Assembly (NCBI RefSeq): GCF_000384815.1
Contig: NZ_ARQF01000020.1
Location: 496,001-560,000, forward strand
Source of the DNA: Halodesulfovibrio aestuarii DSM 17919 = ATCC 29578
GTDB lineage: Bacteria; Desulfobacterota; Desulfovibrionia; Desulfovibrionales; Desulfovibrionaceae
Length of the DNA: 64,000 nucleotides
Reading direction: 5' to 3'
In this document: positions 1 to 64,000 of the stretch, piece after piece
Layout of the letters: each line of letters starts with the position of its first letter
Numbering within the stretch: position 1 is the stretch's first letter
Program-made: the position numbers and the translations under genes
Notes under the pieces: generated by a model
Seen by the model: the letters and a program-made list of their open reading frames with translations, nothing else
Told to the model about the DNA's origin: nothing
The model's database searches: none

Positions 1-352
1 TGTAACTATTGAACTCTTCGATTTTTGTCAACGGGAAAAAAATTTCTTCTCTGCCCCCTTGTCACAACTCAGATTTGAAAGCCGATAACAGTCCAATATA
101 ACAATTTAAACACTTTCGTATTCTTGTCGATAGTTGAATATGGAACATAATTGCTCATTGGGGGCTGTTCATCTCTTGCAGAACGGAATTTATAACGGTG
201 GAGAATGGTTGATTTCGGCTTTTCTTGCTCAATTTTTGCGGGACGATATATCAGGACTAGTATCCCCTAATAAAATGCAGGCCAATACCGACCAGACAGT
301 CCTCGTTTGAATTCCAAGTAATCGTCTCCTAGCCAGGACGGTAACTGACGCC
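1..352. other. Gene-free left edge
   Basis: No credible coding region is visible in either strand here. The stretch is AT-rich and probably holds the 3' flank of an upstream gene plus the promoter of the chemoreceptor that follows. I could not pick a convincing promoter hexamer pair. Confidence 0.5.
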
Positions 353-379
353 ATTCCTTATGTACCTACCATAAGGAAT
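353..379 (+). promoter_or_regulatory. Perfect 10-bp inverted repeat in chemoreceptor leader
   Basis: ATTCCTTATG (353-362) and CATAAGGAAT (370-379) are exact reverse complements around a 7-base loop. The element ends nine bases before the GGGGGA ribosome binding site (388-393) of the gene starting at 399. It could be an operator or an mRNA hairpin; no T-run follows, so it is not a standard terminator. Confidence 0.5.
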
Positions 380-398
380 ACAATTTTGGGGGAACTAT

Positions 399-2429
399 AT
401 GTCAATTAAGAAGTTGTTACTGTTGGGTTTCAGCGCGACTATCGGGTTGTCGCTGCTGATTGGAATCATTGGCTATAAGTCTGCATTCAAATCGACAGAG
501 CAGATCAAAGAGTTGATCTACTCTGATGTGGCACTGAGAGAGCAGGCTTTGGAAATCAAAAATGTCCTGCTACAACACCGCCGCTATGAAAAAGATATTT
601 TCCTTAACACTGGCAATAAACAGAAACAAACAAATTATCTTCAAAAACTAGAAATATTAAGTGTTACCACACAAAAGAAAATTTCAGAAATAATAGAATT
701 AGAATCTAAAGTTAACGATCTAAAAAATAATGAACGAGATGCAATACAAAACTTTCCCACAATATATACTCAATACCTCAATGGTGTTAAGCATGTTGCG
801 CAGTTAGCTATGAACTCTGACCTCACTCCTGGTGCTGCCAACAAGCTTATGATTCAATATAAAAAACCAGTTCATAATTTGGAAAAGATGTTAAATATAT
901 TGGGCAAATCCAGTCATGAGTATTTAGTTCTGGAAGGAGAAACGTCGTTAGCACTGTTAAATAGATCTCAAACTATAATTATGGTAACTTGTACCGTTGC
1001 TGTTCTATTTGGAATCATTCTCGCTTTCTTTATCTTCCGAGCTATCAACACGCCTCTTTCCGAACTGACGACCTTTGCCAACAAGGTTGCTGACGGTGAC
1101 CTTAACGCAAAAACAAACAGCACTTTCTCCGGAGAAATAAAGATTCTCCATGAGTCTATCAATCGCATGATATTTGAACTCAAACATAAGTTAGGATTCG
1201 CAGAAGGAGTTCTGAATGCTATCCCAACCCCATGCGGAATTGTTGGCCCTGATTTCAAAATGCTCTGGGTTAACCAACAAATCTGTACTCTGCTGGAGAA
1301 AGAGGGAACTCCTGAAAGCTACATAGGAGTCCGTTCCGGAGAATTATATTGGAACGACAAAAACAAAGAAACGCTCTCCGACAGAGCGATTAAGGAACGG
1401 ACACAATTACAGTCCACATTTGAATGTCCTCTTCCTTCTGGACGCACTCTGTTTGTTGATGTCACAACAACTCCTATTTACGACCTTAATAAGAAAATTA
1501 TCGGTTCAGTATCCTTCTGGTATGATCTCACTGAACTGAACAACCAAAAAATAGTTATCGAAGAACAAAATAATCGAATCAGCCGGGCAGCACATGATGC
1601 CAGCGCTATTGCAGAGCAAGTAGCACTGGAAGCAGGCCAGCTGGAAGCGCAAATAAACCAGACAACACACGGTGCTACTATCCAGAGTGAACGAATCAGC
1701 GAAACCGCAACCGCAGTTGAACAAATGAATGCAACAACACTTGAAGTTGCCAGTAACGCAGCACGAGCGGCAGAAGGGGCTGACACGGCACAAACCATTG
1801 CAGCTGATGGCTCAATACTTGTACAAAAAGTGGTTCAATTTACTGAGGAAGTACACCAATACGCAGAAGATATGCGTAGCACCATTACAGAACTTGATAC
1901 ACAAGCCGATTCAATCGGCAATATTATCAATGTAATTAATGACATTGCTGACCAGACAAACCTTCTTGCACTTAATGCCGCTATTGAAGCAGCACGTGCA
2001 GGTGAAGCTGGTCGTGGATTCGCTGTCGTAGCTGACGAAGTTCGTAAGCTTGCAGAAAAAACCATGCAGGCAACAAACGAAGTTGAAAGCGTTGTACATG
2101 GAATTCAGCAAAGCTCAAAATCGACACAAACTCAGATGGAAAAAGTAGCGACACATATTGGTCAAAATACCGAACTGACCATTAGTGCAGGGACTGCCCT
2201 TGAACAAATTGTCGACGCCGGTACAGAGACTGCCGACAGGGTCCGGTCCATCGCTACCGCATCTGAAGAACAGTCTGCCGCGTCAGAACAAATTGCCCGT
2301 GCTTCAGACGAGGTAAATACACTCACTCAAGAAGCATTACACGACATGAAGGAAGCAGCAGATGCAGTCAAAACGCTCGCTGCCCTTTCCCAGAAACTTG
2401 AGACTGTTATGCGAGAAATCCAGCAATAA
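399..2429 (+). CDS. Methyl-accepting chemotaxis protein with PAS domain
   Basis: Transmembrane chemoreceptor that would signal to CheA/CheW. Visible order in the 676 residues: membrane segment about 6-26; a helical periplasmic region to about 190 without a Cache signature, so probably a four-helix-bundle sensor; second membrane segment about 192-214; HAMP about 215-265; a PAS domain about 267-380; then the long coiled-coil signalling domain. The signalling hairpin tip at about 522-555 contains the hallmark [18 protein letters not shown] stretch. ATG at 399 follows a GGGGGA ribosome binding site. The gene stands alone and ends at a terminator. The C-terminus (EIQQ) lacks a CheR-binding NWETF-type pentapeptide. 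The family call is secure; the ligand is unknown. Confidence 0.95.
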
Positions 2430-2548
2430 CCATAACAAACAGGTAAAATCTACGTTCACAACTGTAACGCACAATTGTGTTCTAGTTTCAGCGCTGCTCT
2501 GTAAGAGCTGTCCCACCTTGTTGTTATAATTAATCACGCTAGACTCAA

Positions 2549-2583
2549 AAAACCTCTGAATAGCCATATTCAGAGGTTTTTTT
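2549..2583. terminator. Bidirectional terminator after chemoreceptor
   Basis: Arms AACCTCTGAATA (2551-2562) and TATTCAGAGGTT (2567-2578) form a 12-bp perfect stem with a GCCA loop. An A-run precedes it and a T-run follows. Confidence 0.9.
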
Positions 2584-2675
2584 CACGTTCATTTTGCCTT
2601 TTCCCACCTCTATACTACAATTTTTTTTCAATATTATTGGAATGTTAGTTGTATCTTTTTTCACAACCTAATGCC

Positions 2676-2848
2676 TTGACTACCTAGCTATTAACAAAAA
2701 CTATTTGTAATTGTTGGATAAAAACAATAGTTACCTAACCGTAATTTGCTTTTCCGACTACTCTGGTACGGGATACTCCGACCTCTATGCAGTGGGCTCT
2801 GTATAGCAACAGTAGTCAGATTTTACGTTGTGCCCGCACGGCACAACG
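2676..2848 (+). promoter_or_regulatory. hydA upstream region: promoter-like sequence, dyad and leader hairpin
   Basis: A TTGACT hexamer (2676-2681) lies 17 bases before a weak AACTAT -10. Immediately downstream is a dyad ATTGTT (2710-2715) / AACAAT (2723-2728), nested with AACTATT (2699-2705) / AATAGTT (2726-2732). This is the kind of site a redox regulator of the Rex or FNR/HcpR type could use, but its spacing matches no consensus I know exactly. Farther on, CGTTGTGCC (2826-2834) and GGCACAACG (2840-2848) make a 9-bp hairpin in the leader about 45 bases before the hydA start. The promoter assignment is tentative; the hairpin is plain. Confidence 0.45.
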
Positions 2849-2893
2849 CCCGACACAAAATCTACTTTTCACGACCCTTAAGGAGTTGCTTTG

Positions 2894-4207
2894 ATGGCAG
2901 AGAAAGCTAAAAGTCAGCCTGCGTACCTTGCAGATATTCAGACCATGATTCATGGGGAAAAAGTTTCCATGGAAGGTATCACCTACAAGGTTAACGCACC
3001 GACAGGAAATGACCCTGCTGACATTTTTTTTGTACAAGTAAATAAAGACGACTGTCAGGCATGTGGTGAGTGTGAAACTTACTGTCCAACCGGCGCCATT
3101 CAGGAAATGTATGAAGATGGCGAACATGGCGTTGTAGACCCGGCTGCATGTGTAAACTGTGGCCAATGTCTTGCTAACTGCCCATTCGGTGCTATTCACG
3201 AAGAGGTTTCTTTTGTAGGTGAGATTCTGGAAAAACTTAAGGACCCGGAAACGATTGTTGTATCTATGCCTGCACCAGCAGTACGCTATGCTCTTGGCGA
3301 ATGTTTTGGCGGAGCAACTGGCACCTATTCCGGCGGTAAGATGCATGCAGCTTTGCGCCGACTCGGCTTCGACCACATTTGGGATACAGAGTTTGCAGCG
3401 GACGTAACCATTATGGAAGAAGGTACTGAGCTTATCGAACGCGTAAAGCATGGCGAAAAGCCTCTTCCGCAATTCACGTCCTGCTGTCCTGGTTGGGTTA
3501 AGTTTGCTGAAACCTTCTATCCAGATCTAAACGAACATCTTTCCACCTGTCGCTCCCCTATTGGCATGCTCGGTTCACTGGCAAAAACGTATGGTGCTCA
3601 GGAAACCGGTGAATTCAGCAAGAAAATCTACACCGTTTCCATTATGCCTTGTATCGCAAAAAAATTCGAAGGAATGCGCCCAGAGCTTCAGTCCAGCGGA
3701 TTTAAAGACATTGATGCGACCATAAACACCCGTGAGCTTGCATGGCTTATTAAAAAAGCCGGTATCGACTTCAACGCGTTACCCGACGAAGAAGCAGATC
3801 CTGCACTGGGTCTGTCCACAGGCGCTGCTACCATCTTCGGCACATCCGGCGGCGTAATGGAAGCAGCACTTCGCCTTGCATACGAAGAGCTTTCCGGTGA
3901 AAAACTTGCAGCCCCTGATCTTAAAATGGTTCGCACAAGCAGTGGACTTAAAACCGCAGAAATCTCGATTCCAAACTTCGGCACTGTAAAAGTTGCAATT
4001 GTAAGCGGCTTGAAACAGGCGGCAGAACTTTGTGAACAGGTACGGGCAGGTAAGTCTCCGTACCACTTCATCGAAGTAATGACCTGCCCTGGCGGTTGTG
4101 TAAACGGTGGTGGCCAGCCGCTTGAACCGGGCATCCTTGAAGCATCTCTTTTCAAGTCTACTATCGCAAAAATCAACCGTCGCTTCACCAAACGCAAAAT
4201 TGCATAG
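2894..4207 (+). CDS. hydA: Periplasmic [FeFe] hydrogenase, large (catalytic) subunit
   Basis: Reversibly interconverts H2 with protons and electrons at the H-cluster. The protein has an N-terminal 2x[4Fe-4S] ferredoxin domain (CxxCxxCxxxC at about 54-64 and 86-96). The H-cluster motifs follow: FTSCCPGW (about 194-201), MPCIAKK (about 250-256) and CPGGC (about 397-401). These supply the four cysteine ligands and the proton-transfer cysteine. Length and sequence fit the Desulfovibrio periplasmic enzyme. I chose ATG 2894 over the TTG three bases upstream because AAGGAG at 2880-2884 is then well spaced. It has no signal peptide, as expected: export depends on the Tat signal of the small subunit encoded 9 bases downstream. 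The third cysteine of the D. vulgaris CPGGCVCGGG motif is Asn here, and it is not a cluster ligand. Confidence 0.97.
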   Translation: MAEKAKSQPAYLADIQTMIHGEKVSMEGITYKVNAPTGNDPADIFFVQVNKDDCQACGECETYCPTGAIQEMYEDGEHGVVDPAACVNCGQCLANCPFGAIHEEVSFVGEILEKLKDPETIVVSMPAPAVRYALGECFGGATGTYSGGKMHAALRRLGFDHIWDTEFAADVTIMEEGTELIERVKHGEKPLPQFTSCCPGWVKFAETFYPDLNEHLSTCRSPIGMLGSLAKTYGAQETGEFSKKIYTVSIMPCIAKKFEGMRPELQSSGFKDIDATINTRELAWLIKKAGIDFNALPDEEADPALGLSTGAATIFGTSGGVMEAALRLAYEELSGEKLAAPDLKMVRTSSGLKTAEISIPNFGTVKVAIVSGLKQAAELCEQVRAGKSPYHFIEVMTCPGGCVNGGGQPLEPGILEASLFKSTIAKINRRFTKRKIA

Positions 4208-4216
4208 GGAAAACGC

Positions 4217-4567
4217 ATGAAGAAAAAAAGCATCGGCACCATCAGTCGTCGTGGTTTTATTAAACTTGCCGGAATCACCTGCGGTTACGCTGTTCTCGGC
4301 TTGAATGTTGCTAAAGAAGCAACAGCTGCAACTCTCAACTTCGTAGGTATCCGACAGGCATCTGTCTACAACGCAGACAAAAATCTGTACAACTTACGCA
4401 AGTCTCAGGACAACCCGATGATTCAAAAGCTTTACTCCGCCAAGGACGGCTTCCTCAAAGAAGGCCCTTGCAGCCATAAGTCTGAAATGCTTCTGCACAC
4501 ACATTATGCAGACCGCAGCGCAAGACTTACAGCGTTAAAAGAAAAAGGCATCGAACTGTCCTTGTAA
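4217..4567 (+). CDS. hydB: Periplasmic [FeFe] hydrogenase, small subunit
   Basis: Small subunit that wraps the catalytic subunit and carries the export signal for the heterodimer. The N-terminus has a twin-arginine motif SRRGFIK followed by a hydrophobic stretch and an Ala-x-Ala-like cleavage region near residue 37. The mature part contains SQDNP and HKSEMLLHTHY-like segments, which are characteristic of Desulfovibrio HydB. It is 116 residues, the usual size, and sits 9 bases after hydA with a GGGAAA ribosome binding site. Location in the periplasm is known for the family and supported by the Tat signal. Confidence 0.95.
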   Translation: MKKKSIGTISRRGFIKLAGITCGYAVLGLNVAKEATAATLNFVGIRQASVYNADKNLYNLRKSQDNPMIQKLYSAKDGFLKEGPCSHKSEMLLHTHYADRSARLTALKEKGIELSL

Positions 4568-4589
4568 TTATTTGTACACAAAGCAAAGA

Positions 4590-4633
4590 AGGCATCCCTG
4601 CATTACTGCGGGGGTGCCTGTCCTGCAGGGACA
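4590..4633 (+). promoter_or_regulatory. Stable hairpin(s) between hydB and hydG
   Basis: Bases 4590-4602 pair with 4607-4619 in a 13-bp stem (two G-U pairs) closed by a TTAC loop. A second small hairpin TGTCC/GGACA (4619-4623 with 4629-4633) overlaps its foot, so the two compete. No T-run follows. A role in partial termination, mRNA processing or setting the HydAB to HydGEF ratio is plausible. Confidence 0.6.
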
Positions 4634-4663
4634 CACCTTTGCGCAGCTGATATTGGAATACGT

Positions 4664-6073
4664 ATGCAGCACGATATCCCCGAACTAGAAAATTTCATCG
4701 ATGAACAAGCAATAAACAACACGCTCAAACATGCAGCAAAACCGGAACGCGCCAACGTTCTGGAAATTCTCAGCAAAGCCCGTAACGCAAAAGGGCTGAC
4801 TCTTGAAGAAACAGCTACTCTGCTTCAAATAACCGATCCTGAACTTGACGAAGAGCTTTTTGCAGCGGCCCGTGATGTTAAGAAGGCAATTTACGGCAAC
4901 AGACTGGTACTCTTTGCCCCTATGTACATCACCAATGAATGTGGCAACAGTTGTCTGTACTGCGGGTTTAACGTTACCAACAAAGATCTCACCCGCCGCA
5001 CCCTTTCCAGTGAAGAAATACGAAAAGATGTAATCGCACTGGAAGCACAGGGGCATAAGCGCCTTCTTCTTGTGTACGGTGAACATCCGAAACTCAAAGC
5101 AGACTGGATTGCAGAAACAGTTCAGACTGTCTACGACACTGTCTCTGAAAAAAGTGGTGAGATTCGACGTGCCAACGTCAATTGTGCTCCACTTTCCGTA
5201 GACGGTTTTCGGAAACTTCAGGAAGTAGGTATTGGTACTTACCAATGTTTTCAGGAAACCTACCATCAAAAAACGTACAGTTCCGTGCATAAGGGCGGTG
5301 TGAAGAAGAATTTCCTGTGGCGGTTATATGCACTGCACAGAGCAATGGAAGCCGGGATTGAAGATGTCGGAATGGGTGCGCTTTTTGGTTTGTACGACTA
5401 TAAATTCGAAATGCTGGCATTACTTACCCATGCTCAGGAATTAGAAAAGAACTTTGGGGTTGGGCCACACACAATTTCTTTCCCACGACTTGAACCCGCT
5501 CTCAATGCAGATATGGCATACAACCCGCCATGCCCTATCAATGATATGACATTCAAACGAATAGTTGCCATTCTGCGTCTCGCCGTGCCATACACGGGAT
5601 TGATCTTGAGTACCCGCGAATCGGCAGGGTTACGCCGAGAATTACTTGATATCGGTGTATCACAAATTAGTGCCGGCTCGCGTACCTATCCTGGCGCGTA
5701 TAGCGACCCTGAATATGACCGTCCGGAAGTGCAACAATTTTGCATCAGTGACAACCGAAGTTTAGATGAGGTTATCCATAACATTGTGGATGCAGGTTAT
5801 ATTCCTTCATGGTGCACTGCATGCTATCGCCTTGGAAGAACAGGCGAACACTTCATGGATCTGGCTAAACGGGGATTTATTCAGCAATATTGCCTGCCGA
5901 ATTCACTCCTTACCTTTCAGGAATATTTAGAGGACTACGCAACAGAATCTACCAGAAAAGTAGGCAAAGCCTGCATCTCCAACGAAGTAGAGAACTGTCC
6001 CGAAGACAGACGCACTGTTGTGGAATCACGTCTAAAACGCATAGAACAGGGAGAACGTGACCTCTACCTGTAG
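4664..6073 (+). CDS. hydG: [FeFe] hydrogenase maturase HydG (radical SAM tyrosine lyase)
   Basis: Cleaves tyrosine to p-cresol, CO and cyanide, supplying the diatomic ligands of the H-cluster. The radical-SAM motif CxxxCxxC (CGNSCLYC) lies at about 93-100. The C-terminal cluster motif begins CTAC at about 384-387, with a third Cys about 22 residues on. This second cluster separates HydG from its relative ThiH. The length of 469 is normal for HydG. It follows the hydB-hydG hairpin spacer, and its ribosome binding site is weak. Its location in one run with hydAB, hydE and hydF supports the assignment. Confidence 0.96.
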   Translation: MQHDIPELENFIDEQAINNTLKHAAKPERANVLEILSKARNAKGLTLEETATLLQITDPELDEELFAAARDVKKAIYGNRLVLFAPMYITNECGNSCLYCGFNVTNKDLTRRTLSSEEIRKDVIALEAQGHKRLLLVYGEHPKLKADWIAETVQTVYDTVSEKSGEIRRANVNCAPLSVDGFRKLQEVGIGTYQCFQETYHQKTYSSVHKGGVKKNFLWRLYALHRAMEAGIEDVGMGALFGLYDYKFEMLALLTHAQELEKNFGVGPHTISFPRLEPALNADMAYNPPCPINDMTFKRIVAILRLAVPYTGLILSTRESAGLRRELLDIGVSQISAGSRTYPGAYSDPEYDRPEVQQFCISDNRSLDEVIHNIVDAGYIPSWCTACYRLGRTGEHFMDLAKRGFIQQYCLPNSLLTFQEYLEDYATESTRKVGKACISNEVENCPEDRRTVVESRLKRIEQGERDLYL

Positions 6074-6156
6074 CAGACTGATATTGCAGCCATTATCCAG
6101 CATATAGTACGGAACCTTATTACTATATGTGCGCAGCACTTCAGTTACATACTTCA

Positions 6157-6185
6157 GCCGTCACCTTATATTTTAGGGTGACGGC
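6157..6185 (+). promoter_or_regulatory. Hairpin between hydG and hydE
   Basis: GCCGTCACC (6157-6165) and GGTGACGGC (6177-6185) form a perfect 9-bp stem with an 11-base AT-rich loop. It is not followed by a T-run. It is the third such hairpin ahead of a gene in this hyd run. Confidence 0.6.
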
Positions 6186-6230
6186 AACCCTAGCAGCGCG
6201 CAACTGCTATTCTTTAAGGAAGTTTTGTAC

Positions 6231-7286
6231 ATGTCTTTAACACGTAATGAGATTATTGAAATTTTAAAAAACCCTGTCGCGGAAAGTACATCCTTCAGCG
6301 ACGTAGACAACTCACTCTTCACCGCCGCAACAGCTACAGCTCGGGCATTGTTTAACAATACCGTATACCAGCGTGGTATTATTGAATTTTCTTCATACTG
6401 TAGAAAAAACTGTCACTATTGTGGTCTCAGAAACAAAAACACAGACCTTGTGCGATACCGCCTGACCCATGACGAAATAATGCAGGCAGTTGATAATGCT
6501 GCTTCCATTGGGATGGGAACCATCGTTCTTCAGGCCGGAGAAGACGAAGACGTAAACCCCCATTTTATCTATACTATTGTTCGAACCATTAAAGAAAAAT
6601 ACAATCTGGCAGTAACACTTTCTATTGGCGATCATCCGGATGATGTTTATCGACTATGGCGTGACAGCGGTGCAGACAGGTATCTGCTAAAAATTGAAAC
6701 CACCGATACTGACCTGCATAGCCTCTACAGACCTGGCCAACAGCTGTACGACAGGCTGAACCGCATTGAATCACTTCAACGTCTAGGCTACGAAGTCGGC
6801 TCGGGGATTATTATCGGGCTCCCGGGAATGACGGAAGAAAACCTCACAGATGATCTTTTGCTCCTTAGTACAATGGGACTGGATATGATAGCCTGCGGGC
6901 CTTTTATCCCTCACCCGCAAACACCACTGCGTCACGCAAAACAAGGCTCGCTTGTCGAAAGCCTGCGCGTTACCGCACTCCTTCGTCTTTTAAATCCGGC
7001 AGCCAACATTCCAGCGACAAGTGCTTTGGACTCCTTGCCTTCCGGATGCAACAACAACGGACGCATAATGGGCTTAAATGCAGGCGCCAACGTTATTATG
7101 CCTTCCATTACTCCAGATGAAGTCCGAAGCCGTTATTCCATCTACCCCGGCAAAAACAGTCCGGCATCAACACAACATTCTGCCGTTAAGCAACTCCAAT
7201 CTAAAGTCCAACAAGCTGGTTTTACCTTGAGCTCACAAGCTGGCTCAAGTATGCGACGCACGTTTGGGACTCAATCAGCAATTTAA
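6231..7286 (+). CDS. hydE: [FeFe] hydrogenase maturase HydE (radical SAM)
   Basis: Radical SAM enzyme that processes the HydG-made organometallic precursor during assembly of the H-cluster diiron subsite. The CxxxCxxC motif (CRKNCHYC) is at about 58-65, followed by the NKNTDLVRYRL-type stretch seen in the HydE/PylB/BioB-like group. It is 351 residues from ATG 6231, which has AAGGA at 6216-6220. A TTG two codons earlier is less likely. The gene is separated from hydG by 157 bases containing a hairpin, and its stop is one base from the hydF ATG. Confidence 0.95.
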   Translation: MSLTRNEIIEILKNPVAESTSFSDVDNSLFTAATATARALFNNTVYQRGIIEFSSYCRKNCHYCGLRNKNTDLVRYRLTHDEIMQAVDNAASIGMGTIVLQAGEDEDVNPHFIYTIVRTIKEKYNLAVTLSIGDHPDDVYRLWRDSGADRYLLKIETTDTDLHSLYRPGQQLYDRLNRIESLQRLGYEVGSGIIIGLPGMTEENLTDDLLLLSTMGLDMIACGPFIPHPQTPLRHAKQGSLVESLRVTALLRLLNPAANIPATSALDSLPSGCNNNGRIMGLNAGANVIMPSITPDEVRSRYSIYPGKNSPASTQHSAVKQLQSKVQQAGFTLSSQAGSSMRRTFGTQSAI

Positions 7287-7287
7287 T

Positions 7288-8487
7288 ATGAACACATCCA
7301 CTGCTCCAAGAGGCGTACGTCTCATAATTACACTCACTGGTCGTCGTAATGCAGGTAAATCTGCTCTTATTAACGCACTTGTAAATCAGGACGTTGCGAT
7401 TGTTTCCGGACATCCCGGCACGACAACGGATCCTGTCGGCAAGCATTACGAATTACATCCAATAGGCCCTGTGACTTTTTTCGACACTGCAGGGCTTGAT
7501 GACCACGGCGCTGTCGGTCAGCAACGCATGGCAGCCACTCGCAAAGTACTGCGCCGTACAGACATCGGTATACTGGTCGTAACGGAAGAAGGCATGCAGC
7601 AGGAAGAAAAGCGTTTGCTTAACGAACTTACTGAAATGAATCTTCCTGTCATCGTTGTTTTCAATAAATCAGATCTTACAACGCCGTCACAGGCTGATTT
7701 AGAAGCATGCTCCGGTCACTCCATAGTAACGGTTTCTGCCACCACAGGTGAAAACATTGATGAGCTAAAGCGGTTCATTGTTGCAACAGCACCTAAAGAA
7801 CTTATTGAACCTCCCCTGCTGGTAAGCGATTTAATCGAACCTTCTCAGACAGTTGTCCTAGTTGCCCCTATTGATGGAGCAGCCCCTAAAGGCCGTCTTA
7901 TTCTGCCACAAGTTCAAGTTCTGCGTGACGTATTGGATGCTAATGCCTTAGCGCTTACAGTAAAAGAAACAGAGCTTCCTGCGGCCCTTAGCGCACTTGC
8001 AGAACCTCCGGCTCTGGTTGTGACTGACTCACAGGTTATTCATGAAGTAGCAGAGATTGTGCCGGAAACTGTTCCACTCACAACCTTCTCCACCCTCTTT
8101 GCCCGGTACAAAGGTGACCTGCCCAAACTTGTAGACGGAGCAGCATCAATTGATGACCTAAAAGACGGTGACACGATTTTAATGTACGAATCCTGCTCAC
8201 ATCATGCAGTGGATGACGACATCGGACGCGTTAAGCTCCCGAACTGGATCAAACAGTACACGGGCAAAGATCTGACCTTCGAGCTATTCGCAGGGCACGA
8301 CTTACCGGATAACCTCAATCAATACAGCCTCGCTATTATGTGTGGGGGATGCATGTCCAATCGGTCTGAAATGATGCGCCGTATCCGTGATCTTAACGCA
8401 CATAATGTACCGACCACCAACTACGGTGTTGCTATTTCCAAAGTACAGGGAGTGCTCGACAGAGTAGTCCAACCGCTTGGCATATAG
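7288..8487 (+). CDS. hydF: [FeFe] hydrogenase maturation GTPase HydF
   Basis: Scaffold GTPase that receives the diiron subcluster and delivers it to HydA. The N-terminal GTPase domain shows G1 GRRNAGKS (about 18-25), G3 DTAG (about 66-69) and G4 NKSD (about 126-129). A dimerisation region follows. The C-terminal cluster domain has a Cys-x-His pair near 302-304 and MCGGC near 351-355, the cluster ligand signature of HydF. ATG 7288 lies one base after the hydE stop and has no good ribosome binding site, which suggests translational coupling. An alternative TTG at 7264 would overlap hydE. It is the last gene before a terminator. Confidence 0.94.
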   Translation: MNTSTAPRGVRLIITLTGRRNAGKSALINALVNQDVAIVSGHPGTTTDPVGKHYELHPIGPVTFFDTAGLDDHGAVGQQRMAATRKVLRRTDIGILVVTEEGMQQEEKRLLNELTEMNLPVIVVFNKSDLTTPSQADLEACSGHSIVTVSATTGENIDELKRFIVATAPKELIEPPLLVSDLIEPSQTVVLVAPIDGAAPKGRLILPQVQVLRDVLDANALALTVKETELPAALSALAEPPALVVTDSQVIHEVAEIVPETVPLTTFSTLFARYKGDLPKLVDGAASIDDLKDGDTILMYESCSHHAVDDDIGRVKLPNWIKQYTGKDLTFELFAGHDLPDNLNQYSLAIMCGGCMSNRSEMMRRIRDLNAHNVPTTNYGVAISKVQGVLDRVVQPLGI

Positions 8488-8501
8488 AGTTAGTCCCTAA
8501 T

Positions 8502-8543
8502 ATCCCCCGCAGACTATATCAGTTCACTACGCGGGGGATTTTC
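8502..8543 (+). terminator. Terminator of the hyd cluster
   Basis: ATCCCCCGC (8502-8510) pairs with GCGGGGGAT (8531-8539) and is followed by TTTTC. The 20-base loop is long, but the stem is very GC-rich. Confidence 0.85.
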
Positions 8544-8997
8544 TATGTCAAAACATTCCAGCTTGTATTCTGCACAAGAACCTTCCCCGCCTGCTTAAGA
8601 ACTCCTCCAGATATTAATCTGGCTAGCGCCAACAAACATCCTGATACTACACAGTATCAAAGCACTTCCAGATTACAGCCAGCCTTCTGCTTCACCCATT
8701 GTCACCAAATGGCACAGAAACAGACAACGTCCCGAAACTGTTTATAGAAAAGCATATCCACCACCCTAGCCTAGCCGCCCCAACACACAGAACCACTCAT
8801 TCAACCAGCTGCATTTTCTGTTTTTTCATAAAATATACTTTTCGCTTTTTTATTTGTAATGTGTTATATTTTTTTGTACCAGTTACCTCCAGTGAGTCCA
8901 GCTCACTTTTTTAATGTTCAACTAGCAAATATGATTTCACCACATCTACAATGTAGATATAACATTCAGATACCTCCATTGGTCTATTGGAGCGCCC
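8544..8997 (+). promoter_or_regulatory. Gene-free region with palindrome upstream of rbsD
   Basis: No credible gene is seen. At 8944-8958, ATCTACA and TGTAGAT form a perfect palindrome around a single A, a good candidate operator about 40 bases before rbsD. Just before the start, CTCCA (8974-8978) can pair with TGGAG (8988-8992), which would occlude the ribosome binding site. No LacI-type RbsR gene lies next to the operon. Confidence 0.45.
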
Positions 8998-9417
8998 ATG
9001 AAAAAAGCGACTCTTATCAATTCTGAAGTTTCCTATGTTATTGCCAAATTAGGACACTTTGATGCGATTACAATCTGTGACGCAGGTCTTCCCGTTCCTA
9101 ACAACATACAAAGGATAGACCTTGCAGTATCCAAGGGCATTCCGTCATTCATGGATACCCTCAAAGCTGTTTCTTCTGAGATGGAAATTGAATCTATAGA
9201 ATTGGCAAACGAACTCCCCAACATCAGTCCCCAACTCCATACTGAACTGACGACTTTTATTGATGCTCTTGCGGCCGAACGCAAAAAGGAAATTACTGTC
9301 ACCTATGTGACTCACGAAGAATATAAGGGAAATACCCAAAAAAGCGTTGCCATTATTCGAACTGGTGAGTTTACTCCATATGCAAATATCACACTGAAAT
9401 CCGGCGTCGTATTTTAA
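8998..9417 (+). CDS. rbsD: D-ribose pyranase
   Basis: Interconverts pyranose and furanose forms of ribose so that RbsK can act on the furanose. The start [11 protein letters not shown], the [15 protein letters not shown] segment containing the catalytic-type His at about 20, and the closing [17 protein letters not shown] are all typical of RbsD/FucU proteins. The 139 residues match the family. It is the first gene of the ribose operon, with a TTGGAG ribosome binding site, and its stop codon overlaps an upstream ATG of rbsA. Confidence 0.95.
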
Positions 9418-9431
9418 TGGAGCCAGTAGTT

Positions 9432-10925
9432 ATGGATAACGTGCTACTCAGGTTGGAAGGTATTGAAAAAAGCTTCCCCGGTGTAAAAGCACTGGATGGA
9501 GTTAATCTTACAGTCACAGCCGGACGCGTCATGGCGCTCATTGGTGAAAACGGCGCGGGTAAGTCTACACTTATGAAGGTGCTTACAGGCATCTATAAAC
9601 GTGATGCCGGAACCATGACCTACCTCGGGGAAAAGACCGAGTTCAAAGGCCCTGCTCAGTCTCAAGCCGCTGGAATCTCTATTATCCATCAGGAATTAAA
9701 CCTCCTTCCGGAACTCTCTATTGCTGAAAATATTTTTCTCGGTAGAGAACAAACCGGAAGACTCGGCAATATTCGATGGGATCGAATGTACCGGGATGCA
9801 GACGAACTGCTGCAACGTCTAGGTGTCACACGTTCTTCAAAAACTCGACTCGGCGAACTTGGTATCGGCGAACAACAGATGGTAGAAATTGCAAAAGCGT
9901 TATCGTTTGAATCGCGTGTTATCATCATGGACGAACCAACCGATGCTCTGACAGACACAGAAACACAGGCTCTTTTCTCCGTAATTAATGAACTTCGCGA
10001 CGCAAACTATGGCGTCGTGTATATTTCCCATCGCTTAAAAGAAATATTCGAAATCTGCGATGACGTTACAATCCTGCGTGACGGGAAATTCATTGCGGAA
10101 ATGTCGGTTAACGACATCAACGAAGAGACGCTTATTGAACTAATGGTTGGTCGCAAATTAGAAGAACAATACCCACGAATCGCGGTTGCAAAAGGTGATG
10201 TCCTTTTACGGACAAAAGAGCTTTCTGCCGAGGGTGTGGACAAGGTCAACCTTGATATATGCGAAGGCGAAATTGTCGGCGTTGCCGGCCTCATGGGAGC
10301 TGGCCGTACAGAACTTATGAAAGCAATCTTCGGTGCAAATCCTGTCACTGCTGGCGACATCACCTTAAAAGGTAAAAGAATACACATCCGCAGCCCCAAA
10401 GATGCTCTTGATGCAGGAATTGCTTTTATCAGTGAGGATCGCAAAGCGGACGGGCTCATCCTTGGCCTCTCTGTAAAAGAAAATATGACGCTCTCCGCCC
10501 TCAAACATTTCAGTAATGTCTCAGGGTACGTGGATCACTCTAAAGAACGTGAAGCTGTGGACGACTACATTGGGACATTCAACATCAAAACTCCAAGCCG
10601 GAGGCAGCCTGTCGGGAATCTTTCCGGAGGAAACCAGCAAAAAGTTGCCATTGCCAAAGGCCTTATGACCCGTCCTAAGATACTCATCCTCGACGAACCT
10701 ACCCGCGGAGTTGATGTAGGCGCAAAAAAAGAAATCTACCAGATCATCAACACATTTAAAAAAGAAGGCATGAGCATTATTCTTGTTTCCTCAGACATGC
10801 CGGAAATTCTCGGAATGAGCGACCGTATTGTTGTAATGCATGAAGGCCGTATCAGTGGTGAGTTTGCCGCTGCCGAGGCTACTCAGGAAAATATTATGGC
10901 CTGCGCTGTAGGCAAGAAGCGTTAG
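9432..10925 (+). CDS. rbsA: Ribose ABC transporter, ATP-binding protein
   Basis: Cytoplasmic ATPase with two fused ABC domains that powers ribose import. Walker A GENGAGKS is at about 38-45, with signature [12 protein letters not shown] and Walker [11 protein letters not shown] in the first half. The second half has [15 protein letters not shown] and [13 protein letters not shown]. Its first Walker A region, [12 protein letters not shown], is degenerate, as is usual for sugar transporters of this type. ATG 9432 is chosen because GGAG at 9419-9422 is ideally spaced and [17 protein letters not shown] aligns with E. coli RbsA. The ATG at 9417 overlapping the rbsD stop would add five residues. 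Confidence 0.95.
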
Positions 10926-10937
10926 GATAACATCCGT

Positions 10938-11888
10938 ATGACAACTCAAAAGAAAACACTCACCACAAAACTTATTGAGCAGAAAACACTTATCGCACTT
11001 ATCATTATGATTGTGGTAGTATCCCTGCTGAATCCACATTTTTTCACCACTGGCAACATTCTGAACATTCTCAGACAAACCGCGGTTAACGCCATTATCG
11101 CCGTGGGAATGACCATGGTTATTCTTACAGCAGGAATTGACCTCTCAGTTGGTTCTATTCTTGCCCTGTGCGGAGCCATAGGCGCATCCCTTATTGCCAG
11201 CGAGCTTCCAGTACTTGTTGCAATCGGCGCATCTCTTACGGCTGGCGCCATTGTTGGAGGTGTCACTGGTATTATCATCGCAAAAGGCAAAGTGCAGGCA
11301 TTTATCGCCACACTTGTTGCCATGACTCTGGTGCGCGGACTCACACTTGTGTATACAGACGGCCGTCCTATTTCCACTGGATTTACAGATGTTGCAGATA
11401 ATTTTGCGACTATAGGAACCGGCTATCTGCTCGGTGTTCCAGTCCCTGTATGGATTATGGCGATCACCTTTCTTACGGCATGGTACCTGCTCAACCATAC
11501 CCGTCTTGGCCGGTACATCTATGCACTTGGTGGCAACGAAGCAGCCACACGTCTTTCCGGCATAAATGTAGACCGCATTAAAATTACTGTTTACGCACTC
11601 TCCGGCCTGCTATCCGCACTGGCAGGCCTTATCGTCACATCCCGTCTTTCCTCTGCACAGCCTACAGCAGGTGCAGGCTATGAGCTTGATGCCATTGCTG
11701 CCGTTGTTCTTGGCGGCACCAGTCTTATGGGCGGCAAAGGCTCCATTATTGGTACCCTTCTCGGGGCACTTATCATCGGTTTTCTTAACAATGCTTTGAA
11801 CTTGCTTGATGTTTCATCGTACTACCAGATGATCGCCAAAGCACTGGTAATTCTTCTGGCTGTCCTTATTGATACAAAAAGCAAATAA
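10938..11888 (+). CDS. rbsC: Ribose ABC transporter, permease
   Basis: Inner-membrane channel subunit of the ribose importer. The 316 residues are mostly hydrophobic, with about eight to ten membrane helices. The family segments AGIDLSVGSILAL and GGTSLMGGKGSIIGTLLGALIIG are present. It sits 12 bases after rbsA and 26 before rbsB, in the standard operon order. Confidence 0.95.
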   Translation: MTTQKKTLTTKLIEQKTLIALIIMIVVVSLLNPHFFTTGNILNILRQTAVNAIIAVGMTMVILTAGIDLSVGSILALCGAIGASLIASELPVLVAIGASLTAGAIVGGVTGIIIAKGKVQAFIATLVAMTLVRGLTLVYTDGRPISTGFTDVADNFATIGTGYLLGVPVPVWIMAITFLTAWYLLNHTRLGRYIYALGGNEAATRLSGINVDRIKITVYALSGLLSALAGLIVTSRLSSAQPTAGAGYELDAIAAVVLGGTSLMGGKGSIIGTLLGALIIGFLNNALNLLDVSSYYQMIAKALVILLAVLIDTKSK

Positions 11889-11914
11889 GATCCTAATTCT
11901 AAGGAGAATCTGCA

Positions 11915-12790
11915 ATGAAAAGACTGTTTGGTTTTACTGCGACGTTGGTACTTACTTTGGCTCTTTGCATTCCTGCCCACGCAAAAGATACCATTGCACT
12001 TGTTGTTTCCACGCTAAACAACCCATTCTTTGTCGCCCTGAAAGATGGTGCTGTTACCAAGGCAAATGAAATGGGAATTGAACTCATCGTGCTTGATTCC
12101 CAGAACGACCCGAGCAAAGAGCTCGCTAATGTTGAAGACCTCACAGTACGCGGCGTTAAAGCTATCCTCATCAATCCTACTGATTCTGATGCGGTCTCCA
12201 ATGCTATCCGTATGATCAACAACGCAAATATTCCGGTTATCACACTTGACCGTGGCGCAACTCGCGGAAAAGTGGCAAGCCACATTGCTTCTGATAACGT
12301 GGCTGGTGGTAAAATGGCTGGCGATTATATGGCAGAACTCCTTGGTAAGGGCGCTAAGGTAATCCAGATTGAAGGTCTTGCCGGAACCTCTGCAGCACGT
12401 GATCGTGGTGAAGGATTTGCTCAGGCTGTTAAAGCAAATGACTTTAAGCTACTTGCAAGCCAACCGGCAGATTTTGACCGTACAAAAGGTCTTAACGTGA
12501 TGGAAAACCTCCTCGCAGCACAGCCGGATGTTCAAGGCGTATTCGCACAGAACGATGAAATGGCTCTCGGCGCGGTACAGGCTGTTAAAGCCGCAGACAA
12601 AAAAGTGGTCATCGTTGGGTTTGACGGTACCAAAGACGGCATGGCAGCTGTAAAGCGCGGCGACATGGCAGCAACCATCGCCCAGCAGCCTGCGCTCATC
12701 GGCTCCCTCGGTGTCGAAACCGCTGGCAAAATCCTGAAAGGCGAAAAAGTAGAAGCAAACATCCCTGTCCCGCTCAAAGTTGTTAAATAG
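11915..12790 (+). CDS. rbsB: Ribose-binding periplasmic protein
   Basis: Periplasmic receptor that hands ribose to RbsC/RbsA. It has an N-terminal signal peptide ([16 protein letters not shown], cut near residue 24) and then a periplasmic-binding-protein fold with [19 protein letters not shown] and the ribose-contacting segments NDEMALGA and GFDGTKDG. The length of 291 matches E. coli RbsB. The ribosome binding site AAGGAG precedes ATG 11915. Its mRNA end is followed by a GC-rich folded spacer that may protect it and lower rbsK expression. Confidence 0.96.
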
Positions 12791-12801
12791 TATTTATGTG
12801 T

Positions 12802-12858
12802 GCCTCCGGCGGAGGCGGGAAACCTTGTGTAATGCAGGGGCAAGCCCCGCCCGCCGGA
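12802..12858 (+). repeat. GC-rich folded spacer between rbsB and rbsK
   Basis: GCCTCC/GGAGGC (12802-12807 with 12811-12816), GGGGC/GCCCC (12837-12841 with 12844-12848) and the outer pair TCCGGCGG/CCGCCGGA (12805-12812 with 12851-12858) offer alternative folds within 57 bases. It resembles REP-type 3' stabilising elements by position and composition and stands out in this AT-rich region. Confidence 0.55.
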
Positions 12859-12879
12859 AGCTGACGTTGCGGAGTACGT

Positions 12880-13803
12880 ATGGCTACGAAAAAACTCGTT
12901 GTTCTTGGCAGTGTTAATGCTGACCACATTCTACAGGTCGAATCTTTTCCCCGTCCTGGAGAAACTGTTTCCGGTCACGGTTACCGTGTTGTCCCCGGCG
13001 GAAAGGGGGCAAATCAGGCTGTCGCTGCTGGACGTCTTGGCGCAGAGATTTCTCTTATTGCCTGTGTAGGTGATGATGATTTCGGCAAACACATGATTGA
13101 CGCTTTCGTTAAAGACGGAGTTCAAACAGGCGCAGTGACGACCATTCCGAATACCCCTACAGGTATCGCAATCATCTACGTTGACGCCAACGGAGAAAAC
13201 TCCATTGGAATTTCTGCGGAAGCCAACGCACACCTGCTTCCGGAACTTGTAGAACCGCATCTTTCTCTCTTAAACAGTGCGCATACCTTGCTTATGCAAT
13301 TGGAAACACCACTCATTACAGTTGAAATGATGGCAAAAGCTGCTCACTTGGCAAACAAGGTAGTTATACTCAATCCCGCACCTGCGCGCCCGCTTCCAGA
13401 TTCTTTACTGGCGAATGTAACTATAATTACCCCAAATGAAACGGAAACAGAAATACTAACAGGCATTACAGTTAAAACAGAAGAAGACGCTCATAAAGCT
13501 GCTAATGTGTTCCATGCAAAAGGCGTGGACAAAGTTGTTATAACACTGGGAGCTGGAGGAGCATTTGTAAGTGATGAGTCCGGTACTCGAATTATTACTG
13601 GCTTTACTGTAAGTCCTACTGATACAACTGCTGCTGGTGATGTGTTTAATGGAGCTTTGGCTACTGCACTTCTTGAAAATAAAACAATGAACGATGCTGT
13701 TCTATTTGCACATGCTGCAGCTGCTATATCCGTCACCCGTCTCGGAGCGCAAACATCTATTCCGACACGTAAAGAAGTCGAAGATTTTTTTGTTAAAGAA
13801 TGA
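12880..13803 (+). CDS. rbsK: Ribokinase
   Basis: Phosphorylates D-ribose to ribose 5-phosphate with ATP. It is a PfkB-family sugar kinase of 307 residues. The N-terminal GSVNADHILQVESFPRPGETV and GGKGANQA (about 41-48) stretches bind sugar. The C-terminal DTTAAGDVFNGA motif at about 248-259 carries the catalytic Asp of the GAGD-type anion hole. It is the last gene of rbsDACBK, with a terminator downstream. Confidence 0.95.
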   Translation: MATKKLVVLGSVNADHILQVESFPRPGETVSGHGYRVVPGGKGANQAVAAGRLGAEISLIACVGDDDFGKHMIDAFVKDGVQTGAVTTIPNTPTGIAIIYVDANGENSIGISAEANAHLLPELVEPHLSLLNSAHTLLMQLETPLITVEMMAKAAHLANKVVILNPAPARPLPDSLLANVTIITPNETETEILTGITVKTEEDAHKAANVFHAKGVDKVVITLGAGGAFVSDESGTRIITGFTVSPTDTTAAGDVFNGALATALLENKTMNDAVLFAHAAAAISVTRLGAQTSIPTRKEVEDFFVKE

Positions 13804-13878
13804 TGCTTTACGTCACACTAGTGAGTCTTACAGTACTATTGTAAGCAACTAGGTAGCTTCGTTTACACTAATACATCT

Positions 13879-13919
13879 AAAAACTGTGTCCTTCCTCATC
13901 TAATAGGACACAGTTTTTT
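13879..13919 (+). terminator. Terminator of the rbs operon
   Basis: AAACTGTGTCC (13881-13891) pairs with GGACACAGTTT (13906-13916), followed by further T residues. Confidence 0.9.
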
Positions 13920-14080
13920 CCATTTTTCTTTCACTATCTGTGGTAAAAATCCATCTGCTATCACTTTGAAATAAATAGTAGTCAATATTCCTCCAGACAG
14001 CTTGCCAATAACAAAACTGTATGCCAAAATTCGGCGTGTTTTGATGCGATCAAATTGACCCTAACTCAAGCAGAGACGCT

Positions 14081-14668
14081 ATGACTCGAATATCAAATTC
14101 TATACGCACATTCCTGTTGTCCGCCATGGCGCTCTGCCTATTCTGCGTGACTGTCCCCTCCACTGCTCATGCCACATCGCAAGAAATGCGGCTAACCTCT
14201 TTTCGTCTTTCTGAAACCGATGGCGCTTTGATGCTCAATTTTGGAGTAGGAGTTACTCAGCTTGACCAGCTCCGGGTATTGCTGACAGAAGGCGCACAGG
14301 TTGAGCTTAACTGCCAAGTGCACCTATCCAGACCACGCTCATACTGGTTCAGAAAAAGCTTAGCCGAAACAAATATCACAAGTCATCTTTACTATGACAC
14401 GCTTACAAAAGAGTACTACCTCACCCTCCCTGACACCAAAGCACCACAAAGAAATAAGAGCTTACGCAAATTGCTCGATGGGGCATGGAAGTCTATCACG
14501 CTTCCGGTAGGGAGTACGACATTATTGACTTCCGGTAACGAATACAGGGTTACTCTTCATATCGAGATGATTAATACTGACGTACCTGAATGGCTCACAA
14601 AGTCGTTCTTTTTCTGGTCATGGGATCCTGCTCCTCCAATACAATACTCAACGGACTTTACGTACTGA
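14081..14668 (+). CDS. DUF4390 secreted protein upstream of ntrY
   Basis: Protein of 195 residues with an N-terminal signal peptide (hydrophobic about 10-28, cleavage near AHA at 29-31). The body matches what I know of DUF4390: a beta-rich domain with RPRSYWFRKSLAE and YLTLPD-type segments, ending FFWSWDPAPPIQYSTDF. The family is often encoded directly ahead of NtrY-type kinases, as here, 18 bases upstream. Its function is unknown; a role in sensing at the envelope for the kinase is only inferred from the linkage. Confidence 0.8.
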   Translation: MTRISNSIRTFLLSAMALCLFCVTVPSTAHATSQEMRLTSFRLSETDGALMLNFGVGVTQLDQLRVLLTEGAQVELNCQVHLSRPRSYWFRKSLAETNITSHLYYDTLTKEYYLTLPDTKAPQRNKSLRKLLDGAWKSITLPVGSTTLLTSGNEYRVTLHIEMINTDVPEWLTKSFFFWSWDPAPPIQYSTDFTY

Positions 14669-14686
14669 TAGTACGCTGGAACACCT

Positions 14687-16894
14687 ATGACCCCTAATGA
14701 TCAGGGCACAATTATAGTAAACGCAATCGACGCACGCGAAAAAAAACGTCGCAAGCGCGAACTCATTCTTGCGGCTGTTGTCTTTCTCGTCATCATAACC
14801 CTTACATGGATAGAGCTTAAGTACCTCGGTGTGGATTCCTACTTTTTCCTTGCCTTGTTCAACTTAAACTTTATTCTCGTTCTTCTTATTCTCTTCATCG
14901 TACTGCGTAACGGGGTAAAACTTATCCTCGAACGCCGCCGCAAGGTACTTGGCTCTCATCTACGAACACGCCTTGTCCTTGTCTTCATGTGCCTTTCGCT
15001 TATCCCGACAGCCCTTATGTTCGTCATTAGCACACAATTCGTGCAAACATCTGTGGACTACTGGTTTAAAAATCAGGTTGAAACGTCTATGGAAACAGCG
15101 CTGGATATTGGACAGGCTTTCTATGCAGACTCACTCAATGATTTGGAGCATTTCAGCAATAATATCATCGAAAAAATCCGTGACCGGAAGTTTGCATGGG
15201 GCGGGAAGGGGATGGACAGCTTCCTTGAAGACAAACGTTCTGAATACAACTTAACCGTTGTGGGCGTTATGAGCCCTAAGCATGCAGAACAGAATTGGCA
15301 CGGCAGAAAAGACATTGAAAAAGTTTGGGAAGAAACCAAAAGCCGTATCAATTGGGGAAATCTGGAAAAAAATCCACGCTTCTGGTCACTCATCTGGCCT
15401 GGTGCCGCTTCTGACTATGCGGTAGGCGTCATGCCTGTAGATGAAGGAAAAACAGGCTATCTCGTACTCGTTCGCAGTATAGGCAAGGACACCATGTTCA
15501 AGCTTGACCGCATTGTTCGAGGTCTGGACGAATATAAAAAACTTCGTACCCTCAAACGTCCGCTTAAAGTTACGCTCTATTTCATTCTGGGCGTGGTTAC
15601 CCTGCTTATCATTCTTGGCGCCATGTGGTTCGGTTTCCGTCTTGCTAAAGAACTTGTTGAACCAATCCTTGCCCTTGGCAAAGCCACCGAACGAATTTCC
15701 AGAGGCGACCTCTCCGTACGCCTTGAAGATACGTCTAATGACGAACTGGGCGTTCTAGTTGCTTCATTCAACCGTATGGCTGAGGACTTGGAACAAAGCC
15801 GCAACAGCATTACTGATGTTAATACAAAGCTCGAAAAACAAAATCTCGAAAAAGAACAACGTAACCGTTATATTGAAGCAGTTCTCGACAACACGGCTGC
15901 CGGCGTAGTTTCCGTTGACTCTCTCGGACAAATTTCTACCATCAACAAAGCTGCTGCAAGCATGTTCGGTGTATCTGCTCAGGCTCTCATTGGCTGGAAC
16001 GTGCGCTCTCTTTTGCGAAACCGCGTTGAAGGCGAACTTGTGGGCGAACTTGTAACACATTTCCAGACCACACCGGAATCACCATGGAAGCGTGAAATTG
16101 CCGTGAATATCGGCGGCAGAGAACTTAAGCTACTTCTCAGCGCTATAGGTCTCCCCGCGCATGACAGCAATCAATTTGGTTTTGTAGCGGTAATCGAGGA
16201 CATTACTGAACTTGAAAAAATGCAACGTATGGCGGCATGGCGCGAAGTTGCACGGCGCATTGCGCACGAAATCAAAAACCCGCTCACTCCGATCAAGCTT
16301 TCCGCCCAGCGTCTGCAACGCAAATATGGCAAACAGATTGAAGAGCCTGCATTCAGCCAATGCACTAATCTTATTGTAAAAGAAGTCGAAGAACTGCAAA
16401 ACATGGTTCAGGAGTTCTCCGCTTTTGCAAAACTGCCGGAAGTTATGCTTGCACCGGGGACAATTGCCCCGCTGCTTCAGGAACTTGTGACGTTGTACAA
16501 AAACTCCCACAGTAATATCAGCTGGAATTACCAACGGATAAACGACATTCCGATTATACAGATGGATAGTTCTGCCCTAAAACGTGTATTCATGAACATA
16601 ATGTCCAACGCAGCTGAAATTCTTTCAGGACAAAACAACGCAACAGTTACTGTTACTCTTGAGCATAAACACGAATTAGGGCTTGTACGCGTTGATGTGG
16701 AAGACAATGGCCCGGGACTTACTCAGGAAGAGCGTTCGCGTCTGTTTGAACCATATTTCTCTCACAAGAAAGGTGGTACCGGACTTGGTCTGACCATCGT
16801 AAAATCTATCATCAGCGACCACCGTGGGTACGTACGCGCCAACAGTCCAGAACATGGTGGAACCATTGTCACAGTGGAGCTTCCTGTGGTATAA
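14687..16894 (+). CDS. ntrY: NtrY-like sensor histidine kinase
   Basis: Membrane sensor kinase of 735 residues. Membrane helices occur at about 25-45, 55-77 and 95-115, then a periplasmic sensor region and a fourth helix at about 293-315. HAMP follows (about 318-370), then PAS (about 390-505). The dimerisation domain has the phospho-acceptor motif ARRIAHEIKNPLTPIKLSAQ (His near 528). The ATPase domain has DNGPGL and GGTGLGLTIVK. This is the NtrY architecture, and the cognate NtrX-like regulator lies one gene downstream. Whether it governs nitrogen metabolism in this organism cannot be told from sequence. Confidence 0.9.
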   Translation: MTPNDQGTIIVNAIDAREKKRRKRELILAAVVFLVIITLTWIELKYLGVDSYFFLALFNLNFILVLLILFIVLRNGVKLILERRRKVLGSHLRTRLVLVFMCLSLIPTALMFVISTQFVQTSVDYWFKNQVETSMETALDIGQAFYADSLNDLEHFSNNIIEKIRDRKFAWGGKGMDSFLEDKRSEYNLTVVGVMSPKHAEQNWHGRKDIEKVWEETKSRINWGNLEKNPRFWSLIWPGAASDYAVGVMPVDEGKTGYLVLVRSIGKDTMFKLDRIVRGLDEYKKLRTLKRPLKVTLYFILGVVTLLIILGAMWFGFRLAKELVEPILALGKATERISRGDLSVRLEDTSNDELGVLVASFNRMAEDLEQSRNSITDVNTKLEKQNLEKEQRNRYIEAVLDNTAAGVVSVDSLGQISTINKAAASMFGVSAQALIGWNVRSLLRNRVEGELVGELVTHFQTTPESPWKREIAVNIGGRELKLLLSAIGLPAHDSNQFGFVAVIEDITELEKMQRMAAWREVARRIAHEIKNPLTPIKLSAQRLQRKYGKQIEEPAFSQCTNLIVKEVEELQNMVQEFSAFAKLPEVMLAPGTIAPLLQELVTLYKNSHSNISWNYQRINDIPIIQMDSSALKRVFMNIMSNAAEILSGQNNATVTVTLEHKHELGLVRVDVEDNGPGLTQEERSRLFEPYFSHKKGGTGLGLTIVKSIISDHRGYVRANSPEHGGTIVTVELPVV

Positions 16895-16949
16895 TATTAT
16901 CTGAATATTAATAAACGTTCCAACCCAGAACAAGAGGGAGCCAAAAACA

Positions 16950-17888
16950 ATGCGCGCTGTACTTCTTGGTGGTTCGGGTTTTATTGGCAGAGCACTCACA
17001 AGCCGTCTGCTTGAAAATGATGTTCATGTAGTGGTCACATCACGTAATCCTCAACATGGTCGGTACCTTATTCCTGAAGGACACTCTTTCCATGTTGATT
17101 TTGCACTTTGGGACGGAAAAGACCCTGAACAACTCTCAACACACATCAAATCAGCCGATGCAGTTATCAACTTGATCGGTTCTAACATTGCTGCCGGACG
17201 CTGGACAGAAGAACGAAAGGAAGAAATTCGGAATTCCCGTATTTCAGCCGGAAACGCGCTATGCAGTGCTATTTCCATGCTGGAGGACAGACCGAAAGTA
17301 GTCATCCAAAGTTCGGCAATAGGTTTTTACGGAGCACACCCGACCTCCCCTGAAAATAGCTATGTGACTGAAGACAGTTCTGCTGGTCAGGGTTTTCTTG
17401 CATCCGTTTGCAAAGAATGGGAAGATTCAACGGCTTGCATGGACACTAGTGGAACCCGAAGAGTCATCATTCGTTCCGGCCTTGTGTTGGGCAACGGCGG
17501 TGTCTTGCATAAATTTCTTCCACCGTTCAAGTTCGGTGTCGGAGGCCCACTAGGAAACGGTAAGCAGGTAATGTCATGGATCCATATTCAGGATCAAGTC
17601 GACGCAATAATCCACATAATTAAGACTTCTTCTTGCACAGGCGTATTCAACCTTACTTCACCGAATCCTGAAACAATGGATACATTCTGCCGTACTCTCG
17701 GGTCAGTTCTGGGAAAACCGTCATGGTTACGTGTTCCGGCTCCGCTGTTACGCATAGCACTCGGAGAAATGGCTGAAGAACTCATTCTGCAGGGGCAGCG
17801 TGTCTTACCAGAAAAATTACTTGAATCCGGTTTCTGCTTTTCATATCCATCTCTGGATGACGCACTTGCCAACATCCTTCGTCCTTAG
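16950..17888 (+). CDS. TIGR01777-type NAD(P)-dependent epimerase/SDR protein
   Basis: Extended short-chain dehydrogenase-like protein (312 residues, YfcH/SDR39U1 group). It has an N-terminal nucleotide-binding motif GGSGFIG (about 8-14), the family segment NLIGSNIAAGRWTEERK (about 74-90), SSAIGFYG, and a C-terminal GEMAEELILQGQRVLP block. The enzymatic substrate is not known for this family. It is inserted between the NtrY-like kinase and the NtrX-like regulator genes with short gaps (55 and 43 bases), so it is probably cotranscribed with them. Confidence 0.88.
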   Translation: MRAVLLGGSGFIGRALTSRLLENDVHVVVTSRNPQHGRYLIPEGHSFHVDFALWDGKDPEQLSTHIKSADAVINLIGSNIAAGRWTEERKEEIRNSRISAGNALCSAISMLEDRPKVVIQSSAIGFYGAHPTSPENSYVTEDSSAGQGFLASVCKEWEDSTACMDTSGTRRVIIRSGLVLGNGGVLHKFLPPFKFGVGGPLGNGKQVMSWIHIQDQVDAIIHIIKTSSCTGVFNLTSPNPETMDTFCRTLGSVLGKPSWLRVPAPLLRIALGEMAEELILQGQRVLPEKLLESGFCFSYPSLDDALANILRP

Positions 17889-17931
17889 GCTCACACATTT
17901 CGTTTCTGTTTAATCACCTTATGGAGCTTCT

Positions 17932-19317
17932 ATGCCTCAGTCCAAGGCTCGTATATTAATTATTGATGATGAAGAGGGAATCCGCTTTTCGCTGCGCGGT
18001 ATTCTAGAAGACGAAAACTACATTGTGGATGAAGCAGAGAGTGGCGAACTTGGACTTAAGGCTGTTAAGGAATTATCGCCGGATCTCGTCTTCCTCGACA
18101 TCTGGCTGCCCGGTATGGACGGCATGGAAGTACTGACCAATATCAAGCAGCATGACAAGACTCTCCCCGTCATTATGATCTCAGGACACGGCAACATCGA
18201 AACCGCCGTTAATGCCATCAAATATGGCGCACATGACTTTATTGAAAAACCGCTCTCTTTAGAAAAAGTCGTCATTGCGGCTGACAAGGCTCTAGAATTT
18301 CAGAACCTGCGTAAAGAAAACATAGCACTCAAATCCAGAATCCGCACTGAACAGACAATAGAAATCACAGGTAATTCTGCTCCGGTTGTAGAACTACGCG
18401 AGCAAATTGAACGAGTAGCTCCTACTGATACCTGGGTACTCATCACAGGTGAGAACGGAACGGGCAAAGAAATTGCCGCACGTTCCATCCATGCGCATTC
18501 TCGCAGGTCAGAGCAGCCTCTAGTTGCAGTAAACTGTGCCGCAATACCCGAAGAACTTATTGAATCAGAGCTGTTCGGGCATGAACGTGGTGCTTTTACC
18601 GGTGCGGATCAATCCAAAACCGGCAAGTTTGAAATGGCTGACAACGGCACGCTCTTTCTCGACGAGATCGGTGACATGAGCATGAAAACGCAAGCAAAAA
18701 TCCTGCGCATCCTGCAGGAACAGTCCTTCGAGCGTGTCGGCGGAAACAAGACCATCAAAGTAAATGTTCGGGTCATTGCGGCGACAAATAAAACACTCGA
18801 GGATGAAATTCGTGAGGGAAACTTCCGGGAAGATCTTTATTACCGCCTGCGAGTATTTCCAATTTACGTCCCGCCGCTCAGAGAGCGTGGTTCCGACATC
18901 ATCCTGCTTATTCAAAACTTCATCACTGCTCTTGTTGCAGAACATGGCTTTAAGCCACTCTCATTCGACGATGAGGCTACCACAGCGCTGCTTCAGTACG
19001 GTTGGCCGGGTAATGTACGCGAGTTAAAAAACTTTGTGGAACGTATGCTCATTATGTACGGTGGAAAAACAATTACTGCCAAAATGCTACCACCTGAATT
19101 CTCACAATTTGTACAGCAACCATCAGCCAGCTGCGAACAGCTTATCTCTGGTGGCTCTGTTGATTTTAAAGAAGCACGCAACCACTTTGAAGCAGCATTT
19201 CTTGAAGCCAAGCTCAAAGAATACGAAGGTAATATTACCAGACTTGCAGAAGCCATCGGTCTGGAACGCAGTTATCTCTACCGCAAGTTGCGATCATACA
19301 ATATTCAATCAGAATAG
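17932..19317 (+). CDS. ntrX: NtrX-like sigma-54-dependent response regulator
   Basis: Enhancer-binding transcription activator, 461 residues. The receiver domain is at 6-120 with phospho-acceptor Asp near 56 (FLDIWLPGMDG). The AAA+ domain is at about 145-375 with Walker A GENGTGKE, the sigma-54 contact loop GAFTGA (about 219-224) and Walker B LFLDEIGD. A C-terminal Fis-type helix-turn-helix (ITRLAEAIGLERSYLYRKLR) follows. GENGTGKE rather than GESGTGKE is common in NtrX. It is last in the DUF4390-ntrY-SDR-ntrX run. Confidence 0.92.
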   Translation: MPQSKARILIIDDEEGIRFSLRGILEDENYIVDEAESGELGLKAVKELSPDLVFLDIWLPGMDGMEVLTNIKQHDKTLPVIMISGHGNIETAVNAIKYGAHDFIEKPLSLEKVVIAADKALEFQNLRKENIALKSRIRTEQTIEITGNSAPVVELREQIERVAPTDTWVLITGENGTGKEIAARSIHAHSRRSEQPLVAVNCAAIPEELIESELFGHERGAFTGADQSKTGKFEMADNGTLFLDEIGDMSMKTQAKILRILQEQSFERVGGNKTIKVNVRVIAATNKTLEDEIREGNFREDLYYRLRVFPIYVPPLRERGSDIILLIQNFITALVAEHGFKPLSFDDEATTALLQYGWPGNVRELKNFVERMLIMYGGKTITAKMLPPEFSQFVQQPSASCEQLISGGSVDFKEARNHFEAAFLEAKLKEYEGNITRLAEAIGLERSYLYRKLRSYNIQSE

Positions 19318-19440
19318 ACTTTTTTTCTTTATAGTTGCAGCATACTGATTTTTTTATGCATCCCGACACACAATCCATTCTACTAAGTGTGCAGGCTGGG
19401 TAATCTTCCGTAAATAAAAAAGCTATCGTCAAAAAATTAT

Positions 19441-19476
19441 AAAAAAAGGGTGGAGTTTGTAACTCCACCCTTTTTT
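19441..19476. terminator. Bidirectional terminator between convergent genes
   Basis: GGGTGGAGTT (19448-19457) pairs with AACTCCACCC (19461-19470), loop TGT, flanked by A6 and T6. It serves ntrX on the plus strand and the gene ending at 19631 on the minus strand. The remaining bases to 19630 show no gene. Confidence 0.92.
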
Positions 19477-19630
19477 ATTCAGTAATTAAAAACGGAAACA
19501 AAATTTTGTAAAAAATATTCGAATAATCGCAACCTAAAAGAATGTTCTCTCGCAGCGATTGTAAAGGAAAGTCCACTTTCTCTGTCGAAGGTCATAACCA
19601 AATGAGAGATAAGGCACTTTACAGACGAAG

Positions 19631-20326
19631 CTACATTAATTCCTTAATAGGATAAATTCGTTGCAGCAGCGTGGTTTTATTTTTGCTGATGGTCAGTTGC
19701 AATGCATATACTTCACTAAAAAGCATAGATTCCGGTACAGCGAAGGTTGTAACAATTCGCTTAAATCGGTTTATACTAAAGTCCATATCCTTATCATTCG
19801 CATCAATAACGACCACTTTTCCTTCTCTGGAAATAAAAGAAAGCGTGATTGTGCCACGAATAGTTCCCTTAGCATTTTTATTGTCCAATTTAAGCGACAA
19901 TCGCAGGTTTCCACCTGTAGCTTTTTGCAATTTGAGGTTGGACACTTCAACGAGGTTGGTATCAACTATTTTCAAAATAGAAGAAAGATCAATCGGCGGT
20001 GGTAGCTCAGTTGAGGCTGACACACTCATAGAGGAGAATAGAGCCTGAAGTTCTTCAGGATCATTAGATTGCAAAATTTGTTCTATATTTTCAAGGCGTT
20101 CAACATACACTTTTAAATCGCGTAATTCTTTTTGCACGCCATGCCGTTCATTCATAAGAGCGGTATTTTTTTCCCACAATGAAAAGCTCGTAAAAATTCC
20201 GCATGCTGCCACTAACACCACGCAGAACAAAACGACCAGAAGCATTCGTAAACTAGACGAACTCACTCTGTATCGCCGTACGTTCGTATCATCACGCATT
20301 ATGAGGACACTATACTTTTCACTCAT
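19631..20326 (-). CDS. Single-pass membrane protein with coiled coil, unknown function
   Basis: Protein of 231 residues that I cannot assign to a family. It has a short cytoplasmic start (MSEKYSVLIMRDDTNVRRYRV), one membrane helix about 27-48, and a predicted coiled coil about 52-85 (heptad-like KELRDLKVYVERLENIEQIL). A beta-rich periplasmic domain fills the rest. The start and topology recall the N-terminal part of DipM/MepM-like M23 peptidases, but no peptidase motif (HxxxD or HxH) is present. Its start lies 3 bases after the stop of the L,D-transpeptidase gene, so the pair is an operon and a cell-wall role is a reasonable inference. Confidence 0.75.
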   Translation of the reverse strand: MSEKYSVLIMRDDTNVRRYRVSSSSLRMLLVVLFCVVLVAACGIFTSFSLWEKNTALMNERHGVQKELRDLKVYVERLENIEQILQSNDPEELQALFSSMSVSASTELPPPIDLSSILKIVDTNLVEVSNLKLQKATGGNLRLSLKLDNKNAKGTIRGTITLSFISREGKVVVIDANDKDMDFSINRFKRIVTTFAVPESMLFSEVYALQLTISKNKTTLLQRIYPIKELM

Positions 20327-20329
20327 CTA

Positions 20330-21589
20330 TCAGGATCTCCACTCTTCACTTACAATGACCCATTGGTCACCTTGGGGCTGTAAAACCAGTGTCTTTTGTC
20401 CTTGGTCTGCATATCCTGTACTATCTGCATAATCTTGCTTCATACGCACTACAAGCCCCCGTCGGGACATGGACATTTTAATGTCAGAAAGTACAATTCT
20501 TACAGGCTTACTTTGCTGCCAGATCTCACGCTTATGTTCCGCGATGGCCTCAACACCCCGCCGCGAACCTTGCACCGCATTGTGTGCATATCTGCTGAGA
20601 TACGCATCAACTGACTCATTTTTCCAATCTTTGATCCAACCATCAAGAAAGTTATGCACATTTGAGGCGATAGCGTCAAGATACGCCTTTTCTATACCTA
20701 TTTTCCTCTCTTTCCACTCCATACCAACGATTACAAACTCTCCAGCACTATTTTTTTGCCAGTACAAACGTCGGACACCTTGAGAAACAAGGTTCGGGGC
20801 TCGATAGTATTGATCGAACCATGTTACCCAGTAATCGGGGCCTTGGAGTACATTGACATTATTTGTCCATGTAATGATCCAGGGAAGTCGAACAAAAAGA
20901 CGTTTCTTTCTTTGAGCAAAAGCCGAAAAAGATTCACTCATACTCTTAGTAAAAGCCTCGGATGAGAACATTTTCAAAAAATCAGGAGATTTATTCCGCC
21001 ATGCGGCAAGCCACTGCTGAGCTTTTTCTTTCAACTCAACAAAGTCTGAACCTGCTTTAAAGTACGGTGCAACCTGTTCGGCTAAAATTACAGGCGTATT
21101 AATTGTTACCTTAGAATCTAGATCGGCAATATCTGGATTATTTAAAGCAATACATCCTTTTGTTTCTCTTGGAACAATAGGAGTCCCTCTTCCGTGGATC
21201 CAAATACCATGGCCGTCTTTTTCTTTAAGCTTGTCCACTGGGTTGGGGTAATTAAGAGTATACGCTTCTTTTCCGTACAAGGCGTAGTCTAACCCACTGG
21301 TACGACGATTCTCTACAAAGTAGATACCCTCAGGAGTTTTTTTGTCTCCCTCACGCTGCTTATCGCCTTTAACCTGTCCGGAACTGCAAGGAATTTTACT
21401 GGAAGAAAGTTCACTGGCTTTCTGACCAAAAAACTGAGCAAATTGTTTGGATTTATCAACCGTAACAAGCATGGGGAGCTTTGCAGCATCTTTAGTAACA
21501 ACAGCCTGCCAACCGGAAAAAGCCGGAACAACTGAAATGCTAAGCCAAAGGCAAATCAAAAAAAAGTACGAAAGCAAACGCATGAACAT
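20330..21589 (-). CDS. L,D-transpeptidase (YkuD) with C-terminal NTF2-like domain
   Basis: Periplasmic peptidoglycan cross-linking or anchoring enzyme, 419 residues. There is a signal peptide at 1-25. The YkuD domain carries the catalytic segment GIWIHGRGTP followed by TKGCIALNNPDI, with the nucleophile Cys in the [ST]xGC motif. The C-terminal half (about 205-419) contains repeated NTF2/SnoaL-like features (FVIVGMEWKERK; WVIVSEEWRS). This matches the Cds6-type C-terminal domain described for some L,D-transpeptidases. It is transcribed with the coiled-coil membrane protein. Confidence 0.88.
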   Translation of the reverse strand: MFMRLLSYFFLICLWLSISVVPAFSGWQAVVTKDAAKLPMLVTVDKSKQFAQFFGQKASELSSSKIPCSSGQVKGDKQREGDKKTPEGIYFVENRRTSGLDYALYGKEAYTLNYPNPVDKLKEKDGHGIWIHGRGTPIVPRETKGCIALNNPDIADLDSKVTINTPVILAEQVAPYFKAGSDFVELKEKAQQWLAAWRNKSPDFLKMFSSEAFTKSMSESFSAFAQRKKRLFVRLPWIITWTNNVNVLQGPDYWVTWFDQYYRAPNLVSQGVRRLYWQKNSAGEFVIVGMEWKERKIGIEKAYLDAIASNVHNFLDGWIKDWKNESVDAYLSRYAHNAVQGSRRGVEAIAEHKREIWQQSKPVRIVLSDIKMSMSRRGLVVRMKQDYADSTGYADQGQKTLVLQPQGDQWVIVSEEWRS

Positions 21590-21712
21590 CCTTATTCCGG
21601 GAGAAGCGCCCCCGCATGCCGTAAGTAATTTGAAAGCAATAGTAATTATAAATCCAAACTGACAAAGGACATGAGAGAAGCAAACTTGTCAAGAAGTTGC
21701 GACCTAATGTCT

Positions 21713-21748
21713 CAGAAAAAAAAGAGTGCTTCCATACAGAAGCACTCT
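21713..21748 (-). terminator. Terminator after pyrE
   Basis: On the minus strand the perfect 10-bp stem formed by 21723-21732 and 21739-21748 is followed by a run of eight T residues. Confidence 0.9.
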
Positions 21749-21770
21749 ATACCATCTAATTTAGAACGTG

Positions 21771-22355
21771 CTAGTTTGTAGCAAGCGCTACAAGTTCTTT
21801 ACGATCAAAGATAGATACAAGTTTGTATCCACGCTCTGCAAGTGCTTCTCGTCCACCTTCATCGCGGTCAAGCACTGCACATACGCAAGACACTTTGAGG
21901 CCGGAAGCTTCAATGCGTTCAATTGCAGTAATTACAGACCCGCCAGTGGTTACCACGTCTTCAAGCATAACAACCACGTCGCCCTCTGCAAAGTTTGCAA
22001 GTCCTTCTACACCCTGTCCGGTACCATGACCTTTAGGTTGTTTACGCACGATGAGTGCAGGAAGGTGCCCGCCCTTTTCATAAGAAATAACAGAAGTAGA
22101 ACTTACAAGGGGGTCTGCACCAAGGGTCATCCCGCCCACGCCTTTTACTTCCGCAGCATTCTCAAGGCCGCAAATCAGTTCATAAAACAGGTTACCAATC
22201 AACCAAGCACCTTCAGGGTGCAGAGCGGTCTGACGGCAGTCGAAGTAGTAATCACTCTTTTTCCCAGAGGCGAGAGTGAAGTTTCCTTCTTTATAAGACT
22301 TCTCATACAGAAGTTTTGCAAGACGTTGTTTAAGATCTGCCATTTTCCGCTCCAT
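21771..22355 (-). CDS. pyrE: Orotate phosphoribosyltransferase
   Basis: Adds the phosphoribosyl group from PRPP to orotate, giving OMP in pyrimidine synthesis. The 194 residues include the PRPP-binding loop VVMLEDVVTTGGSVITAI (about 131-148), the KSDYYFDCRQTALHPEG segment and VGGMTLGADPL. It follows purB by 20 bases on the minus strand, so a purine and a pyrimidine biosynthesis gene are cotranscribed. Confidence 0.95.
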   Translation of the reverse strand: MERKMADLKQRLAKLLYEKSYKEGNFTLASGKKSDYYFDCRQTALHPEGAWLIGNLFYELICGLENAAEVKGVGGMTLGADPLVSSTSVISYEKGGHLPALIVRKQPKGHGTGQGVEGLANFAEGDVVVMLEDVVTTGGSVITAIERIEASGLKVSCVCAVLDRDEGGREALAERGYKLVSIFDRKELVALATN

Positions 22356-22375
22356 AACGTATGTTAACTATAAAT

Positions 22376-23671
22376 CTAAGAGTTGAATACACGGTCGAAA
22401 ATCAAATCTTCGTGACGCAGGTAATAACTTGCATCAAAGATTTCATCCATCTTTTCAGAGGCAATACGCGCACTGATCTCTGGATCTTTACGAACGAGAT
22501 CTTCAAAAAGCTGCTTTGTATCCCAGCTCTCCATAGCACATTTCTGTACCATTACATATGCATCCTGACGGCCCATACCGCTCTCAACGAGTCCAAGAAG
22601 TACACGCTGCGAAAAGAAAAGTCCCATTGATCCAACAAGGTTGCGATCCATATTCTCAGGGATGACGCGCAGGTTGGAAACAAGGTTGGACAAGCGATTC
22701 AGCATATAGTTCATGAGGATAGTAGTATCCGGCATAATTACACGCTCAACAGAAGAATGACTGATATCACGTTCATGCCAGAGAGCCTGGTTTTCCATAG
22801 CGGAAACAGAGTTGGTACGAATGAGGCGGGAAAGACCTGTCAAGTTTTCAGCAGAGATAGGGTTCTTTTTATGCGGCATTGCGGAAGAACCTTTCTGACC
22901 TTTGCGGAAACCTTCCTCAGCCTCTAGCACTTCGGTGCGCTGCAGGTGACGCAGTTCAACGCAAAGACGTTCAATACCACCTGCCGCAACAGCAAGAGCG
23001 GTAAAATAAGCAGCGTAACGATCACGGTTAATTACCTGTGTGGAGATTGGATCCACAGCAAGACCAAGAACTTCACAAGTGATTGATTCAACTTCCGCAG
23101 GAATCATTGCCATAGTACCTACGGCACCGGAAATTTTCCCTACACGGATGCCTTCCACCGCAGCTTTAAAGCGCGTGTAATGGCGTTTAAATTCAGCATA
23201 GAAGCCAGCCATTTTTAAACCGAAACTTGTTGGCTCTGCATGAATACCGTGGGTACGTCCCATGCACAAACGACCTTTGTTCTCATGCGCAATGTTTTTC
23301 AGGGTCTCAAGCATTGTTTCAAAGTCTTTGAGAATGATATCACCAGCGCGGGAAAGCAGAACGCCGTTAGCTGTGTCCACAATGTCGGAAGAAGTACAGC
23401 CAAGGTGGATAAAGCGAGCCGCAGGGCCTACTTTTTCTTCTACAGCAGTGAGGAATGCAATTACGTCGTGACGAGTTGTTTCCTCAATTTCTAGAATACG
23501 GTCCACGTCAAAATCGGCCTTCTCACGAATCTGCTTCATACTTTCATCATCGATTTCGCCAAGGCGGTGCCATGCCTCACAAACAGCGATTTCAACTTCG
23601 AGCCAGACGCGGAATTTGTTTTCAAGCGTCCAGAGCTGACCCATTTCGGGGCGAGTATAACGATCGATCAT
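22376..23671 (-). CDS. purB: Adenylosuccinate lyase
   Basis: Cleaves SAICAR and adenylosuccinate to release fumarate in purine synthesis. It is 431 residues, beginning MIDRYTRPEMGQLW, with the fumarase-superfamily signature GSSAMPHKKNPI at about 264-275. The early catalytic region TSSDIVDTANGVLL and MGRTHGIHAEP are also present. The length is normal for the short bacterial class. It is upstream of pyrE in the same transcription unit. Confidence 0.97.
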   Translation of the reverse strand: MIDRYTRPEMGQLWTLENKFRVWLEVEIAVCEAWHRLGEIDDESMKQIREKADFDVDRILEIEETTRHDVIAFLTAVEEKVGPAARFIHLGCTSSDIVDTANGVLLSRAGDIILKDFETMLETLKNIAHENKGRLCMGRTHGIHAEPTSFGLKMAGFYAEFKRHYTRFKAAVEGIRVGKISGAVGTMAMIPAEVESITCEVLGLAVDPISTQVINRDRYAAYFTALAVAAGGIERLCVELRHLQRTEVLEAEEGFRKGQKGSSAMPHKKNPISAENLTGLSRLIRTNSVSAMENQALWHERDISHSSVERVIMPDTTILMNYMLNRLSNLVSNLRVIPENMDRNLVGSMGLFFSQRVLLGLVESGMGRQDAYVMVQKCAMESWDTKQLFEDLVRKDPEISARIASEKMDEIFDASYYLRHEDLIFDRVFNS

Positions 23672-23717
23672 TTTAGCGTTCTCTTACATATGGTTGTGGT
23701 TAAAGATTGCTATGCAT

Positions 23718-23743
23718 AAAAAAGGCAGCCAATACTGGCCGCC
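23718..23743 (-). terminator. Terminator after fmdB-like gene
   Basis: On the minus strand GGCGGCCA and TGGCTGCC (23736-23743 with 23724-23731) pair with one G-U, loop GTAT, followed by TTTTTT. It separates the FmdB-like gene from purB. Confidence 0.8.
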
Positions 23744-23752
23744 AAAAATTTA

Positions 23753-24022
23753 TCAAGATGCAGAAGAAGAAGAAGAATTAGAACACCCGGAAGAACCGGA
23801 TGGGATATCCTTTTTAGTGGGATTCGATGCCGCACTGTTTTTTCCATATTCGGAAACATACCAGCCACCACCTTTGAGCACAAAAGTAGTGTTAGAGATA
23901 ATACGTTCGGCTACGCCACCACAGACAGGACATGTAATAGACTCATCGCCTTCAGAGCAGGATGTAGTCCATTCTTCAAAAATTTGTTCGCAAGCATTAC
24001 AGCGATATTCATAAATGGGCAT
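23753..24022 (-). CDS. FmdB-family zinc-ribbon protein
   Basis: Small putative regulatory protein (89 residues) with the FmdB zinc ribbon: MPIYEYRCNAC at the start and CPVCGG at about 34-39, giving two CxxC pairs that bind zinc. The tail is Ser- and Gly-rich (GSSGCSNSSSSSAS), as in many homologues. The ATG at 24022 is preferred because GGAGGG precedes it closely and MPIYEY is the family start. Upstream in-frame codons would add six unsupported residues. The molecular role of the family is not established. Confidence 0.9.
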   Translation of the reverse strand: MPIYEYRCNACEQIFEEWTTSCSEGDESITCPVCGGVAERIISNTTFVLKGGGWYVSEYGKNSAASNPTKKDIPSGSSGCSNSSSSSAS

Positions 24023-24060
24023 AAAACCCTCCATCAACAAATAAACTAAAAAAAGCTAAA

Positions 24061-24093
24061 CAGCGGCTTCATTGTTAAAACATGAAACCGCTG
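24061..24093 (-). terminator. Probable terminator after the 36-residue gene
   Basis: Arms 24061-24072 and 24082-24093 form a 12-bp stem (one G-U) on the minus strand, followed by TTTAGCTTTTTTT. Confidence 0.65.
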
Positions 24094-24181
24094 CCAAGAA
24101 AAATGCCGTTTCCCAGTCTGCATAGGCAGCTGGAAAACATTATCGAACCTGTAAGCAGCCGATAATTTATCGTAAAGAAAC

Positions 24182-24292
24182 TTATGCGTTCTTAGCAGCA
24201 ATAGCTTCTTTAATACGAAGTTTCATTGCTTTTTTACGACGCTGACGACGGCGATCGAGTTCTTTCTTACGTTCATGTTTTTTATGAGCCAT
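24182..24292 (-). CDS. Small very basic protein (36 residues)
   Basis: ATG 24292 to TAA 24182 encodes 36 residues, of which 16 are Lys or Arg, in a pattern MAHKKHERKKELDRRRQRRK then a helix-like AMKLRIKEAIAA. AAGGAG lies 7-8 bases before the ATG and a terminator-like hairpin follows, so it looks like a real gene. I believe similar tiny basic proteins occur in other Desulfovibrionales, but cannot confirm this here. The composition suggests nucleic-acid or ribosome binding. It is not bS21 or THX by sequence. Confidence 0.75.
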   Translation of the reverse strand: MAHKKHERKKELDRRRQRRKKAMKLRIKEAIAAKNA

Positions 24293-24535
24293 TATAATTC
24301 TCCTTAGCAGGCTTTTCGAAAGTCGGGATAATACAGTAGATGACCGCTGTTGTCCAGCGATGCCATAGAATCACAGTTGATTCTATTTTTCATCATAAAA
24401 TCCGCTGACCAGTTCGGAACGGGGTATTTCAGCAGAATTCTCCATGTCATTCACCATATATCTTCAAGCCCCTTTTGATGCATAATAACGTGCCGCGCAA
24501 CGACTGACCACAAAACAATACAAGCCAGCACAAAA

Positions 24536-24563
24536 AAGCCCTTGAGTTCAGACTCAAGGGCTT
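24536..24563 (-). terminator. Terminator after the DUF39 gene
   Basis: AAGCCCTTGAGT (24536-24547) and ACTCAAGGGCTT (24552-24563) form a 12-bp stem with a 4-base loop. On the minus strand a TTTTTT run follows. Confidence 0.9.
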
Positions 24564-24578
24564 GAAGTATAGCAGTAG

Positions 24579-25751
24579 TTACCATGCAGGTATTTTTTCA
24601 ACCGGTTCACTCAAAAGGAACTCGCCCTTTTGAATCCATTCTTTAAGTTTGTCTGCAATTTCAAGTGAAATAGGGTAGCTGGTCATCGGTACTGACTCAA
24701 CCTTCTTACCCATAATCTCTACTTCACCGGACTTCAGTTCCTCATAGGTGCAATGTTGCAGCACACGCGGTAACCCGTTGGGATAATCATGCCCGTAATC
24801 TTTAATCGGCATCTGAATATCGCTGTCTGCAACGCCTGTATACCACGCTATTTCTTCGTTAAGAATCGGGATCGGAATACCGACACCAAGACTCATAGTG
24901 TTACCGTACCCTAAGAAACTCAGACCACGCACATATCTAGCATCCATCTGCTTCAGGTCACCTTTCAGTTCCAATGTACCGGCAGGTGAAAGCGGAATGC
25001 CGCGCTCGTTTCGTTTTGGATTAGGTACATGCTGTGTACCTGCACCAATTACGTAACCGACACCGCCGCCAAGAAATATGCGGGTACCAAGCCCAATAGT
25101 TTTAAAGAGCGGATCGTTGAATAATGGAGACAAACACCCTGCGGTTGCAAAGTTCACGTTCCGCATGTTCGGTTTTAGCGGCCCCATATACGTGTACACA
25201 ATGCGACTGGTGAGGTTCACAGCAGCATTATAGTTCTGGTAGCAGTTACGCGGGTTAAGCAACTCTGCATGTGGCAAGTCGCTCAATGTAATTTCTTTTT
25301 CATACAGTTTACGAGGATAACAGTCCGTTCCGTATGCTTCAGCACGCAATGAAACAGTGCGACCAGCAACAAGATCTTCAATAACGTTACCGCCGCCGTA
25401 TTTAAATTGCCCCGGATAAACTTTGTTGAGCGGATCATCTTCCCGCGGCTCTGTTGCACCTAAATACCCATCCACAGCGGCAAGTCCTGAATAGGCAGGA
25501 ACACCGTTGAGGGTAACTTTGGATGTTTTAATAGTAGGCGGCTCCTGCTGCCCGATATTGAAAAGAAGACCGGATGAGCACATCGGCGAAAATGTACCGG
25601 TAGTCACAACGTCTACCTCTTTGGCAGCCTTTTCTTTACCCATTGTACGTACAGCTTCAGTCATTTCTTCTGCGTTAAGTACAACAGCTTTACCGGAACG
25701 AATTCGCTCATTAATCTCAGCAATAGTTTTATTTACTTTTGTGTGTGCCAC
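24579..25751 (-). CDS. DUF39/COG1900 homocysteine biosynthesis protein
   Basis: Protein of 390 residues of the COG1900 (DUF39) family. In methanogens and sulfate reducers this family is required to make homocysteine by reductive sulfur transfer onto aspartate semialdehyde. It thereby replaces the O-acyl-homoserine route. Recognisable segments are VVTTGTFSPMCSSGLLFNIG (about 49-68), AEAYGTDCYPRK, FATAGCLSPLFNDP and FLGGGVGYVIGAGTQH. Several conserved cysteines could carry the sulfur, but I cannot say which. The usual partner with NIL and ferredoxin domains is not adjacent. RBS GGAGG precedes ATG 25751. The function is from family knowledge; MetE elsewhere in this window would supply the next step. 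Confidence 0.88.
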   Translation of the reverse strand: MAHTKVNKTIAEINERIRSGKAVVLNAEEMTEAVRTMGKEKAAKEVDVVTTGTFSPMCSSGLLFNIGQQEPPTIKTSKVTLNGVPAYSGLAAVDGYLGATEPREDDPLNKVYPGQFKYGGGNVIEDLVAGRTVSLRAEAYGTDCYPRKLYEKEITLSDLPHAELLNPRNCYQNYNAAVNLTSRIVYTYMGPLKPNMRNVNFATAGCLSPLFNDPLFKTIGLGTRIFLGGGVGYVIGAGTQHVPNPKRNERGIPLSPAGTLELKGDLKQMDARYVRGLSFLGYGNTMSLGVGIPIPILNEEIAWYTGVADSDIQMPIKDYGHDYPNGLPRVLQHCTYEELKSGEVEIMGKKVESVPMTSYPISLEIADKLKEWIQKGEFLLSEPVEKIPAW

Positions 25752-25900
25752 TTCCGCGCCTCCTCAAGGAAGATATACTTTTCATGATTGATTTGATCTA
25801 TATCAATGTTTGCAGATAACCTCAAGTAGTTTGCTTTCAAAAATGTGACTCTCGAACCATAAACCGTCTTATGTAATTTTCCCTTTATTTTCAGTCCCCA

Positions 25901-25973
25901 AAAAAAAGACAGTCCCCATTTTTCTTGCTGTAGCTTTTCAACATAGAGTTGCTACTACAAAAAAAAGACTGTC
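25901..25973 (-). terminator. Possible terminator after the REC-TPR gene
   Basis: GACAGTC (25908-25914) and GACTGTC (25967-25973) can pair across a 52-base interval that itself contains complementary bases. On the minus strand the structure is followed by a T7-8 run. The long loop lowers confidence. Confidence 0.4.
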
Positions 25974-25997
25974 AACCACGTTGCCTGAGAACAAAAT

Positions 25998-27353
25998 TTA
26001 CATGAGCGATAGAACTTTTTTTGCGCCGGCATGATTTGGATCCATTGCCAGACATATCTGCAAATGCATTTTTGCCATCACAGGATCCTCCGCTTTATAA
26101 AAGATGAGCCCCATATTGTACGCGATGGCAGTATCTGTCCGTACGAAATCTTCATTAAGCTGAACAACTTTCTTTAAGTACGCTGCAGCCTGTACGAATT
26201 CTTTACCCTCTGCGGAAGCAATGGCAATGTTATAATAAAGGTTCTCATCTCTGCGTGAGATTTGCAGTGCCCGCTTGTACTCATAGATTGCTTCACGCCA
26301 TTTCCCCTGCTTTCGCAATACAATGCCAAGGCTATTGAAGGTTTCAATATCTGCCTTATCGAGGTTATCGCCCTTGGCTCGCAATGCCTTGCGCAGATAC
26401 TGCTCTGCCCGTACAGGATCGCGCTTTTCATACGCAGAGGCAATCTGCTGGGAAACATTGCCTACATAGTCTATTGCTTCTTTATTCGCCTGCCGAAGTG
26501 CACCTTCAAAATAGATATCCGCGCTTACGTAGTTACCGAGCTCAACATAGATATGGCCAATATCCAACTTACGTTCCACATTCAGCGGGCTCATCTTGTC
26601 CAACTTTGTGAGACAATCGAGCTGCCTTTTCTTTACGCCGGCAACACCGTAAAGATCTGCCAACTTCTTAAGCGGGTCCAGAAACAACGGAGCGGAATCC
26701 CCTGCTCCAAGGTAGCATTTATGCGCAAGCTCGTATTTTTTTAACCCCTTATACGCATCACCCATAACAAGAAGTGCTGCTGAAGAATCCGGCTTTGCAT
26801 TGAGGACAGTTCTTCCGACTTTAGCGGCATCTTCGTATGCGCCCTGTTCCAGCATCGTCTTTGCAATATCAATCAGCTGCCCCATCTTTCCCTGCGGTTT
26901 GATGCTATGCGCAACTTTCTCAATAAAAGTATTAATCGCTATTGGCTTGGTAATAAAGTTGTCCGCCCCGAGTTCATGCAACAGTACGAACTGCTCACGC
27001 GGCGCTTCGGTCATCGTAATGAACACCTTGCATTGTTTATAATCTTCCTTGATCTTACGAACAAGAAAAGCCATTTCTTTATCCCTGTGGATACGTTCAA
27101 TAAAAACTAACAGTTTTTTCCCGGCAGCAAGCTCTTTTCTAATTTGTTTAAGGGACTCTTCAACAGTACTGACTTGCGAAAAACACTTATTTCGCAATCC
27201 AAGATGCTTGTTGAGTGTTTGTCGCAAAAGCGCTGTAAAGTTGGTATCTTCAGTCAAGACTATAGCATATCCATTTTTCTTAGAAAAAAAGTCTACTATG
27301 CTAGCCTCGAACTTTCGAAATTCCATTTTAGCTAAAACACTTTCCATCGACAT
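25998..27353 (-). CDS. Receiver-like domain fused to TPR repeats
   Basis: Protein of 451 residues. The N-terminal ~150 residues fold like a receiver domain: the acidic patch sits at TEDTN and the conserved Lys is in FITKPI. However, the strand that should carry the phospho-acceptor Asp reads LLVFIERIH, with Glu in its place, so normal phosphorylation is doubtful. From about 160 to the end it is built of TPR repeats (for example EDAAKVGRTVLNAKPDSSAALLVMG; WREAIYEYKRALQISRRDENLYYNIA). Likely a protein-interaction adaptor. GGAG lies close to ATG 27353. It appears monocistronic. Confidence 0.8.
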   Translation of the reverse strand: MSMESVLAKMEFRKFEASIVDFFSKKNGYAIVLTEDTNFTALLRQTLNKHLGLRNKCFSQVSTVEESLKQIRKELAAGKKLLVFIERIHRDKEMAFLVRKIKEDYKQCKVFITMTEAPREQFVLLHELGADNFITKPIAINTFIEKVAHSIKPQGKMGQLIDIAKTMLEQGAYEDAAKVGRTVLNAKPDSSAALLVMGDAYKGLKKYELAHKCYLGAGDSAPLFLDPLKKLADLYGVAGVKKRQLDCLTKLDKMSPLNVERKLDIGHIYVELGNYVSADIYFEGALRQANKEAIDYVGNVSQQIASAYEKRDPVRAEQYLRKALRAKGDNLDKADIETFNSLGIVLRKQGKWREAIYEYKRALQISRRDENLYYNIAIASAEGKEFVQAAAYLKKVVQLNEDFVRTDTAIAYNMGLIFYKAEDPVMAKMHLQICLAMDPNHAGAKKVLSLM

Positions 27354-27680
27354 AAAAGCTCCAGCCCGGGCTAATTCTATCTAGACACTATCACAATCTT
27401 GCAATGGTTATTCTGCGTGCAAGCCTGATGTAAAAATGAGGTCGTAGCCGCCTCAGTGATGCGTTATCGAAATCCTTCTACAGATAACAGAATGCACTGT
27501 GGCCTTAAAGAAAGGTAGTGTGAATTATTGTGATACAGCTTTTAACAATCTATCAATATAGATAGTTTGCTATTCTGGAAGATAAAATTTCCATCTTACT
27601 TACTGTGTGCGGCACTAGGTTAATATGTGTTAATTAAAGTATCAACACCAAAAAAATGTTATTCACTATTACAAAGGTGA

Positions 27681-28484
27681 CTACAGCCTTGCACCACAAC
27701 GCTTACAGTAAACAGCATCATGGGCATGGTCACTCGTCCCGCATGAACTACATGTCATTCCTTGCAACTTTTTTTTAACGTCAGAGAACTCTTGTGAAAT
27801 AACCCCAGCGAGCACAACAATCATACTGTAGCCAATCAACATAATTAATGATGCAACAGCCTTACCTAGAACAGTCTGAGGGGTTATGTGGCCATACCCA
27901 ACTGTAGTCAACGTGACAATTGCCCAATAAATTGAGATCGGGATGGATGTAAAACCATTCTCCTGCCCCTCGATGACATACATCAGTGTCCCGAAGATCA
28001 CTACGAGTACCATAATCCATAACGAGAGTACCGCTATCCTGCGTCTACTGTTCAGTAAAATCTGCATCATTAAATGCGTATCGTTCAAATACTGCAATAA
28101 CTTTACAAGACGTAGTATCCGCAACACACGGAAAAGACGTAATAATGCCAAAGAGGGAAAGAGGGGAAAAATGATTGTGATCCATGTCGGGGCAATAGAA
28201 AGCAAGTCTATCACACCGAAAGTACTGAACATATACGATTTAGATGAGGGTGAACACCACGCACGAAGTAAATATTCTATGGTGAAAAGAACAGTAAAAA
28301 AAAATTCCAAATAATTTACCGCATACCAATATTCTGCAGCCACAGAAGGAATTGAATACGCAAGTACAACGAACACTGACATCACAATGCTTACGATAAG
28401 CAGAAGGTTAAAGACCTTGCCCGGGAGTGTATCCTGCAAGTACATTGTATTGTATACAATCTGCTTTATTGATCTTCGTTTCAT
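27681..28484 (-). CDS. Voltage-gated-type potassium channel with C-terminal zinc ribbon
   Basis: Six-helix ion channel subunit of 267 residues. Helices S1-S6 are visible. S4 carries a positively charged array (RLFRVLRILRLVKLL at about 117-131), and the pore loop contains the potassium selectivity filter TLTTVGYGHITP (about 192-203). The C-terminus ends with two CxxC pairs (CSSCG and CKRCG), a zinc ribbon instead of the usual RCK domain. Its cytoplasmic ribbon may aid tetramerisation or sensing; that is inference. The gene stands alone with its own flanks. Confidence 0.9.
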   Translation of the reverse strand: MKRRSIKQIVYNTMYLQDTLPGKVFNLLLIVSIVMSVFVVLAYSIPSVAAEYWYAVNYLEFFFTVLFTIEYLLRAWCSPSSKSYMFSTFGVIDLLSIAPTWITIIFPLFPSLALLRLFRVLRILRLVKLLQYLNDTHLMMQILLNSRRRIAVLSLWIMVLVVIFGTLMYVIEGQENGFTSIPISIYWAIVTLTTVGYGHITPQTVLGKAVASLIMLIGYSMIVVLAGVISQEFSDVKKKLQGMTCSSCGTSDHAHDAVYCKRCGARL

Positions 28485-28716
28485 TTATTTGCACCGCTTT
28501 GTTAAGTAATACCTTCCAAATAATACGAAAACGAAGCCTTCCTCCAGTATTAACTCCTTTTTTACTTACAAAACAATATCATGCGAATAGTCTTCAACAT
28601 AGTATTGGTAACTAGTGCTGTGTAATTTCAACACAACCGAAGGATGTCCCTGTTTACCCCTCGACAAAGCGGACTACTTTAATTCCAGCCTGCTCATGAA
28701 CCATCTCCAGACGCCA

Positions 28717-28761
28717 TAAAAAAAGACAGAAACACCGAACAGCCGGAATCTTCTGCCTTTT
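28717..28761 (-). terminator. Terminator after the ZraR-like gene
   Basis: AAAAGACAGAA (28721-28731) pairs with TTCTGCCTTTT (28751-28761), one G-U on the minus strand, followed by T residues. Confidence 0.6.
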
Positions 28762-28824
28762 ATATATTCTAATATCAAAATGGTACTAACCGCTGATTAC
28801 ACCACCAACCGATTCTACCATAAG

Positions 28825-30204
28825 CTACTTTCTTTTATGTTCTTCAAGACCGTATTTTTTAATTTTACTATGCAGTGTTGCACGGGTAATCCCAAGCGCA
28901 CTGGCTGCATCCACTTTCTTTTTATGTTTTTTAAGTGCCGCCTGTACAGCCCGCTTTTCCAAACTTTCAAGAGAAACATCACCGAGCGGCAAATCAACTC
29001 CGCTGGAATTTCCCCTGCTCTGCTCAAGCAAGTTTTTACGCAAGTTTGCGGGTAATTCTCTATCGGTAATGTACTCAGTAGTAGCCATAATAACAGCGCG
29101 TTCCATGGTATTTTCCAACTCTCTGATATTCCCTTGCCACGGGCAATTCACTAACGCGTCCATGGCCTGTGGAGAACATCCCACAACGCTTTTGCCGTAC
29201 TTTTCGGCATAAATATTCATAAAATACTCAGCCAGCAGTGGAATATCTGCCTGCCGTTCACGCAGAGAAGGAACTTCCAATCCGATCACATTCAGCCGAT
29301 AATATAAATCTTCACGAAAGGTTTTATTTGCAACTTCATCCTGCAAGTCTCTGTTTGTTGCGGCAATAACGCGAATATCTACATGCAATATTGCGTCACT
29401 GCCTACTCGTTGCAACTCGCCCTGTTGCAACACGCGCAGCAGCTTTGCCTGTAATGATAACGGGATTTCACCCACTTCATCCATAAAAATGGTGCCGCCG
29501 TTCGCTTGCCAGAACAGTCCGTCCCTACGCTTATCAGCACCGGTAAAAGCCCCCTTCTCGTGCCCGAACAACTCGGACTCAAGCAAGCTTTCACTCAAGG
29601 CTGCACAGTTAATTGTCACAAAAGGTTTATTAGAGCGCTCACTGGCCTTATACACTGCTTTAGCGACCAGTTCCTTACCTGTACCTGATTCTCCTGTAAT
29701 AAGAACAGGAGCATGCGTCGGAGCGACTGTGGTTATAGTTTCCACCAGATCATGCATACGTTCACTGCTGCCAACCATGCCGAACTGGTTCTTTTCAGAA
29801 TTTTTTGCCTTCAGCGAACGGTTTTCTTCAGCAAGGCGGGTATGATCAAGCATCCGTTCAATTGTAAGCTTTAACACGTCAAAATCTAACGGTTTAATAA
29901 GATAGTCATATGCACCCTGCTTCAGGGCAAGAACGGCGGTATTAATAGAAGAATATGCGGTCATAATAAGTACAGGTATTGAAGGGTTATGCTTCGCTAT
30001 CTGTTTCTGGGCTGTGATTCCGTCCATACCGGCCATGCGGATATCCATAAGCACGCTGTCATATGGACGTTCCTGTGCCATCGCCACAGCTGTTTCCCCA
30101 TCCGTAGCTTCTGAGACTTCATAGCCCCAATCTTCAATTATTGTTCGGAGTACAGTGCGGTGCGAGCCGTCATCATCAACAATTAAAATATGCGCTGGCA
30201 TCAT
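28825..30204 (-). CDS. Sigma-54-dependent response regulator, ZraR/AtoC-like
   Basis: Enhancer-binding activator of 459 residues. The receiver domain has Asp 54 (VLMDIRMAGMDG). The AAA+ domain has GESGTGKE (about 171-178), the sigma-54 loop GAFTGA and Walker B IFMDEVGEI. A Fis-type helix-turn-helix (VDAASALGITRATLHSKIKK) lies near the end. Its first ATG overlaps the stop of the upstream kinase gene, so the two are translationally coupled. The partner kinase and the divergent ZraP-like gene behind a sigma-54 promoter suggest an envelope-stress role like E. coli ZraPSR. Sequence alone cannot separate Zra from other NtrC-family members. Confidence 0.9.
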   Translation of the reverse strand: MMPAHILIVDDDGSHRTVLRTIIEDWGYEVSEATDGETAVAMAQERPYDSVLMDIRMAGMDGITAQKQIAKHNPSIPVLIMTAYSSINTAVLALKQGAYDYLIKPLDFDVLKLTIERMLDHTRLAEENRSLKAKNSEKNQFGMVGSSERMHDLVETITTVAPTHAPVLITGESGTGKELVAKAVYKASERSNKPFVTINCAALSESLLESELFGHEKGAFTGADKRRDGLFWQANGGTIFMDEVGEIPLSLQAKLLRVLQQGELQRVGSDAILHVDIRVIAATNRDLQDEVANKTFREDLYYRLNVIGLEVPSLRERQADIPLLAEYFMNIYAEKYGKSVVGCSPQAMDALVNCPWQGNIRELENTMERAVIMATTEYITDRELPANLRKNLLEQSRGNSSGVDLPLGDVSLESLEKRAVQAALKKHKKKVDAASALGITRATLHSKIKKYGLEEHKRK

Positions 30205-32072
30205 TATTCCTTATCCATGCAAGGTAACTGTATAACAAACCGTGTTCCTTGCCCTTTATGGGAGAACACGCGAATAATTCCGTTATGTGCTTCAATAATC
30301 TTATGCACTACAGATAACCCAAGTCCCGTACCATGAGACTTAGTCGTAAAATATGGTTCAAATATACGTTCCGCTGTCTCACTGTCCATGCCTTCGCCAT
30401 TGTCTTCCACAATAACGCTTAGTGACTGTGCATCCGGAACCACAGTCACTTGCAATTCGCCGCCTTCATCCATGGCATCAAGACTGTTCAAACACAGATT
30501 AAGAATAACTTGCGAAAATCTATCGGTATCCAGCAAAACCTGCGGCGTCTCCTCAGGGATAACCACAGAGAGATGCACGTCACGCAGTTCAGCCTCCTGC
30601 GTAATTAAGCCTGTGCAGTGTTCAATAACATCCGCGATGTAAACAGGCTTCATTGTTAAATCAGAGGGGCGGGAAAGGCCTATCAATTCGGTAATAACAC
30701 GATTTAATCGTTCCACTTCATCAATAACAATGGCAGCCGTTTTTTCACCGGCGCTACCTTGTGTGAATTGCGATTTAAGATAGGTTGCGCCGCCTTTGAT
30801 AGAGCTGAGAGGGTTCCGGATTTCATGTGCTACACCTGCTGCAAGAGAGCCTATAGCAGCAAGCTTGCCCTTACGCTCCACTTCCGTTTGCAGACTGTGC
30901 ATTTCACGCAGATCACGCATCAAAAAGACAGTACCGATAACGATGCCATGTTCATCTTTTATGACTGATCCTGTGACACCCACAGGAAGCAAGGGCAGTG
31001 CTTCTGTAGAAAGCTCTATGATCTCTTCCCGACGCAATAAACCTTCACGCGCTTTGATATAGTACGGCACAAGGCCCGGCAAAAGTACCTGCGCAGCATC
31101 GAGACCTGCTGTAATATCTCCGTCGCAGTGCAGTAGTACCCTGCTCAGTTCATTCATATATACGATTTGGTCATTACTATCTGTCACAATCAATCCATCC
31201 GGCAAGTTGTACATAACTTCCTGCACCATGGCTTGACTGCGCCCTGCTTTTCGACGGGAACGCTGGGCACGATGCGCCCAATATAAAGATAAAAAGCCGA
31301 CAACCGCCAACAAAAGCACACTGCCGCTAGTAACAACAGTCTGCACGGTGCTGGCGCGCTGCAATTCGCGAAGCGGACGAGCATCCAGCCCTACATAGAT
31401 AACCGGCTGTTCCTTATCTTCATCTGTCGTATTAAGAAACGAGGTTATATCATCGGCAAGGTTCTGCGTATCAACTTTCTTTTCTATGGAACGGCTAGCA
31501 GTATGCGTTTCCGATGCTTTTTTCCCCTTGCGGAACAGCTGCATAAAACGTTCAAGCGGTTTAAGCGTCGGCTCCTTTTGTAACTTCTTCCACAATTCCT
31601 TACGGGTTAATGGAGTGAACTCTCTGTAGGCTAAGAAAACCTGCCGCTCATTAGCGGTATATATTGTCGAACGCCCTTTTGCTTCAGCACGCAGTTCTTT
31701 TATATGTCGTAAAAACTGTGCCTCCATGCGTTGCAACCCTTTCGGGAAGCTGCTCTGCATGATGGTTCCGTCACTAAACGTAATGGCAATGAAAAATATT
31801 TCAGGACGGTCTGCCATTTCATCAAGTAACAGCTTCAACCGTATTGTAGAATTTTTACTCCGCAAGTCCGTGCGCACTCCCGCTTCTACAGACGTGATAA
31901 GAGACGCGCCTTTATCTTCGTACAGCCGCACGTACTCTTTCATATTCTTCTGAATGGTGTTGTAGGTAAGAAAGGCTACGCCCAATCCCACAAGTAGAAC
32001 CACCCCTACTATGCAATATGGTGAAAGCAGTCTGCTTGAAGAAGTCTCATTTCGTGTATTTTTTGAACGCAT
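30204..32072 (-). CDS. Membrane sensor histidine kinase, ZraS-like
   Basis: Kinase of 622 residues. Membrane helix at about 19-38, a periplasmic domain to about 245, a second helix at about 250-270, and a PAS domain at about 285-385. The HisKA motif AAGVAHEIRNPLSSIKGGA holds the phosphorylated His near 405. The ATPase domain has DNGEGMD and GTGLGLSVVHKI. It is encoded just upstream of the sigma-54 response regulator and diverges from a periplasmic ZraP/Spy-like protein gene. The periplasmic domain contains a long basic insertion (KGKKASETHTASRSIEKK) that I do not recognise. Confidence 0.9.
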   Translation of the reverse strand: MRSKNTRNETSSSRLLSPYCIVGVVLLVGLGVAFLTYNTIQKNMKEYVRLYEDKGASLITSVEAGVRTDLRSKNSTIRLKLLLDEMADRPEIFFIAITFSDGTIMQSSFPKGLQRMEAQFLRHIKELRAEAKGRSTIYTANERQVFLAYREFTPLTRKELWKKLQKEPTLKPLERFMQLFRKGKKASETHTASRSIEKKVDTQNLADDITSFLNTTDEDKEQPVIYVGLDARPLRELQRASTVQTVVTSGSVLLLAVVGFLSLYWAHRAQRSRRKAGRSQAMVQEVMYNLPDGLIVTDSNDQIVYMNELSRVLLHCDGDITAGLDAAQVLLPGLVPYYIKAREGLLRREEIIELSTEALPLLPVGVTGSVIKDEHGIVIGTVFLMRDLREMHSLQTEVERKGKLAAIGSLAAGVAHEIRNPLSSIKGGATYLKSQFTQGSAGEKTAAIVIDEVERLNRVITELIGLSRPSDLTMKPVYIADVIEHCTGLITQEAELRDVHLSVVIPEETPQVLLDTDRFSQVILNLCLNSLDAMDEGGELQVTVVPDAQSLSVIVEDNGEGMDSETAERIFEPYFTTKSHGTGLGLSVVHKIIEAHNGIIRVFSHKGQGTRFVIQLPCMDKE

Positions 32073-32151
32073 AGCGCTCTCTACTCCATGCCTCTTGCGT
32101 ATAAAAATGTGCTATTTAGTGCAGTTATCAATATTTTTGTTCAAATTTTAA

Positions 32152-32169
32152 ACGTTTTCTATAAAACGT
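32152..32169 (+). promoter_or_regulatory. Putative upstream activating palindrome for the ZraR-like regulator
   Basis: ACGTTTT and AAAACGT surround CTAT to give an 18-bp perfect palindrome, about 100 bases before the sigma-54 promoter. A second, adjoining dyad GTATA/TATAC (32168-32172 with 32178-32182) follows. Position and symmetry suit an enhancer site; the assignment to this regulator is inference. Confidence 0.5.
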
Positions 32170-32268
32170 ATAGTTTTTATACATAGCGTCTTTACCCCGA
32201 TCTACCACAAATAGCACGATAATTTTTATCCTACTGTAATGCTAAGACAAATTGAAAAAACGTTTTTT

Positions 32269-32283
32269 TGGCACGCAGGTTGC
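32269..32283 (+). promoter_or_regulatory. Sigma-54 promoter for the ZraP-like gene
   Basis: TGGCAC (32269-32274), five bases, then TTGC (32280-32283) is an exact match to the -24/-12 consensus. It points toward the zraP-like gene at 32494, giving a leader of about 200 bases. Confidence 0.85.
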
Positions 32284-32338
32284 TGTAGAGAAAACATAAG
32301 CAAGCTAGCTCCCCCGACTGGCTGCTGAAGCGTATAGA

Positions 32339-32415
32339 GCGTAGCGTCACTAAAATGAGTTCACCCTCTCATTGTATGGCAACAAAATTGTTTTCAGGAA
32401 AACGTGACGCTACGC
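32339..32415 (+). repeat. 12-bp inverted repeat around 53 bases in the zraP-like leader
   Basis: GCGTAGCGTCAC (32339-32350) and GTGACGCTACGC (32404-32415) are exact reverse complements within the presumed 5' leader. The right arm is followed by CCTAAAAAAAT, not a T-run. This could be a long leader hairpin or the ends of a small inserted element. Confidence 0.6.
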
Positions 32416-32493
32416 CCTAAAAAAATACAGTGCAAAACCCTTTTACCTGCTCATTTTCATAACAGTTTTGCATATTACATATGAGGTACTCCT

Positions 32494-32985
32494 ATGACTA
32501 ATCGTCTTTTAATTGCGCTCATTCTTGTGCTCTCAGTAGCCAGCGGCACTATTGCCGATGCCACTGAAATTGCTGAGCACGAAAAAGCTACGGCGACTCA
32601 AGTGGAGCTTACAGCTATCCAGCAACAAGAAGTGCTAAGACGTAATAAGGCATACGCAGAAAAAACCCGCCCGATTCGTGAAGAACTCTGGGCAAAAAAA
32701 ACTATTCTTCGCGCACTCACAACTAACCAGAATGCCGAAGTTAATGATATTCAAAAGATCGTGAACGCCATGAAGGAACTCCGCGCCAAGCTGCATGCAG
32801 AGCGTGTTGTGTTCGAAGAGGATATGATGAAAAAGTACGGCTTCATCCCCTCCACCAACTGGATTAATAAGAACGATGCGTTCCGACCCGCTGACACTGA
32901 TCCTGATACCGCAACAGAAGATTCTCAGAATACAGATGACAGCACCCCTAAGACGAAGAGCTTTTTTTCGAAGCTCTTCGACTAA
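32494..32985 (+). CDS. ZraP/Spy/CpxP-like periplasmic protein
   Basis: Secreted protein of 163 residues with a signal peptide (cut near residue 21). Two long charged helices follow (about 40-115), including RRNKAYAEKTRPIREELWAK and a helix turn. The tail is acidic and Ser/Thr-rich. This is the layout of the LTXXQ/heavy-metal-resistance superfamily (ZraP, Spy, CpxP), periplasmic chaperones or metal sensors that feed back on a kinase. The His-rich zinc motifs of E. coli ZraP are missing, so zinc binding is not supported. It is divergent from the kinase-regulator pair and has a sigma-54 promoter. Confidence 0.75.
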   Translation: MTNRLLIALILVLSVASGTIADATEIAEHEKATATQVELTAIQQQEVLRRNKAYAEKTRPIREELWAKKTILRALTTNQNAEVNDIQKIVNAMKELRAKLHAERVVFEEDMMKKYGFIPSTNWINKNDAFRPADTDPDTATEDSQNTDDSTPKTKSFFSKLFD

Positions 32986-32994
32986 AAAAAACAG

Positions 32995-33038
32995 ATTGCT
33001 GCAACATGTATATCAAACAACATACATGTTGCAGCAAT
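32995..33038 (+). repeat. Perfect 17-bp inverted repeat after the zraP-like gene
   Basis: Bases 32995-33011 and 33022-33038 are exact reverse complements (ATTGCTGCAACATGTAT and its complement) around a 10-base loop. No T-run follows, so it is a protective 3' hairpin or protein-binding site rather than a simple terminator. Confidence 0.7.
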
Positions 33039-33123
33039 ACTGTGAACCCTACAGTTAATCTCACTGCAAAGTTGAGCAGAAGTTTCGATAATACGGTTTG
33101 TTCTTCACTCAAGCATCAAAAAT

Positions 33124-33270
33124 GCATCTCCCTGCAACGGTCTTGGTAATCGCTCCGAAGCAGGGAGAGAGTGGAGATGCGGTACAAGTCGATTACCATA
33201 ACCGCACTACCCCTATTGTTACATACACAATTTCAGTACCCCTGACTTTCCCGGTCAGGGGTTTTGTTTT
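33124..33270 (+). ncRNA. Candidate structured RNA ending in a terminator
   Basis: GCATCTCC (33124-33131) can pair with GGAGATGC (33173-33180), and CTCCCTGC (33128-33135) with GCAGGGAG (33160-33167). GGTAATCG near 33145 matches CGATTACC near 33190. These alternatives overlap, as in a folded RNA that can switch. The stretch ends at CCCCTGAC/GTCAGGGG plus TTTTGTTTT (33238-33270). No open reading frame is convincing. It may be a small RNA or the 3' untranslated region of the zraP-like transcript. Confidence 0.4.
33238..33270 (+). terminator. Intrinsic terminator
   Basis: CCCCTGAC (33239-33246) and GTCAGGGG (33254-33261) form a stem followed by TTTTGTTTT. From here to 33588 I see no gene. Confidence 0.88.
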
Positions 33271-33588
33271 AATATCAGGTTAGAACATGGTAGAAACTCA
33301 GTGTCATATCCCGCACAGTCATAATGAACCAACTGAAACAAGTGCCGAGTGGATACACAAAAAAATTCATGCAAAAAGTGATTCCATGCGGTATTATGCT
33401 TAAAAAAAAGCACAACGAGCCGCGCTTCCTCTGAATAATTCATTTCAGCACAAAAGACAGTTCGCCTTTCAACACCACACTACCAGTGACAGACTAAACA
33501 AAATGCACGATAGCTTATGATAACAATGTATTAATGACATAACAGTTACCGTGTAAAAAACAGACCGCAACAGACTCAGGAGTACCTT

Positions 33589-34251
33589 ATGGTTCGCATA
33601 CTTTGCTCTGTACTTTGCAGTTTCCTTGCAACTATTATTTGTCTTACCGGTGCCTATGGAGCTGCACAGCATGACTTGCCCCCTCCTGTCACAAAAGTTC
33701 TGACGCATACATGGAAGGTCTCCCCTGCATGGAAAACATCAACCTACACCTTTCATAAAGAGGAATTTATTAATCCAAGAATTGTGGAAGAAATGCAGGG
33801 GCCACTTGCGGATAGCGGATCACAGCTCATTTCCGTAAACGTTCAGAACGCTAACATCAGCAATCAATTTTTTAGTGAAGTACGAGTGCGTTCCACTACC
33901 CCAACACCGTACGTTTACTATCAGGAAGATAACAAAGAATTCGGATACTCATTCGTAGGAGCAACAACTACCGGCATCCAAATTGTACACACTCAGAGCA
34001 CACAGGGGGGCTCGGGAGTATATCATAATCTTCTATTTTTCATTTTTACCGATACAGATGCCATATCGTTCGGACTGGAAGTAGTTCCTGTAACTCAGCC
34101 AACGCTCACGCTAATCGGCACGCTTCCTCTTGGAGACAGATTTACAGGCACAATATCCCTTGCCGATGACACACTTACCGTACTCCCCCCCAAAGAGTCC
34201 GCGCAGCCTCTTCCGCTCTACAGCGGAGGAATTATTCTACAATTCAAATAA
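33589..34251 (+). CDS. Secreted protein of unknown function
   Basis: Protein of 220 residues with a signal peptide (hydrophobic core about 5-22, cut near GAYGA 24-25). The rest is predicted mostly beta strand, with no motif I recognise and no lipobox. It is monocistronic, bounded by the upstream terminator and its own terminator. It is presumably periplasmic. No function is proposed. Confidence 0.75.
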   Translation: MVRILCSVLCSFLATIICLTGAYGAAQHDLPPPVTKVLTHTWKVSPAWKTSTYTFHKEEFINPRIVEEMQGPLADSGSQLISVNVQNANISNQFFSEVRVRSTTPTPYVYYQEDNKEFGYSFVGATTTGIQIVHTQSTQGGSGVYHNLLFFIFTDTDAISFGLEVVPVTQPTLTLIGTLPLGDRFTGTISLADDTLTVLPPKESAQPLPLYSGGIILQFK

Positions 34252-34252
34252 A

Positions 34253-34280
34253 AAAGGATGAGCAACCCTGCTCATCCTTT
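34253..34280. terminator. Bidirectional terminator
   Basis: AAAGGATGAGCA (34253-34264) and TGCTCATCCTTT (34269-34280) form a 12-bp stem between convergent genes. Confidence 0.9.
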
Positions 34281-34288
34281 CATTCATG

Positions 34289-35029
34289 CTACTTAATGGC
34301 AAAAAACAACATCCCTTTGGTTACATCAGAACTGTTAAGCCCTGTTTCCGCAACCTTAGCGATTTGTTTAAAGCCAACCTCTTCAAGCAGTGCCAGAAAC
34401 TCCGTTTCCGGTATAGCGCCCCCTTGTCATTTAAACCAGCAGTCCATCGCCTGCTCACTGCACATTGCCGACCCAACTAGTATCTGATCTGCAACATGAA
34501 GCCGACCACCTTTTTTGAGAACACGATATGCCTCTTTTAGAGCACGTTTCTTATCAACTGCAAGGTTCAGCATTGCGTTTGTGGTAACTACATCAAACTG
34601 CTCATCGTAAAACGGTAACGCTGCAACTTCGACAACTTGAAATAACACATTGGTTGTTTGAGAAATTTTTTTATTACTCTGTGCCCGCTTAACCATCTCT
34701 TCTGAAATATCGACTCCCACTGACAGTCCGGAAGAGCCAACCATTTTTGCGGCTAAAATAGCATCAATACCGGCGCCGCACCCTAGATCGAGCACTTTTT
34801 CGCCTGACACAATTTTACTCAACGATAATGGATTTCCCACGCCGCAATACCACTTTGCGACATCGTCAGGTAACAGCCCGATAAGCTCTTCAGGATAATG
34901 TCCGCCCTGCAACCCTTCTTTGCCTGTTGGGTACTGAAACTGACACGCAAGAGATTCAGCAACATTTTTATATTTTCTTTTTACAACAGAAATAATTTTC
35001 TGTGCAACTTCAGCACTGGGCCTAAGCAT
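34289..35029 (-). CDS. ArsM-like SAM-dependent methyltransferase, probable selenoprotein (in-frame UGA)
   Basis: The reading frame from ATG 35029 meets TGA at 34427-34429 after 200 codons. It then stays open, in the same frame, for 45 more codons to TAG at 34289-34291. The N-terminal part is an arsenite-methyltransferase-like protein: GHYPEELIGLLP, WYCGVGNPLSL, then the SAM motif VLDLGCGAGIDAILAA and VLKKGGRLHVAD. The part after the UGA, QGGAIPETEFLALLEEVGF, matches the region of ArsM that follows a conserved cysteine (xCxGGA). The UGA therefore sits where the arsenic-binding Cys is expected, at residue 201. A hairpin starts 15 bases after the UGA (34393-34411) with a GGA loop, as in a bacterial SECIS. 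Reading through gives 246 residues. An arsenic or related methylation role is inferred; a nonsense mutation is the alternative. Confidence 0.75.
34393..34411 (-). promoter_or_regulatory. Candidate bacterial SECIS hairpin
   Basis: On the minus strand CCGGAAAC and GTTTCTGG pair over 8 bp (one G-U) around a GGA loop. The stem starts 15 bases and the loop 23-24 bases after the in-frame UGA, within the usual window for a bacterial SECIS, with G at the loop start. Confidence 0.6.
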
Positions 35030-35180
35030 GCTTCACCGCACTCCAGTTACTATGCGTTACTGCATTACACACAATATGACTTGATACCCGCCTCTATAAA
35101 AAACCACACGGACAATATCTGGTTAAAAACAAATATGTCTATATTTCTCTTTAAAAAACAGCATATAAGCACTCACTAAC

Positions 35181-35214
35181 AAAAGTGCCTCCACATTGCT
35201 GCAAAGGCACTTTT
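35181..35214. terminator. Terminator after the 322-residue hypothetical gene
   Basis: AAAAGTGCCT (35181-35190) and AGGCACTTTT (35205-35214) form a 10-bp stem with T-runs on either side depending on strand. Confidence 0.75.
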
Positions 35215-35245
35215 AACGGCATCATCATGTACAGCCGGGATTAAG

Positions 35246-36214
35246 CTATAAAAGATCTGCTATTTCATCTATGGAATATAAATTGTTACGATACAGCCCG
35301 TACCCCGCAAAACGAGAATGGGCAAACTTCACATCAACAGAATCACGTAACAAACGCACAACACTTTTCAGGTGCTTGGAATGAATAAACTCCGCCAGAT
35401 GAGACCCTTCAGGCTCCTGATTAGCAAGGCAAATAACAACATGCGGTCTTTTATGTAGAATTCCTTGCAGGCCGTCCTTGCCATCCACCAGACTACCCGG
35501 AAGCATAAGTTGCTTACGCTGATAAAAAATATTTTCCACTTCAGCTATTAACTCTTCCAAAGCACTTGTGCCTTCCACAAGCTTGAACAATTTTTCAAGG
35601 TACGGGATGACCCCATACGGTCCCATTAAGTTCATTGAGCCAAACCGCATGGCAAAGATGGCCAAAGCAGGGTCAGGGTCAATTTTTGCTGCTATTTTTG
35701 TCGGCAGATATACACCTAGCATGTCAAAACGCATGACAACACCAGTCGAGAACGAGCTCTGGCAATCAATGTCGGTGATATGATAATCAGTTCGCGGTGC
35801 AACCGCAGAATACGTGTTTTCCCGCATCGCTGTCTGCAAAAAGTCCTTTACTACGACTTGTTCTTCACAGGTATACACTGTCTTTTCATTGCAAGATAAA
35901 TAAACATCAATACATGTCTTCAATTCAGCAAAAATCAAAACCCAACGCTCTGGGTCATTCATAAGCGTATTATCAACACTCGGGAGTTCAACATAATAGC
36001 TTTTTGTCAAGTAATTCTGGTTAAATAACATATCGTACTTACCTGCTCTTAGACGAACAATAAGTAACGCAATGCCTCTATAATAAATATGCACTTCATC
36101 CGGACGAATTTGCATATCCAGAGACGTATCTTTCCGAACAAATTCCAGAAACGGATATAGAGGGCCGTTTTCGTGCAAGTCATCCATAAATTTACTGCTC
36201 AGTTCACGGGCCAT
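35246..36214 (-). CDS. Conserved-looking cytoplasmic protein, unknown function
   Basis: Protein of 322 residues that I cannot assign. It is soluble, without signal peptide or membrane helix. Segments such as DEVHIYYRGIALLIVRLRAGKYDMLFNQNYL and a C-terminal VVICLANQEPEGSHLAEFIH look like a structured enzyme or defence-type domain, but no catalytic motif is evident. ATG 36214 is chosen because AAGGAG lies 6 bases before it; the longer frame begins 12 codons earlier without a ribosome binding site. It is flanked by a terminator on its 3' side and has no operon partner. Confidence 0.75.
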   Translation of the reverse strand: MARELSSKFMDDLHENGPLYPFLEFVRKDTSLDMQIRPDEVHIYYRGIALLIVRLRAGKYDMLFNQNYLTKSYYVELPSVDNTLMNDPERWVLIFAELKTCIDVYLSCNEKTVYTCEEQVVVKDFLQTAMRENTYSAVAPRTDYHITDIDCQSSFSTGVVMRFDMLGVYLPTKIAAKIDPDPALAIFAMRFGSMNLMGPYGVIPYLEKLFKLVEGTSALEELIAEVENIFYQRKQLMLPGSLVDGKDGLQGILHKRPHVVICLANQEPEGSHLAEFIHSKHLKSVVRLLRDSVDVKFAHSRFAGYGLYRNNLYSIDEIADLL

Positions 36215-36310
36215 GGCAAACTCCTTTTCATAAAAAAAGCCTATTACCACTATCCCAATTACAGCAGATAAAACCTATGATAAGACAATGTATTTGTGAG
36301 CAATAAATAT

Positions 36311-36346
36311 AAAAAAGCCCCTTGCGCCGTAACGCAGGGGGCTTTT
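36311..36346 (-). terminator. Terminator after the purine permease
   Basis: Arms 36313-36326 and 36333-36346 form a 14-bp stem (one G-U) with AAAAGCCCCTTGCG on one side. A T-run follows on the minus strand. Confidence 0.9.
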
Positions 36347-36376
36347 GATTATCTATTGAATATCTCGGGAACAGGA

Positions 36377-37690
36377 TTAGTGCATCATGAATTTCAGAAC
36401 GAACAAGCCTACCAGAACGTAAGCGAGCTTAGGAATCTCGGAACGGCGACCTGTAAGGAACTTCAGTGCTACGTAGGAAGTAAGACCGAAGATAATACCT
36501 TCTGCGATGCTGAAAGTGTACGGCATCATAACGATACACAGAAATGCAGGAATTGCTTCGGTGTAGTCGTCCAGATCGATTTCACGAATCGGGCTCATCA
36601 TAAACATACCTACAGTAATAAGTGCAGGTGCAGTTGCCTGAGCAGGAATTACGAGAAATACAGGAGCGATGAGAAGAGCCAGAGCAAACATACCAGCGGT
36701 TGTAACCGCTGTAAGACCTGTACGCCCGCCTTCAGCAACACCGGCTGCACTTTCTACGAAAGTAGTAACCGTGGAGGTACCAAGGCAAGCACCGGCAGTT
36801 GTTGCGATAGCGTCTGCGAACAAAGCCTGTTTTGCGTTAGGAACACGCCCCTGCTTGTCGAGCATATTTGCTTTAGCGGTAACACCGATAAGGGTACCGA
36901 CAGTGTCAAACATATCCACAAACAAAAAGGTAAAGAGAACAATAACCATGTCCAGAGAGAACACCTTGGAGAAGTCCAACTGCATAAAGAGCGGAGACAG
37001 GCTTGGAACACTGAACAAATGGTCAGTATTAAAAGTGCCCAGATCAGTTACACCAAGAGGAATACCAACGATGGTTGCTGCAAGCATACCAATAAGCAGT
37101 GCGCCTTTAACTTTTTTAGAAAAGAGCACGCCGATAACGATAAGGCCGATGATACAAACCAGTGGGCCAGCAGAAGCAATGTTACCAACGGTAACAAGGG
37201 TTGGTTCGTAAGGAACAACAATACCGGCACTCTTAAAGCCGATAAGCGCAATAAAGAAGCCGATACCGGCAGAAATAGCACGCTTTAAGTTTGCAGGGAT
37301 ACTGTTAATAATTGCTTCACGGACGTTGGTACCAGTGAGGACAACAAAAATAACACCTTCAAGGAATACTGCTGTAAGTGCAGTCTGCCAGGTGTAGCCC
37401 ATGGTAAGAACTACGGTGTACGCAAAGAATGCGTTCAAACCCATGCCCGGAGCCAAAGCGAAAGGCAGGTTTGCAAAAAACCCCATGATCAATGTACCAA
37501 CAACCGCGGACACTGCAGATGCAGTAAACACCGCAGCAGGGTCCATTCCAGCAGCTCCCAGAATGACAGGGTTAACAGCCAGAATGTACGCCATAGTCAT
37601 AAATGTAGTCAGGCCCGCAGTCACTTCTGTGCTTACAGTAGTGCCGTGCTCGGACAGCTTGAACGTACGCTCAAGAAATCCCTTGCTCAC
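36377..37690 (-). CDS. AzgA/PbuG-type purine permease (NCS2)
   Basis: Inner-membrane proton-coupled transporter for hypoxanthine, guanine or adenine. The 437 residues contain about 12-14 hydrophobic helices. Family segments are TEVTAGLTTFMTMAYILAVN, LPFALAPGMGLNAFFAY and GTSTVTTFVESAAGVAEGGR. GTG 37690 is chosen as start because AAGGAGG precedes it by about 8 bases and the first residues SKGFLERTFKL fit the family. The exact base specificity cannot be read from sequence. A structured leader lies directly upstream. Confidence 0.92.
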   Translation of the reverse strand: MSKGFLERTFKLSEHGTTVSTEVTAGLTTFMTMAYILAVNPVILGAAGMDPAAVFTASAVSAVVGTLIMGFFANLPFALAPGMGLNAFFAYTVVLTMGYTWQTALTAVFLEGVIFVVLTGTNVREAIINSIPANLKRAISAGIGFFIALIGFKSAGIVVPYEPTLVTVGNIASAGPLVCIIGLIVIGVLFSKKVKGALLIGMLAATIVGIPLGVTDLGTFNTDHLFSVPSLSPLFMQLDFSKVFSLDMVIVLFTFLFVDMFDTVGTLIGVTAKANMLDKQGRVPNAKQALFADAIATTAGACLGTSTVTTFVESAAGVAEGGRTGLTAVTTAGMFALALLIAPVFLVIPAQATAPALITVGMFMMSPIREIDLDDYTEAIPAFLCIVMMPYTFSIAEGIIFGLTSYVALKFLTGRRSEIPKLAYVLVGLFVLKFMMH

Positions 37691-37716
37691 AACAAGATCC
37701 TCCTTACGTAGCAACC

Positions 37717-37848
37717 ATCGTATTTCCACTCCTCAACGCTCAGTACAGTCCCCGCACATAAACGCCGCACCTTGTCAGAAGATGCTCCCTAAAATACGAT
37801 TTTGCTCGTTAACAACAGCAAAGCCGACCATTGGAAGTAGGTCGGCTT
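37717..37848 (-). promoter_or_regulatory. Structured leader of the purine permease gene
   Basis: On the minus strand a first hairpin (37821-37829 with 37840-37848) is followed by a closing helix: ATCGTATTT (37717-37725) and AAATACGAT (37792-37800) are exact complements 66 bases apart. An inner stem, GCATCTT with AAGGTGC on the minus strand, lies within. The closing helix ends just before the ribosome binding site. This is riboswitch-like architecture, but the classical purine riboswitch core is not present. Confidence 0.5.
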
Positions 37849-37896
37849 GGATTCCATGCACCAAAATATATAAGAGCGCAAGAAAAGAGCTCTGTC

Positions 37897-37937
37897 TGTC
37901 TCAACATGTTTCACGCTCAGTGTCTCAACGTGTTTCA
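37897..37937. repeat. Two 17-bp direct repeats upstream of the permease leader
   Basis: TGTCTCAACATGTTTCA (37897-37913) and TGTCTCAACGTGTTTCA (37921-37937) differ at one base and are 24 bases apart start to start. They could be operator sites in the promoter region of the permease gene. From 37938 to 38375 I see no convincing gene. Confidence 0.5.
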
Positions 37938-38375
37938 TAAACAACGTAATTAACCATTACTACTATTTTCTAACAGCTTACATGTAAAACAAGAAAGTAA
38001 ATACATAACCTCAACAGAGCAACACACTATTACTTTCCGCGAACCTGCCCCCGCTGTTATTTTCCGTATTGCTAAACCTACTTCTAAAGTAAATGCGTGC
38101 CCGCCTCTATTGCTTTTCCCATGTCCTGAAGACGTTCCCCTTGAATAGCCTGACCACGTTTTTTCTGTGTGTCCGCTAATCCCGCGTATATGAGCGAATG
38201 CTCCACTCTGTCCCAGAGCTCCCCCCACATTTTTGTTAATTATCATCTCTCAAGACAAGCATCACTACACCTTTGAGCTGGTATATATAATAGAAAAACA
38301 TTGTATTAATTGTATGTTACAGTATCGCGGACATTATAGGCACGTCTGCTCCAATACAAAAAGAGATGTGAAATC

Positions 38376-39563
38376 ATGCGCTCTGGTGACTTGCTTAAAA
38401 TTGCTGCCGTCGTGGGCACCCGACCTGAGGCCATAAAAATGGCGCCGGTTCTGCAAAGTCTTGCCTCAAGGGCAGACATGGCAACATATCTTATATCTAC
38501 AGGGCAACATCACTCTCAACTCGATCAGGTTTTTTCTTTTTTCGAGATAACTCCAGACGTTGATCTAGAGCTTATGAAAGTAACGCACAACCTCAATGAA
38601 CTTGCTGCGAAGACATTACAAGGAATGGACATTTTATTAGAGAAATCACCTCCAGACCTTCTTTTGGTACAAGGAGATACTACTACCGCATTTGCCGGGG
38701 CGCTGGCTGCTTTCCATCATCAAATCCCTGTAGGTCATATTGAGGCCGGATTACGAAGCGGCGACTTGCAGAACCCATATCCTGAAGAGGCGAACCGTAA
38801 GCTCATCAGTGTATTCGCAACTCTTAATTTCGCTCCTACATATGTAGCTCGCAGAAATCTTTTGTCTGAGGGCGTTCCTGCATCAAGTATCGTTACCACC
38901 GGCAATACGGTAGTGGACGCGCTAAACAGCATCGCCAGCAAAGTCACTAACGTTCCCGACAAGGTAGCTCAGGTTCTTAAATCCCAAAATCGTCTTATTC
39001 TGGTGACAGCACATCGTCGAGAATCCTGGGGAAAGCCTCTTGAAAACATCTGTGCAGCCATCAACAACCTTGTACGTACATATGATGATATTGAGATCAT
39101 ATTTCCAATACACAAAAACCCACGGGTACGGGAAATCGTCTTTAACAGCATCACAAAACACGAACGCGTGCACATCATTGAACCTCTGGATTATTTCGAC
39201 TTCATTTCCACCATGAAGCATGCACATTTAATCCTAAGCGACTCCGGAGGCGTACAGGAAGAAGCGCCCGCCTTTGGAGTACCCGTTTTAGTTATGCGCA
39301 AAACTACAGAGCGCACCGAGGCTCTTGAGGCTAATCTGTCCAGACTTGTGGGCACTGACCCTGTGGAGATAGTTACACAGGCGTCCAGCATTCTTGGAGG
39401 TGATCCAGAACCAACTAAAACTGCTGCACAACTAAACCCCTTTGGAGACGGCCTCGCTTCTGAGCGCATAGTGAACGCTATTGATGCTTGGCACCATGGT
39501 AAACTTCCATATTTAAATGAGCACGACTCTTTTCACTCCACCAAGCCCGCTCCGCCACAATAA
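38376..39563 (+). CDS. wecB: UDP-N-acetylglucosamine 2-epimerase (non-hydrolysing)
   Basis: Interconverts UDP-GlcNAc and UDP-ManNAc, a precursor for surface polysaccharides. The 395 residues include AAVVGTRPEAIKMAPVL, STGQHHSQLDQVF, QGDTTTAFAGALAAFH, GHIEAGLRSGDLQNPYPEE and SDSGGVQEEAPAFGVPVLVMR, all family hallmarks. It lies 74 bases ahead of the nfrB-like gene. In E. coli WecB is also required for the NfrA/NfrB-dependent glycan, so the grouping here supports a ManNAc-containing product. A TGGTATATA extended -10-like sequence at 38279-38287 may be its promoter. Confidence 0.95.
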   Translation: MRSGDLLKIAAVVGTRPEAIKMAPVLQSLASRADMATYLISTGQHHSQLDQVFSFFEITPDVDLELMKVTHNLNELAAKTLQGMDILLEKSPPDLLLVQGDTTTAFAGALAAFHHQIPVGHIEAGLRSGDLQNPYPEEANRKLISVFATLNFAPTYVARRNLLSEGVPASSIVTTGNTVVDALNSIASKVTNVPDKVAQVLKSQNRLILVTAHRRESWGKPLENICAAINNLVRTYDDIEIIFPIHKNPRVREIVFNSITKHERVHIIEPLDYFDFISTMKHAHLILSDSGGVQEEAPAFGVPVLVMRKTTERTEALEANLSRLVGTDPVEIVTQASSILGGDPEPTKTAAQLNPFGDGLASERIVNAIDAWHHGKLPYLNEHDSFHSTKPAPPQ

Positions 39564-39637
39564 AAGGCTAGGCAGGCGGCATTTTATAGGCGTTAGAACA
39601 ACCGGTTTCATGAAATTCAAATAATTATGGGACTTAT

Positions 39638-41887
39638 ATGTTAAACGAAGTAGGCATAATTTTATTTTTGGTACTTAAGATCATCTTTATTGGGGTTGCA
39701 TTCATATTTGTCATCAGTGGCATAGATGAATTCTTCATCGACCTCTGCTACATCTTCCGAGGAGCTTACCGACGGCTGTTCATAACAAATCACTACAAGC
39801 GACTTACGGAAGAACAATTATTAGCCAAACCGGAACAGTCTGTTGCCATTATGATCCCCTGCTGGGATGAATCTGCTGTAATTCGGCGCATGCTGGAAAA
39901 CACTATCAAGACTGTGACCTACAGTAACTACACCATTTTTGTAGGAACGTACCCGAATGATCCGGCGACCCAGCGGGAAGTAGATCTGGTGCGCGAAAAA
40001 TACTGCAATGTGGAGCGCATTGTTACCCCGAATGACGGTCCTACCAGTAAAGCAGATTGTCTCAACTGGCTGTATGCGGGCATACTCGCTTTTGAAAAAG
40101 ATAATAACAAAAAATATGATATCTTTCTTATGGAAGATCCTGAAGATATTCTTCATCCACTCCAGTTGAAACTGTGTAACTATATCATCCCAAAGCTCGA
40201 TATGGTTCAGTTGCCAGTACATCCTATGCCACGGCATTGGACTAATTTCACAGGCAACCACTATATCGATGAATTTGCCGAAAACCATACCCGTGACCTC
40301 ATCGTGCGCGAAGCCCTCACGGGCTCTCTGCCTTCAGCCGGCGTAGGTACAGCAGTCAGCCGTAATACCATAAAAACGATCGCTGAAGAAAGAGACCATC
40401 AACCTTTCGACACTAACTCGCTTACCGAGGATTACGAATTCGGTCTAAAAATTAAGGACTTTGGTTTCAAACAAGCTTTTGTACGCCAGTGGGTTTGGCG
40501 AAATAAAATGGTCAAAGACTTTTTTACACGCAAGCCAAAACAAAAACAGGTAAAAGAATTCATATCCATCCGCGAATACTTCCCTAATACATTCAAATCC
40601 TCTGTACGGCAAAAAACACGATGGGTTATGGGAATCTCTCTCCAAGGCTGGAAGAGTCTCGGGTGGCATGGCGGCTTGCCGTCACGGTACATGTTATGGC
40701 GTGACCGCAAAGCAGTTGTGACCAACCTTGCCAACTTCATAGGTAACATTTTGTTCGTCCTGATTTTGGTGCTGCTCACCTATAACATTCTGACTAACGC
40801 TTATCGACTTCCACCGTTAGTAGATGATTCCGCATGGATGACCGCCGTAATCTTCATTTGTCTCTTTTTCTTATTCTGGCGAATCATTATGCGTATTCTG
40901 TTCGTAGTGCGCACGTACGACTGGTTTCAGGGAATTCTATCTGTTCCGCGCCTGTTCTGGGGCAACATTATCAACTTTATTGCCACGATCAAAGCTATCT
41001 CAAAATACATTAAAATACGTTCCACAGGACAAAAGTTTACATGGGACAAAACAGACCATGTATACCCTTCCGAAGAAGAATTGCGCGCTTACCGCCGCAA
41101 ACTGGGCGACCTGCTCCTTGATCGACGCTTCTTAACCATTGAACAATTAGACCACGCACTGGAAATAAAAGAGAAAACAAACAAAAGGCTGGGGGAAGTC
41201 CTTATCGAACTTGGGTATATTACTGAAGATCAGCTCGTTCAGACTCTAGGAGTACAATTCAAAGTAGCGACGCAGGATATTGATCCTTACAGTACTCCGC
41301 CTGAACTACTGGATTTGGTTCCTTTCAAATCAGCCGTTAAATATAATGTGTATCCGCTTGCCGTAGAAGGCGGACAACTCATTGTCGCCACAAACGAAAT
41401 AATTGATGAATCGTCCCTGCGTGACCTTGAACAGGAGCTTGGTCATTTCATAGCATTGCGTCTCGCAACGCGGAGTGACATTTCCTTCGCTATTCGGAGA
41501 GGCTATGAGCGACGATTGACATTAAAAAAATCTGATTTCCTTGGCAAAAAGCTTGTTGATGAGGGACAAATTTCCTCAGAACAACTTGCTGAAGCTCTTC
41601 GCGCTCAAAGGCGTCGATACCATCCTTTAGGCGAAGTCCTGATTCGCCAACAAGCCATAACAGAAGAAACTTTTGCCAAAGCTAACAGTGAATTTTTAGC
41701 ACAAGATGAATTTAAGAGAATAGGTGAATTTTTATTAGGCAAAGGCTATATCAATGCCAAACAATTGAATATTGCCCTTACCGAGCAACAAGACAGCTGC
41801 CCGTTATTGGGTGAAATACTCATCGAACAAGGAGTTATTTCACCGGATAACCTTGATCACTTCCTAAGCACTTGGGAGATCAATTAA
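39638..41887 (+). CDS. nfrB: NfrB-like membrane glycosyltransferase with c-di-GMP-binding MshEN repeats
   Basis: Inner-membrane family-2 glycosyltransferase of 749 residues that would polymerise and export a polysaccharide. Helix about 8-35. Catalytic domain about 65-340, with an acidic metal-binding segment MEDPEDI (about 164-170), LTEDYEFGLKI and RQKTRWVMG (QxxRW type, about 324-332). Then helices about 365-390, 403-430 and 437-460. The C-terminal ~260 residues consist of MshEN/GspE_N repeats: LGDLLLDRRFLTIEQLDHAL, LGEVLIELGYITEDQL, LGKKLVDEGQISSEQLAEAL, LGEVLIRQQAITEETF, IGEFLLGKGYINAKQLNIAL and LGEILIEQGVISPDNL. MshEN is a known c-di-GMP receptor. Its stop overlaps the nfrA-like start. 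Confidence 0.9.
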   Translation: MLNEVGIILFLVLKIIFIGVAFIFVISGIDEFFIDLCYIFRGAYRRLFITNHYKRLTEEQLLAKPEQSVAIMIPCWDESAVIRRMLENTIKTVTYSNYTIFVGTYPNDPATQREVDLVREKYCNVERIVTPNDGPTSKADCLNWLYAGILAFEKDNNKKYDIFLMEDPEDILHPLQLKLCNYIIPKLDMVQLPVHPMPRHWTNFTGNHYIDEFAENHTRDLIVREALTGSLPSAGVGTAVSRNTIKTIAEERDHQPFDTNSLTEDYEFGLKIKDFGFKQAFVRQWVWRNKMVKDFFTRKPKQKQVKEFISIREYFPNTFKSSVRQKTRWVMGISLQGWKSLGWHGGLPSRYMLWRDRKAVVTNLANFIGNILFVLILVLLTYNILTNAYRLPPLVDDSAWMTAVIFICLFFLFWRIIMRILFVVRTYDWFQGILSVPRLFWGNIINFIATIKAISKYIKIRSTGQKFTWDKTDHVYPSEEELRAYRRKLGDLLLDRRFLTIEQLDHALEIKEKTNKRLGEVLIELGYITEDQLVQTLGVQFKVATQDIDPYSTPPELLDLVPFKSAVKYNVYPLAVEGGQLIVATNEIIDESSLRDLEQELGHFIALRLATRSDISFAIRRGYERRLTLKKSDFLGKKLVDEGQISSEQLAEALRAQRRRYHPLGEVLIRQQAITEETFAKANSEFLAQDEFKRIGEFLLGKGYINAKQLNIALTEQQDSCPLLGEILIEQGVISPDNLDHFLSTWEIN

Positions 41888-44800
41888 TGTATCGATTCAT
41901 CTCTATCCTCAGTTTACTACTGTTACTCTCCACCGCGTGCGCGGCTTCCGCGCAAGATGCTGCAGATAAAAAAGGCTGGATAAAACAGCAAATCACCGAC
42001 ATCAAGGTATACCCTTACAAAGATAAGGCATACCAATATGTTAAAGAAGGCAAGCTTAAAGAGGCAGCAATAGAATTTGTGAAAGCTCTGGAAGTCGATC
42101 CCAGCGATGCAAAGGTGCGCCTAGATTACTGCCAAGTGCTGTATGATCAGGGGCAATATGCTGAAACAACGGTCCAAGCCCTGGAAGTTCTGAAAAGCCT
42201 CCCTGACAATGCTAATGCCCTTATGCTGGGAGCCAGTTCTTTGCAAAAACTTGGGCGCAATACCGAAGCGCTGGATCTTTTACTGGGGACGCTCAAGAAA
42301 GGTAATCTCACAGAAGCTGCGCGGAAAAATGCCTTTGTGAGCGCGGTCAACCTGTTGATCAAAGAGAAAGACTATGCGCTCCTGCTCAATATAATCGAGA
42401 ACGAAGGCTCCATTCTTTCTCCGGCAAAACGCTCATACGTACTCGGCTTGGCTTATAAGGGTGCTAAACGTCCTGCTGAAGCCAGAGCTGCTTATGAACA
42501 GGCTCTGTCTATTACAGGAGATGCTGGTCTCTCCCGTAAAGACCGTCTAGTGGCACTAAGTGATCTGGCAGATATCCTTATGAAGGAGCGTGCATTTGGT
42601 AAGGCCCAAACAATGTTAATTGAAGCTCATGCCATTGATCCAAAAATGACGTCTATTCCCTACCGTCTGGCTGAAATTTCTTATGAAACAAAGCAATACG
42701 ACAAGGCTCTGCAATGGATTGATATGTCTCTAAAACAGAAACAGGCATCAACCCATTTGCTTCTCAAGGCATTTATTCTTGAAAAACTTGGTAAAGGTGA
42801 TCAGGCTATAGAAATTTTTGACAATCTTACCAAAGCTGCCACAACAAAACCTCAACAAGCTAAATTACTTACCCAAAAAGGTTTCGTGGCCATGAAATTA
42901 GGCCACCATGAAATGGCAATTAAAGCTTTTGAACAGTCATTAGCAATTCTGCCGACTGCTGAAGCTATGCGTGCATTAGCAACAGCTCAGGGGCTGAACG
43001 GCGAGTGGCCGAAGGCCGTTGAAACATACAAGTTACTTCTTACCGAGTTAGAGTCTGGTCAGGAGAAGGCGCTGACCCATATGCAGCTCGGGACAGCCTA
43101 TACGAAAGTTGGTAAAACAACCGAAGCTATCTCCGAATTATCTAAGGCAGTCAGTTCCGGCCTTCTTTCACCGGAAGACCAAGAAAACGCACTGCAGGAT
43201 CTGGGTTTTCTGTACTATAATGATGAGCAGTATCCTGCCGCAAGGCAAGCCTTCCTGTCAGCATTAGCTGAACAGCCCAACAATCGTAAAACCTTACTGG
43301 CTCTGGGGCGCACACAAGTCCGTGCCGGCGAATATAAAGATGCTATCAAGACGCTGAAAAGGCTCTATGCTCAGAATCAGGAGCTTGAGGTTTCAATGCT
43401 GCTTGCTAATGCGTATGAAAAAGACGGGCAGCGGGAGCAGGCTCTAACAGTCTATAATGCCCTTCTGGACAGTCGTCAGGCACGCGGTGACGATGCGATG
43501 ATAATCTTGGAACGTATGGCCACTATTGAAGGTTTGCATGGCAAATTAAGCAGAGCCGGTGACCTTTATCTTAAAGCCTACGAGGCAGCCAAGGGAAAAG
43601 ACACAGCCCTTCTTCTACGAGCTGGTGAATCATATTATTCAGCGAAACAGTACGATAAGGCCTTACGAGTCTTTAAGCGGTATATTGATAACTCATCCGG
43701 TACAGACAACTTTGAAGCATTAAGCATGATGGGTACCATCTTCTCTAAACGAGGCAGATTGGAAGAGGCTGCCGCGGCATACCGCAAGGCCCTTAAATCT
43801 AAGAATCTTACCCCGAAACAACGCCGCACCCTTCTCGTTAATCTTGGCTATATTTATATATCCATGGACAAAATTGACACCGGGGTAAATTACATGCGCC
43901 AAGCTATAGCCGTTGGTGGCGAAGATCCACGCCTCCGGTTGGATATAGGACAGGCTCTCTACCGTGCTAAGTATTACCCTGAAGCTATTCAGGAACTTAG
44001 ACGTGCCAAAGAACTTGGAGTAGGCTATGAGGCGGATTCAGCTCTGTCCGTTTGCTACGAAAAGGCTAACAAGCCCGGTCTGGCTCTTTACTACTTGAAA
44101 GAGGTAGAACGGAACGCACCTAAGTCTGTGCTGGAAAGTTCGCCTGATTTCTATAGCCAGATGGCCTACTTGTATACGGTCGAAAAAAGTTACTCCAAAG
44201 CTATCACCTATTACGAAAAAGCATTATGCATTGCGCCTAGCCCCTTAAACACCTTCAAGCTTGGGCAGGTACAACGTCTGTCCGGTAATCTTGAAGCAGC
44301 CGGGGCGACGCTGCTCACGGTCAATCCTGAACAACTGGAGACGCAAGACACACGTGCCTTATACTACGAAGAACTTGGCCGCGTGTATAAAGGTACAAAT
44401 CAGTTCGACAAGGCTCAGGAATCGTTCCGCAAAGCCATTGCTGAAAAACCAAACGCTGAAGAGTTTTACCTGCTGGGTCAGGCTCAAGAAAGTTCCGAAG
44501 ACCTCGAAGGAGCCATTGAGTCCTATCAGGATGCTGTCGAGCTAAACCCTGCCGATGCCTATAGAATATCTCTTGGGTACGCATATTACAAAAGCGAAAA
44601 ACTCGAAAAAGCGGCAACTATCTTTGAAGACATTCAACAGAAAGACCCTGACTATATTAACCTTACCGAAGATCTTGCATACATAAACAAACAACTCTAC
44701 CGAAATGATGCTTCAGTTGAGTGGTTTAAAAAGTCTATTGATAACGCTCCGTTCTATCCTGATGAAACAGAAGCATCTCTCAGAAGAAAGATTTATGACT

Positions 44801-45564
44801 TCAAAGAAGAGATCCGGTACATCACCAATCGCTGGGATATCACCGGCTTTTACTCCTACTCACCGGATGACGACAACTTCATTACAGATGCGCAGGGCAT
44901 TCAGGTTGGCGTGCTTGATAACACCGCTGGTGTAGAAGTCGGTTACATTCCACCAAAAATCGGTTTCCGAAACGGAAAGATCTTTGAAATCATTGGTCGA
45001 ATAAGTACAAATCGCCAAAAAAATGGAATCGTAGATTTTGAGGCAGATTCAACCCAAGGTGCCGTAGGACTGCGCTACAAACCGTTTACCGAAGCAAACA
45101 TTGCCTTGGGTGTAGAACGGCTGTTCAAAATTGGAGAGGACGCTGAAGATAATACTCTATTAAGAGCCATGGGTTCCTGGGACTACGGCTGGGCTATGCG
45201 AGCCGCAGAAGCGAATTGGAACTACACCTTTGTATACTCAGAATTCGATGCATATGTTCAAGATGATAAACGCACGGCCTTTTTAATCCACGGCCGTCAG
45301 GGCTGGACATGGAACATACACGATGAGCTGCTGGTTACTCCTCACCTCTATGCAACATACAAGGAAGAGTCTCCTGATAGAAATAATCTTAGCCACGTTG
45401 AAGGCGGACCGGCACTTTCCCTCCGCTGGCTCGAAGGTGAAGATGAATACGAATCCTACAAACGTGAGTGGGAAGTACTGCTTCGGTACACTATTGGCAA
45501 ATACACAAAGAACATTAGTGACGACTATAACGGATTAAGCGTCATTTTAAGACTAAACTTCTAG
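41887..45564 (+). CDS. nfrA: NfrA-like outer-membrane protein with TPR repeats
   Basis: Very large (1225 residues) exported protein. A signal peptide ends near residue 23 (LLLLLSTACAASA). The region from about 40 to 960 is an almost continuous array of TPR repeats, for example KAYQYVKEGKLKEAAIEFVK. The last ~250 residues are beta-rich, with alternating aromatic strands, and end in LRLNF, an outer-membrane barrel signature. This is the arrangement of NfrA (phage N4 receptor) and of TPR-barrel polysaccharide secretins such as BcsC and PgaA. ATG 41887 overlaps the nfrB-like stop (TAATG), so the two are coupled. It probably forms the outer-membrane exit for the glycan. Confidence 0.88.
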   Translation: MYRFISILSLLLLLSTACAASAQDAADKKGWIKQQITDIKVYPYKDKAYQYVKEGKLKEAAIEFVKALEVDPSDAKVRLDYCQVLYDQGQYAETTVQALEVLKSLPDNANALMLGASSLQKLGRNTEALDLLLGTLKKGNLTEAARKNAFVSAVNLLIKEKDYALLLNIIENEGSILSPAKRSYVLGLAYKGAKRPAEARAAYEQALSITGDAGLSRKDRLVALSDLADILMKERAFGKAQTMLIEAHAIDPKMTSIPYRLAEISYETKQYDKALQWIDMSLKQKQASTHLLLKAFILEKLGKGDQAIEIFDNLTKAATTKPQQAKLLTQKGFVAMKLGHHEMAIKAFEQSLAILPTAEAMRALATAQGLNGEWPKAVETYKLLLTELESGQEKALTHMQLGTAYTKVGKTTEAISELSKAVSSGLLSPEDQENALQDLGFLYYNDEQYPAARQAFLSALAEQPNNRKTLLALGRTQVRAGEYKDAIKTLKRLYAQNQELEVSMLLANAYEKDGQREQALTVYNALLDSRQARGDDAMIILERMATIEGLHGKLSRAGDLYLKAYEAAKGKDTALLLRAGESYYSAKQYDKALRVFKRYIDNSSGTDNFEALSMMGTIFSKRGRLEEAAAAYRKALKSKNLTPKQRRTLLVNLGYIYISMDKIDTGVNYMRQAIAVGGEDPRLRLDIGQALYRAKYYPEAIQELRRAKELGVGYEADSALSVCYEKANKPGLALYYLKEVERNAPKSVLESSPDFYSQMAYLYTVEKSYSKAITYYEKALCIAPSPLNTFKLGQVQRLSGNLEAAGATLLTVNPEQLETQDTRALYYEELGRVYKGTNQFDKAQESFRKAIAEKPNAEEFYLLGQAQESSEDLEGAIESYQDAVELNPADAYRISLGYAYYKSEKLEKAATIFEDIQQKDPDYINLTEDLAYINKQLYRNDASVEWFKKSIDNAPFYPDETEASLRRKIYDFKEEIRYITNRWDITGFYSYSPDDDNFITDAQGIQVGVLDNTAGVEVGYIPPKIGFRNGKIFEIIGRISTNRQKNGIVDFEADSTQGAVGLRYKPFTEANIALGVERLFKIGEDAEDNTLLRAMGSWDYGWAMRAAEANWNYTFVYSEFDAYVQDDKRTAFLIHGRQGWTWNIHDELLVTPHLYATYKEESPDRNNLSHVEGGPALSLRWLEGEDEYESYKREWEVLLRYTIGKYTKNISDDYNGLSVILRLNF

Positions 45565-45574
45565 AGAGTACACT

Positions 45575-46564
45575 ATGATAAGCCGTCTTCGTATCTTTCT
45601 GGCCGCTAGTATTCTGATTTTGCCTTTCATTCTGCCGACATCCGGCTTTGCTATGCAGGGCATTTCAGGAACCTTTTTCCAACCGACAAACGCCATGAAA
45701 ACATGGGACAACGAAACTTGGGATACTCTTTTTAATACGTATCGATGTCTGGGGCTTTCTGAAATTATTGTGCAGTGGGTAGTCTATGAAGACACCTCGG
45801 ATAATTATGAAAAAAACACATATGAGTATGATCTATCTGTCATCAGTAAAATTATGGAACATGCTGAACAGAACGGTATGGATGTTACTATAGGTGGAGT
45901 GTTCCTTAACTCCTTCTGGAAGCGGATTGAAACTGATCCGGAACTGATAAAAGTTCACCTTATGCGTATCCGCAAAGGCACCGCTGAAGCAATTAAACGC
46001 ATTGCACCGCAGCTACAGTGTTCCCCAGCCTTTGCTGGTTGGTATGTCTCTCAGGAAATAGATGATCGGACATGGCTGGACAAAAACTATACCGATATCC
46101 TTTGTTCCTTTATTAAAGATCTCCACGGAGACCTAAGCACTCTGGTTCCCAATAAGCCTATGTCCATCTCAGCCTTTTCCAACGGATGGGCTTCACCAGA
46201 AAGATTAGGACAATTCTGGCGAACTGTAGCTGACACCACAGGAGTGGGACGTGTATTATTTCAGGATGGAGTGGGCGTAAAGAAACTGACTGTTAAAGAA
46301 GTGCCGCTTTACCTGAAAAAAATGCAAGAAGAAATGCAAGGTGCGTGTTGCACTCTCCAACCAGTACTCGAAATATTTACGCAGCTGGAAGGAGACAAGT
46401 TCACCGCTGAACCTGCACCCCTGAAACGCATCCGTGAACAACTGCATGAAGAATTACCATTTGCTCCAAACGGCGTAATGCTATTCAGCGTTGCCGAATA
46501 CATGAGTCCGATTGGCGGAGAAAAAGCCGAAGCGCTTCTTCAGGAAGTACTTCATAACAAGTAA
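45575..46564 (+). CDS. DUF4434-like secreted protein (glycosidase-type barrel)
   Basis: Exported protein of 329 residues with a signal peptide cut near ALA-like FAM at about 27. The start of the mature part, ISGTFFQPTNAMKTWDNETW, then FNTYRCLGLSEIIVQWVVYED and GWYVSQEIDDRTW, resembles DUF4434, a TIM-barrel family related to glycoside hydrolases. Acidic residues in QEIDD could be catalytic. It follows the nfrA-like gene by 10 bases and ends at a terminator. A role in trimming or releasing the secreted polysaccharide is inferred from position. Confidence 0.72.
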   Translation: MISRLRIFLAASILILPFILPTSGFAMQGISGTFFQPTNAMKTWDNETWDTLFNTYRCLGLSEIIVQWVVYEDTSDNYEKNTYEYDLSVISKIMEHAEQNGMDVTIGGVFLNSFWKRIETDPELIKVHLMRIRKGTAEAIKRIAPQLQCSPAFAGWYVSQEIDDRTWLDKNYTDILCSFIKDLHGDLSTLVPNKPMSISAFSNGWASPERLGQFWRTVADTTGVGRVLFQDGVGVKKLTVKEVPLYLKKMQEEMQGACCTLQPVLEIFTQLEGDKFTAEPAPLKRIREQLHEELPFAPNGVMLFSVAEYMSPIGGEKAEALLQEVLHNK

Positions 46565-46667
46565 TGTGCTGGAATTTAAAACTAACGTTTCCTCCATTGG
46601 AACCATTAAATTCATGCTCATGGCATGTAGAGACATTTTACTTAGTTAGGTCAAGACCATACCCCAG

Positions 46668-46706
46668 AAAAAGCCCTCTCCGTTTCCACGTTGAGGGCTT
46701 TTTTTA
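46668..46706 (+). terminator. Terminator of the wecB-nfr locus
   Basis: AAAAAGCCCTC (46668-46678) pairs with GAGGGCTTTTT (46693-46703), followed by more T residues. Confidence 0.88.
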
Positions 46707-46792
46707 TAATAAATTGAAGGTAAGCTGCCGCATAGATGGAGGACAACAAGTAACAACTGTCTCATAAAAGTATCTTACGCAGGCCAAAAGTA

Positions 46793-47692
46793 CTACTTGT
46801 CAATGCTCACACGATTTCTTCCATTGTCCTTACTCACGTGCATCTGATCAACAGCCCGCAGTAATACAGAATGCATATCTTCACCTTTCTCAGCAACCAC
46901 TCCGCCCAATGATGCAGTGACCTTGATGATGGCTCCCTCATATTTCAACGAACTTTTTTCAATTAGCTTTCGTATATTTTCTGCAATGGTTAACAACTCT
47001 TCAGTACTAATATTAGGAAGAATGAGTAGAAACTCACCTCCACCCCAATGCGATACCGTATCAACTTCCCGCAGTTCTGAAAGAAAAGAATCGACAGCCA
47101 TACGGAGTACATTATCCCCGGCAGAGTACCCCCACCTTTCATTAACATCCTTAAAATCATCAAGACCAACAAACAATACGCCATAAGTAGAGTTATCATT
47201 AATCGCCTGATAACGAACACGATCTAAAACATTTTCACCAAATTCTCTGTTACCAATTCCAGTCAGCTTGTTTTGCAACACTATTTCACGTAATTTTTTA
47301 AGATCTGATAAAAAATCATCCCGCGAAACCACCACTGAAAAAAATTGAACAGCTCCAATTATGTTTCCATTACCATCTTTTAGAGGAGAAGCTTTTAGCA
47401 CCACAGGTACAAGCTGCCCATTTTTGTGATGCAAAAAAACAGAGGCCTCTGAAAACTTGTCTTCTTCAATAGCGGCGGTAAGGGGACAACCGTCGAAGCA
47501 TAACGCTCTGCCTTCAGCGTCAACATGGTGCAACAAATTCTCAGGACAGCATCGGCCAAGCACTTCTTCAGCTGCATATCCTGTCAATTTTTCCGCCTCG
47601 TTGTTCCAAAATAAAACTTTACGTGTTCTATCAACAACATAGACACCACCAGCGAGAGTACGTAGGGCTTCTTTATACGAATCCTTTTCCAT
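46793..47692 (-). CDS. PAS-GGDEF protein with degenerate GGGEF site
   Basis: Cytoplasmic protein of 299 residues from ATG 47692, chosen because GGGGGAG precedes it; the longer frame starts at a GTG 12 codons upstream. A PAS domain (about 10-130) is followed by a GGDEF domain (about 140-299). The signature reads SHWGGGEFLLILP, with Gly where the catalytic Asp or Glu of GG[D/E]EF belongs, so cyclase activity is doubtful. The PAS domain has a conserved Cys-His-Cys-Cys pattern (C-x6-H-x8-C-x3-C) shared with the paralogue at 48947. It lies downstream of the nfr locus in opposite orientation. Confidence 0.88.
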   Translation of the reverse strand: MEKDSYKEALRTLAGGVYVVDRTRKVLFWNNEAEKLTGYAAEEVLGRCCPENLLHHVDAEGRALCFDGCPLTAAIEEDKFSEASVFLHHKNGQLVPVVLKASPLKDGNGNIIGAVQFFSVVVSRDDFLSDLKKLREIVLQNKLTGIGNREFGENVLDRVRYQAINDNSTYGVLFVGLDDFKDVNERWGYSAGDNVLRMAVDSFLSELREVDTVSHWGGGEFLLILPNISTEELLTIAENIRKLIEKSSLKYEGAIIKVTASLGGVVAEKGEDMHSVLLRAVDQMHVSKDNGRNRVSIDK

Positions 47693-47860
47693 CAATCTCC
47701 CCCTAATCATAAGCGTTACGTTACTCACCTATTAATATCCAGCGCAGCCCCAAAAGCAATTACATCTTTCAAAGAAGCAGAGCACTCGTCATATTCTTAG
47801 CATTGAGTAACAAAGAAATCTCTACACGACTGCGGCGAAATAACATTCGGGCAGTTATAT

Positions 47861-47908
47861 AAAAATATCCCACTATCCCTACCAATAAAGAGAGGGAAAG
47901 TGGGATAT
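47861..47908 (-). terminator. Terminator downstream of the broken regulator/acetyltransferase
   Basis: ATATCCCACT (47865-47874) with AGTGGGATAT (47899-47908), plus TCCCT/AGGGA inside, form a stem with one mismatch. TTTTTATATAA follows on the minus strand. Confidence 0.8.
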
Positions 47909-47948
47909 CAATTCTTAACGGAAATAATAATTTTAACGCGGCAACCAG

Positions 47949-48101
47949 TTATAACTGCAGACTGTAAATAACTTTATCATCACCAACATCATAAAAATCT
48001 TTCAGTAACGCTTCACTACCAAATCCACTTTTTTCATAAAAAGAACGAGCAGGCGCGTAACTGACTTTTGACGAAGTCTCAGCATACAAGGAGCGCCCGC
48101 C
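47949..48101 (-). pseudogene. C-terminal remnant of a GNAT acetyltransferase
   Basis: In a frame different from the preceding sigma-54 fragment, about 50 codons read GGRSLYAETSSKV, then APARSFYEKSGFGSEALLKD and GDDKVIYSLQL, ending at TAA 47949-47951. This is the typical C-terminal half of a GNAT-family N-acetyltransferase. No start or N-terminal half is present; it abuts the truncated regulator at about 48105. Confidence 0.7.
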
Positions 48102-48790
48102 ACAAGTCTATTAAGCATATGTTCAGCCAGAAGTGAGATATCTTCAATATGATCTCGTAATGGAGTGATTTCGATAGGAAAAACATTCAGGCGATAGAAT
48201 AGGTCAGATCGAAATTTATTACTTTCGACCAAAGCAGATAAGTCTTCGTTACCGGCAGCGATAATACGAACGTCCACTGGAACATCCTCCTCCCCGCCGA
48301 CTCTGTGAATTACCCGCTCCTGTAGCACTTGCAATAATCGAATTTGTACGGAGGGAGGTATGGTTGCAATCTAGTCTAAAAAGATGGTGCCACCTGCTGC
48401 TAATTCAAACTTCCCGCGCTTTCTGCGGTAAGCACCTGTAAAAGAACCTTTCTCATGACCAAAGAGTTCGCTCTCAACCAGATTTTCAGGCAACGAGCCA
48501 CAGTGCACTACGACAAAAGGCCCATTACGCCGGTTGCTTTGGTTATGCACCAGACGCGCAATAACGTTTTTACCAGTGCCTGTTTCTCCTGATATTAAAA
48601 CTGTGGAGCGCGTGTTCGCTACAAGTTTTATCTTTTTATAGATAGCCTGCATCGCAGGGCTGGAAAGTGTTGTTCCAACGGTAGGTTCAATTCCGGAAAC
48701 AGAAATTGTGAGGCTTGCCCATGTGTCAATGAATTTGAAACCATATCTTCTGACGCATGTTCCAAGGCTCATAAAGTCGATGTCTGCCAC
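48002..48790 (-). pseudogene. Broken sigma-54-dependent activator (amber in Walker B, C-terminus lost)
   Basis: ATG 48790 opens a sigma-54 AAA+ domain: GETGTGKN Walker A, then [13 protein letters not shown] (a GSFTGA variant), then GGTIFLD followed directly by TAG at 48371-48373, where the Walker B Glu codon is expected. The same frame continues with IATIPPSVQIRLLQVLQER and DVRIIAAGNEDLSALVES, then FYRLNVFPIEI to about 48105. It then departs from homology, and no helix-turn-helix remains. The frame closes at 48002. One nonsense change plus a deletion or rearrangement joined it to an acetyltransferase remnant. Confidence 0.85.
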
Positions 48791-48852
48791 TTGCAGTTAC
48801 TCCTAAGAATGTTGCTTGCAACACATACTTAGTTTTTTTTGAGTAGCAATCA

Positions 48853-48883
48853 TGTTTTGAGTTCATTTTAATGAACTCAAACA
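48853..48883. repeat. 11-bp perfect inverted repeat downstream of the GGEEF gene
   Basis: TTTGAGTTCAT (48856-48866) and ATGAACTCAAA (48871-48881) with a TTTA loop. No clear T-run follows on the minus strand, so terminator function is uncertain. Confidence 0.55.
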
Positions 48884-48946
48884 TTTTGTTCTCGTAAAAC
48901 AGAATGATAGATATTCATCCCTCTCAGGGGTTTCCCAACTAAATTC

Positions 48947-49846
48947 TCAGTTCTCAATACTCACCAGATTCCTTCCATTATCCTTGCTGATGTACAACTG
49001 ATTATCGGCCCGCTGCAACACAGATTGTAACTCTTCGCCATTCTTGGCAATGACTCCACCAAAGGATGCAGTAACCTTAATTATCGTATCTTCATATTCA
49101 TACCAGCTTGTTTCAACCAACATTCGCAAGCGCTCTCCTACTATAAGCAAGTCTTGGGCTGTAATATTTGGGAGAATAAGCAAAAACTCCTCCCCGCCCC
49201 AACGAGATATGATATCAAAAATCCGCAATCCTGAATCAAGAGACTTGGAAACCATTCTAAGGACTTCATCCCCCACAAAATGCCCCCATGTATCATTAAT
49301 ATGCTTAAAATAATCAATATCAACAAACAATACTCCATAAGAAGCATTCATGTTTTTTGACTGGCTGCATACGTTCTCTAAAGTAATTTCAGCGAAACGC
49401 CTGTTGCCAACGCCTGTGAGTCTATCAAGCAAAGCCTCTTTACGTAATTTTTCAAACTCTGAAAAAAAATTTTCCCGGGAAAGAGATAGAGAAAAAAATT
49501 CAACAGCTCCAATAACATTCCCAATATCGTCTCTTAAAGGTGATGTTTTAACCGTTACAGGAACACGGTGCCCATTCTTATGACGCATAAAAACAGCAGC
49601 TTCTGCAAGTTTGCCTTCCTGAATAGTTAACTCAAGAGGACAACCTCTCATACACAGCTCTTGCCCCTCAGCATTGACATGACAGAGCATGTTATCAGCA
49701 CACTTCTTACCAAGTACTTCAGCCGAACCATACCCTGTAAGTCTTTCTGCTGCCTTATTCCAAAATATAATTTTCTGTTCTTTATCAACAACATATACAC
49801 CGTCAGCAAGGGCATGCAAAACATCTACATAGAAAGCATGATCCAT
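48947..49846 (-). CDS. PAS-GGDEF diguanylate cyclase
   Basis: Makes c-di-GMP from two GTP. The 299 residues comprise a PAS domain (about 8-128) and a GGDEF domain (about 138-299) with the intact signature SRWGGEEFLLILP. The metal-binding FVDIDYFKHINDTWGH segment is also intact. The PAS part carries C-x6-H-x8-C-x3-C (KKC...CHV...LC..GCPL), conserved with the degenerate paralogue at 46793, which suggests a metal or redox cofactor. AGGAGAG precedes ATG 49846. It may feed the MshEN-bearing glycosyltransferase nearby; that link is inferred from proximity. Confidence 0.93.
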   Translation of the reverse strand: MDHAFYVDVLHALADGVYVVDKEQKIIFWNKAAERLTGYGSAEVLGKKCADNMLCHVNAEGQELCMRGCPLELTIQEGKLAEAAVFMRHKNGHRVPVTVKTSPLRDDIGNVIGAVEFFSLSLSRENFFSEFEKLRKEALLDRLTGVGNRRFAEITLENVCSQSKNMNASYGVLFVDIDYFKHINDTWGHFVGDEVLRMVSKSLDSGLRIFDIISRWGGEEFLLILPNITAQDLLIVGERLRMLVETSWYEYEDTIIKVTASFGGVIAKNGEELQSVLQRADNQLYISKDNGRNLVSIEN

Positions 49847-50049
49847 AAATTTCTCTCCTACCCATATCTGTTACGCTCTAACGCATTACATATATCAAAA
49901 AAATAATTACCTCTTCAAGATAAACAATATATAATATATAATTTGCCCCAAATTGAGCTAAAAGTAGCGTCTCCCCCCAATACGACTGCGAATAATTTCA
50001 CAATCAGCCAGAGCTCTCACTTCAACAACTCACTGATTATAGAACAAAA

Positions 50050-50075
50050 AATCCCGCAATTTTCATTGCGGGATT
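50050..50075 (-). terminator. Terminator after metE
   Basis: AATCCCGCAAT (50050-50060) and ATTGCGGGATT (50065-50075) form an 11-bp stem followed by TTTTTGTTC on the minus strand. The rest of 49847-50292 shows no gene. Confidence 0.9.
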
Positions 50076-50292
50076 AATCATATCGACATCAAATTAACTT
50101 TCTTTTTATTCACCCAAGCTGACACTTCTTTTCTAAAAAAAATCGATTCTTCAAAGTGACAACAACGATGTCAAAATTATCTCATTCTAAAACAATCAGT
50201 TACATCCAGACAATTCACGAAGACCGACTCTACGCGACATAGCCCTTGCAACTATCTTAGATAATATATCCTCTTTATTAGATCTTTCTATA

Positions 50293-52581
50293 TTATCCAC
50301 GCTTACGCATTTCATGCGCTGCCGCCACCATGTTCCGTAAGGAAGCAATACATTCCGGCCAGTCCCTTGTTTTAAGGCCGCAATCCGGATTTACCCACAA
50401 ACGTTCTTTTGGGATATACGCTGTCGCATCTTCCAAAAGTTGGACCATTTCCTCTTTGGTTGGGACACGCGGGCTATGAATGTCGTAGATCCCCGGACCG
50501 ATCTCATTCGGATAATCAAAGCTCTTGAACGCATCCAGTAACTCCATTTTGCTACGACTTGCTTCGATACTGATTACATCTGCATCCATTGCGGCAATTG
50601 ACCCAATAATGTCATTAAACTCGCTGTAGCACATGTGAGAATGAATCTGCGTTGAATCATCAACACAAGAAGTTGATAGACGGAAACAATCCACGGCCCA
50701 TGCAAGATATTTTTCACGATCTTTCTGTTTGATAGGCATACCTTCACTAAAGGCTGCTTCATCAATCTGAAGAATCTTTACCTTAGCATCTTCAAGATCC
50801 TTTACCTCATCACGAATTGCAAGAGCCAGCTGGCGGCAAACATCCGCACGCTCCATGTCATCACGCACAAAGCTCCAACAAAGAATTGTTACAGGCCCTG
50901 TAAGCATCCCTTTCATATGCTTATGAGTGAGTGATGCCGCATACGTTATCCATTTAACCGTCATCGGATTTGGTCTGCTTATATCGCCATAGATGATCGG
51001 AGGTTTCACACAACGGCTACCGTAGCTCTGCACCCAACCACTGCTGGTAAAACAGAAACCATCCATCTGCTGTCCAAAATATTCCACCATGTCATTTCGT
51101 TCCGGTTCTCCATGAACAAGAATATCCAGCCCCAGAGCTTCCTGCTCTTTCACAACGCGCTGAATCTCTTTTTTAATGAAACCTTCATAATTCTCTTCAG
51201 TCAGAATACCTTTTTTAAATGCACTACGCTTAGCACGAATTTCTGAAGTCTGAGGGAAAGAGCCAATTGTGGTAGTTGGATACTGTGGCAGGTCGAGCCA
51301 TGCTTGTGTGTTCTTACGCACTTCATATGGTTGTTGGCGGCAAAACATCTTTTCATCAATAGCGCTAACACGTTCCTGCACCAACGGATTATGAACGCGC
51401 CTGCTCAGGCGGCGTGAATTAATTGCAGAAGTGTTTCGATCCAGTATCGCAACCCCCTCTGTTCGTCCTGTTCCAGAACGTTCGCTCAACAAGTTTTCTA
51501 CGTCAGAAACTTCCTGACACTTCTGAACGGCAAAGGCCAACCAACTCTTCAGCTCTTCATCAAGCTTTGTTTCACTCGCAAGGTCAACCGGGCTATGCAG
51601 CAAAGAGCAACTGGACCCCACTAGCACCCTTTCAGCAGGAAGAGCATCAAGAGAGCCATTCACCTTCGTTAGCACCTTTTCGTAGTCGGTCTTCCACACG
51701 TTACGACCATCTATAAGGCCTATGGAAAGCGCCATCGAGGAAGGAAGTTTTTCAATATACGCATCTAGATTTGCACCGCCACGAGTCAAATCTACGTGTA
51801 CCCCCGCACAGCCAGAGGCAAAGGCAATATCAAGATTGTCGTCCAACGCATCGAAATATGTTGTCAACAATAGGCCAGCAGAATTTACTGATGCATTCAG
51901 CACATCATACGCCTGTAAAAACGCCTCACGAGCAACTGGAGACATATCTGCACATAAAATAGGTTCATCAATCTGAATCCAACGACATAATGGATCAAGC
52001 TGGGTAACTATTTCTTTATACACACCAATAACGGCATCTAAGCTTTGCCAGCAGTCATACCCATCAACACCTTTCGCCAAAGAAAGATACGTAATAGGCC
52101 CCACCAGTACAGGCTTTGGCACATAGCCACAGGCAATAGCTCTACGAGTATCGTCAATCAATGTAGTTGAAGAAAGCGTAAACTGCTGTGAAGCGGTAAT
52201 TTCCGGTACAATATAGTGGTAGTTAGTATTGAACCACTTGGTCATTTCCATTGGCGGAATATTTCGGGAAGCGTCCCCGCGTGCCATACGAAAATATGTG
52301 GATAGATCGGAAGTGGTGCTGGAGCCACCAACATCAAACCGCTCAGGAATTGCCCCGAGCATTGCTGTTGTGTCGAGCACATGGTCATAAAAAGAAAAAT
52401 CGCCGGTTGAAACGTAAGAAAGACCTGCTTCATGTTGGATACGCCAGTGGCGTTCCTTTAAGTCCTGACTCACGCTCAAAAGTTCTGATGTGGAGGAAAC
52501 CCCACGCCAGTAGGCTTCAAGAGCCTTTTTCAGTTCGCGGTGGGCACCTATACGAGGAAACCCGAGAATGTGTTTTTCCAT
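50293..52581 (-). CDS. metE: Cobalamin-independent methionine synthase
   Basis: Transfers a methyl group from 5-methyltetrahydropteroyl-triglutamate to homocysteine without B12. The 762 residues match the two-barrel MetE: N-terminal KHILGFPRIGAHRELKKALE, and C-terminal TTIGSFPQTSEIR, HGEPERNDMVEYF and the zinc ligands in IHSHMCYSEF and NPDCGLKTR. ATG 52581 is chosen because AAGGAG is 8 bases upstream and the family begins here; the frame extends 27 codons further with no support. Expression is governed by the cobalamin riboswitch and ribosome-site hairpin just upstream. Confidence 0.96.
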   Translation of the reverse strand: MEKHILGFPRIGAHRELKKALEAYWRGVSSTSELLSVSQDLKERHWRIQHEAGLSYVSTGDFSFYDHVLDTTAMLGAIPERFDVGGSSTTSDLSTYFRMARGDASRNIPPMEMTKWFNTNYHYIVPEITASQQFTLSSTTLIDDTRRAIACGYVPKPVLVGPITYLSLAKGVDGYDCWQSLDAVIGVYKEIVTQLDPLCRWIQIDEPILCADMSPVAREAFLQAYDVLNASVNSAGLLLTTYFDALDDNLDIAFASGCAGVHVDLTRGGANLDAYIEKLPSSMALSIGLIDGRNVWKTDYEKVLTKVNGSLDALPAERVLVGSSCSLLHSPVDLASETKLDEELKSWLAFAVQKCQEVSDVENLLSERSGTGRTEGVAILDRNTSAINSRRLSRRVHNPLVQERVSAIDEKMFCRQQPYEVRKNTQAWLDLPQYPTTTIGSFPQTSEIRAKRSAFKKGILTEENYEGFIKKEIQRVVKEQEALGLDILVHGEPERNDMVEYFGQQMDGFCFTSSGWVQSYGSRCVKPPIIYGDISRPNPMTVKWITYAASLTHKHMKGMLTGPVTILCWSFVRDDMERADVCRQLALAIRDEVKDLEDAKVKILQIDEAAFSEGMPIKQKDREKYLAWAVDCFRLSTSCVDDSTQIHSHMCYSEFNDIIGSIAAMDADVISIEASRSKMELLDAFKSFDYPNEIGPGIYDIHSPRVPTKEEMVQLLEDATAYIPKERLWVNPDCGLKTRDWPECIASLRNMVAAAHEMRKRG

Positions 52582-52591
52582 CTGTGTTACT

Positions 52592-52613
52592 CCTTTTATT
52601 GGAAAATAAAAGG
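52592..52613 (-). promoter_or_regulatory. Hairpin that covers the metE ribosome binding site
   Basis: CCTTTTATT (52592-52600) and AATAAAAGG (52605-52613) form a 9-bp perfect stem. On the minus strand its 3' arm contains most of the AAAAGGAG ribosome binding site. It is a likely translational expression platform for the riboswitch. Confidence 0.7.
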
Positions 52614-52689
52614 AACAACGACAACTCGAAATGCGGGCAATGCAAGTACTATTCAAGCACAAAATAACGTGCCAAACATCTTGCCGGAT

Positions 52690-52852
52690 GCCTGTCCAAT
52701 CGCGAGACAGTCGTGCTCCTGCATTTATGACGTCTCCTGGCTTCCGGTCTGTTTTTCCCTAGCCTTCCCGCATTCAACAGTGACTAGAGCAGCTTATTAT
52801 CCGGTTACAGTGGCGCGACCGCGACGGATTTACACCGTCTTCCGTTTCATAA
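52690..52852 (-). promoter_or_regulatory. Cobalamin riboswitch upstream of metE
   Basis: Read on the minus strand, the leader contains GACGGTGTAAATCCGTC, then GCGCCACTGTAA and, after a variable region, GAAGCCAGGAGACGTC. These are the conserved core and B12-box segments of the cobalamin aptamer, in the right order and spacing. A CTGTC/GACAG hairpin near 52692-52712 follows. Binding of a cobalamin should shut off the B12-independent synthase, as known for metE riboswitches. Confidence 0.92.
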
Positions 52853-53022
52853 ATGCTTATATCGAGATTTATTAATATATGCACTTTCTTTTTTTTGCAA
52901 GGAGTTGTTAAAAACAAAATCAACTTTTTTCTTCGCAACGTAATAATCAGCAGACTTAAAACTTAAAAAAAGCTTTCCCCTAAAAATACAAGTTGCAAAA
53001 ACTTGTCACCTCAACTCGTTAA

Positions 53023-53085
53023 ACACAAAAAAAGCCCTCACAGCTTTCACTGTAAGGGCTTAATATCATGGCGGAGAGGGAGGGA
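53023..53085. repeat. Left att-like direct repeat (copy of tRNA-Ser 3' end)
   Basis: These 63 bases match 58646-58708 at 62 positions. They comprise the tRNA terminator stem and the last 17 bases of the tRNA-Ser gene (53069-53085), after which similarity stops. A partial tRNA end at the far side of an inserted segment is the mark of site-specific integration. Confidence 0.88.
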
Positions 53086-53193
53086 AGCACATTGTCCTCA
53101 AAAACTCTCATCAGTAAATATATTTTTCAATTCGTCTTTGCCTGTTACTCACAAAGTTACTCATAAATAGGCGAGTAAACAACTTTGGAAAAA

Positions 53194-53613
53194 TTAGTCA
53201 TGAACGTCAAGCCATGACACTACTTCCTCTCCAAAGTGAATAAAGTCATCAAGATGATGCAAAGCAACAGCGTGTACCACATCCCAATCTAGATTTGTAT
53301 ATTCGTGAACAGCTACATTCCGAAGCCCAACACTACGAGACATGCTCTTTGCCACATCTTTGCTGAGAACTCCTTCACGATGAAGTAAAAGGAACGCTTC
53401 CGCCATCGTCGATGGCACAGACAAAGTATCCGCAAGAATATGAGTCGAAATGTCGATACTTATCTGCACGGCACGTTGCAGATTGAGTACAACGATATCT
53501 TGTAAGTCAAAATCTGCTTCTAGTATCTCAGCTTCAGCAGGAGTTTTCTCCTTAACTCGCTGGATACAGCGCTGCAACAAAAGCAATTTTTGCTGAACAA
53601 CTTCTTTATCCAT
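53194..53613 (-). CDS. hepT: HEPN-domain toxin HepT (DUF86)
   Basis: Toxin of the type VII MntA/HepT system, 139 residues, all-helical. The HEPN RNase-type motif R-x4-H-x-Y is present as RNVAVHEY near residue 101. The Tyr is the residue that the antitoxin modifies by AMP transfer in characterised pairs. ATG 53613 is chosen because AGAGAGG lies just upstream; the gene overlaps the mntA end by 8 bases. It is carried on the tRNA-Ser island. Confidence 0.88.
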   Translation of the reverse strand: MDKEVVQQKLLLLQRCIQRVKEKTPAEAEILEADFDLQDIVVLNLQRAVQISIDISTHILADTLSVPSTMAEAFLLLHREGVLSKDVAKSMSRSVGLRNVAVHEYTNLDWDVVHAVALHHLDDFIHFGEEVVSWLDVHD

Positions 53614-54007
53614 TAAATCCTCTCTGCAGTCGGCTTTCAACAATTCGACAGCGTAGCGGTTCCATGTCTGCTTGATCAAAAAGCATTCGTTTAATCAACA
53701 TAGCGTGAATTAAATCAGAACGCTTTAGAACAACTTCACCTTTTGTAAGAACTTGGTGCAAAATTACTCCTTCGGCCGAATATAAATCCACAACATCAAC
53801 CTCGCGGCCAAGAGCCAAGCTCAACTCTGCAATCAAATCTAGGCGCAACGAAACAGATAACGGTTTAGAGGCAAACACAGCCACATCTACGTCACTATCT
53901 GCACGCATCGTCCCCGCAGCAGCAGAGCCAAAGACAATGCCTAGTTGAATTTCTTTATGTGCAGCCAGCACGCCAGCTATATTCTTTTTAAGTGTAATCT
54001 TATCCAT
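53606..54007 (-). CDS. mntA: MNT-domain nucleotidyltransferase antitoxin MntA
   Basis: Antitoxin of 133 residues with the minimal nucleotidyltransferase signature GSAAAGTMRADSDVDVAVF (GS-x10-DxD) at about 29-47. It is expected to neutralise HepT by AMPylation. ATG 54007 begins MDKITLKKNIAGVLAAH, the family-like start; an upstream in-frame extension of 38 codons lacks support. It is first of the two-gene unit and overlaps hepT. Confidence 0.88.
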   Translation of the reverse strand: MDKITLKKNIAGVLAAHKEIQLGIVFGSAAAGTMRADSDVDVAVFASKPLSVSLRLDLIAELSLALGREVDVVDLYSAEGVILHQVLTKGEVVLKRSDLIHAMLIKRMLFDQADMEPLRCRIVESRLQRGFNG

Positions 54008-54207
54008 TGTTACGCCTGAGTTAATAATTTCCCTATGCTTCGCGCAAGAATAGCAGGCAATAAAGATCGAGGCTAGCCTTTTGCCTTCATACGTTGCCAA
54101 CAAATTCCAAAGCGGCCTCAAACATTATAGTAAGTTCGATTCGTAATCTGCAAAAAACAACAAGGAACAGAGCCCAGAGTATAATATATTAACGTGTAAG
54201 AATTTCG

Positions 54208-55373
54208 ACTTGATCTGACATTTCCTCTTGAAAAATAAGAGGTTCTCCCTTTTGATGAATAATCAGAAGACCACCAAAACGGGTACCATGCCCAAAGGAG
54301 AACCTTATGACAACGTACAACCAAAACGTTATTAAGCACAAGGTCGGACTTCTTAACCTAGCAGAAGAACTTGGAAACATATCCAAGGCATGCAAGATGA
54401 TGGGGTATTCCCGCGACACCTTCTACCGGTATCAGGCTGCCAAGGAAGAAGGCGGAGTTGAAGCACTTTTTGATAAAATTCGGCGTAAGCCGAATCTGAA
54501 GAACCGTGTTGAAAAAGAAGTTGAGGACGCAGTAGTAGCCTTCGCAACCTCCTATCCAGCGCATGGACAGACAAGAACAAGCAACGAGCTGCGTAAGAAA
54601 GGGATTTTTGTTTCTCCTTCTGGAGTTCGTTCTATTTGGGTCAGGCATGACTTGCATAATTTTAAACTGCGACTCACAGCGCTTGAGAAGCTCTCTGCGG
54701 AAAAAGGAATAGTGCTCACTGAGGCACAGGTGCAAGTGCTCGAACGCAAGAAAGATGATGATGTTGCCCATGGCGAAATCGAAACTGCTCACCCAGGCTA
54801 TCTTGGAAGTCAGGATACGTTTTATGTGGGCACAATTAAAGGCGCTGGTCGTATCTACCAGCAGACTTTTGTGGATACTTACTCAAAATGGGCCGCAGCG
54901 AAGCTATATACAACAAAGACACCTATTACAGCCGTAGACATGCTCAACGACAAGGTTCTTCCATCCTTTGAAGAGCAAGAAATGGGTATGTTACGTATCC
55001 TAACAGATCGTGGCACAGAGTATTGTGGAATCTAAAGCAGCACGACTACCAGCTATTTTTAGGCATACGAAAACAAAAGCAAGACACCCGCAAACCAATG
55101 GGATCTGCGAGCGCTTTCACAAAACTATTTTGAACGAGTTTTATCAGGTTGCCTTCAGACGAAAAGTATACTCAAGCCTTGATGAATTGCAGATAGATCT
55201 TGATCTGTGGCTACTTGAATATAACACCGAGAGAACGCATCAAGGCAAAATGTGTTGCGGTAGAACGCCATTTGGACCTATGATGGATGCAAAGCATCTT
55301 TGGACGCAACATGTTGTAAATCTCAATTAAACTGACAGGTGGTCGGTCAAAAGGGCTATGTGTCAGATCAAGT
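54208..55373 (+). mobile_element. IS481-type insertion sequence, inactivated
   Basis: The ends ACTTGATCTGACA (54208-54220) and TGTCAGATCAAGT (55361-55373) are perfect 13-bp inverted repeats around a single transposase gene. Total about 1.17 kb. No obvious target-site duplication flanks it. Confidence 0.85.
54307..55330 (+). pseudogene. IS481-type DDE transposase, frameshifted
   Basis: The N-terminal helix-turn-helix region (NISKACKMMGYSRDTFYRYQ) and the catalytic residues are recognisable: first Asp in TFVDTYSKWAAA, second in LTDRGTEYCG, Glu in NGICERFHKT. After the second Asp the frame closes at 55035. The remnant QHDYQLFL lies in a second frame and HTKTKARHPQTNG in a third, so at least two small lesions have removed about ten codons of sequence. 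It cannot make active protein. Confidence 0.88.
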
Positions 55374-55398
55374 ATGAACCACTACACGTTATAAATAA

Positions 55399-55444
55399 AA
55401 GCCCCGAAATCCTATGGTTCAAACCATACAAAACTTCGGGGCTT
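55399..55444 (-). terminator. Terminator after the island chemoreceptor
   Basis: AAGCCCCGAA (55399-55408) and TTCGGGGCTT (55435-55444) pair, with an inner TATGGTT/AACCATA stem. A T-rich stretch follows on the minus strand. Confidence 0.85.
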
Positions 55445-55468
55445 CTTAGTTATAATTAGTCAATATTA

Positions 55469-57286
55469 CTATGAGGCAGTGTTCGCGTGGAGACGCAACT
55501 CTTCTGTAACCGTTGTAATCCGATTGGTTGTTTCTTCCAGATTTGTAATTACCTGTGTTGCCCCTTCAACTTCTTCTCCGGAAGCTGCCACTATTTTTTC
55601 CATCTTCACTAACGCAGATGAAACCTGTGCATATTCATTAGCTTGCCTGTCTGCAGCTTCAGAAATTTGCAATGAGCGATCATATGTTGTTTCTGCACCA
55701 TCAGCTATTCGCTTAAAGCGCTCCCCTGAATCCTCAGCAAGGGTTGCTGTTTCAGTAATATCTTGTGCAATGCCATCCATTGATTGCGCATTAACCTGAG
55801 TTGCCTGCTGGATGCCGGAGATCGTGTGATCCACCTTTTTAGTGGCTTCCATTGTTTTTTCAGCCAGTTTGCGCACCTCATCAGCAACAACGGCGAACCC
55901 TCTGCCAGCTTCGCCCGCTCTTGCTGCTTCAATTGCGGCGTTGAGTGCAAGCAAGTTTGTCTGGTCAGCGATATCAGAAATAACCACCATGACTTGGTTG
56001 ATGGATTCTGCCTGACGATCAAGCTGACTCATTTGCTCCTGCAACATGTTAGCTTTTTTGTGGACAGCTTTGATGGATGAAAGAGACTTTTCAATCATTT
56101 GGGAACCTTCACGAACAGTTTCTAGCTCTGTTTTGCCCTGTGACATGGCTTGATTAGCAAGTTCTTTAATAAGAATTGCTGCTTGGTGGAGGTTATCCAT
56201 TGCGTGATCAACTTCACTCATCTGATTGATTTGATCATACGATTTTTCGCCTACAGTACTCATGTGACCGGTAAGAGTATCCATCATTGATTTACTCTCG
56301 ACAGCAGCTTGCTCTAACGTATGAGCTGTACGCAAAATTTCATCATATGAAGTTTGAAGATCCTGTCTACTTTTCTCTGCTTCATTTTGAGCTAATGCTG
56401 CGGCCTGTGCTTTATCCCGTGCATCTAAAGTTGCTCTATGCAAATCGTTATGACCGGTTACAAGTTCTTTCGACATCAAGTTCATTGCTACAGCTAATTC
56501 TGATAGTTCATCAGTTCCGTCTGTAGGTATATGCAAATCAAGCTGACCAGCTGCGATGTCTTTTGCCCCTTTCGTAACAGTCGAGAGTGGTCTTAAGATA
56601 CTGCGGATAATAAAGGCACAAAGGAACATGATACCTATAAGAAAAATACCAAATAGTGTTGCGACAAAAATGATTCTTGGACGGGCAAGACTCATCAGAT
56701 TTTTTTTAAACGCTATCTGGTTCTTCAATATATTAGACATGTAGATGCCAGTACCAATCCAAATGTCTGTTCCATCAATAAACTGCGCTGAGCCAATTTT
56801 AGGTTGCAGTCCTTCCCCCGGTTTATTCCAGTCAAACTCTGTAATGCCACCACCGGCCTTAGCCAGCTTGAATAATTCCTGAATAATATAGGTTCCGTCT
56901 GGTCCTTTCAGTTGACTAAGGTCTTTGTTTATCAAAGATGTATTAGCTCCATGAGCTACACAAGTAGTCCCCCTGTATGCATAAAAATAACCAGACTTAT
57001 CTTTTTCAAAACGAATTCTGGTAAAGGCATTTTGAATGATCTTCTCCTGCTCTGCTGGATCCGATACATTTTGTAGTGAAGCAGCAAGCGCGCTGGAAAG
57101 GATTGTTGTTGCTGCAGTTATTTTTTCTTTTTCCTGAATGGCCATTCTTTTATTTACTTCAACCGAGCTCGTATCCATGAGCATGTTGGACGCTTGCCAG
57201 TATTCAAAAAGCAATCCCCCAAGTGAAAGTAGAAGCAAGGCGAAAAGTAGTTGAATTCTAGTAGCGATTTTAAATTTTCGTAACAT
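55469..57286 (-). CDS. Methyl-accepting chemotaxis protein with single Cache domain
   Basis: Chemoreceptor of 605 residues. Membrane helix about 11-32. The periplasmic sCache_2-type domain (about 45-190) includes [14 protein letters not shown] and [13 protein letters not shown] second helix about 203-228 leads to HAMP (about 228-282) and a long signalling coil, whose tip contains [20 protein letters not shown]. Single Cache domains of this type often bind small organic acids. It is intact although it sits inside the decayed island, so it may be useful cargo. Confidence 0.93.
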
Positions 57287-57611
57287 CGTAGTTTACTTCT
57301 ATATTCTGTTAAAGATTGACCAATAATTTTGCCAAATTAAATACTACAACGAGTAGTCCCCCTAAGACATTCGACCATTGTTGTATATTTATCACGATAA
57401 CCCAGTGCTTATATCATATGGCAATGGAAAATATTGCAAAGCACGTCCCAATAGGACTTTACCCTTAATTTTGTAGCAGAATCACCCCCCATAGTTACTA
57501 TTTTCCCCAGCTAACCCTCACCAATATAAAATCGACTATCCAAGCCCAACTACAGGCCAACAAGTTAAAGACGTACTTATCCAAGACCATTCAACTATAG
57601 CAGAGAGTGTT
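57287..57611. other. Gene-free AT-rich stretch
   Basis: Upstream region of the island chemoreceptor. No reading frame, RNA or repeat that I would defend. Confidence 0.5.
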
Positions 57612-57938
57612 ATGGACAAACTCACACCGAGCCAAAATATCGTCTTCAATAATATTGGGGTGGTAGATAAGGTTGGTAGTAGATTTGCTAAACGCGTTAC
57701 GATAATTTCGGAAGAAAATGCATTTTTCATTAATCTAACAATTCAAGATAGTCATGACTTATCCGCTGAAACTCAAAAAGATAACGAGCACTCCCGAAAG
57801 ATTTTTCTAGGACTCGAAAATTTCAACGTTGTAACTAATGCACTTAATTATGGTAAACCTGAAGTATCAGTTGCTTATTCTCGCAACAGCTCCGAAATTG
57901 ATCTAAAAGACTTTAAAAGCAATCAGTCAAGTCACTGA
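57612..57938 (+). CDS. Small hypothetical protein on the island
   Basis: Open frame of 108 residues (MDKLTPSQNIVFNNIGVVDK...) with a purine-rich AGAGAG about 8 bases before the ATG. No family, signal peptide or membrane helix is recognised. AT-rich codon use agrees with its island setting. It could be a remnant of a longer gene. Confidence 0.4.
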   Translation: MDKLTPSQNIVFNNIGVVDKVGSRFAKRVTIISEENAFFINLTIQDSHDLSAETQKDNEHSRKIFLGLENFNVVTNALNYGKPEVSVAYSRNSSEIDLKDFKSNQSSH

Positions 57939-58645
57939 TTACAATATTTCACTTTACCACTTCGAATAATTACCTCTTCCAATATTCTCTTAGCATTTTC
58001 CTGTACACTTTCTTTAGCCTTAGCAGCATTCAAGGTACGTAAGAAAATTGTACTAATCTACAAAACCATTCTTGAAACTCTGATTAAAAAAGAAAATCAA
58101 AAGTTCACTAAGGGAAAAACAAGATTGCCCTCAGTAGATTTTTAGACTCTTTGTAAAAAGATTAACAAGAATAGGGTATAAAAAGACTAGTTGCAGACTT
58201 GATGAAAAAGCACAAGGAAGAAGATAAAGGGCTCAAAAAAGAATTCAAAGGATTCCTTGAACTCTTTCTAGAAAAATTAGCTTGAAAATCAGACAAGGTT
58301 TTCAATTTTGAAGCTGACACAGCAAAACCTGAGAGTCCAAGTATAGATAGAACTGAAAACAAAGGCCAACAACAAGCTGGTATTATTAAACAACAAACCA
58401 ATATTATTAATTAAAAATATGGACAACCGATGTTATACGAAGCCTTAAAAAGCGTACTGAGTCTATTTTAACACTTGGTTCAAATGATCTCTTTGGAGAC
58501 GAAAATAACGCAGGAGCTGTTCAGCAGCACTCCACAGGAAAGATCCTTCACAAGGGCTACGCCTCAGAACCTCAGGAAAATTGACACGACATGACAAAAA
58601 AATGCGGGGCAGATGTGGGGCACAAACCTTATTCCTGAACAGAAG
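57939..58645. other. Degenerate AT-rich sequence next to the tRNA-Ser attachment site
   Basis: Only short fragments read sensibly, for example a 27-codon Lys/Glu-rich frame from 58202. The bases 58600-58625 (GCGGGGCAGATGTGGGGCA) resemble the sequences found between phage-type integrase genes and attachment sites, but no integrase motif survives. Probably decayed island genes. Confidence 0.4.
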
Positions 58646-58708
58646 ACACAAAAAAAGCCCTCACAGTTTTCACTGTAAGGGCTTAATATCATGGCGGAGA
58701 GGGAGGGA
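58646..58708. repeat. Right att-like direct repeat overlapping the tRNA-Ser 3' end
   Basis: Partner of 53023-53085 (one mismatch, C/T). It includes the tRNA-Ser terminator: AAGCCCT (58655-58661) pairs with AGGGCTT (58678-58684), with T7 downstream on the minus strand. Confidence 0.88.
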
Positions 58709-58783
58709 TTCGAACCCCCGGAAGGCGCAAACCTTCAACGGTTTTCAAGACCGCCGCGTTCAACCGAGCTCTGCCACCTCTCC
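58692..58783 (-). tRNA. tRNA-Ser (anticodon UGA)
   Basis: Minus-strand gene with acceptor stem GGAGAGG/CCTCTCC, D-arm, anticodon loop CTTGAAA giving UGA, a long variable arm (class II) and T-arm GGGGGTTCGAATCCC. The 3' CCA is encoded. Length 92. Confidence 0.95.
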
Positions 58784-58880
58784 GTGTTATGTTCTCTGCG
58801 AAGCAGAGGTGGTCTGTATAGAGAATTACGATTCAAAGTGCAAGCACTTATCGCATTCTTTTTAAATTTTTATCCAACCA

Positions 58881-60578
58881 CTAATACGTTACTGAATCTG
58901 AGCATTGAAGCAAACCAAACAAAATTCTCAATAAGTTATCGGGATTAATAGGTTTTCCAACATACTCATTCATTCCTGCGGCAAGAAAAGCTTCTCTGTC
59001 ACCTTTTAAGGCATGTGCTGTCATAGCCACTACAGGTACGTCTGATCGCACACAAAAAGACGTTGATTCACGAATCCTGCGTGTTGCTTCAAGACCATCC
59101 ATCTGCGGCATGGCGATATCCATTAGCACCACATCGTATGCCTCTTTCTTTACCGCTTCCAGTGCCTCAATACCATTCGTCGCAAGATCAACTTCAAAGC
59201 CCTGTTTTTTTAAAAAAATATCCATATATTTTAGGTTCACGGCATTATCATCCACGACAAGAACTTTCTTAGAGCTGCCAAGTTCTGGTTTAGCCAGAGC
59301 ATTTTCCCGAGTTGCCACCTCGCCTCGCTCATTTAGCTTACCAAGCTGAAACGGGAGCGTAAAAAAGAACTCTGCACCTTCTCCCGGTGCGCTGGTAACC
59401 TCAAGCTTGCCTCCCATTAATTCAACAAGCTTGCGACAAATGGCTAACCCAAGTCCAGTTCCTTGATATTGCCGCGACACGGAGCTATCAGACTGGACAA
59501 AACGCTCAAAAATTGCCTCCTGATGCTCCTTGAGAATACCAATTCCGCTATCCTTAATGGAAAACCGTAACTGAGCCCACTCATGTTTTAACTCTACCAG
59601 TTCAACAGCTAGATGAACAGTTCCGGCATCAGTGAACTTCAAAGCATTATCAAGCAAATTAACTATCACTTGTCTGATTCGAGAAAAATCACCTACGATT
59701 ACATCTGGCACATCATCAGGAACAGTAAAAACTAAATTCAAGCAACGCTCTTCTGCACGATGGAAAAACATTGTACGTAGGGCAGAAAGACGCTTTCGGA
59801 GCCTGAATGCTTGCCTGTCTACCTCCATAACTCCCGCTTCAATCTTTGAAAAATCCAAAATCTGGTTGATTAGAACAAGCAGCGACTCTGCTGAATTTTC
59901 AACAGCTTCAAGATATTCCCGCTGCTCTGCATCAAGTTCTGTATCAAGCGCCAGATCAAGCATACCAAGCAAGCCATTCATTGGAGTGCGTATCTCATGA
60001 CTCATTGTTGTCAGAAACTCACTTTTGGCTTTATCTGCCGCCTCAGCGGAATCTTTAGCAGCTCTTAGCTCATGCGTCATTTCTACTTCACGCGGTATTT
60101 CACTAGTACATTCCAGTAGTAATGGTGCACCTTGCTCCGACGACAAAGGAATATATTGAATACTGCGGTGCACACCTGTAGTGGGATGCCGTTCCGTAAT
60201 TATCTGACTTTCGCCTTCAGCAAGAGCTGTTTGAAGTGAATGTATGCGTCTGCCATTGTGCAAACACGATTCAGTCTTCATCTCTCCCCAGACTGGATCG
60301 CCCGATGCAGCAGTGGAGTACGCAATACTTCCGTCGTCCGTATAAGCGGTTACACCAACGGGGACAGCGCGCAATATATCCCTCAGCAACGATGCTTCAC
60401 GCTTCGCTGCCGCTGCTTCCTGCTCCAGACTAGCAGAATATGCTTCAAGCTCGACAATTTTTTCAATTGCTGTCGTCAAATCAACCGGATCAAACATACA
60501 TCGGTCTTTGCCCGTTATAGGACTCAACAACATGCAATTATCTATATCTTTATCCACATGCGCCCCCACTTCTTGCAC
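58881..60578 (-). CDS. Hybrid sensor histidine kinase with receiver domain
   Basis: Soluble-looking protein of up to 565 residues. An N-terminal coiled coil and PAS-like region (about 30-180) is followed by HisKA with MSHEIRTPMNGLLGMLDLAL (phospho-His near 195). The ATPase domain has KDSGIGIL and GTGLGLAICRKLVELMGG. The C-terminal receiver has DVVLMDIAMPQMDGLEATRRI as the Asp segment and a KPINPDNL end. The start is uncertain: the listed GTG 60578 lacks a ribosome binding site, while ATG 60533 or GTG 60557 are alternatives. The output partner is not nearby. Confidence 0.88.
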   Translation of the reverse strand: MQEVGAHVDKDIDNCMLLSPITGKDRCMFDPVDLTTAIEKIVELEAYSASLEQEAAAAKREASLLRDILRAVPVGVTAYTDDGSIAYSTAASGDPVWGEMKTESCLHNGRRIHSLQTALAEGESQIITERHPTTGVHRSIQYIPLSSEQGAPLLLECTSEIPREVEMTHELRAAKDSAEAADKAKSEFLTTMSHEIRTPMNGLLGMLDLALDTELDAEQREYLEAVENSAESLLVLINQILDFSKIEAGVMEVDRQAFRLRKRLSALRTMFFHRAEERCLNLVFTVPDDVPDVIVGDFSRIRQVIVNLLDNALKFTDAGTVHLAVELVELKHEWAQLRFSIKDSGIGILKEHQEAIFERFVQSDSSVSRQYQGTGLGLAICRKLVELMGGKLEVTSAPGEGAEFFFTLPFQLGKLNERGEVATRENALAKPELGSSKKVLVVDDNAVNLKYMDIFLKKQGFEVDLATNGIEALEAVKKEAYDVVLMDIAMPQMDGLEATRRIRESTSFCVRSDVPVVAMTAHALKGDREAFLAAGMNEYVGKPINPDNLLRILFGLLQCSDSVTY

Positions 60579-60745
60579 ATATACATGAAATCACTCTATC
60601 CAGTATCATACCTTCAAAAAAAAATCTTCATATTATACGACATTCACAGACATAATTAGCAACCAGTCTTCTGGTAAGAAGTTTAGTCGATAACGTACTG
60701 CTAATTCCAGTGTTCTCTACAATAAAAGAACAAACTAAATATTTT

Positions 60746-60774
60746 TTGCACAAGCCTTAAAAAACTACTATTTT
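60746..60774 (+). promoter_or_regulatory. Candidate promoter for the qrc genes
   Basis: TTGCAC (60746-60751), a 17-base spacer and TATTTT (60769-60774) form a reasonable sigma-70-type promoter reading toward qrcA. The rest of 60579-61062 shows no gene. Confidence 0.4.
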
Positions 60775-61062
60775 ACTCTATTTCACCTCATAACAATCTA
60801 TTTTATATAATTATTCCACACTGTTTGCACTTTCAAACAGTAAGATTCCAGTGGTTTTTTTTGTATCAAAAACTTTATTTTTATGTTTTAGAAACAGAGT
60901 TAATGGGTATGTCACACTCGCTAAATGTGTACATTTCAGAAGGGTTAGTTACCGCTCGTGAAAAATTTCACCTTGACGCAATTGCCCCTAAGAAGTAGAC
61001 ACAGCGGTGTGGTAATGTGGGCTTTTTTTCAATATTTTAAACCAGCTATGAGGCGAAGGGTT

Positions 61063-61695
61063 ATGGAGGAGAGGCTTTTACATCCTGCCGACGGGAACAG
61101 TACGTCACGCCAATTTGGCGGCGCGGCCCCGTTCTTCGTAGGTCTGGTAGTGGCACTCATCTTTGGTTGGTGGGCTTTCCCTGGACTGCTTTTTTCAGAA
61201 CAGGAACAGCCTATTAATTTCAGCCATAAGGTGCATATTCAAGACGCAGAAATGGAATGTTCTGCGTGCCATTCTTTCCGTGAAGACGGCACTTTTGCCG
61301 GCCTTCCGACAACTGAAAGCTGTGCCGAATGTCACAGCGACGAACCACTCGGGGAAGATCCGGAAGAAGCACGCTTCATTAAGGAGTATGTTCAGACCGG
61401 TAAAGAAGTTAAATGGCATGTGTATCAAGCACAGCCAGATAACGTCTTCTTCAGTCATGCTGCTCACTCTTTGGAATCATGCAACTCTTGTCATGACTTC
61501 AAAGAAACCGAGCTCTGCTCCCAGTGTCACATTGATGTGGCCAATATGGACAAGGCCCCGACTTACTATGAAAACAAGCTGACCAAGTACAGCAAACAGA
61601 CCATGAAGATGTGGCAATGTGAACGCTGCCATGCTCATCCAGAGCACTTTGGCGTTACTCGTTCCAACAACGCATGCTTCGTCTGTCATAAGTAA
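61063..61695 (+). CDS. qrcA: Menaquinone reductase, hexahaem cytochrome c subunit QrcA
   Basis: Membrane-anchored multihaem cytochrome that takes electrons from periplasmic type I cytochrome c3. It has one N-terminal membrane helix (about 22-43) and six CxxCH haem sites: CSACH, CAECH, CNSCH, CSQCH, CERCH and CFVCH. That number is characteristic of QrcA. ATG 61063 is preferred since GAGG lies 9 bases upstream and MEERLLHPADG fits a cytoplasmic start. The frame is open up to a GTG at 60958. It is followed 14 bases later by qrcB. Confidence 0.93.
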   Translation: MEERLLHPADGNSTSRQFGGAAPFFVGLVVALIFGWWAFPGLLFSEQEQPINFSHKVHIQDAEMECSACHSFREDGTFAGLPTTESCAECHSDEPLGEDPEEARFIKEYVQTGKEVKWHVYQAQPDNVFFSHAAHSLESCNSCHDFKETELCSQCHIDVANMDKAPTYYENKLTKYSKQTMKMWQCERCHAHPEHFGVTRSNNACFVCHK

Positions 61696-61709
61696 AAGGG
61701 GAGTATCCA

Positions 61710-63782
61710 ATGGCAGTAGATAGACGAGGATTCCTTAAGTTTGTTGCAGGCGCCACCACTGGTGTTCTGGCTACTCCCGTACCTTGGAAGCTCCTTGATG
61801 ACGCGAGTATCTGGACTCAGAACTGGTCCTGGATTCCACGAAATGTAGATGGTGCAAACTCCTACGTTTCAACAATCAGTAAATTGTGTCCTTCCGCTGC
61901 GGGCATGAAAGTTCGTCTGGTTGGAGAGCGTCCTGTACGCGTACTTCCAGATGATAACCACCCGCTTTCCATGGGTGGCATCACAGCCCTCGCTGTAGCA
62001 GAAGTTCAGCTTATGTACTCTCCTTCCCGTGTTAAACGTCCACTTAAGCATGCCGGTGATGGCGCTTATGTTGCGATTTCATGGGAAGAAGCAGAGAAAA
62101 TGCTCAAAGAAAACCTCAGAAGAGCAGGTTCCAAAGTTGCTTATGTATCTGGTGACGAAACCGGTACAATCAACGAACTTCTTTCCGGTATGGCGAAAGA
62201 AAGTGGTTCCGAAGACTTCTATGTTATGCCTTCAGAGGTTCAGCCAGCAGCACTTGCTTTTGCTAGCATGAATGGCAAAGGCCAGCTTGGCTACGACATC
62301 GAAAATAGCGACTACGTGTTTGCTATCGGTGCTAACATTCTTGAGTCTTGGGGCACAGTGCTTCGCAACCGCGCAGCATTTAAAAAGTCCCACCCCGCTG
62401 CAAAAAAACCAACTGTTAAGTTTGTCTACGCAGGCCCAGTGCAGAACAACACTGCTGCAGGCGCAGACGAATGGTTACCAGCAAAATCCGGTGCTGAAGC
62501 AATCGTAGCAATGGGCATTGCAAATCTGCTTATCAAATCCGGTGCTACAATTAACGCACCAGACTTTGCAGAGTTCAAAGCGCTTGCCGCTCAGTACACT
62601 CCGCAAAAGGTTGCTGCGCTCGCTGGAGTTGCTCCTGCTAAGCTTAAAGCAATCGCAGCAGAGCTTTCAAAAGCTCAGCGTCCTGTTGTTCTTACCGGTT
62701 CTGAATTCGGTCAGGGTACAGGCGTTGCAACTGTTCTTGCTGGAACCGCAGTTAACATGCTGCTCGGTAGCTTTGGTCGCGAAGGCGGCGTAAAAGCTCT
62801 TCCTTTGGCACCGAAAGTTATTGCTTCCGGCATGGATCGTTCTGAAAGCGCTCAAAAAGACCTCGTGGCCTACCTTTCCCGCATCAGTGCAGGAAAAGTT
62901 TCCAAGCCGCGTGCAATGGTCTTCTACGAAGCAAACCCAGTATACGGTCTGCCTCAGCCTGCAGCTATGGCTAAAGTAATGGATAAGGTTCCATTTAAAG
63001 TTGCTTTCACCAGCTTCCTTGATGAAACTGCGAAAGCCTGTGACCTTATTCTGCCTACTCCGCTCGGTCTTGAACGCTTCGATGACGTGGAAACACCATA
63101 TGGAATCGGTCAGGCATTCTACAGTCTCGCTCGTCCTGTTGCGCCTTGCGTAATTGACGGCAAGCCTGCTGCTGACGTGCTTCTGAGTGTTGCTACTCAG
63201 CTCAACATGGATCTTGGTTTCGCTACGTTTGAAGAAATTCTTCAGGCGAAAGCAGAAGCTGCAGGTGCTGATTGGGACAGCCTGATGGAAGGCGAATTCT
63301 TTACAAGTGATGCTGTTGCAGAACAGTCTAATCTGCGCATTGCCGCAGACGTAATAGGTAAAGCACTTGCTGCTGCACCTAAGGCTGCAAAGCTAAGCAT
63401 TGCCCCTGTGCAGAAACTGAGCCTCGGCACCCCGAACACCGCTATTCCACCGTACAACAACAAAACAATTCGTCGTTGGGAACTCCAGAAAAACGAAATG
63501 TATGTTGCGATGAACGGAGCAACAGCGCGTGAGCTCGGCGTGGTAAAACACGACCGTATTAAGCTCAGTAATTCCAGCGGCAGCATCCAGGCCCGTGTGA
63601 ACATTTTTGAAGGCGTTATGCCAAATACCATTGCAGTGCTGATGGGCTTTGGCCACACCGCGTTCGATGAGTTCAGCAAAGGCAAAGGCGAAAACGTCAT
63701 GGAGCTGCTGACTGTTGGTTATGAAGCCGGCACCGGACAATCTGTCTGGAACGTTGCTGGTGTAAACGTCAGCAAGGCATAA
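61710..63782 (+). CDS. qrcB: Menaquinone reductase, molybdopterin-oxidoreductase-like subunit QrcB
   Basis: Periplasmic subunit of Qrc, 690 residues, related to molybdopterin oxidoreductases but known to lack the cofactor. A twin-arginine motif DRRGFLKFVAG at the N-terminus directs export. The cluster-binding CxxC pattern that molybdoenzymes have near the start is absent; only one Cys is seen in SKLCPSAAGMKV. The C-terminal dinucleotide-binding-like domain is kept (RWELQKNEMYVAMNGATARE). It lies between qrcA and qrcC as in Desulfovibrio. Confidence 0.94.
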   Translation: MAVDRRGFLKFVAGATTGVLATPVPWKLLDDASIWTQNWSWIPRNVDGANSYVSTISKLCPSAAGMKVRLVGERPVRVLPDDNHPLSMGGITALAVAEVQLMYSPSRVKRPLKHAGDGAYVAISWEEAEKMLKENLRRAGSKVAYVSGDETGTINELLSGMAKESGSEDFYVMPSEVQPAALAFASMNGKGQLGYDIENSDYVFAIGANILESWGTVLRNRAAFKKSHPAAKKPTVKFVYAGPVQNNTAAGADEWLPAKSGAEAIVAMGIANLLIKSGATINAPDFAEFKALAAQYTPQKVAALAGVAPAKLKAIAAELSKAQRPVVLTGSEFGQGTGVATVLAGTAVNMLLGSFGREGGVKALPLAPKVIASGMDRSESAQKDLVAYLSRISAGKVSKPRAMVFYEANPVYGLPQPAAMAKVMDKVPFKVAFTSFLDETAKACDLILPTPLGLERFDDVETPYGIGQAFYSLARPVAPCVIDGKPAADVLLSVATQLNMDLGFATFEEILQAKAEAAGADWDSLMEGEFFTSDAVAEQSNLRIAADVIGKALAAAPKAAKLSIAPVQKLSLGTPNTAIPPYNNKTIRRWELQKNEMYVAMNGATARELGVVKHDRIKLSNSSGSIQARVNIFEGVMPNTIAVLMGFGHTAFDEFSKGKGENVMELLTVGYEAGTGQSVWNVAGVNVSKA

Positions 63783-63794
63783 GGGACGAGCGTC

Positions 63795-64000
63795 ATGCAA
63801 ACTAAAGAATTCACTATAAAATGGGGCATGGCAATTGACCTCGACAAATGCACCGGTTGTGGTGCCTGCATGGTTGCATGTCAGGCAGAAAACAACCTTG
63901 CACCAATTGCCGATGCTTCCAATAAAATCAAAGTAATGAACTGGATCACAGTCTACGAACTGTCCAACGGTAAACCTTACCCTGAACACGACGTAGCCTA
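63795..64000 (+). CDS. qrcC: Menaquinone reductase, iron-sulfur subunit QrcC (partial, runs off the window)
   Basis: ATG 63795, with AGGGA upstream, starts a frame open to the window edge (68 codons). It begins [19 protein letters not shown] and carries the ferredoxin-type motif [11 protein letters not shown] at about 19-29. QrcC transfers electrons between QrcA and the membrane subunit QrcD. Only the N-terminus is present. Confidence 0.9.

Follow-up and report, generated by a model that had tools for sequence, protein, structure and literature searches.

A predicted selenocysteine in an ArsM-like methyltransferase of Halodesulfovibrio aestuarii that lacks two of the three arsenic-ligand cysteines

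ArsM-like enzymes with selenocysteine (Sec) are a known kind, present both in the literature and in NCBIfam. A Sec-containing 'arsenite methyltransferase' with the motif UxxG is listed in PMC13188914 ahead of the heading 'Predicted with high confidence', with a citation of Fomenko et al. 2007. The table in PMC5029168 counts 41 such proteins in 39 organisms, PMC2398784 names them as a selenoprotein family (table row 8, 4, 245) and PMC9312934 also tabulates them. Arsenite binds to three cysteines of AS3MT, methylarsenite to two and dimethylarsenite to one (PMC3877260). According to the same paper, the human AS3MT variant C61S, at the equivalent of Cys72, is inactive on inorganic arsenite and active on MMA(III), while Cys156 and Cys206 are required in both methylation steps. 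In one survey, ArsM sequences had to have three or more of four conserved cysteines (PMC5552862). TtArsM of Thermus thermophilus needs just one cysteine to methylate As(III) (PMC8649762). The part that sulfate reducers play in arsenic methylation is debated (PMC9213503).

Here, we describe an ArsM-like gene of Halodesulfovibrio aestuarii DSM 17919 = ATCC 29578, located in a stretch of 64,000 nucleotides (contig NZ_ARQF01000020.1, positions 496,001 to 560,000), which we refer to as the window. The frame runs on the minus strand from the ATG at 35029 to the TAG at 34289-34291, and its sole internal stop is the TGA at 34427-34429, codon 201 of 246 (Table 1). A first-pass annotation had proposed that this UGA alone breaks an otherwise continuous frame, and that the 45 codons past it read as the C-terminal region of ArsM. 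Translation confirmed the break, and the region past the UGA does continue the ArsM domain, as NCBIfam and PDB sequence matches extend through it. The standard-code list of open reading frames terminates the gene at the UGA. Although a stop seems to break it, the gene is almost certainly intact and encodes a methyltransferase with selenium, a kind that is already known.

Table 1. Features of the ArsM-like gene, in window positions.
Feature	Position	Strand	Basis
ArsM-like methyltransferase CDS, 246 residues, with UGA as predicted Sec	34289..35029	-	translation; genus homologues; NF041536 294.6 bits
In-frame UGA, residue 201, predicted Sec, CmArsM Cys224 column	34427..34429	-	translation; alignments; 53 UGA and 52 Cys in 105 homologues
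Cys62 codon, 2 residues ahead of the CmArsM Cys72 column	34844..34846	-	44/53 Sec homologues
Val64 codon, CmArsM Cys72 column (As ligand absent)	34838..34840	-	alignment, 105 homologues
Ala152 codon, CmArsM Cys174 column (As ligand absent)	34574..34576	-	alignment, 105 homologues
Presumed SAM-binding motif I, DLGCGAG, residues 81-87	34769..34789	-	sequence; columns conserved in relatives
bSECIS-like mRNA hairpin (predicted), 8 bp, loop GGA, stem from 15 nt past the UGA	34393..34411	-	fold; covariation; synonymous-codon null
Terminator-like hairpin, starting 7 nt past the distal (read-through) stop TAG	34252..34281	-	terminator-site scan

The best NCBIfam matches of the read-through protein were three selenoprotein models that start with the same domain, all of them below their cut-offs: NF041536 (ArsM_DUF2284_UU, 294.6 bits against 575), NF041537 (ArsM_AhpD_UU, 292.2 against 510) and NF047649 (MTase_UXPK_star, 272.7 against 460). 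The likeness lies in the methyltransferase domain, with approximately residues 6-246 aligned. Unlike these double-selenoprotein models, in which an extra domain or tail carries a further Sec, the H. aestuarii protein has neither the second domain nor the C-terminal tail and contains a single UGA. The source of the multi-selenocysteine NCBIfam families is Haft and Tolstoy 2025. Three multi-TGA relatives of our protein were scanned and all matched these models, with L099 passing the NF047649 cut-off (501.5 against 460) and L087 falling just below that of NF041536 (573.7 against 575). In L087, L090, L092, L093, L095, L098, L099 and L101, the frame continues past another in-frame TGA after the methyltransferase domain, and the extra parts are AhpD-like, DUF2284-like or a short tail. 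The NCBIfam arsenite methyltransferase model PRK11873 gave 171.9 bits against a cut-off of 263 in a scan of this protein by itself. The protein also resembles the Sec arsenite methyltransferase of PMC13188914 (reference protein WP_011987699.1) in being ArsM-like with Sec and in the motif UxxG, which here reads U-Q-G-G.

By sequence, the best solved relatives were 5evj and the entries for CmArsM, which are arsenite methyltransferases. An AlphaFold model built from 21 sequences (pLDDT 94.6, pTM 0.92) matched CmArsM best (4fr0, Z 25.0, rmsd 2.1, 202 aligned; 6cx6, Z 25.0), followed by CrArsM (5evj, Z 23.9), with the next best chain at 21.2. Two more CmArsM entries reached Z-scores of only 19.3 and 19.1, the level of unrelated methyltransferases. 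The protein thus shares with canonical ArsM and AS3MT (CmArsM 4fr0, CrArsM 5evj) the predicted fold, the SAM motif (DLGCGAG, which we take to be motif I) and the place of the third arsenic ligand. It differs from them in the ligands themselves and in its length of 246 residues, the solved chains having 377-387.

In the alignment to CmArsM and 5evj, Sec201 falls on Cys224, Val64 on Cys72 and Ala152 on Cys174 of CmArsM, a ligand numbering that we partly assume and partly take from PMC5552862. The sequence around the UGA column is 'GECLAGAL' in 5evj and 'GECLGGAL' in 4kw7, so that the UGA takes the position of a conserved ArsM cysteine. The suggestion of the first-pass annotation that the UGA lies at a conserved cysteine near the arsenic site was therefore right for the third ligand column, but the site as a whole is not kept, as the other two columns hold valine and alanine. 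Presumably, Cys156 and Cys206 of AS3MT correspond to Cys174 and Cys224 of CmArsM, in which case one of the two is an alanine in our protein. With these residues in its ligand columns, the protein fails the three-cysteine definition of ArsM even though its best fold matches are ArsM, and it is also not an ArsM by the definition of the survey cited above.

To determine how general this arrangement is, we compared the three columns among homologues. A tblastn search at 1e-15 matched 108 of 149 loci, and dropping three at 100 bits or less left 105; L016, which shares its contig with L013, and L160, which shares its place with L017, had been left out beforehand. These 105 are the best matches to the H. 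aestuarii protein among those with loci at hand and not a random sample. The first-pass annotation had proposed to check whether homologues have Cys or UGA at this position; we found 53 with UGA and 52 with Cys, and none with Trp. The columns read Cys/Cys/Cys in 51 homologues, Val/Gly/Sec in 46, Val/Ala/Sec in six, and Ile/Gly/Sec and Val/Gly/Cys in one each, the last being a Woesearchaeota record (L017). All 53 Sec homologues thus have Val or Ile and Gly or Ala instead of the other two ligand cysteines, and all 51 homologues in which these two cysteines are intact have Cys in the third column; none of the 105 combines Sec with Cys72 and Cys174 of the canonical site. The shifted Cys62-type cysteine occurs in 44 Sec rows and is missing in nine.

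In a tree calculated with the three ligand columns masked, 50 of the 53 Sec rows fell on the same side of one branch (SH-aLRT 99), and Cys occupied the Sec column nowhere within this 50-row branch. The tree was a quick one, without bootstrap and unrooted, so it gives no order between the Sec and the three-cysteine forms. The other three Sec rows, L107, L194 and L203, group with Cys proteins, and L107 and L203 were flagged as long. These three have the Val/Gly pocket and Sec but no Cys62, and they possibly form a separate Sec lineage.

The UGA is conserved well beyond H. aestuarii. Ten genomes of the genus were surveyed, its own included; six have a homologue, each with exactly one TGA, and four have none. 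The homologues in the other five genomes are 69-81% identical to the H. aestuarii protein over nearly the whole length (72% in G008). The first-pass annotation had pointed to truncation or a sense codon other than Cys in close relatives as evidence against Sec, and neither was seen in these six. In the family, 37 of 199 genomes have a match at an E-value of 1e-30 or better, and among the 47 matches listed, the best 32 have TGA (31 have one and one has two) compared to one of the remaining 15. In a sample of the phylum, matches at 1e-35 occurred in 59 of 395 genomes. Each of the 25 listed matches scoring at least 149 bits (own included) has one TGA, compared to two of the 42 weaker ones. Two other phyla were also surveyed. 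In that of L020, 76 of 398 genomes have a match, no internal stop occurs in the matches listed, and all 25 loci read are Cys/Cys/Cys. In that of L028, 161 of 301 genomes have a match and at least seven matches have one TGA; 18 of the 20 loci read are Cys/Cys/Cys, and the other two are L194 and L203, with Val/Gly/Sec and no Cys62.

Codons downstream of the UGA evolve under purifying selection, as indicated by the substitution pattern in the six genus sequences. The pN/pS was 0.292 over the 45 codons after the UGA and 0.231 over the 200 before it, against 1.251 and 2.555 in shifted frames. Synonymous changes were fewer downstream (pS 0.455 after the UGA against 0.702 before), as expected with an overlapping RNA element. 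In one homologue, L081, the frame is apparently shifted soon after the UGA, which may reflect a sequencing error or decay.

Bacterial bSECIS elements follow a rule for their distance from the UGA and for a G-leading loop, and the hairpin downstream of the UGA in H. aestuarii fits this rule. The 8-bp hairpin with a G-leading 3-base loop that had been described from the sequence is indeed present. Taken alone, it is ordinary: its folding energy has a z-score of -0.37, 67 of 200 shuffles fold as well or better, and 7.8% of synonymous recodings also reach eight of eight pairs. Among 50 Sec homologues, all eight pairs form in 40 and at least seven in 46, with a mean of 7.58 pairs against 5.56 in synonymous recodings that follow the codon use of each gene itself. 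Covariation was calculated for the 46 sequences in register, in which 98.4% of the cells are paired, and amounted to 0.307, compared to 0.140 after shuffling and no more than 0.135 after sliding. Four of the eight pairs are altered on both sides in this set, whereas the count of further pair types (8) was not above that in shuffles (9.2). The 46-sequence result is favoured by the omission of L102, L103, L104 and L107, Sec rows that form only 5, 4, 5 and 3 of the eight pairs and whose hairpin is out of register; they were kept in the 50-sequence set. An alternative hairpin of 6-7 pairs is present in L102, L103 and L104. The frame-shifted L081 was omitted from both hairpin sets and kept among the 105 homologues. 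What makes the predicted hairpin remarkable is its conservation and covariation in relatives, not the hairpin by itself.

The terminator-like sites numbered two against a shuffle mean of 1.1, which is weak alone, and the four promoter-like sites near 35112-35141 compare with a shuffle mean of 2.3, near chance. A scan of 33000-36500 with Rfam gave seven matches, all below their gathering scores.

The genome encodes the machinery for Sec insertion. As the first-pass annotation had suggested looking for selA, selB, selC and selD, we searched for all four and found each of them: SelB (386 bits), SelA (629) and SelD (338.5) are above their cut-offs, and tRNA-Sec scores 84.6 bits, with the anticodon TCA assigned by ARAGORN. 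The SelD gene (L115, C21:309978-310904) has one in-frame TGA itself, and its product is likely a selenoprotein as well. Acr3, an arsenite efflux protein, is also encoded above cut-off. The one other match to the ArsM-like protein in this genome at an E-value of 1e-10 (L015) reaches 59 bits and lacks all three ligands.

Looking for an ars operon, we analysed the genomic neighbourhood. Forty flanking stretches were compared with the window, and operon-like neighbours were listed for 35 of these, five genus stretches being omitted. Pfam was then scanned with ten of the 40 operon-like candidates and with ten other neighbours (seven from L140, L143 and L148, three of the window). Within the genus, five neighbour genes stand in identical order at all six loci. 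Two of these conserved neighbours have no Pfam match, another has a weak heavy-metal-resistance match, and another is a sensor kinase. The order of the flanking ORFs 33589-34251 (+) and 35246-36250 (-) is kept in all six genus loci, and neither has a Pfam match at an E-value of 0.01. Further along the window, 28825-32985 holds ORFs that we read as a sensor kinase and a sigma54-type regulator, and in divergent orientation to them a small protein whose match to Metal_resist is weak and below cut-off; this set resembles what we take to be a metal stress set of the ZraSR/ZraP type. No ars operon was found beside the ArsM-like gene in the neighbours scanned, and no partner gene common between genera was found in the loci compared. 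At L140, the gene has an ArsR-family regulator and a VTT membrane protein within approximately 2 kb, and at L148 an ArsR-family regulator and a VTT-cluster protein are 2-4 kb away. Directly upstream at L143 are a URO-D family protein and a second protein that is weakly glutaredoxin-like. Other loci have unrelated neighbours, such as a flavin reductase, a LysE exporter, a DNA polymerase subunit or a phosphate transporter.

Considering how the UGA is decoded, a true stop would make this a decayed or truncated gene that yields a 200-residue protein, and the standard-code list of open reading frames, which ends there, is consistent with that. Against it stand the retention of the UGA in all six genus homologues and across genera, the selection past the UGA, the covarying hairpin and the alignment of the UGA residue with a conserved ArsM cysteine, which together make a true stop very improbable. 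We consider a sequencing error, or decoding of the UGA as Trp or another residue, even more remote: nothing was found in its favour, while an identical UGA occurs in other genomes, the genome has the Sec machinery, and Trp is absent from the column in the 105 homologues. By every comparison made here between sequences, the gene product is a selenoprotein, and the first-pass proposal of a candidate selenoprotein is supported by UGA conservation, covariation, selection and machinery alike. Very probably, SelB and tRNA-Sec decode UGA 201 as Sec, aided by the hairpin just downstream, and the product would be a SAM-dependent methyltransferase of 246 residues with the ArsM fold. The selenolate of Sec201 would then hold a soft metal or metalloid in an ArsM-type pocket, joined in most relatives by Cys62, which is nearby in sequence, and the bound element would receive a methyl group from S-adenosylmethionine. 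A single selenolate, with or without Cys62, would thereby stand in place of the three thiolates of ArsM.

Which substrate such a site would hold is less certain. The first-pass annotation had envisaged Sec in an arsenic- or metalloid-methylating enzyme; the Sec held up, but enzymes of this sort were known before, and with two of the three arsenic-ligand cysteines missing, a function in arsenic methylation is not established. Our guess, about evenly balanced, is that trivalent arsenic would be the likeliest single substrate, perhaps as arsenicals that are already methylated and need fewer ligands. Missing cysteines are compatible with an arsenic substrate, as TtArsM methylates As(III) with its single cysteine (PMC8649762). 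TtArsM is like our protein in being a methyltransferase without the canonical three-cysteine site, but unlike it has no Sec and instead combines its one cysteine (C77) with two histidines. A real, if not the favoured, possibility is a selenoprotein methyltransferase that acts on something other than arsenic, such as a different soft element or a small compound bearing a thiol or selenol, and that has inherited the name arsenite methyltransferase by similarity. This would agree with the lack of the Cys72 and Cys174 ligands in every Sec homologue and with the cysteine criterion of PMC5552862. It would also agree with the AS3MT mutants of PMC3877260, in which the C61S protein loses inorganic arsenite and both steps depend on Cys156 and Cys206. 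The neighbourhoods point the same way, as neighbours differ among loci elsewhere, and in the genus the weak Metal_resist match and the kinase and regulator pair are near. The ArsM entries among the best fold matches and the single-cysteine activity of TtArsM argue against it.

As a selenoprotein, the H. aestuarii protein is ordinary, and the replacement of the ligands is the interesting part. We recognised no report of the link between Sec and the loss of two cysteines in the portions of the Sec and ArsM literature covered, although Fomenko 2007 and Haft and Tolstoy 2025 may have it. A practical consequence is that a standard-code gene list drops the residue at the arsenic-ligand position, so that such enzymes can be missed or called truncated in surveys of arsenic genes in sulfate reducers. 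The strict link between Sec and the absent ligands raises the question of whether, and for which substrate, one selenium can replace three sulfurs in metalloid methylation. Tentatively, and from the sequence comparisons, we suggest that the Sec proteins may belong to a methyltransferase lineage of their own, where the three-thiolate site is replaced by a single selenolate, usually accompanied by the shifted Cys62, and where the substrate is a methylated arsenical or another element. If true, the term arsenite methyltransferase in its usual sense would not apply to the Sec proteins, whose substrate would be bound through one or two soft ligands.
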